A stretch of 32,836 nucleotides of DNA from Planctomycetia bacterium (GTDB lineage Bacteria; Planctomycetota; Planctomycetia; Pirellulales; UBA1268): contig JAIOPD010000113.1 in assembly GCA_021414115.1 (NCBI GenBank), positions 1 to 32,836 on the forward strand, written 5' to 3'. Position numbers and translations under genes: made by a program. This document shows positions 1-32,836 of this stretch, one piece after another (within the stretch, counting starts at the first letter, position 1; the number at the start of each line of letters is the position of its first letter). The notes beneath the pieces are model-generated. The model had not been told where the DNA came from. It searched no databases and saw only the letters and a program-made list of their open reading frames with translations.

Positions 1-1747
1 TGTCCACGTCCGTCGACGTGTTGTTCGCCGGATTCGGGTCGGTGCGGTTCGGGGGCGGCGCGACCGTCGCCGTGTTGGTCAGCACCGCCGTCGCGGTGGA
101 CGGGATCGCCATGACCAGCGTGTAGACCGCGGTGCCTCCCACGCCGAGGGTGATCAGCTGGTCGATGCCGCCGGTCCCGCTGGCCGTGCCGCTGCCATTG
201 GTGAAGACGGCGGTCCACGAGGCGCCCGCTGCGAGCGCCGGGATCGTGTCCTGCACCCGGGCACCGGTGACGGCGCTCGGGCCGACGTTGGTCACCGTGA
301 TCGTGTAGGTCTGCGGCACGCCCGGCGTGTAGGTCGTGGTGCCGTCGGTCTTGACGATCGACAGGTCGGCCACGCCGCTGACCTCCACCGTGGCCGTCGC
401 CGGGGAGCTGATCGTGGTGTCGAGCGTGGTGTCGATCTGCGTGTTGTTGATCAGCCCGATGGCGCTGTCGGTGTAGCTGCCGACCACCGCTGGCAGCAGC
501 CCCTGAAACGTCAGGTCGATCGACGAGTTCGCCGGCACGGTGAACAGGCCGGACCAGGTGAGCACGTTGGCCACGATGATCGGATCGGCGATCGCGACCC
601 CGTTGAACTTCGACGTGCCCGGCTTGTAGGTCTCGGCCGCGGGCACGATCGGCAGCGTGTCGATCAGCTTGTCGACCGTCACGGGCTGGCCGCTGACGTT
701 CGTGAGCCGCAACGTGAAGTCGACGGTGCCGCCCGTCGCCGGCAGGATGGTCGGGGTGGCGACCTTCGCGAGCGTGGTCGCGTTGACCGTCGGGGGCAGC
801 GGCACGATCGGGGTTTCGGAGAAGTTGTGGTGCTTGAAGTTCGTGTTCTTGCCCACGAACTGCGTGGGGCTCGTCGGCACCGACGACGCCGTCATCCCCA
901 CGACGCGGAATGTGTACACGGCGGTGTACGGGTTGCCGCCGGAATCCTGCACCATGCCGTCGAAGAGCAGCGTGTCCGTCCGCGTCTGCGCATTGGCGCC
1001 CGAGGTGATCGAGATGGTCGTCGATTCCAGCTCGTAGACGTCGCACAGCCATGACGCATAGCAGGCCGGCGTAAACGCCGCCTCGTAGGCCGCGCTCACC
1101 TGCCCGAGCTGGCCGGTGACCGTGACCGTGACCTGTCCGCCCAGCACCGGCGTGGCCGGGGCGTAGGTCGTCGTGAGCACCTTGCTGTCGCTGGCCGTCA
1201 GCGTTTCGAGCACGTCGACGAAGCTGAAATTCCGCTGCAGCACCACCGGCGGGCTGCCGATGGACGGATCGCTCGCGTAGACGCCGATCCGGTAGCCCTG
1301 GGCCGTGGTCGTCGACGTGAGGGCCTGAAGATAGAAGAAGGCGGCGCCGGAAGCACCCGCGCCGAGAGGCCCGAGATGGTAGATGCCGTCGGCGCCCGGT
1401 GCGTTGCCGACGACTCCGCCCGTAAAGGTGTCGACTTTCACCCAGAGGTCGGCGTCAGGGGTCGCGTCATTCGTGATCCGGAAGGAGGCGTAGTTGCAGG
1501 TGGCCACGTCTCCTTGCGTCGTGTCGATGAAGAAATGGTCGCTGCTCGTGTGCGCGATCGACGCGATCGCGAGCATGGCCCGATGTTCGAGCCGCTCCGT
1601 CCGCAGTTTCCAGCGACGGGCGCCCCCTGCGCCGAAGTTCGGACGACGGGGCTCGTGTGCGCCACGCTGTGGGATCGACGACTTCCACAGCGAGCGCATC
1701 ATGGGCGTTGATTTCTTGGGCCGTCGGGACATTCGCCGACGGGACAT
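1..1747 (-). CDS. Large secreted surface protein with DUF11-type repeats (3' end outside window)
   Basis: One minus-strand frame stays open from a TAA at 1821-1823 to the window edge, giving about 580 visible residues without a stop. The N-terminal part is basic and contains the motif RLEHRAMLA, which matches the LExRxML/LEPR-type motif found near the start of many planctomycete surface proteins. Next comes a region beginning SIAHTSSDHFFIDTT. The rest is Thr/Val-rich beta-sandwich sequence with DUF11 signatures such as SIVKTDGTTTYTPGVPQTYT, followed by ITVTNVGPS and DPNPANNTSTDVD at the window edge. Such proteins are exported and thought to form adhesive or stalk-like surface layers; that role is inferred. 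The start is uncertain: ATG at 1747, 1732 and 1702 are all possible and none has a strong ribosome binding site. The gene is divergent from the MpsC-like gene at 1917. Confidence 0.85.
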   Translation of the reverse strand, partial: MSRRRMSRRPKKSTPMMRSLWKSSIPQRGAHEPRRPNFGAGGARRWKLRTERLEHRAMLAIASIAHTSSDHFFIDTTQGDVATCNYASFRITNDATPDADLWVKVDTFTGGVVGNAPGADGIYHLGPLGAGASGAAFFYLQALTSTTTAQGYRIGVYASDPSIGSPPVVLQRNFSFVDVLETLTASDSKVLTTTYAPATPVLGGQVTVTVTGQLGQVSAAYEAAFTPACYASWLCDVYELESTTISITSGANAQTRTDTLLFDGMVQDSGGNPYTAVYTFRVVGMTASSVPTSPTQFVGKNTNFKHHNFSETPIVPLPPTVNATTLAKVATPTILPATGGTVDFTLRLTNVSGQPVTVDKLIDTLPIVPAAETYKPGTSKFNGVAIADPIIVANVLTWSGLFTVPANSSIDLTFQGLLPAVVGSYTDSAIGLINNTQIDTTLDTTISSPATATVEVSGVADLSIVKTDGTTTYTPGVPQTYTITVTNVGPSAVTGARVQDTIPALAAGASWTAVFTNGSGTASGTGGIDQLITLGVGGTAVYTLVMAIPSTATAVLTNTATVAPPPNRTDPNPANNTSTDVD

Positions 1748-1826
1748 TAGTAGAGGTCCCGATCGCGGCGGGCAATCATGCGGCATGGACATGGAGGCGC
1801 GCGGCCGCACTGGATGCTGTTATGCT

Positions 1827-1857
1827 GCATGAAGCGGCGCGTGCGCGTGCTTCATGC
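1827..1857. promoter_or_regulatory. 9-bp inverted repeat in the divergent intergenic region
   Basis: GCATGAAGC (1827-1835) is matched by GCTTCATGC (1849-1857) as a perfect 9-bp inverted repeat. The 13-nt centre holds a second small palindrome, GCGC-GT-GCGC (1837-1846). It lies between the leftward surface-protein gene and the rightward gene at 1917, so it could be an operator or a hairpin in either leader. No T-tract follows on either strand, which argues against an intrinsic terminator. The function is inferred from position only. Confidence 0.4.
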
Positions 1858-1916
1858 ATGCTCGCTCTCCGGTGGACAGATTGGTTGAGTGAGCGAAACA
1901 TCCGGAGGTCGAACCC

Positions 1917-2354
1917 ATGAACGAGCCGTTGACGTCGGCGCAGTTGTCCAAGGAACTCGCGCAGATCGCCCTGGCGATGCAGTCGGAACGCACCGGGCAC
2001 ACACCGAAGGCCGTCACCGTGGTCGCGAGCGAGGAGACGGTCGTGCTCACCTTGCACGAGGCGTTGACGCCCGCCGAGAAGATCCTCGCCAGCACGGAGT
2101 CCGGGGCGACAAAGGTCGAGCAGTATCACCGGGCCCTGTTCGCCGTGTCGTGCGACGAGCTACGGAAGGAGATCCAGCGGCTGACGGGCCGCAAGGTCCG
2201 GGAGGCGGCGGTCGTGGTGGAGCCGGCGACCGGGGCGATCATCCATGCGTTCACGAGCGGCACCGTGGTGCAGATCTTCCAGCTTGAACCTCACGGTGTG
2301 ACGACCCACGTCTCGGCAGGGATCGCCCCGGACCGCGCGGACGCGTCCGGCTGA
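1917..2354 (+). CDS. MpsC/DUF2294 family protein
   Basis: This 145-residue soluble protein resembles the DUF2294 family, now called MpsC. The family is described as a component of a sodium-translocating, membrane-potential-generating system in some bacteria. The recognisable part is the stretch with QYHRALF, then DELRKEIQRLTGRKV and a C-terminal half carrying VVVEPATGAIIHAF. The N-terminus (TSAQLSKELAQIALAM) is helical and no signal peptide or membrane segment is seen. The ATG at 1917 has a clear GGAGG about ten bases upstream. No other mps gene is nearby, so a role in the Mps system cannot be inferred from context. The family call is by motif recognition only. Confidence 0.65.
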   Translation: MNEPLTSAQLSKELAQIALAMQSERTGHTPKAVTVVASEETVVLTLHEALTPAEKILASTESGATKVEQYHRALFAVSCDELRKEIQRLTGRKVREAAVVVEPATGAIIHAFTSGTVVQIFQLEPHGVTTHVSAGIAPDRADASG

Positions 2355-2735
2355 CCATCGGGCAGGGAGGTTCGCGAATACCGTAGAGGTGGCGAATCAG
2401 CGCGAGGGCGCGGCTCTTTCGGGTGGCCGAACTGGATCCATCGGGGATTTTCATGGGTTCGGGGTTTCCCATGCCCCTGTGGCAGATGCAGGCAAGAGTG
2501 ACAGAAAACCAGCGCGGTTCACTGACAACTGGCGGTGACATGCTTTCGGCCGGGAAGCCCCAATCGCGAGCGCGGGGAATACGCCCTCCACCCCGCCTCG
2601 TTCCGTGGCGTCCTCACGCGATGCCTGGCCACGTCCTCCCCAGAAAAAACCCGCATGAACCAGACGGGGCAAGACTCCCAATCCGCTCTCGACGATTACG
2701 ACTCCGGGCCAGGCCTCCCGCGACACGAATCCTAC
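2355..2735. other. Non-coding stretch with a dispersed repeat
   Basis: Nothing here reads as a convincing gene: the open frames are short, overlap one another on both strands and lack family motifs. The only recognisable structure is the repeat copy at 2553-2604. It lies between the ends of the convergent genes at 1917-2354 and 2758-3678. Confidence 0.6.
2553..2604 (+). repeat. Dispersed repeat, copy 1 (A-type arm)
   Basis: The core GGAAGCCCCAATCGCGAGCG occurs here, at 17723 and at 22831. The match with the copy at 17723 runs on for about 50 bases through AATACGCCCTC and CTCGTTC with only two or three differences. The opposing B-type arm seen in the other two copies (reading ...CTCCGGGCTTCC) was not found here, so this copy may be truncated. 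It sits in a non-coding stretch between convergent genes. Confidence 0.8.
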
Positions 2736-2759
2736 GAAAAAGGAGCAGCCGTACGGCTC
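2736..2759 (-). terminator. Possible intrinsic terminator of the sugar-acid operon
   Basis: Read on the minus strand, the DapA-like stop codon runs directly into GAGCCGTACGGCTGCTC followed by CTTTTTC. GAGC and GCTC can pair, or the perfect palindrome AGCCGTACGGCT can fold on itself, and a run of five T follows. The position, immediately after the last gene of the operon, fits a terminator. The stem is short, so the call is moderate. Confidence 0.45.
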
Positions 2760-3678
2760 AGACCGGTATGCCGCAGCGCTCGATCGCGGCCCGAATCCTC
2801 TCGGCAAGCCGTTGCCGATCGGCCCGCTGGGCATCGGTCGCCGGCTGACGCGATTCGCCCATCGCGAAGCCACGCACTCCCGCCGCAATCCGGAAGCCCT
2901 CCGGAAAGTCGTCTCCGAGAAACGCGATATCGAGCAGGTCCGTGATCTGCCGCTGACGGGCGAAGGCTGCATCCAGCCGGCCGGCCTGCACATCGTCGTA
3001 GATCGCCCGCGTCACCTCCGGCACCACGCCGGCCGTCGCGTGCACGCCGCCATCACAGCCCGCGAGCAGCATGGCCACGAGCGCTGCATCCCAGCCCGTG
3101 AAAAAGGCAAACTCGGGCCGCACCGGCCGCACGGCGGCGATCAGACGCTGCATGTTTGAGATGTCGCCGCTCGAATCCTTGATGCCGATCACCCGCGGGC
3201 ATTCCTCGGCCAGCCGTCGCACCGTGGCCACGTCGATCGGCGAGGCGAGCATGGGGATGTTGTAGAGCGTGACGTCGATCGGGCTCTCGCGGGCGATCTC
3301 GCGGAAATACGCATACACGCTCTCCGCAGAGAGTTTGAAATAAAACGGCGCCACGATCGCCACCGCCCGGGCCCCGGCTTCGAGCGCATGCTCGCAGGCA
3401 TGAATCGTCTCGGCCACGTTCGCCTCGGCAGCCCCGGCCACCACGGGCACACGCCCCGCCGCGGCCTCGCACACGATGCTCACGATCCGCCGCCGCTCCT
3501 CGACAGTGAACCGCGTGAACTCACCGGTGGAGCCATTCGGGTAGAGCCCATGCACGCCGCGATCGACGAGCCAGCACGCATAGCGGGCGAGTTCCTCCTC
3601 GTTGATCCGCCCTCGGTCGTCGAGCGGCACCATATGCGGCACGAGAATGCCGGAAAGCGGAGAACCGTGGGATGCCAT
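2758..3678 (-). CDS. DapA-family (DHDPS/NAL) aldolase or dehydratase
   Basis: This 306-residue TIM-barrel protein belongs to the dihydrodipicolinate synthase/N-acetylneuraminate lyase superfamily. Visible hallmarks are NGSTGE (residues 48-53), the tyrosine of LYNIP (Tyr139) and the Schiff-base lysine in GIKDSSGD (Lys167). Length is normal for the family. Family members act on 2-keto-3-deoxy sugar acids, neuraminate, dihydrodipicolinate and related compounds. Its place behind a sugar-acid dehydratase-like gene and a GntR regulator makes a 2-keto-3-deoxy acid aldolase or dehydratase more likely than lysine biosynthesis. The ATG at 3678 has GGAG upstream at good spacing. The gene follows the regulator gene by about 106 bases and is the last of the operon. 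The exact substrate cannot be read from the sequence. Confidence 0.9.
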
Positions 3679-3784
3679 GACGCTGCTCCGTGACCTGTTG
3701 ATAACGAAAAAGTCCGATCATGCGCCAGGCCCACGAAGCCCAGAGCGGAAGCGACGGGACCTGCGGAACGGCACTCTGCAAAGC

Positions 3785-4546
3785 TCAAGAGGGCCGATGA
3801 ATACTGTCGAGCACGCGATCTTTCATGCCACCGACATGCGCCCGCATGAGCTTGGCTGCCTTGGCGGAATCGCGTTTGCGGATCGCCTCATAGATCTCGC
3901 GATGCTGCTTCGCCGTGGGGATCGCCCGGGCGGCGAGCGTGGCCGAGTCGGTCTTCATGAAGTTCCACGACACCACGAGCGAGAGGATCTGGGCGATCTC
4001 GAAAAACCTCCGGGCCACGCGGTTCTTCGAGGCCGCGAGAATCGTGGTGTGAAACTCACGATCGAGCGTGGACAGCCGGCGGCGGTTCTCAGGGGCGTCG
4101 AGCCAACGCTCGAAATCCCGCCGCTTCACCAGTTCGGCGAACTCGTCGCACACATGCCGCAGGTGAGCGAGCTGGGCCGTGTCGGCCATCCGCGCCGCCC
4201 GCTCGGCCGCATACGGCTCGATCAGTTCGCGCATGTCATAGAGCTCTTCCAGCTCCTGCGGACTCACGTCGCGGAGATAGACGCCCGACTGAGGCCGGTG
4301 TTCGATCAACCCTTCGGCCTCGAGGGCCAGGAGCGCCTCCCGCACCGGGCTCCGCGAGAGGCCGAGATCCTTCGCGAGGGAGCGGTGCGAGAGTCTTTGC
4401 CCCGGCCGCACCTCGCCCCCGAGCAGGAGCGTGCGCAACTGCTTGTAGGCATCCGCCTTCGAATCGACGGCACGGGGGCGGCTGCGAGACGGGACCACAA
4501 AACCTCTCTGCAAGTTCTCAGGCTTCGAAAGCCTTATTCGAGCCAA
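3785..4546 (-). CDS. GntR family transcriptional regulator, FadR/FCD type
   Basis: The product has an N-terminal GntR winged helix-turn-helix: AYKQLRTLLLGGEVRPGQRLS, then LAKDLGLSRSPVREALLALEAEGLIE. A helical FCD effector domain follows, with MRELIEPYAAERAA, FHTTILAASKN and a C-terminal QHREIYEAIRKRD segment. Arg and His residues at the usual metal/ligand positions of FCD proteins are present. Such regulators normally repress sugar-acid or carboxylate pathways until the substrate binds. The frame opens with TTG at 4546, 21 bases after the dehydratase stop. An internal GTG near 4498, four bases after AGAGG, is an alternative start. As the middle gene of the operon, it probably controls the operon through the palindromes at 5823 and 5941 (inference). 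Confidence 0.9.
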   Translation of the reverse strand: MARIRLSKPENLQRGFVVPSRSRPRAVDSKADAYKQLRTLLLGGEVRPGQRLSHRSLAKDLGLSRSPVREALLALEAEGLIEHRPQSGVYLRDVSPQELEELYDMRELIEPYAAERAARMADTAQLAHLRHVCDEFAELVKRRDFERWLDAPENRRRLSTLDREFHTTILAASKNRVARRFFEIAQILSLVVSWNFMKTDSATLAARAIPTAKQHREIYEAIRKRDSAKAAKLMRAHVGGMKDRVLDSIHRPS

Positions 4547-4567
4547 AGTGTATCGGCCGACACATGG

Positions 4568-5749
4568 TCACGCCACGCGGTGTTTCGTGAGCACCGCGTC
4601 GGTGAGCTTGCCGCCCACGCCGGGAGTGTCGGGCAGCGTGTAGAACCCGTCGACCACGCGGATCGGGTTTTCCCAGATGTCGAACAGCGATTCGTAGCAG
4701 CATTCGATCATCGGGGCGTTGGGCGTGGCCGCGGCGAGCTGGGCGTGCACGTTGTGCTGCACGTTCGTGTGAGGGATCACGGTGAGCCCGTGGGCCCGGG
4801 CGAGGGCCGCCACGTCGAGCCATTCCTCGATTCCCGAGAGCTTCGTCACGTCGGCCTGCACGATGTCGAGGGCTCGGGCGTCGATGTAATCACGGAAGGC
4901 CTGGAGCGTGTAGACCGTCTCCCCGACCGCGATCGGCAGGTCGAGGGCCTCGGCGAGCCGGGCATGGGCCTGCACGTCGAAGGGGTGCATCGGCTCCTCG
5001 AGCCAGGCGATGTCGAACTCCTCGAGCCGGCGGCCCCACACCATCGCCGTCTTCAGATCCCAGACCGTATTCACATCCACCATGAGCCTGGGCTTGTCGC
5101 CGATCGCCTTCCGCACCGCCTTCACCCGCTCGTAATCCTCGCGCGGGTCGGGCCGGCCGAGCTTCATCTTCACGGCGTCGAAACCGCGGTCGAGAATCCG
5201 TTGCATGTCGGCCACGAGTTCCTCGGTGCTCCACGTGAGCCAGCCGCCGTCGGTGTTGTAGGCCTTCACGCGCTGCTTGCACGGGCCGAGGTGCCGCCAG
5301 AGCGGCTGGCCTTCGAGCTTGAGCTGGATATCCCACAGGGCGAGATTCATCGCACACAGGCCCACGCGGGCCACGCCCACGCGGCCGATGAAGTGCGTGG
5401 TCGAGTGCATCGCCTCCATGAGGGCATGGCGGTCGAGCGCGGGCCGGCCGACGATCGCCGGCGCGTAGCACTCGTCGATCATCACCTTCGCGGCCTTGAG
5501 CCCCTTGGAATAGTTCCAGTTGAAGCCGTGGCCCGTGACGCCCGCGTCGGTCTCGATCGACACCTGCACGAACTCGACGGAATCGACGCTCGACTGGCTG
5601 TCGGTGATCGTCCGCTGCCCGAGCGGCACGTCGACGAGCACGGTGTTCACGGCTTTGATGAGCGGCTGCGTTGCCCCCGAGCGCGCCTCCGGACCGCGGG
5701 GGAACACGACCGGGGCGAGCGGCAGCGGCGGGGCTACGGTGTGCGGCAC
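4568..5749 (-). CDS. Mandelate racemase/muconate lactonizing enzyme (enolase superfamily), likely sugar-acid dehydratase
   Basis: The product has 393 residues from the chosen GTG at 5749, which has GGAAGG nine bases upstream. The frame stays open to 6040, but that extension has no similarity I recognise and crosses the divergent promoter region. The enolase-superfamily active site is visible: KMK (Lys194, Lys196), metal ligands Asp225 (MVDVN), Glu251 (WLEEP) and Glu277 (GETVY), and His327 in IPHTN. The mandelate racemase subgroup includes dehydratases of galactonate, gluconate, glucarate, fuconate and others, which yield 2-keto-3-deoxy acids. The DapA-like gene two places downstream could then act on the product. 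It is the first gene of the operon. The first 30 residues are proline-rich and may not be conserved. The substrate is unknown. Confidence 0.9.
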   Translation of the reverse strand: MPHTVAPPLPLAPVVFPRGPEARSGATQPLIKAVNTVLVDVPLGQRTITDSQSSVDSVEFVQVSIETDAGVTGHGFNWNYSKGLKAAKVMIDECYAPAIVGRPALDRHALMEAMHSTTHFIGRVGVARVGLCAMNLALWDIQLKLEGQPLWRHLGPCKQRVKAYNTDGGWLTWSTEELVADMQRILDRGFDAVKMKLGRPDPREDYERVKAVRKAIGDKPRLMVDVNTVWDLKTAMVWGRRLEEFDIAWLEEPMHPFDVQAHARLAEALDLPIAVGETVYTLQAFRDYIDARALDIVQADVTKLSGIEEWLDVAALARAHGLTVIPHTNVQHNVHAQLAAATPNAPMIECCYESLFDIWENPIRVVDGFYTLPDTPGVGGKLTDAVLTKHRVA

Positions 5750-5822
5750 GAAGGTTTCCTTCCTGAAGGAGAGCGACTGAGCGGCGCGAAGCCCGAGGCC
5801 GCTTCGTCCCAACTCCGTTTCT

Positions 5823-5836
5823 ACTGTATCGACAGC
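5823..5836. promoter_or_regulatory. Candidate GntR operator, distal copy (CTGT-N4-ACAG)
   Basis: CTGT-ATCG-ACAG is an inverted repeat with a 4-nt spacer in the leader of the dehydratase gene. The same layout recurs 118 bases away at 5941. Two palindromes of the same type upstream of an operon that encodes its own GntR regulator suggest operator sites. FCD regulators commonly bind short palindromes with GT/AC arms. Binding is inferred. Confidence 0.4.
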
Positions 5837-5914
5837 CTGCCAGAAAAGCCTTTTTTCAGCTTTCTGTGGCTCACGAGGCTTCAGAAACACGAGAAATCCT
5901 GACCTTCCCGATTC

Positions 5915-5943
5915 TTGACAGCCCACCCATGATATCACATACT
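5915..5943 (+). promoter_or_regulatory. Sigma-70-like promoter for the PEP-CTERM protein gene
   Basis: A perfect TTGACA (5915-5920) is followed after 17 bases by CATACT (5938-5943), close to the -10 consensus. The GC-poor setting and the position about 55 bases before the ATG at 5999 fit a promoter. The -10 box touches the palindrome at 5941-5954, so a protein bound there could affect this promoter as well as the leftward operon. Confidence 0.55.
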
Positions 5944-5954
5944 GTACTGACAGT
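5941..5954. promoter_or_regulatory. Candidate GntR operator, proximal copy (ACTGT-N4-ACAGT)
   Basis: ACTGT-ACTG-ACAGT is a perfect 5-bp inverted repeat with a 4-nt spacer. It shares the core CTGT-N4-ACAG with the site at 5823 and overlaps the -10 region of the rightward promoter. It is a candidate operator for the GntR protein encoded in the adjacent operon. Confidence 0.45.
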
Positions 5955-5998
5955 TTCAGTGGCACGGGTTGGGAAAGGCCATTCGTCGGGGGTGTGTC

Positions 5999-8900
5999 AT
6001 GCAACAAACAAGTCATTGTTCTTGGTTCATTGCTCGCCAAACCAGCATTGCGGCATTTGCCTATCGCCTCGCGTTTCTCCTCGCAGGCTCACTCGTGCCG
6101 TGCGCTGCCCAGGCGCAGACCTACAGCTGGAACACGACGAGCGGCACGTGGGACACCACGACCGCAAATTGGGCTGGCGACGGCTCGACGTGGACCAACA
6201 GCTCCAGCAACAACGCGGTCTTTGCCTACAGCACGACCTCCGGCACGGTGACCGTCGACGGGAGCATCACATCGGGCACGATCTTCGTCGGGAATTCGTC
6301 GAACAACGGTAACTACACGTTCACCAATGGCACGAGCGGCTCGATCTCGGCGGCGGCTTTCATTGCCAATAGCGCTGTAGGCTCGAAGTTCTCCACGACG
6401 CTTCAGAACCTCGCGCTCACCACCAGCGGCAATCTCTTGGTCGGTCGAGACGCCAGTATGGTCATTGGCGGATCGAGCACGCTCCTCGTGGATGGAACGA
6501 TCGGCGGACAGCTCGGGCCGATCGCCGATGCGAGCTGGGGCGTGCTGACGATTCAGGATAGTGCGGTCGTTACCGCCACAGGGGGCGTCAACGGCAACGC
6601 CGAAGCCTGGTCGCTGAACCTCAATGGCGGAACTCTCTATACGCCGAGCATTCAGGCGTCGGACCGTGAAGGCGGCGGTGATGCAAGACTGACGTTTAAT
6701 GGCACCCGTGTCGTGGCCACCACGAGCACGAGTGCCTTCGTCACCGTCGGCGCGAATTACCTCGCTACCAATTCGGCGCTCGTGAACAGTGGCGGCGCGA
6801 TCTTCGACACCAACGGCTTTGACGTCGGTGTTGCTATCAATCTGAAAAATGGCGTTAGTTCAGGTTCCCTGACGAAGCTTGGTGCCGGCACGCTGACGCT
6901 CTCCGGCACCACCAGTGACTATTCCGGCGGCACCACGATCAATGCCGGCACACTCGTCATGGGCAGTGGCAGCGCCCTGGGCGCAGCGGGGAGCAACCTC
7001 ACCGTCAATGGCGGCACGCTCGACCTCCGCGGCCAAAGCCTCACCGTGGGGCTGCTGACGGGGAGCAGCGGGGGGCTCATTACATCTAACACCGCGGGGT
7101 CGATCATCATCACCGCCTCGAGCGCGAGTTCGGGAGTGTTCGCCGGCTCGCTGACGAACGGTTCCGGCATGTTGGGCCTCACCAAGTCGGGCGCGGGCAC
7201 GCTTAGCCTGACCGGTTCCAATAGCTACACGGGCGGCACGGTGGTGAACGCCGGCGTCCTGTCCGTTGCGTCGTCGGATGCCCTGCCGGGCTGGAATGCC
7301 TCCGGCGAGGTCACCGTGAACTCGGGCGGCCAGGTCGCCGTGGGCAACGCCTTCTCCGATGCCGACGTAACGACGATGCTGTCCACTGGCAGCAACTTTC
7401 GGGCGGGATCCTCTATCGGCTTCGACACGAGCGCCGGCAACCGCACCTACGCCGCCAACCTTGGCGATACGGCCCAAGGCCCCCTCGGCCTCGTGAAGGC
7501 CGGCGCGAACACGCTCGTGGTGTCCGGCAGCAACTCGCACACCGGCGGCACGACGATCACGGCAGGCACCCTGCAGGTTGGAAACATAAGCGCGATCGGT
7601 CCTGCGTCGGGCAGTATCACCCTGAACGGCGGCACGCTTGACCTCAACGGCTATAGCGTCACGGCCGGCCTGCTCAGCGGCGGCACGGCCGGCACGATCT
7701 CGACCAGTTCAGCCGCTGGTTCCACGCTCACTGTGGGCAGTTCGGGCAGCAGCATCTATGCCGGGGTGATCGCGAACGGCTCGGGAACGGTCGGGATCGT
7801 GAAACAGAACGCCGGCGTCCTCACGCTCTCGAATACCGCGAGCACATACTCAGGCGTCACCACGATCAACGGCGGCACCCTGGACGTGGCGCGGCTCGCG
7901 AGTGGCGGTGCCAACAGCAGCATCGGTGCCGCCTCCAACGCCGCTGCCAATCTCGTCATCAATGGCGGCGTGCTCCGCTACACCGGTGCCACCGCGCAGA
8001 GCACCGATCGCCTCGTCACGGTCGGGCTCAATGGGGCGACGTTCGACAGTTCTGGTTCGGCGACCGTGGTCTTTTCGAATATGGGTTCAGTCGCCTTCGC
8101 CGGCAGCGCGAATCGCACCATCACGTTCGCTGGCACATACGGCGCGGGCAACAACCAGTTCGGGGCCTTGATTGCCAATTCGGGCGGCACGACATCCGTG
8201 CTGAAGACCGGCACCGGCACTTGGCTCCTGGGTGTGAACAACGGGCCGAACAACACGTATACCGGCTCCACGACGATCCTCGCCGGCACGCTCATTGGAG
8301 GCGCGTGGAACAACCAGCAAGGCTTTGGCAACACGTCGGCGATATATCTGGGCGACACGTCGGGCACGAACAACGCCACGGTGCAATTCGGCACGGGCGT
8401 CGCGACGGCGTTCACCAGCGTCCCGATCGTCGTGCAAAGCGGCAACACGGGCACGGCGACCATCGTCAACTTCACGAACAATTCGATTCAAGGTTCCGTC
8501 ACGCTTGGTTCCGCCAACTCGAGCGGCAAGAGCGTCGTGATCAGGAACATCGGTGATTTCCGTTGGACGCCCAACTTCAACAACGTCATTCAGGACCCAA
8601 CGGGGCTCGTCGCCGGCACCGCCGGCACCGTGATCTTCGACAATGCCGACACCGCTGGCGACTCGGCGAATTGGAGGATCAACGCTGCCAACACCTTCAC
8701 AGGCGACACGCGGCTGCTGTCCGGCTCGCTGACCGTCAGCAATGCCAACGCTTTCCAAAACAGCACGCTGGACCTGGGGTTTGCCGGTGATACGGGAGCG
8801 GTCGTGTGGAATCAAACCAGCACGCTGGGCGGATTGAAAGGCACCCGGAACCTCGACACGACCGGGAGAGTGCTCAGCATCGGAAACAACAACCAGACCA

Positions 8901-11143
8901 CGTCCTACAGCGGCGTACTCAGCGGGAGTGGCGGCCTTACGAAGATCGGCACGGGCATGCTCACGCTTTCCGGCTCGAACACGTTCACCGGCGCGACGAC
9001 AGTTTCAGCCGGCACGCTGTCGGTCGGACATGCCGCCGCCTTGGGCGCGAGCGGTGGCAACCTGATTGCATCGGGGGGCGTCCTCGACCTGGGCGGCTTT
9101 GGCATCAACCGCTCGGGCACTGTGTCATTCACCGGCGGCACGGTGCGGAGCGGCACGCTGACGAACGACACGGTAGCCTTTGATGGGCAGGCCGGCACCG
9201 TGTCGGCCGCGCTCGCCGGGGCCGCGGGCCTCACCAAGTCGGGCGCGGGCACGCTCAGCCTGACCGGCTTGAACAGCTACGCAGGCGGTACGGTGGTGAA
9301 TGCCGGCGTCCTTGCCGTTGCCTCCAAGGACGGCCTGCCGGGCTGGAACGTCGCCGACAAACTGACCGTCAACTCCGGCGGCGGCGTAGCCGTCGGCGCC
9401 GACTTTGCGGATGCCGACGTCGCCACGATGATCGCCACCGGCAGCAACTTCCGCGCGGGCGCCGCCATCGGCTTCGACACGACCGCCGGTGACCGCACCT
9501 ACACTGCGAACTTCGCCAACTCGCCGCAGGGCGCCCTCGGCCTCACAAAGTCCGGCGTCAACACGCTGACGATGAGTGGATCCAACTCGTACACGGGCCC
9601 CACCCGCATCAACGCCGGCACGGTGGCCTTCACGCATGCCGACAACCAGACGCTGAGCGGCACGATCAGCGGGCCGGGCAGCCTGGCCAAGAGCGGCACA
9701 GGAACGTTGACACTGAGCGCCGCACCCACATTGACAGGTACGGTAACGATCTCCGCCGGCAGGCTCGCGCTGCCTGCGATGAACAGCGGCATCCCCTTCA
9801 CGAGCATCATCGACAGTGGCACGCTCGACACCTCGAACGGCGGCTCGTGGGGCGGCAACACCGTAACGTTTGGGCAAAACGGCGGGACGCTGCAGTGGGG
9901 CGCAGCCAATTGGTTCGGTGCGGGCACGATGAACGTGATCTCGACCGCCGGGGCGCCGACCTCCCAGATGATCGGCACGACGTATCTCAATCTGGGCGGC
10001 GCCACGGTCAACTTCACGGCCAACGGCGACATCAACTTGAACGCTCCGCTTGCCAACGCCGGATCGATCATCAAAGGGGGGACGGGCACGCTCATCGTTT
10101 CGGCAAACGCTCATGGCGGCGGCACGCAGCCATATAACGTATTCGTCGATGCCGGTACGCTTCGGGCAAGTGCGAACGACGCCCTCGCCGGGACAGGGGC
10201 CATCACCTTCCGTGGCGGCACGCTGCAATACAACGCCGCGTCGCCCTCCGACTGGTCATCCAGGATTCGCAATAGCGGCTCGGCCATCGCCGTGGACACG
10301 AACGGCCGATCGATCACGTGGTCAGGGACGATCAACAGCACCAACACGGGCGGCCTGAGAAAGCTTGGCTCGGGCACACTCAGCCTCTCCGGCTCGAACG
10401 CCTACTCCGGCGGCACATGGATCGACGCCGGGACGCTGATCGTCAACGGGGGGTTGGCAGGTGACGTGGTGGTCGCCTCTGGCGCCACGCTCGGCGGCTC
10501 TGGCCAGCTCGGCGACATCCTCTCCGGTGCCGGCACGATCAGCGTGGGCAACAGCCCAGGCATCGGCACCGCGGGCTCGGTCGATCCGTCCCTTGGCACC
10601 GACTGGGTGTTTGAGATCACGGGAACGGCACCGACTTGGAATGCGGGCACGTCGGCAAGCGTGAACGACGTCTTAAGGCTCACCGATGCGACGCCGTTCG
10701 TCAGCAACCTCACGTCGAGCAACATCGTCGACGTCCTCTTCAATCTGGGGGCGACGCCAATCGCGCAGGGCGATTACTTGGGTGGCTTCTTTGTCGACAA
10801 CATGTCGACAAGCGAACTGACGACCGCACTGGCAGGCGGCCAGTTCCGCTACTGGGTGCTGGGCGAGTTCGGTACGGCCGGTGACCAGCAGACATTCAAT
10901 GTAGGCTCGGGTGGCGTGCCCATCACATATTCGCTGCTATCGGCGTATGACTCGAGCCTGGGCGCGAGCTACACGGTCACTGAGCAGACGGGGAACTTTG
11001 GGTCCGCCGATGTTAGCGGTGTCGTCACGCAGTTCATGATCGTCCCCGAGCCCAGCACGGTGATCTTCGCTGGCATCGGTATCGCGATGGCTGGCTGGTG
11101 CCTGCGGAAGCGCCGCCGCATCGCCCACATTCTGAACAAGTAG
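5999..11143 (+). CDS. Giant PATR (autotransporter-associated beta) repeat protein with PEP-CTERM anchor
   Basis: The 1714-residue product starts at ATG 5999, behind GGGGG; the TTG at 5969 in the same frame is less likely. An N-terminal hydrophobic segment (LAFLLAGSLVPCA) ends in AQAQ, a plausible signal peptidase site near residue 40. The body is built of many Gly/Ser/Thr-rich units of the type KxGxGTLxLSGxNxYTGGTxxNAGTL, the autotransporter-associated beta-strand (PATR) repeat, which folds as a right-handed beta-helix. It ends with VPEPS, a hydrophobic helix and RKRRR, a PEP-CTERM sorting signal read by an exosortase/archaeosortase-type enzyme. No outer-membrane beta-barrel domain is seen, so this is not a classical autotransporter. 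A 399-bp module is duplicated internally. A strong terminator follows the stop codon directly. A surface or extracellular matrix role is inferred. Confidence 0.92.
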   Translation: MQQTSHCSWFIARQTSIAAFAYRLAFLLAGSLVPCAAQAQTYSWNTTSGTWDTTTANWAGDGSTWTNSSSNNAVFAYSTTSGTVTVDGSITSGTIFVGNSSNNGNYTFTNGTSGSISAAAFIANSAVGSKFSTTLQNLALTTSGNLLVGRDASMVIGGSSTLLVDGTIGGQLGPIADASWGVLTIQDSAVVTATGGVNGNAEAWSLNLNGGTLYTPSIQASDREGGGDARLTFNGTRVVATTSTSAFVTVGANYLATNSALVNSGGAIFDTNGFDVGVAINLKNGVSSGSLTKLGAGTLTLSGTTSDYSGGTTINAGTLVMGSGSALGAAGSNLTVNGGTLDLRGQSLTVGLLTGSSGGLITSNTAGSIIITASSASSGVFAGSLTNGSGMLGLTKSGAGTLSLTGSNSYTGGTVVNAGVLSVASSDALPGWNASGEVTVNSGGQVAVGNAFSDADVTTMLSTGSNFRAGSSIGFDTSAGNRTYAANLGDTAQGPLGLVKAGANTLVVSGSNSHTGGTTITAGTLQVGNISAIGPASGSITLNGGTLDLNGYSVTAGLLSGGTAGTISTSSAAGSTLTVGSSGSSIYAGVIANGSGTVGIVKQNAGVLTLSNTASTYSGVTTINGGTLDVARLASGGANSSIGAASNAAANLVINGGVLRYTGATAQSTDRLVTVGLNGATFDSSGSATVVFSNMGSVAFAGSANRTITFAGTYGAGNNQFGALIANSGGTTSVLKTGTGTWLLGVNNGPNNTYTGSTTILAGTLIGGAWNNQQGFGNTSAIYLGDTSGTNNATVQFGTGVATAFTSVPIVVQSGNTGTATIVNFTNNSIQGSVTLGSANSSGKSVVIRNIGDFRWTPNFNNVIQDPTGLVAGTAGTVIFDNADTAGDSANWRINAANTFTGDTRLLSGSLTVSNANAFQNSTLDLGFAGDTGAVVWNQTSTLGGLKGTRNLDTTGRVLSIGNNNQTTSYSGVLSGSGGLTKIGTGMLTLSGSNTFTGATTVSAGTLSVGHAAALGASGGNLIASGGVLDLGGFGINRSGTVSFTGGTVRSGTLTNDTVAFDGQAGTVSAALAGAAGLTKSGAGTLSLTGLNSYAGGTVVNAGVLAVASKDGLPGWNVADKLTVNSGGGVAVGADFADADVATMIATGSNFRAGAAIGFDTTAGDRTYTANFANSPQGALGLTKSGVNTLTMSGSNSYTGPTRINAGTVAFTHADNQTLSGTISGPGSLAKSGTGTLTLSAAPTLTGTVTISAGRLALPAMNSGIPFTSIIDSGTLDTSNGGSWGGNTVTFGQNGGTLQWGAANWFGAGTMNVISTAGAPTSQMIGTTYLNLGGATVNFTANGDINLNAPLANAGSIIKGGTGTLIVSANAHGGGTQPYNVFVDAGTLRASANDALAGTGAITFRGGTLQYNAASPSDWSSRIRNSGSAIAVDTNGRSITWSGTINSTNTGGLRKLGSGTLSLSGSNAYSGGTWIDAGTLIVNGGLAGDVVVASGATLGGSGQLGDILSGAGTISVGNSPGIGTAGSVDPSLGTDWVFEITGTAPTWNAGTSASVNDVLRLTDATPFVSNLTSSNIVDVLFNLGATPIAQGDYLGGFFVDNMSTSELTTALAGGQFRYWVLGEFGTAGDQQTFNVGSGGVPITYSLLSAYDSSLGASYTVTEQTGNFGSADVSGVVTQFMIVPEPSTVIFAGIGIAMAGWCLRKRRRIAHILNK
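7175..7573 (+). repeat. Internal duplicated module, copy 1 (residues 393-525)
   Basis: The 133-residue module starts GLTKSGAGTLSLTG, contains LPGWN, VNSGG, TGSNFRAG and IGFDT, and ends with a second PATR unit. The same module returns at 9227 with identical length (399 bp). The two are clearly more alike than the neighbouring generic PATR units. Confidence 0.8.
9227..9625 (+). repeat. Internal duplicated module, copy 2 (residues 1077-1209)
   Basis: This is the second copy of the 133-residue module, 2052 bp (684 codons) after the first. GLTKSGAGTLSLTG, LPGWN, TGSNFRAG and IGFDT are all kept, with scattered substitutions, and there are no indels over the 399 bp. Confidence 0.8.
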
Positions 11144-11168
11144 GACAGACCTTCAGGTCTGTCTTTTT
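11144..11168 (+). terminator. Strong intrinsic terminator
   Basis: GACAGACC-TTCA-GGTCTGTC is a perfect 8-bp stem with a 4-nt loop, followed by five T. It begins on the base after the TAG stop of the PEP-CTERM gene. It also fills the space where a ribosome binding site for the gene at 11175 would be expected. Confidence 0.9.
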
Positions 11169-11174
11169 CCTACG

Positions 11175-12119
11175 ATGAACAACCGCCGCGGCTTTACACT
11201 CGTCGAACTGTTGGCGACGATCGCTATCATCGGTCTTTTGATCGGCCTCTTACTGCCGGCCGTGCAATCAGCCCGCGAAGCCGGTCGCCGAACCGTCTGC
11301 GCGAATAATCTGCGGCAGCTCGGGCTCGCTCTCCATGGACACCATCAGTCCATGAACACGCTGCCATTCGCCACGAATGCCCTGAACCTCAACGTGAATC
11401 CGGGCTACTGGGGCGGCTGGGGGCCGGTCCGGATGTGGTCGGTCGAGATCATGCCGCACATGGAAATGAACAGCCTGTACGGCAAACTGGATCTCACCCG
11501 ACATATCTGGGACAATCCAAATCACGATCTCCTCAACAACTTGAGGATTCCCGCCCATGCATGCCCTTCGAATCCATGGTCGTCTTTGAACAAGCCGATC
11601 GACGGCGCCTTTTGCGGCGTTGCGAACTCACAAGTCCCTTGTTATCAGCCGAGCCTCGGTCCTCAGCGGGTCGACGGACGCCTACCCGACTGCAGTTCGG
11701 ACAACAGCTACTGTTCCTTAGCGGGATCCGACTTCAATTGGGCTGACAGCAAGTATTGCCCCGGAATGTTTGGTGGGCGGGCCCCGTTCATGTGCAGGTT
11801 TGCTGCGGTAAGAGATGGCTTGAGCAACACAATCATGCTCATGGAGCGGCGCGGGGAGTTGCTCCAGTGGGGCGGCATGTTTTGCATCATGCAGCAGGGT
11901 TCACCCACCGGAATGCGAATCAACAGTGCAAATATGCGCGTCGACGATGCATCGAATTCCCAATTCAAGAACAACATGGGCACCAGCAGCTACCACCCGG
12001 GTGGCGCTCTGTTCTGCATCGCCGACGGGGCGGTCGTCTTTCTCGATGAGAACATCGATTTCCAGCTCTACAATGCGTTGGGAGGCCGGGCAGATGGAAT
12101 CGTAGCCGTCGTCCCCTGA
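11175..12119 (+). CDS. DUF1559 pseudopilin (prepilin-type N-terminus, H-X9-DG C-terminus)
   Basis: The 314-residue protein opens with RRGFTLVELLATIAIIGLL, a type IV prepilin cleavage/methylation motif: cleavage after Gly6, Phe7 as first mature residue, Glu11 as the conserved +5 glutamate. The rest is a DUF1559 (SBP_bac_10-type) domain that planctomycetes carry in many copies. Near the end, HPGGALFCIADG fits the H-X9-DG signature. Such proteins are membrane-anchored pseudopilins of unknown function. The ATG is only six bases beyond the upstream terminator and has no Shine-Dalgarno sequence, so this gene may be poorly or unusually initiated, or fed by readthrough. It precedes a small lipoprotein gene by 15 bases, a common planctomycete pairing. 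Confidence 0.93.
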   Translation: MNNRRGFTLVELLATIAIIGLLIGLLLPAVQSAREAGRRTVCANNLRQLGLALHGHHQSMNTLPFATNALNLNVNPGYWGGWGPVRMWSVEIMPHMEMNSLYGKLDLTRHIWDNPNHDLLNNLRIPAHACPSNPWSSLNKPIDGAFCGVANSQVPCYQPSLGPQRVDGRLPDCSSDNSYCSLAGSDFNWADSKYCPGMFGGRAPFMCRFAAVRDGLSNTIMLMERRGELLQWGGMFCIMQQGSPTGMRINSANMRVDDASNSQFKNNMGTSSYHPGGALFCIADGAVVFLDENIDFQLYNALGGRADGIVAVVP

Positions 12120-12134
12120 TCATCGGATCGCCTT

Positions 12135-12545
12135 ATGTCTCGCCGCCGCCATCGTGATCCTCTCCTCTGTCTTGTGACGACCGGCGTGGTGCTTGTGCTC
12201 GGATGCGGCAAGCCGGTGCCGGAAGGCATGGTACGAGTGGCAGGCACCATCTCGTTTCGTGGCGATCGCCTGCCCGATGGGACGATCAATTTCGAGGCCG
12301 CTGAAGGTCGCGGCAGTGCCACGGCGCGCATCCAGAGCGACGGCTCGTTCGTCGCCGTGATGCCGCCAGGCACGTACCGCGCGATGGTCTGCTCACAAGA
12401 TGGCGTCGTGACATTTGAAAAGGACTCCCTCAAACCAATCGAGCCCCCGAGCCGGATTCCGAAAAAATACGACCACCCGGAGACGTCGGGCCTGTCCTTC
12501 ACGATCCCTCCCGATACCGGCCGCCTGACTATCAACTTGGAGTAA
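12135..12545 (+). CDS. Small lipoprotein, companion of the DUF1559 gene
   Basis: The 136-residue product has a basic N-terminus, a hydrophobic stretch (LLCLVTTGVVLVL) and a lipobox-like LVLGC that places the lipidated cysteine near residue 24. The mature part (GTISFRGDRLPDGTINFEA, then SDGSFVAVMPPGTYRAMV) resembles a single carboxypeptidase-regulatory-like beta-sandwich. Small lipoproteins of this kind often follow DUF1559 genes in planctomycetes. No enzymatic motif is present and the function is unknown. It is separated by 15 bases from the DUF1559 gene and by 3 bases from the next gene, so it is very likely co-transcribed with them. Confidence 0.85.
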   Translation: MSRRRHRDPLLCLVTTGVVLVLGCGKPVPEGMVRVAGTISFRGDRLPDGTINFEAAEGRGSATARIQSDGSFVAVMPPGTYRAMVCSQDGVVTFEKDSLKPIEPPSRIPKKYDHPETSGLSFTIPPDTGRLTINLE

Positions 12546-12548
12546 TGC

Positions 12549-15227
12549 ATGACGATCGCTCAGGCCGCGAAAGCGCTCGCCGTGGCGGCATGTCTGGCCT
12601 TGGGGGTTTCGGAGCCGGTGGCGCGGGCAGCCCCCCAGCCGGAGATGCCCGTCCGCCATCGTCTGCTCTTGGAACGCCACTGCGTTGGCTGCCACGGGCC
12701 GGAACGCGAGGAGGGCCGGTTTCGGGCTGATTTGTTGCCGTTCGCGATCTCGAGTATCGAGACTGCCGAGACATGGCAGAAGGTACTCAACGTATTGAAC
12801 GCCGGCGAAATGCCGCCGGAGGATGAGCCTCAACTCGAGGGCGGAGCAAAGACAGAGTTTCTCGACGACCTAGCCAAGGTGCTCGTCGTCGCGCGGCGGG
12901 TGTTCGCCGATCAGAACGGCGCGATCACGATGCGGCGGCTCAACCGTCGGGAATACGCCAACACCATCCGCGATCTGCTCGGTGTGGAAGTCGATGCACG
13001 AAGCCTGCCGTCCGATGCGAGCGACACGTCGTTCGACACGGTCGGTTCGTCGCTGTTCATGTCGTCCGACCAGTTTCAGCTCTACATGGAACTGGGTGCT
13101 CGGGCGATCGATGAAGCCTTCTTGCGAGCCACGACACCGAGCACCGTCCAGAAGCACCGGTTGCAGCCAGAGGAGGCGGAGAACAAGTCACGCCAGGAGG
13201 AGCTTCAGCGGCAGGTGAGCATCCAGAAGCGTTTCCGGCTCTGGAAGCAGGCGGTCGATGCCGCGGCTGCGCGGCCGGAGAACCATGCCTCGGCCGCCGA
13301 GATCCGCAGCCGGCGGAAGGATGACCCGCGAGGGCTCTACCTCGATTGGGCAAAAATCGATGATGCTCCGTCACCTGAGACGTTCGGATTTCCGGATGCC
13401 GACGATGCGTTTCACCACGATGGACAGTGGAACCTGTTCATTCCGATGAACACCGACTACCTAACGCGGCCTGAGACCAAGGACGGCGTGTTGCTCACGT
13501 CCAACAGCCGGATCGTGGCGCAGGTGCCGGCCGGCTGGCCGGGGGGCGACTACGTTGTTCGCATTCGCGTCGCACGGGCCGGCCCGCAGACGCTGATGCC
13601 CTCCCGCTCCGACACGAAGCCCTTCGTGTCGGAGCCGGCCGATCCAAGCCGCTGCTTTCTCGACGTCCTCGGCTGGGGCGGCCCGCCCACCTCGCTCGCC
13701 GGCCATCAGGTCACCGGCACGATGGAACAACCCGAGGAATTCACGTGGACGATGCGTGTGGATACCAGCGGGGCGCGGCACTTCCAACTCCGCGAGCGTG
13801 GTGACGAGGAACAACGGCCGGCAGTCCTCGCACAGCGATCGCGTCGAGGACCTGGATTTGGCGTCGATCCCGCGATCTGGGTCGATTGGGTCGAGGTCGA
13901 GGGGCCGTTTTATTCCGAGCGGTCGCAGGCACGGTTTGCCGAGCTGAAATCGCTCCTCGAACGGTTCGACGCGAAGCAACTCGACGCTCGGACATTTATC
14001 GCGACGTTTGCCACCGACGCGTTGCGAGGCAGGCAGCCGACGCCGGAATTTCTCGACCGCCTCGCGGCGCGTCATGCGCGGCTCGTGAAGGAGGGTATGC
14101 AGCCGCGGAAGGCCCTCGTGGATTGCCTGTCGATGGTGCTGGCGTCGCCTGGCTTCCTCTACCTCGCCGAGCCGGTGACCGACGGCGGCCACCGCGGGCT
14201 CTCCGACGTGGAATTAGCGTCACGACTCTCCTACTTCCTGTGGAGCGGCCCGCCCGACGCCGAGTTGTTGGCGATCGCGAACGCCGGCGACCTCCACAAG
14301 CCGGATGTCCTGGGCCGACAGTTGGATCGCCTCCTCGCCGACGACCGGGCACGGGCGTTCGTCGAGGCGTTCGTGAGCCAGTGGCTGCGGATGTCGCGGC
14401 TCGACTTCTTCCAGTTCAACACGAAGCTCTACCCGGACTTCAACGCCGGCGTGAAAGAGGCGGCCCGGCAGGAAGTGTACGAGACGTTTGCGCATCTGCT
14501 GCGGCACGATGGCAGCCTCGCGCAACTGCTGCATTCCGACACGGTCATGATCAATGGCCTGCTCGCCGACTACTACGGCATCGAGGGCGTTTCGGGAGAT
14601 GCATTTCGCCCCGTGAGCGTGCCGCCCGACAGCCCCCGCGGCGGGTTGCTCGGTATGGCTGCGATTCTTGCCATGGGGAGCAACGGAGAGCATACGAGCC
14701 CAGTTGAACGAGGGGCTTGGATTCTTAGAAAGCTGCTGCACGATCCTCCGCCACCGGCCCCGGCAAACGTGCCGCAGCTGACAAGGCTGGAAGGTCAGCT
14801 GCTCACGACCCGCGAGCGCATGCGTGCCCACCAGGAAGAGCCCCAGTGCGCCTCGTGCCACCGCAAGATCGATCCCATCGGCTTCGCCCTTGAAAACTTC
14901 GACGCCGTTGGTCGTTGGCGAACGGACGACTTCTACGAGAAAACCGGCGTCGGCCGAAAGACCTGGACGATCGACCCGGCCGGGGCCTTCCACAACGGCC
15001 CGTCGTTCGCGGACTTTCGCGAGTTCCGTGGAATCGTGGCCTCGCGTCAGGAGGCCTTCGCGACCGGGTTCACCGAGGCGCTGGTTGAATACGCCCTCGG
15101 CCGGCCCTGCGGTTTTTCCGACGACGAGCTCGTGAAGGACATCGTGCAGCGGGCCGGATCGAAAGGGTTTTCGATTCGTGAGTTCATCCACGCCATCGTG
15201 CAAACCGAGGCATTCCGGTCGAAGTGA
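12549..15227 (+). CDS. DUF1592 family protein with cytochrome c-like haem site (DUF1587/1595/1592/1588/1585)
   Basis: The 892-residue exported protein has a signal peptide ending around VARAAP (residues 20-29). A cytochrome-like motif CVGCH follows (Cys45, Cys48, His49). A DUF1587 region holds MRRLNRREYANTIRDLLGV. A long middle region is followed by DUF1595 (about 500-555, with CLSMVLASPGFLYLAE), DUF1592 (about 557-680, with LSDVELASRLSYFLWSGPPD), DUF1588 (about 700-780, with RGGLLGMAAI and SPVERGAWILRKLL) and a C-terminal DUF1585. A second CASCH motif is at 767-771. This order is standard for large planctomycete proteins encoded beside DUF1552 genes. The function is not established; a periplasmic redox role is suggested by the haem motifs. 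The ATG at 12549 has GGAG upstream. Confidence 0.93.
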   Translation: MTIAQAAKALAVAACLALGVSEPVARAAPQPEMPVRHRLLLERHCVGCHGPEREEGRFRADLLPFAISSIETAETWQKVLNVLNAGEMPPEDEPQLEGGAKTEFLDDLAKVLVVARRVFADQNGAITMRRLNRREYANTIRDLLGVEVDARSLPSDASDTSFDTVGSSLFMSSDQFQLYMELGARAIDEAFLRATTPSTVQKHRLQPEEAENKSRQEELQRQVSIQKRFRLWKQAVDAAAARPENHASAAEIRSRRKDDPRGLYLDWAKIDDAPSPETFGFPDADDAFHHDGQWNLFIPMNTDYLTRPETKDGVLLTSNSRIVAQVPAGWPGGDYVVRIRVARAGPQTLMPSRSDTKPFVSEPADPSRCFLDVLGWGGPPTSLAGHQVTGTMEQPEEFTWTMRVDTSGARHFQLRERGDEEQRPAVLAQRSRRGPGFGVDPAIWVDWVEVEGPFYSERSQARFAELKSLLERFDAKQLDARTFIATFATDALRGRQPTPEFLDRLAARHARLVKEGMQPRKALVDCLSMVLASPGFLYLAEPVTDGGHRGLSDVELASRLSYFLWSGPPDAELLAIANAGDLHKPDVLGRQLDRLLADDRARAFVEAFVSQWLRMSRLDFFQFNTKLYPDFNAGVKEAARQEVYETFAHLLRHDGSLAQLLHSDTVMINGLLADYYGIEGVSGDAFRPVSVPPDSPRGGLLGMAAILAMGSNGEHTSPVERGAWILRKLLHDPPPPAPANVPQLTRLEGQLLTTRERMRAHQEEPQCASCHRKIDPIGFALENFDAVGRWRTDDFYEKTGVGRKTWTIDPAGAFHNGPSFADFREFRGIVASRQEAFATGFTEALVEYALGRPCGFSDDELVKDIVQRAGSKGFSIREFIHAIVQTEAFRSK

Positions 15228-15271
15228 CACGAACGATTATGCCGTCAGTACACCACCAGGAGATTTTCACC

Positions 15272-16594
15272 ATGTCGCCCTGCCGCCACTCACCGCGTGT
15301 CGATTCCCGCCGCCGGTTCCTGCGATCTGCCACGGGGCTGGTTGCCGTTCCTGCTCTCGAGTCGCTCGGTTTTCGCCGGTTTGCACGGGCAGCGGAACCG
15401 GCCCGGCCGCCGAAGCGAATGGTCTTCCTTGGCATCGGCTTCGGTGTGACGCAGGAAACCTGGTTCCCGAAGACCGACGACATCGGCCCGGGCTACACGC
15501 TTCCGGAAGGGCTCGCCCCGCTGGCCCACCACAAGGCCGACTTCACGCTCGTGCAGGGCTGCACGCACAGGTTTGCCAGCGACCCGCATGGCGGCAGCAC
15601 ATTCTGGCTCACCGGCGCGAATCAATACGGAGCCGCCGGGAAGAGTTTTCACAACTCGATCTCCGTGGACCAGGTCGCGGCGAGTGAGTTCGGCCGGGAG
15701 ACTCGGTTCAACTCGATCCAATTGAATGGCAGTGAGCCGAATCTCGACGGGCCCGGCCATGGCGCTGGTCTGTCGCTGGCCTGGGATGCCGGCGGCAAAC
15801 CGGTGGCGGGCTACAACAGTCCCGTGATCGCCTTTCATCGCCTCTTCTCTGCAGAGGAGGTGCCGCTCGAACAGCGGCAGAAGATGCTTGCCGACGAACA
15901 GAGCGTGCTCGATGACATGCTGGAGGATGCCCGCAGCCTGAAGCGCGGCTTGAACAAGGCCGACGGTGAAAAGCTCGACGAGTATTTCGAGAGCCTCCGC
16001 GAGATCGAGACGCGGCTGGCAAAGGAGGAGCGGTGGCTGGGGAAGCCGAGGCCGAAGGCCCTGCTGCCTCAGCCTGGCGAAGGACTCGTCGGCCGCGACG
16101 AGATTCGGCTGATGTACGACATCATCGTGGCGGCACTCCAGACCGATAGCACGCGAGTCGTCACGTTCCGCCAGCCCATCAAGCATCTGCTCACGAGCCT
16201 CGGGATCAAAGTCGCCTCGCACGACATGAGCCACTATCACCCTGGCGGCCGGATGGAGGCCTCGCAGAAGCGGGATCTCGTGCAGAGTGAACTTCTGGCG
16301 AAGCTGCTCGACGCGATGAAAGCCACGAAGGAGGCCGACGGATCGAGCCTCTTCGACCACACGACGCTCGTGTTCGGCAGCAACATCCGTTCGATCCACT
16401 ACCTCGATAACTGCCCGACGCTCATCGTCGGCCGCGGGGCCGGCGTCACGCTCGGCAGTCACATCGTGATGCCGAAGGACACGCCCCTGTGCAACGTGTG
16501 GCTCACGCTGCTCAAGGGCTCGGGTGTTCCGGCGGAGTCGTTCAGCGACAGCACGGGCGTCATCAAGGAACTGGCGTCTTCGGAGCCCGCGTGA
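15272..16594 (+). CDS. DUF1552 family protein, Tat-exported
   Basis: The 440-residue product starts at ATG 15272, which has AGGAG nine bases upstream. The frame also opens at GTG 15224, overlapping the previous stop, but the downstream start has the better signal. The N-terminus holds SRRRFLRSA followed by a hydrophobic segment, a twin-arginine signal. The rest is a typical DUF1552 protein with GLSLAWDA, RQPIKHLL, DMSHYHPGG and a C-terminal NIRSIHYLDNCPTLIVG segment. DUF1552 proteins are almost always encoded next to DUF1592 genes in planctomycetes and are related to the sulfatase-like DUF1501 group; the activity is unknown. The Tat signal implies export of a folded, perhaps metal-containing protein. 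It is the last gene of this rightward run. Confidence 0.93.
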   Translation: MSPCRHSPRVDSRRRFLRSATGLVAVPALESLGFRRFARAAEPARPPKRMVFLGIGFGVTQETWFPKTDDIGPGYTLPEGLAPLAHHKADFTLVQGCTHRFASDPHGGSTFWLTGANQYGAAGKSFHNSISVDQVAASEFGRETRFNSIQLNGSEPNLDGPGHGAGLSLAWDAGGKPVAGYNSPVIAFHRLFSAEEVPLEQRQKMLADEQSVLDDMLEDARSLKRGLNKADGEKLDEYFESLREIETRLAKEERWLGKPRPKALLPQPGEGLVGRDEIRLMYDIIVAALQTDSTRVVTFRQPIKHLLTSLGIKVASHDMSHYHPGGRMEASQKRDLVQSELLAKLLDAMKATKEADGSSLFDHTTLVFGSNIRSIHYLDNCPTLIVGRGAGVTLGSHIVMPKDTPLCNVWLTLLKGSGVPAESFSDSTGVIKELASSEPA

Positions 16595-16724
16595 CGCCCT
16601 GCGCGACCGGGGCCCGCCCTGCCGGGGCGTTGGCCATACGCCCATTCGTCAAGCCTCACCCTTCTATGAACACGTGCCGTAGTCTTGCCGATCGCTATCT
16701 GTACAATTTATTCACTCTGCTGTC

Positions 16725-17528
16725 ATGACACGTTGGCTTGTCGGTTTGCTGTGTTTCACAGGGATATCGCTCACGTTCGCTCCAGCCATTGCGGCTGAAG
16801 AGTCACTGCCGCCGCTCCATGGGAAGGCGGTTCTGCGCACGCTCGATAATCTCTTTGGAGCCTACGACCCGCGAACCGAATCGCTCGACGCTACGCACCC
16901 GCAACAGCGGAACAAAAACCATCACTTCGCCGGGCCGCTCGTGCCCGACGACTACACGCTTGATCCGGTCGAGTCGCCCCGCAACAGCAACTGGTTCATC
17001 GTGGTGCTGGCGGCCCGCCGCGGCATCACCTTCCTAAAGCAGCAGCCCGAGGTCGATCCCGAGAGGATCGGCGTCTATGGCCTTTCTATGGGAGGCAAAC
17101 TCACGACGAACGTCGCCGCCATCGATAAGCGTGTCAAAGCCGCAGTGCCCTCATGCGGCGGTGGTGGTGTCATCCTCGAAAGGCCGCCGACCTTCCCGGC
17201 TGCGTGAAGTCGTAGCAAACCGACCTTGAGCCGGCCTGCATCGCCGAAAATCCTACATCGCCCGGCTTTCCTGCCCGATTCTCTGGATCTCGCCCACGAA
17301 CTGAAGGGCGGAACGGAGCCGCAGACGGTTCGCGTCAGCCTCACGGAACTCACCGCCACCGATCCGAAGATCACAGCACCGCTTACTGACTGGCTTTCTG
17401 TTACTGAACTCCTCATCAGCCCCGCCGGCGAGGTCATGAGCGACGGCAAGAAAGTGAAGATCGAAGGCACCCCCTGGAAAGGCCCTCGCGACATTCGCAA
17501 TCTTCGCTGGGAGATCGGCGTGAATTGA
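16725..17528 (+). pseudogene. Decayed acetylxylan esterase/dienelactone hydrolase-like gene
   Basis: The first part (16725-17207) has a signal peptide (to about residue 24), then LDNLFGAYDPRTESL, then PESPRNS-type sequence (VESPRNSNWF) and RRGITFLKQQPEVDPERIG. It reaches the nucleophile elbow GLSMGGKL and VKAAVPSCGG, which is recognisable from secreted acetylxylan esterase-like alpha/beta hydrolases. The block between the N-terminus and VESPRNS, which normally spans more than 100 residues, is missing. After PSCGG the sequence degenerates into an in-frame TGA (17205-17207). The same frame then resumes and ends with a C-terminal fragment (DLAHELKGGTEP... IEGTPWKGPRDIRNLRWE) that may belong to this or another hydrolase. 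The product would be inactive. The elbow has Leu where family members usually have His. Confidence 0.7.
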
Positions 17529-18051
17529 TATTCTGACGTTCTCCCCGTTTCTCGCTTCGAGTGTGGTCTCGTTTAATACGGGTCACACGTGAATCTTGCG
17601 AGTCAAGGCTCGATTTCCTGCCGCTTGGGGTTTTTGGTGGGGAACGTTGGCTGGCTTTGGATCGGAGAATACGGAACGCCTCGATACGGTGCCGTGTTGC
17701 CCCTCGGTGCTGCCTCCGATCAGGAAGCCCCAATCGCGAGCGCGGGGAATACGCCCTCTACCCCGTCTCGTTCTTCGGTACCCTCACGCTCAGCCACCCG
17801 GACACCCGTCGCTCGCGCTCCGGGCTTCCCCAGCCTGATGACACACCGCGAAGCAGCTCAAGAGGCGAAGAAGAGCCACCGCCAGCTCCGTCGGGCAGAA
17901 GTCCGTTCAATCGGAGCAACGCGCCGGGGCACGCGCGAGGCTCCCGTGTGACCGGTATAAGGGGAGGCAGATTATCGCCGGGATGCCCCGCCGGCGGCCG
18001 GCATCGCTCGGCATCTGACGGCTTTCTGTCAGGCGTGGTGCGACAACGCCC
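17529..18051. other. Non-coding stretch carrying repeat copy 2
   Basis: There is no convincing gene between the esterase remnant and the toxin-antitoxin promoter. Open frames overlap on both strands and lack motifs. The stretch carries the paired repeat at 17723-17829, described separately. Confidence 0.6.
17723..17829. repeat. Dispersed repeat, copy 2 (A arm and inverted B arm)
   Basis: The A arm begins GGAAGCCCCAATCGCGAGCG at 17723. The B arm reads ACCCGTCGCTCGCGCTCC followed by GGGCTTCC, ending at 17829. The outer ends GGAAGCCC and GGGCTTCC are perfectly complementary and the arms are imperfect inverted repeats of each other, so the unit can fold into a large hairpin about 107 nt long. 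The A arm and the 30 bases inside it match copy 1 at 2553. Confidence 0.8.
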
Positions 18052-18079
18052 TTGTCTTATCGCAAAATGCGATTAGGAT
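18052..18079 (+). promoter_or_regulatory. Promoter with embedded operator palindrome for higBA
   Basis: TTGTCT (18052-18057) and TAGGAT (18074-18079) form a fair -35/-10 pair with 16-bp spacing. The spacer contains the perfect inverted repeat ATCGCA-AAA-TGCGAT (18059-18073). A palindrome between the promoter boxes just upstream of a toxin-antitoxin pair is the usual layout for autorepression by the antitoxin or the complex. Confidence 0.6.
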
Positions 18080-18115
18080 TTCAGGGCGGAGCGCCACTCG
18101 GCCGATGAGGACACC

Positions 18116-18508
18116 ATGCGAGTTATCTCCAAGTCTCGGCTGCGGCTGTTTTGGGAATCCCACAAGAACCGGGCTGACGCAGAGAGGTGGCTGTCGGCCT
18201 GGTACAAGATCGCAAAAACAGCCGAGTGGGTGAACTTTGCCAGTCTCAAGCAGACGTTCGGTTCAGCGGATCAGGTCGGCAGTTGTGTGGTGTTCGATGT
18301 CGGCAACAATCGGTATCGCTTGATCAGTCGCGTGTTCTATCCCCACCGGCTGTACGTCCTTCGGGTCATGGAGCACGCCGAATACGATAGGGTTCCATGG
18401 GCGAAGCAGTGCGGATGCCATCATCGGCATCCGAGGAAGCTCGCTGGTTCTCTGAAGTCGGTGTCGGCCGGAAGACGGGTAGCTGCTACCGCAAGAAAGA
18501 GGAGGTAA
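18116..18508 (+). CDS. higB: HigB-family toxin (mRNA interferase) with extended basic C-terminus
   Basis: The first 100 residues match the HigB family: MRVISKSRLRLFWESH, then a pair of helices ending in KIAKTAEWVNFASLKQTF, the beta-core VVFDVGNNRYRLISRV and the C-terminal HAEYDR-VPW. HigB toxins are RelE-like ribosome-dependent RNases that cut mRNA. Family members usually end about 95-105 residues in, shortly after the YD(K/R)..W segment. This one continues for about 30 residues rich in His, Lys and Arg (HHRHPRK ... ATARKRR), which may be an extension or the result of a late frameshift. GAGG lies upstream of the ATG. The antitoxin gene follows three bases after the stop, an order (toxin first) typical of hig systems. 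Confidence 0.87.
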   Translation: MRVISKSRLRLFWESHKNRADAERWLSAWYKIAKTAEWVNFASLKQTFGSADQVGSCVVFDVGNNRYRLISRVFYPHRLYVLRVMEHAEYDRVPWAKQCGCHHRHPRKLAGSLKSVSAGRRVAATARKRR

Positions 18509-18511
18509 GGG

Positions 18512-18928
18512 ATGGTCGTCAGGAATCATCAGTCAGCGATGCCGGATTCCTACTTCGAGCTGGTCAAGAGGTTTCCGCTCACGCACATTCGCAATCGCAA
18601 GCACTTGGGGCAGGCACTGGAGCTCGTGGATGAACTGCTCCAGCAGCATCTCGACCGCGGAGCCCAGGAATACGTTGATGCCTTGAGCGACCTTGTTGCG
18701 AGCTTTGAGGACGAGCATACGCCGATTCCCGATGCCTCGGAGTCAGACGTGCTGCGCGAGCTATGGCAGGCAAGCGGTCACACCCAAATGGAGCTTGCCA
18801 AGGCGGTCGGTATTTCGCAGTCAACGCTTTCCGCAATTCTCAGTGGCGATCGGGAGATGACCAAAGGCCATATGGTCGTACTCGCGAAGTTCTTCAATGT
18901 TCCGCCAGCCGTGTTTTTGCCGTCTTGA
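18512..18928 (+). CDS. higA: HigA-type antitoxin with XRE helix-turn-helix
   Basis: The 138-residue protein has an N-terminal helical part (FPLTHIRNRKHLGQALELVD, ALSDLVASFEDEH) typical of HigA antitoxins that pair with HigB. A C-terminal XRE-type helix-turn-helix spans about residues 85-130, with HTQMELAKAVGISQSTLSAI and LSGDREMTKGHMVVLAKFF. The domain order is the one expected when the antitoxin both neutralises the toxin and represses the operon. The ATG at 18512 has an excellent GGAGG eight bases upstream and lies three bases after the toxin stop. The likely DNA target is the palindrome at 18059-18073 (inference). Confidence 0.92.
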   Translation: MVVRNHQSAMPDSYFELVKRFPLTHIRNRKHLGQALELVDELLQQHLDRGAQEYVDALSDLVASFEDEHTPIPDASESDVLRELWQASGHTQMELAKAVGISQSTLSAILSGDREMTKGHMVVLAKFFNVPPAVFLPS

Positions 18929-18995
18929 TCGTGAGCTTGGTGTTAACGCTTCTTGGACGCGGCGACGGTTCGCGACGTGATCGACTGGGACTCCG

Positions 18996-19970
18996 ATGAT
19001 CCGTTCGGCTTGCCCACGACGCGACGTTCTCAAGCACACGCTCGGGGCGGTGTCCGCAGCGACCCTGGCGAATCAATCGCGTTCAGCCGACGCACCCGTC
19101 GCGCCGATCATCGACACGCATGTGCATTTCTATGATCCCACGCGGCCCGAGGGCGTGCCCTGGCCTGCCAAGACGGATGACGTCTTGTATCGCCGCGTGC
19201 TGCCCGACGAATGGGAGCGGCTGGTGGCGCCGCTCGGCCCCGCCGGGGCGATCGTCGTCGAAGCGAGCCCCTGGGTGGAAGACAACCAGTGGCTCCTCGA
19301 TCTCGCCGAACGGCACACCGCCCGGCTTCCGGAGATGCCAGGGGTCGTGGGCGTGGTCGGCAACCTGCCGCTCGAAGACGCGAGTGCCGCCACACTCATC
19401 GACCGCTTCGCAAAGCACCGGCTGTTTCGAGGAATCCGCGTCAACGGCGACAAACTCCTCGCTGGGCTCGACGACGCCGGCTATCGCTCCCACGTCGCAC
19501 GGTTGGTTGACCACGGCCTTGCGCTCGACATCAACGGCGGCCGGACGTTCGCCGCCGCCGCGGCCGTGGCCGCGCGTTTTCCCCCGCTACGCATCGTGCT
19601 CGACCACATGGGCAACACGCGGATTTCCCGAGATGGGCCGCTGCCCGAGTGGTGCGCCGCCGTCGAACGGGTCGCTCGGCTCCCGAACGTCTTCATGAAG
19701 GCGTCGGGGCTCGTGGAGAGCGCGGCTCATTCGATGAAGCCCGCCCAGGCACCACGCGATCCGGCGTTCTACGAGCCGTGGCTGGCGGCGGTGTGGAAGG
19801 CGTTCGGCTACGAGCGGGTCATGTATGGCAGCAACTGGCCGGTGTCGGACCGCGCCGCCGACTACGCGACGGTCCACGCCATCGTGGCAGCCTTCGCGCA
19901 ATCCCGCGGCACGGAAGCCGAGCGCTGGTTTTTCACCGACACTTCTCGCGCGGCCTATCGTTGGGCATGA
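18996..19970 (+). CDS. Amidohydrolase family 2 protein (TIM-barrel metal-dependent hydrolase), Tat-exported
   Basis: The 324-residue product starts with a short Tat-like signal (CPRRDVLKHTLGAVSAATL) and continues into an amidohydrolase_2 barrel. The metal-binding DTHVHF is at residues 40-45 (His42, His44). Further motifs are GIRVNGD, LDHMGN and YGSNWPVSD near the C-terminus. The nearest recognisable relatives are L-fuconolactonase-like and 4-sulfomuconolactone hydrolase-like proteins, which hydrolyse lactones; the substrate here is unknown. In many relatives the GSNWP motif reads GSDWP; the Asn form also occurs. The start at 18996 is weakly supported because no good ribosome binding site is seen. 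The neighbours (toxin-antitoxin, ATPase) do not suggest a pathway. Confidence 0.85.
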   Translation: MIRSACPRRDVLKHTLGAVSAATLANQSRSADAPVAPIIDTHVHFYDPTRPEGVPWPAKTDDVLYRRVLPDEWERLVAPLGPAGAIVVEASPWVEDNQWLLDLAERHTARLPEMPGVVGVVGNLPLEDASAATLIDRFAKHRLFRGIRVNGDKLLAGLDDAGYRSHVARLVDHGLALDINGGRTFAAAAAVAARFPPLRIVLDHMGNTRISRDGPLPEWCAAVERVARLPNVFMKASGLVESAAHSMKPAQAPRDPAFYEPWLAAVWKAFGYERVMYGSNWPVSDRAADYATVHAIVAAFAQSRGTEAERWFFTDTSRAAYRWA

Positions 19971-20114
19971 CGAGCGGACCGAGTGTCCACGGAGCGGCGC
20001 CGCGAACACAGCCGAAAAACCCGGTGCCCTTGGAGTGGCCGTGACGCTGCCCTCGATCTCGGCGCTGCCGCACGCTGAACACGCGACCGCACGGGGCTTT
20101 GCCGTCGTCTCACT

Positions 20115-20144
20115 CATTGAGTAATATTACTCAGTCATTGAGTA
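20115..20144. promoter_or_regulatory. 16-bp perfect palindrome flanked by direct repeats upstream of the ATPase gene
   Basis: TGAGTAATATTACTCA (20118-20133) is a perfect 16-bp palindrome in an AT-rich island. CATTGAGTA occurs at 20115-20123 and again at 20136-20144, so the left half-site is present three times, counting the reverse arm. It ends 28 bases before the GTG at 20173, where a promoter is expected. It probably binds a dimeric regulator not encoded by an adjacent gene, or the ATPase itself; this is inference. Confidence 0.6.
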
Positions 20145-20172
20145 TTTAGACTTCCCCCGAGGGATCACGCTC

Positions 20173-21357
20173 GTGCCGTTCAGTCGGAACACCGTCGCGG
20201 AGGTGGCCGCGGGGCTCCGCTCCCGGCACACCGTGATCCAGGTCGTCATTGGGCCGCGGCAGGTCGGCAAGAGCACCGCGGCCGCCGAGGTCGAGGGCCT
20301 GCTGGGCTGGCCGACACGGTCGGCCGCCGCCGACGACGCCCTGCCGCCGGGGCCGGAGTGGATCGAGACCCATTGGCAGGCGGCGCGGTCGCTCCCCGGG
20401 CGGCGGGTGCTGCTGGTGCTCGACGAGATCCAGAAGGTGGTCGGCTGGAGCGGCGTGGTGAAGCGGCTCTGGGATGAGGAGGTCAAAACCCGCGGCAAGG
20501 TCCGCGTTCTGCTCCTCGGATCATCGGCACTGCTAGTGCAGAAGGGCCTTTCGGAAAGCCTGGCCGGACGTTTCTTCCTCCACCGCTGCATGCACTGGGG
20601 ATGGCAGGAATGCCGTGACGCATTTGGCTGGACGTTGCCGCAGTGGATCTTTTTTGGCGGCTATCCCGGAGCGGCTCCCTGGGTCCGCCGCGAGGAACAG
20701 TGGCGACGCTATGTGGCCGACAGCCTCGTGGAGACGGCCATCAGCCGTGACGTGCTGCAGATGCAAACGGTCGCAAAGCCGGCGCTCCTGCGGCATCTCT
20801 TCGGCTTGAGCGCCGCCTTTCCCGCGCAGATCCTCTCCTACAACAAGATGCTGGGCCAGCTGCACGATGCGGGCAACACGACCACGCTCGCCGGCTACCT
20901 GCAACTGCTCGGCACGGCGTTTCTCGTGTCGGGGCTCGAGCTGTACTCTGCCGGCCAGGGCCGCAAGCGGGGCAGCAGCCCCAAGTTTGTGCACTGGAAC
21001 AACGCGCTGGTGTCGGCGCTGGCGAGGCGGTCGTTTTCCCAGGCCCGGGCCGACGCCGCCTGGTGGGGACGGCTCGTCGAGAATGCGGTCGGCGGGTGGC
21101 TTTTGAACAGCCTGTCGCCGACGGAATGGGAGGTCGGCTACTGGAGAAAGGCCAATGCCGAAGTGGACTTCGTCGTCAGCCGCGGGCGCGAAGCTGTGGC
21201 GATCGAGGTCAAGTCTGGCCGGCCGGGCAAACCCGACGGGATGGCTGCCTTTTGCCGGGCGTATCCACGGGCTCGGCCGCTGATCATCGGGGGCGGGGGC
21301 CTGCCGCTCGAGGATTTTTTCGCGTCGTCGCCCGAGCGATGGCTCGATCAGCGTTAA
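20173..21357 (+). CDS. AAA_14/DUF4143 ATPase with PD-(D/E)XK-like C-terminus
   Basis: The 394-residue protein starts at GTG 20173. The AAA part has Walker A GPRQVGKST (27-35) and Walker B VLLVLDEIQ with Asp84-Glu85. Family features such as LLGSSALL, the SLAGRFF sensor-like stretch and FGGYPG follow. The C-terminal DUF4143 domain contains ANAEVDFVV and AIEVKSG, which place Asp332, Glu345 and Lys347 in a PD-(D/E)XK-type nuclease arrangement. Homologues are widespread, often transferred between genomes, and mostly uncharacterised. A roughly 60-base AT-rich leader with a long palindrome precedes the gene, unlike its neighbours. The gene stands alone on the + strand, next to a decayed gene. Confidence 0.9.
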   Translation: MPFSRNTVAEVAAGLRSRHTVIQVVIGPRQVGKSTAAAEVEGLLGWPTRSAAADDALPPGPEWIETHWQAARSLPGRRVLLVLDEIQKVVGWSGVVKRLWDEEVKTRGKVRVLLLGSSALLVQKGLSESLAGRFFLHRCMHWGWQECRDAFGWTLPQWIFFGGYPGAAPWVRREEQWRRYVADSLVETAISRDVLQMQTVAKPALLRHLFGLSAAFPAQILSYNKMLGQLHDAGNTTTLAGYLQLLGTAFLVSGLELYSAGQGRKRGSSPKFVHWNNALVSALARRSFSQARADAAWWGRLVENAVGGWLLNSLSPTEWEVGYWRKANAEVDFVVSRGREAVAIEVKSGRPGKPDGMAAFCRAYPRARPLIIGGGGLPLEDFFASSPERWLDQR

Positions 21358-21483
21358 AGCACCGCGCCTCCAAAACGCTTGTCATGCCCAGCTACCGGCC
21401 CTGCATGGCGAACACCCCGGTTGATATCAAGACGGGGGCAGTGTCATACGATCATACGCCCTGGCGGGCAGGCGGCCTCAAGC

Positions 21484-22762
21484 TCAGGGTGCAGACGAGG
21501 CTCCTGGCTTCACGGCTGCCATGGCGATTTCACCGTCGCGCTGAAAGGCCTGCCAGTCGGCGGCGTAGGCAGCGTTCACGAGCCACGATGCCGCCGTTTG
21601 TCGCCCGTGAACTCGGCGAACGGTGCCACCAGCAGCGTTTGATGGCCGCCCTTCGCGGCGTCCCAGTTCTGGCCAAGCGAGCCGCGATCGACCGCGAGCG
21701 TGGTGAGCTTCACGGGCCCAGCCGCGGGTCGGCATCGGCAGGCACGCGAGCGGCGCGGCCAGAAGCCGCGCTGCATCGGGTTGCCGTTGAACACGAAGAG
21801 CGTGAGCCGAAGCTCGCGGGGAGCGCCCGCAAATCCTGCCGCTTGAAAAGCGGGCTGCCGCTGCCGTGGCCCGACATCACCACGATCCCCCGCAGCGTCT
21901 CGACGCCGTCGGGCACCCACAGGTCAAACGCTACCTCCTCGCGCGGCCCCTCGCCCTGTTTCTCCACGGCGGCCCGCCACATGTCATCGGAAATATTCCA
22001 GGCCCAGGTACGCTCCACGGCCTGCTGCGGCGACGGCGTGCCCCACTTCGCCTCGTCGAGCACGCCATCCCAGCGGCCCGTTCCACTCGATGCCACGTTT
22101 CTGCGCACCCAACCGATGGCATGGCATTCGGGCAACTGCTCGAACCGCGACCACTCCGTACCGCCATCGCGCTTCCTCGGGGCGGTGAACTGGGCCGCAA
22201 GCCACGGGGCGATCTTCTCCGCCCAGGCTGCGGCATGGGCCCGCAAACCTGTGCCGCTGAAGTGCACTCCCCGCCCGTCCTGCTCGCGAAACTCCGGACC
22301 GAGCTTGTCGGTGTCGGGCCCTTGAAGGGCGAGGCCGCTTTTCCAGAGAGTGGCCTGGGCCGCGCGGATGTCGTCGCTGCCCTGATCGTCCGGCCCGTGG
22401 TAGCTCGCCTGGGCGACGAACCATGGCGCCTCCCAGCCGATGTCGCGCCGAGAGTCGCGGATCAATTGGGTGAGGTAGCGGCTGGAGAGCTCCCCGGGAA
22501 GCGTGCGCGACGCGTCCTTTTGATTCGCGTCGCTCTCCCCCTGGTGCCAGAGCACGGCGCGAAACCCGCGCCGCTCGACCAGCCTCCGGCAGGCACTGTC
22601 AGCGCCCCGGAAACTTTCCGATCGGCAACAATACCGATCGGCCGCCAGTCCGGCCCCGATCGGCTGGGGTGTCAGCCGACCTCTCGCATCGGGCGGACAC
22701 GCGGGGTAGACGGCCCGCCGCATCGTGCGGTTCCGCGCTGCCAACGAGGTCGCTGCCCGGAT
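21484..22762 (-). pseudogene. Decayed sialate O-acetylesterase-like and alpha/beta-hydrolase sequence with frameshifts
   Basis: Fragments of two enzyme families follow one another on the minus strand. The first (about 22590-22170) is a SASA/DUF303 carbohydrate esterase piece with LWHQGESDA, FVAQASYHGP and GVHFSGTGLRAHA; its N-terminal half, with the catalytic serine, is absent. The second (about 22170-21484) contains LRGIVVMSGHGSGSPLFKRQ, then in another frame LFVFNGNPMQRGFWP. It then jumps past the expected central part with the nucleophile elbow to RVPADADPR, then in a different frame to LGQNWDAAKGGHQTLLVAP. It ends in yet another frame with ASWLVNAAYAADWQAFQRDGE. At least three frameshifts and a large deletion are needed to explain this. 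The 5' end runs into dispersed repeat copy 3. Confidence 0.75.
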
Positions 22763-22854
22763 ACCCGTCGCTCGCGCTCCGGGCTTCCTGAGCACCCGAC
22801 GCCACGATTCGCGGTCCGCACTATCTTTCAGGAAGCCCCAATCGCGAGCGCGGG
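22763..22854. repeat. Dispersed repeat, copy 3 (B arm then A arm)
   Basis: The B arm, ACCCGTCGCTCGCGCTCC plus GGGCTTCC, spans 22763-22788. After 42 bases the A arm, GGAAGCCCCAATCGCGAGCG and CGGG, spans 22831-22854. The arms are the same as in copy 2 but in reverse order, so the conserved GGGCTTCC and GGAAGCCC ends face each other. The open frame of the esterase remnant starts inside the B arm, so its first dozen codons come from repeat sequence. Confidence 0.8.
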
Positions 22855-22868
22855 ATCTATGGGTTGCC

Positions 22869-22884
22869 GTCGATTTTCATCGAC
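22869..22884 (-). terminator. Small hairpin downstream of the MFS gene
   Basis: GTCGAT-TTTC-ATCGAC is a perfect 6-bp stem with a 4-nt loop about 48 bases after the stop of the leftward MFS gene. No T-tract follows on the minus strand, so its role as a terminator is doubtful. Confidence 0.25.
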
Positions 22885-22931
22885 AAGAAATCTGGTGTTC
22901 CCCTGCACGAGAAGGCCACCGCGACAGCCTG

Positions 22932-24203
22932 TCAGCGGAGCCGGCGGAGGAACCACCAGCCGGCCATGAGTTGCACGAGCAAGACAGCCAGCCCGTTCCG
23001 CGGGTCGTGCGTGATCGCCTGCACGGCGCCGAAGGCAAGGCTGGCCACGAAGCCGGAGAGCTTGCTGCCCACCTGCATCAGGCCGAAGGTCACACCCGAG
23101 CGGCCCTCCGGGGCGAGCGCCGCGATCGACGCCCGCAGCACGCTCTGGATGCCGCCGAGCACGAGGGCCAGCAGCACCGCCAGGCCATAGAGCTGGGCGG
23201 GCGTCTCGATGAACCAGGCCAACACGAGCACGGCCACCCAGCCGCCGAGGCAGACGGTCGCCGTGGGCCAGCGGCCGAACCGCGTGGAAAGCCAGCCGCA
23301 GCCAAGCGCGCCCGGCAACGCGACGGCCTGCACGAGGAGCACGAGCCGCACGAGGGCCGGGCCATCGAGGTCGAACCGCTCGAGGGCGAGACTCGAAAAC
23401 TGCGCGATCGCGGTCTGTACGGCGCCGAGGGCGAGCATCGTCCCGAGCAGGACGCCGCCGAGATGTCGAGGCACGTCGATGGCGTCGGGCTGGGCGAGGC
23501 TCCGCGCGAAGGCGAGGAGTTCACGGCCCGACGTCGCCGCGTGCCGTGCTCGCTCGCCGTCGCCGAAACGAGCGATCATCGCCGGGAGCGAGAAGGCGAT
23601 CCACCAGGCGGCCGTCAGTGCAAAGGCCAGCCGCAGGCCTCCGGCCGCCGTCAGGCCGAGGCGGTCATGCGCCGCGACGACCGCGGTCGCCGCCACCAGC
23701 GCGATCGCGCCGCCGGCGTAGCCCGCCGCAAACCCGTAGGCCGAGAGCCGGTCGGCATCGCGCTCGCCGGCGATCCGAGGGAGCAGGCTGCCGGTGAAGA
23801 CCTGCGCGAGATCGAAGCCGACGCAGGCTGCCACGATCGCGAGCACGACGGCGAGACGTGCGACAGGAGGTGCCAACGCCAGCGCGATGAGCCCCCCTGC
23901 CCCGACGAGCGTGCTCGCAAGGAGCGCCCGCTCATGGGCATGGCGGCGATCTGCCCAGGCGGCTGCCCAGGGAGTGAGCACGGCCGAGAGGAGCATGGCC
24001 GCCGCGAGCGTCCACGCCCAGACGACGCCGCCGGACAAGCCCCAGCCGCCAGCGGCGAAGACGACCCTCTCGACGTAGGCCACGACGAGCGTGATCAGCA
24101 CGGTCGAGAAGCCGCTGGCCGCCCAGTCGAGCAGGATCCAGGCGGTGCGGGCGAAGCCGACGGGGTCGCGAACGTTCACACCCTTCATCAGTCGCAGAGC
24201 CAT
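22932..24203 (-). CDS. UMF1/Atg22-like major facilitator transporter
   Basis: The 423-residue polytopic membrane protein has about twelve hydrophobic segments. The opening WILLDWAASGFSTVLITLVV matches the W(I)L-DWA-SAFST signature of the UMF1 (Atg22-like) MFS branch. The cytoplasmic loop AAWADRRHAHE fits the usual loop 2-3 motif. The central LARFGDGERARHA loop separates two six-helix halves, the second starting about DVPRHLGGVL. Substrates of bacterial UMF1 proteins are mostly unknown. The frame begins at ATG 24203, overlapping the acyltransferase gene by 16 bases; ATG 24188, which overlaps its stop as TGATG, is an equally possible start. Neither has a clear ribosome binding site, so translational coupling is likely. 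It is the last gene of the leftward cluster. Confidence 0.87.
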   Translation of the reverse strand: MALRLMKGVNVRDPVGFARTAWILLDWAASGFSTVLITLVVAYVERVVFAAGGWGLSGGVVWAWTLAAAMLLSAVLTPWAAAWADRRHAHERALLASTLVGAGGLIALALAPPVARLAVVLAIVAACVGFDLAQVFTGSLLPRIAGERDADRLSAYGFAAGYAGGAIALVAATAVVAAHDRLGLTAAGGLRLAFALTAAWWIAFSLPAMIARFGDGERARHAATSGRELLAFARSLAQPDAIDVPRHLGGVLLGTMLALGAVQTAIAQFSSLALERFDLDGPALVRLVLLVQAVALPGALGCGWLSTRFGRWPTATVCLGGWVAVLVLAWFIETPAQLYGLAVLLALVLGGIQSVLRASIAALAPEGRSGVTFGLMQVGSKLSGFVASLAFGAVQAITHDPRNGLAVLLVQLMAGWWFLRRLR

Positions 24204-25333
24204 CGGAGGATTGATTCGGGTGTCAACGCGTTGCTGCGGTCAATCCGCAGGAAGACCGCGGTGGCGGCGGCGAGAAACACGAAGGCAAGCCCCACGGCCA
24301 CGCTGGCCGGCACCACATTCTGCCACAAAGCCGTGGGCTCGCCCGTCGTCGCGAGTCCGGCGAGCCACAGGGGCCAGATGTGGACGACGTGATGGAGCAG
24401 GTAAATGGAGAGCGAATGTCGGCTCAGTGCCCCGGCCCAGTCGAGAAGACGAGGATGCCTGTCGTCCGCGCGGCCCGTCATGCGAAGATCGACGGTGCGA
24501 TGCAGAAAGGTGGCGGCGAGGATGGCACCACCGAGCGTGCCGAGCACATAGCTCGTCGACGCGGGGAACATCATCCACGCCTTGGGCGTGGTGACGAGGC
24601 CGGCCGGGAGCAGCGGTCGCACGAGGACCGTGGCTGCCGACGCCAGCACGAGCGCGGCCCCGATCAGGGCCGGCCGCGTCCGGCGGGAACCATCCGCGGC
24701 AGTGAAAATCAGCGGCGCCGCGAGAAACCCCGTCAGCGGAAAGAGAATCCAGGGAAAGAGCGGAAAGTATCCGGTCGCCAGGTAGCCGAGCACGACGTCG
24801 CCGAGCGTCAACTCATAGTCGAAATACCCGTTGCTCCAAAAGTCGGCGTAGCCGGCGATCAGCCGCAGCACCGGCGCAAGTGCGAGAATCACGCCGCAGG
24901 CGAGCAGCGGCACCACGGACGGCAGCCGCCGCACGAGGTCGAGGACGATCAACGAGGTGCCGATCAACGTGAGGATGTCCCAGTTGAAAATATCCTCGGG
25001 CAGCCAGACCAGGACGTTGAAAGCGAGTCCGAGCAGGATCAGAAACAGACCGCGGCGGACCGTGGCCTTGGAGGTGGCCTCGTCGTCGCGACCGCGGCGT
25101 TCTCGGGCATCGGCCCAGAGCCGATAGCTCACGCCCGACAGAAACGTGAACAGCGGTGCGGCAAACCCCGTGGGGAGCCACCAGTAGCGGTAGGCTCCCA
25201 GGAACGTGCCGCCATCGGACCCGTAGGTGCCGGAGAGGTTTTCTGCGAAGTGCACGATGACCATCAGCACGATGGCGACCGCCCGCAGGATGTCGATCGA
25301 CGGCTGCCGCGCCGCGGTGGTGGCCGGCTTCAT
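24188..25333 (-). CDS. Polytopic membrane acyltransferase-like protein (DUF1624/HGSNAT type)
   Basis: The 381-residue product starts at ATG 25333, overlapping the upstream stop as ATGA; the longer open frame upstream is an unrelated extension. RQPSIDILRAVAIVLMVIVHF in the first helix, followed by TGFAAPLFTFLSGVSYRLW, is typical of the DUF1624/heparan-alpha-glucosaminide N-acetyltransferase-like family. Some features also resemble acyltransferase family 3. About ten transmembrane segments are visible, with LSIYLLHHVVHIWPLW near the end. Such enzymes transfer acyl groups across the membrane to sugars or polysaccharides. The family's usual His in the first helix end appears as VHF. Tight overlap with both neighbours indicates co-translation. 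Substrate unknown. Confidence 0.82.
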   Translation of the reverse strand: MKPATTAARQPSIDILRAVAIVLMVIVHFAENLSGTYGSDGGTFLGAYRYWWLPTGFAAPLFTFLSGVSYRLWADARERRGRDDEATSKATVRRGLFLILLGLAFNVLVWLPEDIFNWDILTLIGTSLIVLDLVRRLPSVVPLLACGVILALAPVLRLIAGYADFWSNGYFDYELTLGDVVLGYLATGYFPLFPWILFPLTGFLAAPLIFTAADGSRRTRPALIGAALVLASAATVLVRPLLPAGLVTTPKAWMMFPASTSYVLGTLGGAILAATFLHRTVDLRMTGRADDRHPRLLDWAGALSRHSLSIYLLHHVVHIWPLWLAGLATTGEPTALWQNVVPASVAVGLAFVFLAAATAVFLRIDRSNALTPESILRWLCD

Positions 25334-26115
25334 GTCGCCCGCGCCGCGAGGAGGTCCACCGTCAGCAGAATCACTTCCGCGGCGAGGAGCACGATCAGCA
25401 CCCACTCGAGCGTGGCGTGCCGCCGCGACGTCGCGCACTCGCTGGCGCGGTCACCGCAACCGGTGTAGACCCGCTCGAGGAGGTCGGCCTGATCGACCGC
25501 CGACTCGAGCCGCTCGACGATCCGGGTGCGGTCGCGGAGCCGCTCGCCGAGCTGACCGCTCAGCGTTGGCGGCTGGGGGGCAGGCCGCTGCACGGCCGGC
25601 GCGAGCAGGGCAAGCCGCCGTCTCAGCGAGACCGACTGGCCGAATCTCGCGGCCAACTCGCCACGCCGCGGCAGCGACCGCTCGTCAAACTGGAAGGCCA
25701 GCGGAGCGTCGGCATCGACGTGGGCCAGCGTTTCGGCGACCCGTGATTCGATGTCGCGGAGCTCCGCGTCGTGGCCGGCGAACTCAACCACCGCCGCCCG
25801 CATCTGCGGCAGGCGATCAGCGGGACCGATGATGGCGGCCCGCCGCTGCGTCCAGACCACGTGCAGGCCGTAGAGCGGAACCACGGTCGGCGGGTGGGCG
25901 TCGCGGCCGGTCGCCCACGCGGTCGTCCGGGCCACGAGATCGGCCATCTCGGCATCGTGGGCCGCGACATCATCGGCGTCGGCCGCGTCCCGGGCGAGAA
26001 TCGCAAGCTCGAGCATTCCGGCGGCTCCGAGCGGAAGCCGCTCGATGACGGCGTCGGCAGGCAGACCCTCGGCCAGCATGGGCGGATCGGCGAGATCATG
26101 AGGAGTGGTGAGCAT
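25330..26115 (-). CDS. DUF155/RMD1-like protein with C-terminal membrane anchor
   Basis: The 261-residue protein starts at ATG 26115, preceded by AAGGGAA; the frame extends further upstream, but that part overlaps the amine oxidase gene. The N-terminal two-thirds is soluble: acidic, Ala-rich, with LEL-type strands, then GPADRLPQMRAAVVEF and a DAELRDIESRVAETL helix. The C-terminal third holds long helices (GERLRDRTRIVERLESAV) and ends in a single transmembrane helix, LEWVLIVLLAAEVILLTVDLL. The helical region followed by LEW-IVxLLxxEVxL at the extreme C-terminus is the layout of DUF155/RMD1 (YagE-like) proteins. The similarity is by pattern, not strong identity. The role is unknown. The gene sits 22 bases behind the oxidase and overlaps the acyltransferase. 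Confidence 0.6.
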   Translation of the reverse strand: MLTTPHDLADPPMLAEGLPADAVIERLPLGAAGMLELAILARDAADADDVAAHDAEMADLVARTTAWATGRDAHPPTVVPLYGLHVVWTQRRAAIIGPADRLPQMRAAVVEFAGHDAELRDIESRVAETLAHVDADAPLAFQFDERSLPRRGELAARFGQSVSLRRRLALLAPAVQRPAPQPPTLSGQLGERLRDRTRIVERLESAVDQADLLERVYTGCGDRASECATSRRHATLEWVLIVLLAAEVILLTVDLLAARAT

Positions 26116-26137
26116 GCGATTCCCTTTTCGGGCCCGG

Positions 26138-27508
26138 TCATTCGCCGCCGTGGGCCGCCAGCCACCCGGCCACGTGGGCTGCCGAGTCGAGCACGCCATT
26201 GAGCGTCGAGTCGAAGAGATAGTCTCCCACAACGAACAGATTTGGGTGCGCGACAGGCTCCGGCTGGTGACGCCTGTCGAGACTGCGGGGCCGCCAGCCA
26301 CCCGGCAGGCCGCTCACGGCGCCCGTCCAACGGTGCACACGGGCCTCGATGAGCCGCGAGCCGGCGTCGCCGAACGCCGCCGGCAGGCTGTCGAGCACCC
26401 GGGCGACGAGCGTCTCGTCATCGAGTGCGGCCATGGCCACGGCGGCCTCGCCTCCGAGCAGCCAGCCAAGTACGCCGTGCCGCGGGGAGGGTTCACGGGA
26501 CGACTCGTCGTAGAGGCAGCAACCGCCAAAGGCGTCGAGCATCGCGAAGGAGCCGTCGATGGAACCTCGCCAGAACGGCTCGTCGAAGAGTGCCGTGACA
26601 CGCAGGTAGTGGGCCGGATGATCATGTTCTTCGCAGTGTCGTTGCACTGCGGCGGCAAGTCGCCCCTTCTCGAAACCAACCCCGGCGAGATGCTGCAGCG
26701 GCAGGGCGAGCACCACGGCATCGAAGTCGGTCGCGCCGGTCTCGCCGCCTGCCTGCCAGGTGATGCGAAGCCGCTGCGTTTCACCGGTGCCGACGTGCGC
26801 GACCCGTGTGCCCAATCGCTTGGTGGCATCGATGCGGGAGACGAGCGCCTCAATTAGTCGATCGTTACCCCCTGCGATGGCGTAGAGACGCATGTAGGCG
26901 GGGTCGTTCATCAGATAGTTTTGCAGGCCGTACGACACGCTCGTGAGCGCGGGCTCGGTCGCGAGATCGCTGTGGATGAGCATCTCCACGTACCGCCGCA
27001 CCGCGGGGTGACGGATGCGAGCGAGCGTGTCGGTAAATGTCCCGGAGACGACGGGGAGTCGATCATCCGACAGGTAAAACTCCCGCGGCGTCATGCCGCT
27101 GCGGGAGCGGATGTCGAAGGCGAGCAACTCCCGCCGGGCCTCGGCCCCCAGCGACGCGGCGATGTCGTCGAGATTCGAGAGCGGCGTGCCGTCGATGATC
27201 AGCGACGTGCCGCCGAGCGGCGTGGTGGGGAGACCGAACTCGGCCACCAGGTCGCGAAGCGGATCCTCGCCGACCGGCGTGTAGTCATAGAGTTCGGCGG
27301 CCCCGGCCTCATATCGAACCGGTGCGGCGGCGAACGAGGGGGTGAGAATCTTGCCGCCGAGCCGGTCACTCGCCTCGAAGATCGTGGTTGTGATCGGGCG
27401 GCTCGCGGACCGCTGCAGAAACAAGGCGGTCAGCAGCCCGCCAGGACCGCCGCCGACGATGGCGACGCTCGATGCCTGTCCCGGCCGGTTCCCTGGCTGT
27501 GCAATCAC
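26138..27508 (-). CDS. FAD-dependent amine oxidase/desaturase-like oxidoreductase
   Basis: The 456-residue protein starts at a GTG at 27508. It has the Rossmann FAD-binding motif VAIVGGGPGG (residues 15-24), then FEASDRLGGKI (45-54), the second nucleotide-contact motif of the flavin amine oxidase/phytoene desaturase group. Near the C-terminus NLFVVGDYLFDSTLNGVLDSA is the FAD-binding fingerprint in which the flavin-contacting Gly-Asp is followed by a substrate-side helix. Relatives oxidise amines, protoporphyrinogen or carotenoids; none of these is indicated by context. There is no signal peptide. The DUF155-like gene follows 22 bases after its stop, and the small membrane-protein gene ends 45 bases before its start. 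Confidence 0.87.
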   Translation of the reverse strand: MIAQPGNRPGQASSVAIVGGGPGGLLTALFLQRSASRPITTTIFEASDRLGGKILTPSFAAAPVRYEAGAAELYDYTPVGEDPLRDLVAEFGLPTTPLGGTSLIIDGTPLSNLDDIAASLGAEARRELLAFDIRSRSGMTPREFYLSDDRLPVVSGTFTDTLARIRHPAVRRYVEMLIHSDLATEPALTSVSYGLQNYLMNDPAYMRLYAIAGGNDRLIEALVSRIDATKRLGTRVAHVGTGETQRLRITWQAGGETGATDFDAVVLALPLQHLAGVGFEKGRLAAAVQRHCEEHDHPAHYLRVTALFDEPFWRGSIDGSFAMLDAFGGCCLYDESSREPSPRHGVLGWLLGGEAAVAMAALDDETLVARVLDSLPAAFGDAGSRLIEARVHRWTGAVSGLPGGWRPRSLDRRHQPEPVAHPNLFVVGDYLFDSTLNGVLDSAAHVAGWLAAHGGE

Positions 27509-27553
27509 GATAGACGTTGAACGGTCAGGCCATCGCGGAGTTGCGGCCGGGCC

Positions 27554-27805
27554 TCACGCGGGGGGAGCCCAGAGATGAAGCGTGCGTTCGGTCGGCACCC
27601 CATAGCGAACCTCGATCGGCAACTCGGCCGGATCGGCGGCAGTTCCGTCGATGGGCTTCAAGGCCGTGACGGCCATGCGAGCGGTGTCGGCAAGTGGGCC
27701 GCGGTTGGCGAACCAGACCCAGCCGCTGAAGCCGATGATGGCGAGCACGGGCAGGATGGCATGCAGGGGATGCGGGCCCCAGAAGCCGGGGGTGGAGGAT
27801 CGCAT
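27554..27805 (-). CDS. Small single-pass membrane protein, unknown function
   Basis: This is an 83-residue product from the ATG at 27805, which has GGAAGAG at suitable spacing; the frame is open a little further upstream (ATG at 27853). After RSSTPGFWGPH comes one hydrophobic segment (HAILPVLAIIGFSGWVWFA, about residues 14-32). A polar tail then includes DTARMAVTALKPIDG and ends YGVPTERTLHLWAPPA. I recognise no family. Placement between adenine deaminase and the amine oxidase, in the same orientation and with normal spacing, supports it as a real gene. Confidence 0.6.
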   Translation of the reverse strand: MRSSTPGFWGPHPLHAILPVLAIIGFSGWVWFANRGPLADTARMAVTALKPIDGTAADPAELPIEVRYGVPTERTLHLWAPPA

Positions 27806-27928
27806 GAGAAAACTCTTCCAGAGGAGGGTTGGACGTGCCTGACGTGGCCACACTCAAGAATGTACCCGCGCCTACAGAGCGGCGTCGCCCGTCGACACTG
27901 CCGGTCACGCGGCCTGTACGGCCCCGGA

Positions 27929-29596
27929 TCAGTCGAAAAGCTCCACGGGGCGGAAGGCCTCGACGTCAAAGAGCCCCTGCGGCCCGAGCTTGAGCGCGGG
28001 GATCACGAGCAACGCCATGAAGGCGAGCGTCATGGAGGGGGCGGCGAGCCGTGACCCAAGGGCCTTGGCCCGCCGATCGATCTCGGCGTAGGCGGCGGCC
28101 ACTTCGGCGCCTGGGCGGTCGGACATCAGGCCCGCGATCGGCAGCGGCAGGATGGCGTCGTCCCCACCGCCAACGACCGACAGGCCCCCCTTGGCCGCGA
28201 TCACGAGGTTCACCGCGCGGGCCAGATCGGCGTCGCTGGTGCCGACCGCCACGATGTTGTGGGAGTCGTGCGACACGCTCGATGCGATCGCACCCGCTGT
28301 CAGCCCGAAGTTCCGCACGAGCGCCACGGCCGGCGGTCGGTCGTCGTATCGGTCCACGATCGCGATCTTGAGCACGTCGTCGGCGGGATTGGCCTTCAGG
28401 AAGCCATCGACGATATGCGGCCGGGTGCGGAGCGAGCCGGTCACCAGTTGGCCGTCGAGGGCCTCGATCACCCGCACCATCCGGGCGGCATCGGCCGGAG
28501 CGACACGGATCTCGAAATCGGCCGGCCGCTTTGGAGTGGCCGCGAACTGGTTGGGCCGAGCCGATTCGAGTCGGGGCCATGTCGTCACGCCGTCCACCGC
28601 GGCCAGCACGCCATCGACGAACACCCGACGGATCCCCAGGCCAGCCAGATCGTTCACTTCGAGAAAGTCGGCGGGATCGCCCACTTGCAGGAGCCCCACG
28701 TCGAGGCCGTAGTGTCGCACCGGGTTGACCGTCGCCGCCTGGAGCACGTCGAAGAGATCGCTCCCACGAGCGACGGCCCGGCGGACGAGCTGGTCGATGT
28801 GGCCGACGACGAGCTGGTCGGGATGCTTGTCGTCGCTGCAGAGCATGCAGTGCTCGGGGTGGGTGTCGATGAGGCTCGCCAGCGCGTCGAAGTTGCGGGC
28901 CGCCGACCCTTCACGGATCAGGATCTTCATGCCGAGGGCGATCTTGCCGAGCGCCTCGTCGAGTGCGAAGCACTCGTGGTCGGTGGAGATGCCGGCCGCG
29001 GCGTAACTGGCCGCTGCGGCGCCGCGGAGCCCGGGCGCGTGACCGTCGATCGGCTTGCCGCGTGCCTGCGCCGCGGCGAGTTTGGCAAGCACCTGCGGAT
29101 CCCCGGCGATCACGCCGGGATAGTTCATCATTTCCGAGAGGTAGCCGATGTCTGGCCTGTCGAGTAGCGACGCGACACCGGCCGCGTCGATCGTCGCCCC
29201 CGCGTGATCGAAGATTGTCGCCGGCACGCACGACGGCGCCCCGAAGTGAAACTTGAAGGGCGAGCGCCGGGCGTCGTCGAGCATGTATTCCACACCGGGG
29301 ATGCCGAGCACGTTGGCGATCTCATGGGGGTCGGAGACGGTGGCCACCGTGCCGTGGGCGACGGCCAGCCGCGCAAACTCCGCGGGCGGCAGGAGCGAAC
29401 TCTCGACATGCACGTGGGCATCGACGAAGCCCGGGAGAAGCCAGGTGGCATGCGGCCGGGGATCGTCCGAGATCGCCTCGATCCGTCCGGCGGCGATGGT
29501 GAGCGTGGCCGGCCGGATGCGACGGGCGACGGGATCGACGAGGTTAGCCGAGATCTTCCCCGGAGCGGCATGCGGCTGCGGCGCGGCGTCGTGCAT
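27929..29596 (-). CDS. ade: Adenine deaminase
   Basis: The 555-residue enzyme of the adenine deaminase family (amidohydrolase superfamily) converts adenine to hypoxanthine and ammonia. It shows the first metal site FVDAHVHVESSLL (His61, His63, Glu65), then SDPHEIANVLG, DGHAPGL, ISTDHECF, CSDDKHPD and VNPVRHYGLDVG. The C-terminal family-specific domain holds VSHDSHNIVAVG and GGLSVVGGG. Length and motif order are normal, and there is no sign of damage. The ATG at 29596 has AGGAT upstream. The next gene in the same direction begins about 124 bases after its stop, so it may head or stand apart from the downstream cluster. On the other side the FabZ-like gene diverges, with starts about 100 bases apart. 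Confidence 0.95.
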   Translation of the reverse strand: MHDAAPQPHAAPGKISANLVDPVARRIRPATLTIAAGRIEAISDDPRPHATWLLPGFVDAHVHVESSLLPPAEFARLAVAHGTVATVSDPHEIANVLGIPGVEYMLDDARRSPFKFHFGAPSCVPATIFDHAGATIDAAGVASLLDRPDIGYLSEMMNYPGVIAGDPQVLAKLAAAQARGKPIDGHAPGLRGAAAASYAAAGISTDHECFALDEALGKIALGMKILIREGSAARNFDALASLIDTHPEHCMLCSDDKHPDQLVVGHIDQLVRRAVARGSDLFDVLQAATVNPVRHYGLDVGLLQVGDPADFLEVNDLAGLGIRRVFVDGVLAAVDGVTTWPRLESARPNQFAATPKRPADFEIRVAPADAARMVRVIEALDGQLVTGSLRTRPHIVDGFLKANPADDVLKIAIVDRYDDRPPAVALVRNFGLTAGAIASSVSHDSHNIVAVGTSDADLARAVNLVIAAKGGLSVVGGGDDAILPLPIAGLMSDRPGAEVAAAYAEIDRRAKALGSRLAAPSMTLAFMALLVIPALKLGPQGLFDVEAFRPVELFD

Positions 29597-29697
29597 GCCG
29601 GCATCCTACCCAAACCTCGAGCGACGTTGGCCTCCGCACCGACTTGTGCCACACTTGGCACCCGACGCTCGGCCGGCCGGCCGGCAGGAGTGATGCG

Positions 29698-30213
29698 ATG
29701 CGCTGGTTTTGGATCGACCGCTTCGAGGAGTTTCGCCGTTGCCGCGACGCGACGGCGATCAAGGCCGTGACGCTGGCCGAGGAGCATCTCCACGACCATT
29801 TCCCCGGCCTGCCCGTGATGCCCAACTCGCTCGTGCTCGAAGGGATGGCCCAGACGGCCGGCCTGCTCGTCGTCGATGCGATCGACTACGGAAGGCAGGT
29901 CGTGCTCGCCAAGGTGTCGAAGTCGGAGTTCTTCTTCGACGCGATGCCGGGCGACGTGCTCCGGTATCGCGTCGAGATTCTCGAACTCAACGAATCGGGC
30001 TCGATGGCCAAGGCCACGAGCATGGTGGGAGATCGGCTGCAGGCCGAAGCGGAGCTGGTCTTCGGGCATCTCGTTCAGGGCGACATGGTGCCGAAGCTGA
30101 TGTCGCGCACGGAACTGATGACGTGGTATGACAACCTCCACGTCTTCGAGGTGGCTGTCGATCTCGACGGCAGTCGCGTGCCCTACGACCGGGTCCCGCC
30201 CGAGGTGTCGTGA
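29698..30213 (+). CDS. FabZ-like 3-hydroxyacyl-ACP dehydratase (hotdog fold)
   Basis: The 171-residue protein starts at ATG 29698, which has AGGAG at good spacing. It carries the FabZ core HDHFPGLPVMPNSLVLEGMAQ, with the catalytic His34 and Glu48 in the expected positions, followed by AGLLVVDA and VLAKVSKSEFF. FabZ enzymes dehydrate 3-hydroxyacyl-ACP in fatty-acid elongation. The C-terminal third (about residues 110-171, with LVFGHLVQGDMVPKLMSR and LHVFEVAVDLD) is longer than in housekeeping FabZ, so this may be a secondary-lipid or paralogous dehydratase. It overlaps the lipid kinase gene by four bases (GTGA), which suggests co-translation and a shared role in lipid metabolism. Confidence 0.87.
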   Translation: MRWFWIDRFEEFRRCRDATAIKAVTLAEEHLHDHFPGLPVMPNSLVLEGMAQTAGLLVVDAIDYGRQVVLAKVSKSEFFFDAMPGDVLRYRVEILELNESGSMAKATSMVGDRLQAEAELVFGHLVQGDMVPKLMSRTELMTWYDNLHVFEVAVDLDGSRVPYDRVPPEVS

Positions 30214-31118
30214 GCCGGATGCGCATCCGCCTGATTCTCAACGGCAAGAAGGCCGACCGGTCCGACGTCCGCGATGCCGTGCGCGCCGTCCGGGCGGAGG
30301 GGCATCCCGTCGAGGTTCGTGTCACCTGGGAACATGGAGATGCCCAGCGGCTCGTGGCGGAGGCTGCCCGCGATGGCATCGAGCGGGTGATCGCCGGCGG
30401 CGGTGACGGCAGTGTGAACGAGATCGCCAACGGGCTGATGGCGGTCGAAGCTGTCCGTCGTCCGGTCATGGGCATCCTGCCGCTCGGCACGGCCAACGAT
30501 TTTGCGACGGCCTGCCGTGTGCCGGGCGATGCCCTTGCCGCGCTGCGGCTCGCGGCGACGGGAGAACCGGGCCCAGTCGACCTTGGCCGCTGCAACGACG
30601 CCTTCTTCGCCAACATCGCCTGCGGCGGATTCGGGGCCGCCGTGACGGCCGAGACTCCGGTGGAGTTGAAAAACTTCCTGGGCGGTGGCGCCTACACGAT
30701 CATGGGGCTGGTGAAGGCGGTGAACTTCCGGCCCTACGCATGCTCGATTACCACGCCGGCAGGGGTGATGCAGGGGAGCGTCATCGTCGGGGCGATCTGC
30801 AACGGTCGGCAGGCGGGCGGTGGCCAGCTGCTCGCCCCCGAGGCCTACATCGACGACGGCCTGCTCGACCTCGTGTTTCTGCGGCCCTTCCCCGTCAACG
30901 CGGCGCCTCTCGTGGCGGCTGAGATCGCGTCACGCAACGAGCACGGCGATTACGTCGTGCGAATGCGGGTGCCGTGGGTGGAGGTCGCTGCTCCGGACGC
31001 GATCCCGCTGAATCTCGACGGTGAGCCGACCAGCGGCACCCGCTTTCGCTTCTCGGCGGACCCGAACTGCGTGCGGATGGTGCTGCCGCCGGCATGCCCC
31101 TGCCTGCGTGGCGGCTGA
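30210..31118 (+). CDS. yegS: YegS/diacylglycerol kinase-family lipid kinase
   Basis: The 302-residue protein has the DAGK catalytic signature: IAGGGDGSVNEIANGL (about 61-76) and ILPLGTANDFA (89-99), followed by the beta-sandwich domain with DLGRCND, FFANIACGGFGA and the late AYIDDGLLDLVF and LNLDGEP motifs. This is the arrangement of bacterial YegS-type kinases, which phosphorylate phosphatidylglycerol, diacylglycerol or related lipids. The start is GTG 30210, overlapping the FabZ-like stop; ATG 30219 is an alternative. The gene symbol follows family resemblance and does not prove orthology. It ends 14 bases before the 3' end of the tRNA gene on the other strand. Confidence 0.92.
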   Translation: MSRMRIRLILNGKKADRSDVRDAVRAVRAEGHPVEVRVTWEHGDAQRLVAEAARDGIERVIAGGGDGSVNEIANGLMAVEAVRRPVMGILPLGTANDFATACRVPGDALAALRLAATGEPGPVDLGRCNDAFFANIACGGFGAAVTAETPVELKNFLGGGAYTIMGLVKAVNFRPYACSITTPAGVMQGSVIVGAICNGRQAGGGQLLAPEAYIDDGLLDLVFLRPFPVNAAPLVAAEIASRNEHGDYVVRMRVPWVEVAAPDAIPLNLDGEPTSGTRFRFSADPNCVRMVLPPACPCLRGG

Positions 31119-31131
31119 ACCAAACTCAAAG

Positions 31132-31213
31132 CGGAGGGCATGGGACTCGAACCCACAACTCCTTTCGGAGCACCACATTTCCAGTGTGGCCGCTAGCCAT
31201 TCGCTTACCCTCC
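31132..31213 (-). tRNA. tRNA-Ser (anticodon GGA)
   Basis: Read on the minus strand from 31213, the acceptor GGAGGGT pairs with GCCCTCC. The anticodon arm is CCACA-CTGGAAA-TGTGG, with anticodon GGA. A long variable arm, GCTCC-GAAA-GGAGT, marks a class II tRNA. The T arm is GTGGG-TTCGAGT-CCCAT. The discriminator base is G, as expected for serine. No CCA is encoded. The length of 82 nt is slightly short for tRNA-Ser. Confidence 0.93.
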
Positions 31214-31270
31214 ACAAGTCACTGATTCTGTTGGACTTAAGGAACTCGAACCGAGGGTCGCGACTCGCCT

Positions 31271-31329
31271 GATCTAACGCCGATCTAACAGATTTTCGCA
31301 ACTTTTCCCGACTTGAGCCCTGATCTAAC
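31271..31329 (+). repeat. Three direct GATCTAAC repeats near the tRNA
   Basis: GATCTAAC occurs at 31271-31278, 31282-31289 and 31322-31329. The first two are spaced by 11 bases, one helical turn. The third is in the loop of a small hairpin (CCCTG-ATCTAA-CAGGG). They lie 58-116 bases from the tRNA 5' end. Short direct repeats beside a tRNA can be arm-type recombinase sites, but no integrase is visible, so this is only a possibility. Confidence 0.45.
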
Positions 31330-31504
31330 AGGGGTGACGACCGCGGCCTCGTGCATCCTGCCGCCGCGGACTTGGGGACCAATATAGCCGCCGGCTGCGG
31401 GGCAGTCGACGGCCCCTGAGCAGCTGGTCCCAGAAAACCCCCGGGCGTCCGTCCGCCCGCTCTGTGGCCGTTGGCCCCGACCGCCGGCTACCGCGGTGCA
31501 CAGG

Positions 31505-31867
31505 CTACCGGGGCATGGGCTTCCGTCGCTTCGGTCCCAGCATCTCGTCCAGCCGCTTTATGGCCGCGTCGATTTGTGCCTTCCGCATGGCTCGGTAGGC
31601 CGCCTCCGTCTTGGACAACGTCTCCGCACGGGGAGCAGGCGGTTCGGCTGGCTGATTCGACCGGTTGATGAAGCGTTCGATGGCCGGGATCGTGACGTAC
31701 CGTCGCCCACCGATGCAGACGCTTTCGAGCCGCACACCCCGACAGCCCTTTGCACACCACCGCCAAACGGTCGCCAGAGCCGGCCGTTTCCCCGTGACAT
31801 CGCCGAGATATTTGCAGGCGTCCTTGAGACTGATTGGCCGCTCGTATTCAAGTTGCGTTAAGTGCAT
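31505..31867 (-). CDS. DUF1580 family DNA-binding-like protein
   Basis: The 120-residue protein starts at ATG 31867, behind a strong GGGGAGGAAA. The N-terminal half (ISLKDACKYLGDVTGKRPAL, ATVWRWCAKGCRGVRLE, IGGRRYVTIPAIERFI) matches DUF1580, a small planctomycete-rich family that looks like an excisionase/MerR-type winged helix. The remainder (PAEPPAPRAETLSKTEAAYRA, then LDEMLGPKRRKP) is a polar, basic linker and tail. DUF1580 genes are often found among mobile-element or phage-like genes, which fits the neighbouring tRNA and HTH gene. No regulatory target can be named. Confidence 0.8.
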   Translation of the reverse strand: MHLTQLEYERPISLKDACKYLGDVTGKRPALATVWRWCAKGCRGVRLESVCIGGRRYVTIPAIERFINRSNQPAEPPAPRAETLSKTEAAYRAMRKAQIDAAIKRLDEMLGPKRRKPMPR

Positions 31868-32282
31868 TGCGATTTCCTCCCCATAAGCCTACGTCACTCG
31901 CGTCCGCGTTGAACGCGACTTCGCATATGTGTATCCGAGACTGCCCACAGCCGCCGACCTCGGCACAAACACACGAAGTGGACTTCCGTGCGTCTAGAGT
32001 CGGGTTAGCAGTAAGACTTGCCCGGATAGATCTAGTAGCCCAGCGATAACGGTTGGGCTCTCCACTGCACACCACCGGCATGTGTGGCGGCAGCCACATC
32101 CTCAGCCAAGCCAAGTCGCCGGAAAAGCATCGGCGGCCTTCCCTAAGGGCATCCGGCCAAATCCCTTACTGCCACGCTAACGCTGCAGCAATTACAGCTA
32201 TCTGTAGCGAGACACACTGTGAGCGTGCTGCAGGCAGACGTCGGTGGCTGTGACAGCGCCCCCACCCAGACGAGATAACGCA
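31868..32282. other. Non-coding stretch between two HTH genes
   Basis: No gene is supported. Open frames here are short, overlap on both strands and lack ribosome binding sites or motifs. One hairpin is seen, TGTGGC-GGCA-GCCACA (32083-32098), which lies downstream of the leftward gene at 32283 but has no T-tract. Confidence 0.5.
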
Positions 32283-32543
32283 CTAGCGAAGCGATCCATC
32301 GACAAATGCCTGCAGGTCCGAAAGGCGGAACCTCCGGATTGGACGACGAAACCCACGGGCAATGATCTCTACGCAACGGATACGGTCTCTTTTCACAAGC
32401 CACCACAGCGTGCTCTCGCTAATGCAGAGCAGGTCAGCAGCGACCTCAGCCGTGAGCAGAAGCGGCTCCATCGGCTCGTACTTTCCGAAGCCACTTCCTC
32501 TCGGTTCGCCGTCATCGCCATCCGACGGTAAATCACCACTCAT
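32283..32543 (-). CDS. AlpA/excisionase-like helix-turn-helix protein
   Basis: The 86-residue protein starts at ATG 32543, which has GAAGGAG upstream. After a disordered, Gly/Asp-rich start it carries LLLTAEVAADLLCISESTLWWLVKRDRI, a MerR-like helix-turn-helix of the HTH_17/excisionase type. A short wing (RRPIRRFRLSDLQAFV) completes the fold. Proteins of this kind act as excisionases or activators of integrase genes in integrated elements. It lies in the same direction as the DUF1580 gene, 415 bases upstream of it. No integrase gene is visible in the window. Confidence 0.8.
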   Translation of the reverse strand: MSGDLPSDGDDGEPRGSGFGKYEPMEPLLLTAEVAADLLCISESTLWWLVKRDRIRCVEIIARGFRRPIRRFRLSDLQAFVDGSLR

Positions 32544-32742
32544 TGCCTCGCTCCTTCAACGCCATGCCGTGCCCGCTAAAGCCATCGCCACCGCTTTGGG
32601 CCGCCACGGTCGTCCGGCTGCAGATCAGAGTCCACTGAATTCAGCCTGATCGCTTTTCATTTCGGTTTTCACTTGTTATTTCCCGACAGTGAGGACGAGC
32701 TATAACCGAAAGTCGTGTTCCGTAGAGGGAAAAGAAAAAGGC

Positions 32743-32803
32743 GGCGTATCCTGCTGTGACTTGTTCACCAACAGCAGCCCACGACGGGCCGAAAGGATAC
32801 GCC
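32743..32803. repeat. Nested inverted repeat before the last ORF
   Basis: GGCGTATCC (32743-32751) pairs with GGATACGCC (32795-32803). Immediately inside, TGCTGT (32752-32757) pairs with ACAGCA (32771-32776), leaving an 18-base bulge on the right. The whole structure lies directly before an ATG at 32808. It could be a leader hairpin, an element end or an operator. Nothing in the window decides between these. Confidence 0.5.
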
Positions 32804-32807
32804 ACCA

Positions 32808-32836
32808 TGCGAGGTTTTACGGTTCGAGGTTCGAGT
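32808..32836 (+). CDS. Start of an unidentified ORF cut by the window edge
   Basis: An ATG at 32808 opens a frame reading MRGFTVRGSS to the window end, with AAAGGA about twelve bases upstream. Nine or ten residues are too few to identify a family. It lies directly behind a nested inverted repeat and an AT-rich tract, which suggests a start of transcription or an element boundary. Confidence 0.3.

Follow-up and report, generated by a model that had tools for sequence, protein, structure and literature searches.

The present analysis shows that the genes for a flavin amine oxidase-like enzyme, a tail-anchored protein and a transmembrane acyltransferase form a conserved, operon-like unit of three genes in Planctomycetota. 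The trio was found on one strand and in a fixed order in five families of the phylum, and its genes are often overlapping or nearly touching. In the taxonomic family of the window (the whole stretch of 32,836 nucleotides that was analysed), all 32 loci with the middle gene have the acyltransferase gene next to it and 31 have the oxidase gene, the remaining locus beginning at a contig end; a thirty-third locus (L064 of genome G009) was left out of this count because its match scored only 20 bits and none of the trio genes was present. Outside the family the complete trio was present in 13 of 14 loci, spread over four other families. The exception, L110, has the oxidase and the middle gene, but the 18 kb retrieved around them gave no match to the acyltransferase. 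In a survey of 246 genomes of the order, a trio-type middle gene was detected in 26 genomes and the oxidase in 27, all 26 being shared. The 27th oxidase genome, G066, contains the start of the middle gene and then the contig ends, which explains the oxidase without a full partner. Weak matches were left out of the counts, both in the phylum (G134, G306, G311, G411 and G426, 20–24 bits) and in the order (about 20–31 bits, e.g. G011, G057 and G060); the weak matches L076, L078 and L104 are long DUF155-type proteins. As at most 5–10 candidates were scored per genome in the phylum and order profile searches, absences in them are soft. Plasmid searches with the trio middle gene and oxidase gave no match. 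Two carriers of the trio, G658 (with two copies) and G684, are single-contig genomes, so cultured isolates probably exist. Apart from the trio no picked gene occurs in more than 10 of 46 trio loci, and with the transporter also set aside none occurs in more than 7, where neighbours were clustered by similarity among picked genes only and functions were assigned to part of the flanking genes.

The original prediction described a five-gene cluster in one direction, and all five frames are indeed present on the minus strand (Table 1). The predicted gaps of 45 and 22 bases were both measured, and the ATGA overlap lies at the junction of the middle gene and the acyltransferase gene (25333/25330). 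This 4-base overlap recurs in 13 of 15 loci of genus g1, with starts chosen by script. The predicted TGATG overlap between acyltransferase and transporter depends on the start codon, as it exists with the ATG at 24188 and becomes a 16-base overlap with the ATG at 24203. The frames are more than chance, since sequence, gene order and strand are all preserved among homologues of the three core genes in different families. Nor is the gene order unique to this genome, which would have spoken against the cluster. No site matching the sigma-70 consensus was seen on the minus strand, which is weak evidence in a planctomycete. The tight coupling of oxidase, DUF155-like gene and acyltransferase is conserved, while the two outer genes are patchy. 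A five-gene system was considered and rejected: by tblastn, with several contigs short, the transporter was found in 11 of 32 family loci (on the same strand as the trio in all 11) and the small gene in 6 of 32, all in the genus of the window, and neither was found in the 14 loci outside the family. This distribution places export outside the core. The UMF1 label of the transporter itself holds, as it matches ATG22 (PF11700) at E 1.9e-28 with 99.9 bits (cut-off 24.1). The small protein gave no Pfam or NCBIfam match at E≤1. In keeping with the prediction that no named system has this composition, neither the trio nor a link between the middle family and speE was found described in the literature, as far as the portions of text available from it extend; some of its matches for 'DUF155' were to DUF1552 or DUF1559.

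Table 1. Genes of the window in and around the conserved trio.
Gene product	Position	Strand	Remarks
Small protein, 83 aa, one hydrophobic segment	27805-27554	-	Lineage-specific addition upstream of trio
Flavin amine oxidase-like enzyme, 456 aa, GTG start	27508-26138	-	PF01593; gene 1 of trio
Tail-anchored DUF155/RMND1-like protein, 261 aa	26115-25330	-	Gene 2 of trio (middle gene)
Transmembrane acyltransferase, 381 aa	25333-24188	-	HGSNAT_cat / Acyl_transf_3; gene 3 of trio
UMF1/ATG22-type MFS transporter, 423 aa	24203-22932	-	Lineage-specific addition downstream of trio
Adenine deaminase-like gene	27929-29596	-	Upstream; identified by eye; outside trio

It could be that the trio carries out membrane-tethered oxidation and acylation of polyamines or other amines. 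This reading, drawn from sequence relationships, is offered tentatively, at somewhat less than an even chance, and is favoured over the export of a lipid or pigment. The middle protein would lie in the cytoplasm, anchored to the membrane, as a partner of enzymes that handle amines, and would bring the soluble flavin oxidase there, next to the acyltransferase. An amine would be dehydrogenated by the oxidase, the likeliest substrate being a polyamine such as homospermidine, putrescine or an acylated form, and the acyltransferase would pass an acyl group across the membrane to an amine or another acceptor at the outer face. By this route amines may be detoxified, salvaged or made into an envelope component, and in part of genus g1 the substrate or the product may be carried by the UMF/ATG22 transporter. 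The trio is a unit open to testing and spans several families, in a phylum about whose cell biology little is understood.

The hint towards polyamines comes from the relatives of the middle gene in polyamine-making operons; at the membrane, the trio may accordingly act upon polyamines or amines like them. Seven divergent relatives of the middle protein were found outside the trio. Profile alignment of the trio and divergent forms gave 99.9 % with E 1.3e-33 over 221 columns, so that the two are one family, aligned over nearly the whole length. Six of the seven (L112, L113, L117, L118, L173 and L180, from Planctomycetota and Rhizobiales) lie directly behind a Spermine_synth (PF01564) gene, the place of speE. 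Rhizobium sp. BG4 and Phyllobacterium are among the bearers of such SpeE-linked relatives. An AdoMet decarboxylase gene stands upstream in L113, L117, L118, L180 and L173, broken over two frames in the last, and L112 has speE without an adjacent speD. Four of the linked SpeE-like proteins scored 230–244 with the NCBIfam polyamine aminopropyltransferase model (cut-off 260), and for the copy in L118 the top solved relatives are Thermus aminopropyltransferase, with a plant thermospermine synthase in fourth place. At the seventh relative, L111, the match of the upstream gene to homospermidine synthase is non-significant (E 0.028). The trio differs from the speD-speE operons in having an oxidase and an acyltransferase in place of speD and speE. 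Searching the orders to which G168 (23 genomes) and G373 (9 genomes) belong brought up no SpeE-linked copies beyond those already known, indicating that the pairing is sporadic.

The linked speE, speD and L111 genes have no relative in the fetched trio loci, and none of the 14 family genomes tested has SpeD or SpeY/DHS, which counts against the polyamine reading. PF01564 is weak in the family (36 of 72 genomes, 29 of them above the cut-off), the best score being 76 bits against 144–159 bits for the linked SpeE proteins. These hosts may thus not make polyamines by those routes. It could be argued that the middle protein serves as a membrane tether of a generic kind and has no substrate itself, that the trio acts on another amine such as an amino lipid, amino sugar or methylated amine, and that the link with speE reflects shared tethering only. 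A C-terminal hydrophobic segment behind a body without a recognised domain would suit this explanation, as would the missing SpeD and SpeY, the lack of polyamine-synthesis relatives near the trio, and the fact that HGSNAT, from the family of the acyltransferase, acylates glucosamine. We regard it as rather unlikely, because six of the seven divergent relatives stand beside one enzyme type, an aminopropyltransferase, in two phyla. In the passages available from two reports, several planctomycetes contain sym-homospermidine and others putrescine or spermidine (PMC4334474, PMC12254169).

The middle protein has a single hydrophobic C-terminal segment (residues 239–257), and in the window it gave no Pfam or NCBIfam match at E≤1. 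Its DUF155-like label was borne out only as remote similarity: none of the 30 members matched PF02582 at E≤1, and hhalign of the trio profile against four sequences, including L001, the bearer of the PF02582 match of this genome, gave 94.8 % with E 5.5e-8 and an alignment of modest quality. That PF02582 match is the sole one of the genome and lies elsewhere, on contig C117. Alignment with the DUF155/RMND1-Sif2-Rmd1 family covers the C-terminal half and the hydrophobic helix at its end, and the divergent-relative profile also aligns with this family (92.2 %), whereas in plain HMM searches the middle protein matches mainly over the last 50–65 positions. Remote DUF155 homology is thus combined with a single C-terminal transmembrane helix. 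We know of no biochemical role for RMND1. It is a DUF155 protein whose variants cause human mitochondrial disease, according to the part of the source at hand (PMC7564844). A wider proposal is that these tail-anchored RMND1/DUF155-like proteins, a bacterial family so far without a name, could be a dedicated partner of polyamine enzymes. In Planctomycetota and Rhizobiales the family would act as the third gene behind speD and speE, and in Planctomycetota it would also link a flavin polyamine oxidase with the acyltransferase in a membrane complex for polyamine oxidation and acylation; by extension, the RMND1 fold would itself be a polyamine- or cation-handling module. This is speculative and rather unlikely; if true, a bacterial RMND1 relative fixed in polyamine operons would provide a specific role that is testable for the wider fold. 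For the trio itself, a route to function is provided by the fact that its middle protein shares a family with a gene directly behind speE.

The oxidase was rightly predicted to be flavin amine oxidase-like. It matches Amino_oxidase (PF01593) at E 1.4e-30 with 107.4 bits (cut-off 19.8), its GGGPGG FAD-binding start is invariant in 26 of 26 sequences, and it carries the C-terminal motif VGDYLFDSTLNG. The best PDB matches of its profile include 4-methylaminobutanoate oxidase, L-amino acid oxidases and putrescine oxidase, the last aligned to profile positions 9–382, and most of the PDB matches listed are amine, amino-acid or histone-lysine oxidases. The enzyme thus shares PF01593, the FAD motif and its PDB matches with flavin amine oxidases such as putrescine oxidase, 4-methylaminobutanoate oxidase, LAAO and LSD1. 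It differs from them in having an invariant arginine, Arg303, at what we take to be the position of the catalytic lysine, ten residues before the tryptophan of PFW as in MAO and LSD1; Arg303 is not spanned by any of the printed alignments with amine oxidases of solved structure, those of the C-terminal profile against the PDB included. PF01593 also covers phytoene desaturase, HpnE and PPO. The oxidase profile matches protoporphyrinogen oxidases in the PDB at 35 bits, and in single-sequence NCBIfam searches protoporphyrinogen oxidase came first and HpnE third, both far below the cut-off. Such family membership and scores, together with an acyltransferase and a transporter in the same window, would suit the original prediction that a modified lipid, sugar or pigment is made and then exported, the oxidase working as a desaturase-type flavoenzyme and the transporter as exporter. 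This is improbable, since amine and amino-acid oxidases head the PDB profile matches and the transporter and the small gene lie outside the core, although with flanking genes grouped by similarity and assigned functions in part, a pathway of scattered genes is conceivable. No evidence for such a product was found, and the divergent relatives of the middle protein point to polyamine genes.

The third enzyme also agrees with its predicted label. It matches HGSNAT_cat (PF07786) at E 2.2e-26; all 30 members of its protein family match PF07786, and 18 of the 30 match PF01757. D14, R17 and H28, which form a DxxR-x10-H motif, are invariant in 30 sequences. A DxxR with a histidine ten residues after the arginine is the definition of the AT3-type motif, and AT3 acyltransferases hand acyl groups to an extracytosolic acceptor, as stated in the sections available from one source (PMC12423673). 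By domains and motif the enzyme resembles the TmAT superfamily (HGSNAT/YeiB, and AT3 enzymes such as OafB), differing in that the tail-anchored protein and the oxidase accompany it. A crude hydropathy scan resolved several, but not ten, separate helices, and there was no PDB sequence match at E≤1. Such an acceptor, and the lack of any further gene, e.g. for aldehyde processing, in more than 7 of 46 loci once trio and transporter are set aside (functions being partly assigned), make it least probable of all that the trio serves nutrition or detoxification by degrading (oxidase) and neutralising (acyltransferase) amines brought in by the transporter, with no envelope product, even though part of the genus has the transporter and exogenous amines are plausible substrates in genomes without SpeD and SpeY.

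For the favoured oxidation and acylation of amines a partial parallel exists in eukaryotic polyamine back-conversion, in which the acetyltransferase SSAT works with N1-acetylpolyamine oxidase. There an acetyltransferase and a PF01593 oxidase act in a single amine pathway; however, that acetyltransferase is a soluble GNAT enzyme and the pathway has no tail-anchored partner. AlphaFold models of the oxidase and the middle protein, from two sequences each, were unusable (pLDDT 32 and 40).

Three smaller observations concern the neighbourhoods. The context of the true DUF155 gene of this genome (L065), viewed by eye, held nothing polyamine-like. In L110, a gene about 0.7 kb downstream encodes a DUF6666 protein. 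The adenine deaminase-like gene adjoins the trio in 8 of the 32 family loci.

The conserved arrangement is a three-gene unit, in which a flavin amine oxidase-like gene, a middle gene and an acyltransferase gene follow one another. The middle protein was detected in 33 of the 72 genomes of the window's family (f1). One of them, G009, was left out of the locus counts because its match scored 20 bits and none of the trio genes was present there; 32 loci remain. The acyltransferase gene lies directly downstream of the middle gene in all 32, and the oxidase gene upstream in 31, the exception being L049, a locus that starts at a contig end. With starts chosen by script, the middle gene and the acyltransferase gene overlap by 4 bases in 13 of 15 loci of the window's genus; the junctions between oxidase and middle gene in the family are mostly -52 to +38 bases, with a gap of 131-276 bases in four loci. 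In the order, the oxidase was found at E<=1e-60 in 27 of 246 genomes. Exactly the set with the trio-type middle gene makes up 26 of these; the remaining genome, G066, has the middle gene beginning within the final 198 bases of its contig.

Searches with the trio profile and with a profile of divergent relatives, counting strong matches with an oxidase upstream, gave 14 further loci outside the family. The full trio is present in 13 (L106-L109, L114-L116 and L174-L179, from families f2, f5, f35 and f90), so the order is not unique to the window's genome, a result that the original prediction had named as refuting; L110 has the oxidase upstream and no acyltransferase. Two trio copies, about 1.9 Mb apart (L175, L176), were seen in the single-contig 9.0-Mb genome G658. 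The proposal of a five-gene system did not hold. Tblastn searches using the proteins of the window place the transporter downstream in 11 of the 32 family loci, the small gene upstream in 6 and an adenine-deaminase-like gene upstream in 8, all in the window's genus; these are lower bounds since several contigs are short. By picked-gene clustering none of the three occurs in the 14 loci outside the family. Apart from the trio, no picked gene family recurs in more than 10 of the 46 trio loci (transporter 10, adenine-deaminase-like gene 7, one other family 7), and these counts run below the tblastn counts because the gene picker misses some genes.

In the window itself the predicted junctions were confirmed, including the gaps of 45 and 22 bases. 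A consensus scan, which is little informative in this phylum, gave no promoter-like sequence for that strand, the minus strand.

Features of the window and of related loci; the first five frames run in the same direction
Feature	Position	Strand	Remark
Small protein	first of five frames that together span window 27805 to 22932	-	single hydrophobic segment
Flavin oxidase	second frame	-	PF01593
Middle protein, 261 aa	third frame	-	unassigned
Acyltransferase	fourth frame	-	HGSNAT/AT3-type
Transporter	fifth frame	-	UMF/ATG22
Repeat-rich frame, 1724 aa	window 5969-11143		autotransporter-like repeats, PEP-CTERM-like end (by eye)
Two overlapping frames	window 12549-16594		by eye, resemble the DUF1592/DUF1552-type gene pairs of planctomycetes
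Long DUF155-like protein	L076 1489-2598
Long DUF155-like protein	L078 592-1668
speD-like reading	L173 4201-4720		Phyllobacterium sp. A18/5-2 plasmid; split over two frames, unannotated

The enzyme families of the trio are already known, and the family of the middle protein was found in neither Pfam nor NCBIfam. None of 30 members gave a Pfam match at E<=0.01 or a match to PF02582, and the window's copy has no NCBIfam match. The earlier label of DUF155-like stands in the sense of a remote similarity: profile-profile comparison matched four DUF155-type proteins with 94.8 % probability, chiefly over the C-terminal half. A hydropathy scan shows one C-terminal hydrophobic segment. The protein is thus a remote DUF155/RMND1 relative, predicted to be tail-anchored and with its body probably on the cytoplasmic side. 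A second, long family of DUF155-like proteins (about 360 aa) in other Planctomycetota has the same hydrophobic ending and is weakly matched by the trio profile.

Among the best 60 of 103 solved matches of the oxidase profile, each partial or modest, 4-methylaminobutanoate oxidase and L-amino acid oxidases stand highest and putrescine oxidase lower; protoporphyrinogen oxidase and LSD1 also appear. In the trio oxidase an invariant arginine (R303) occupies the presumed site of the amine-oxidase catalytic lysine, a site that the alignments obtained with solved amine oxidases do not reach. The acyltransferase retains DxxR followed by a His ten residues further on, the motif described in PMC12423673 for AT3 enzymes, which transfer acyl groups to an extracytosolic acceptor. 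The shared membrane partner, taken together with an amine oxidase and an acyltransferase gene, points to a membrane-tethered module for amines.

Polyamines are the best-supported substrate of this module, a tentative assignment made through guilt by association. Trio and divergent profiles belong to one family (99.9 %, 221 columns). The five divergent relatives from the trio-profile search have no trio-type oxidase or acyltransferase adjoining. In L112, L113, L117 and L118 a spermidine-synthase-like aminopropyltransferase gene lies directly upstream, scoring 230-244 to polyamine aminopropyltransferase (cut-off 260); that of L118 has Thermus aminopropyltransferase as best solved relatives and thermospermine synthase fourth. 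In L111 the gene directly upstream codes for a Rossmann-type protein, whose sole PDB match, homospermidine synthase, is non-significant (E 0.028). Searched against plasmids, the L118 protein hit a relative in Phyllobacterium sp. A18/5-2 that overlaps the preceding spermidine synthase by 4 bases, and through it Rhizobium sp. BG4, with the order speD-speE-relative and a whole speD, as against the split Phyllobacterium copy upstream of speE. L113, L117 and L118 likewise have an AdoMet decarboxylase upstream. Altogether 6 of 7 divergent relatives lie directly behind speE, 5 of these 6 with speD upstream, one broken. In the parts of the open-licence literature searched, no account of either the trio or the link to speE was found.

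Several results count against polyamines. No relatives of the linked polyamine genes lie beside the trio, SpeD and SpeY are absent from all 14 f1 genomes tested (G000 and 13 others), and PF01564 matches in f1 are weak. The family may therefore be without the usual polyamine routes, as far as SpeD, SpeY and PF01564 represent them; PMC10407285 also names HSS and CASDH routes. Among trio-type genomes outside the family (including G424), all 8 tested for SpeY have it, and 3 of 11 have SpeD.
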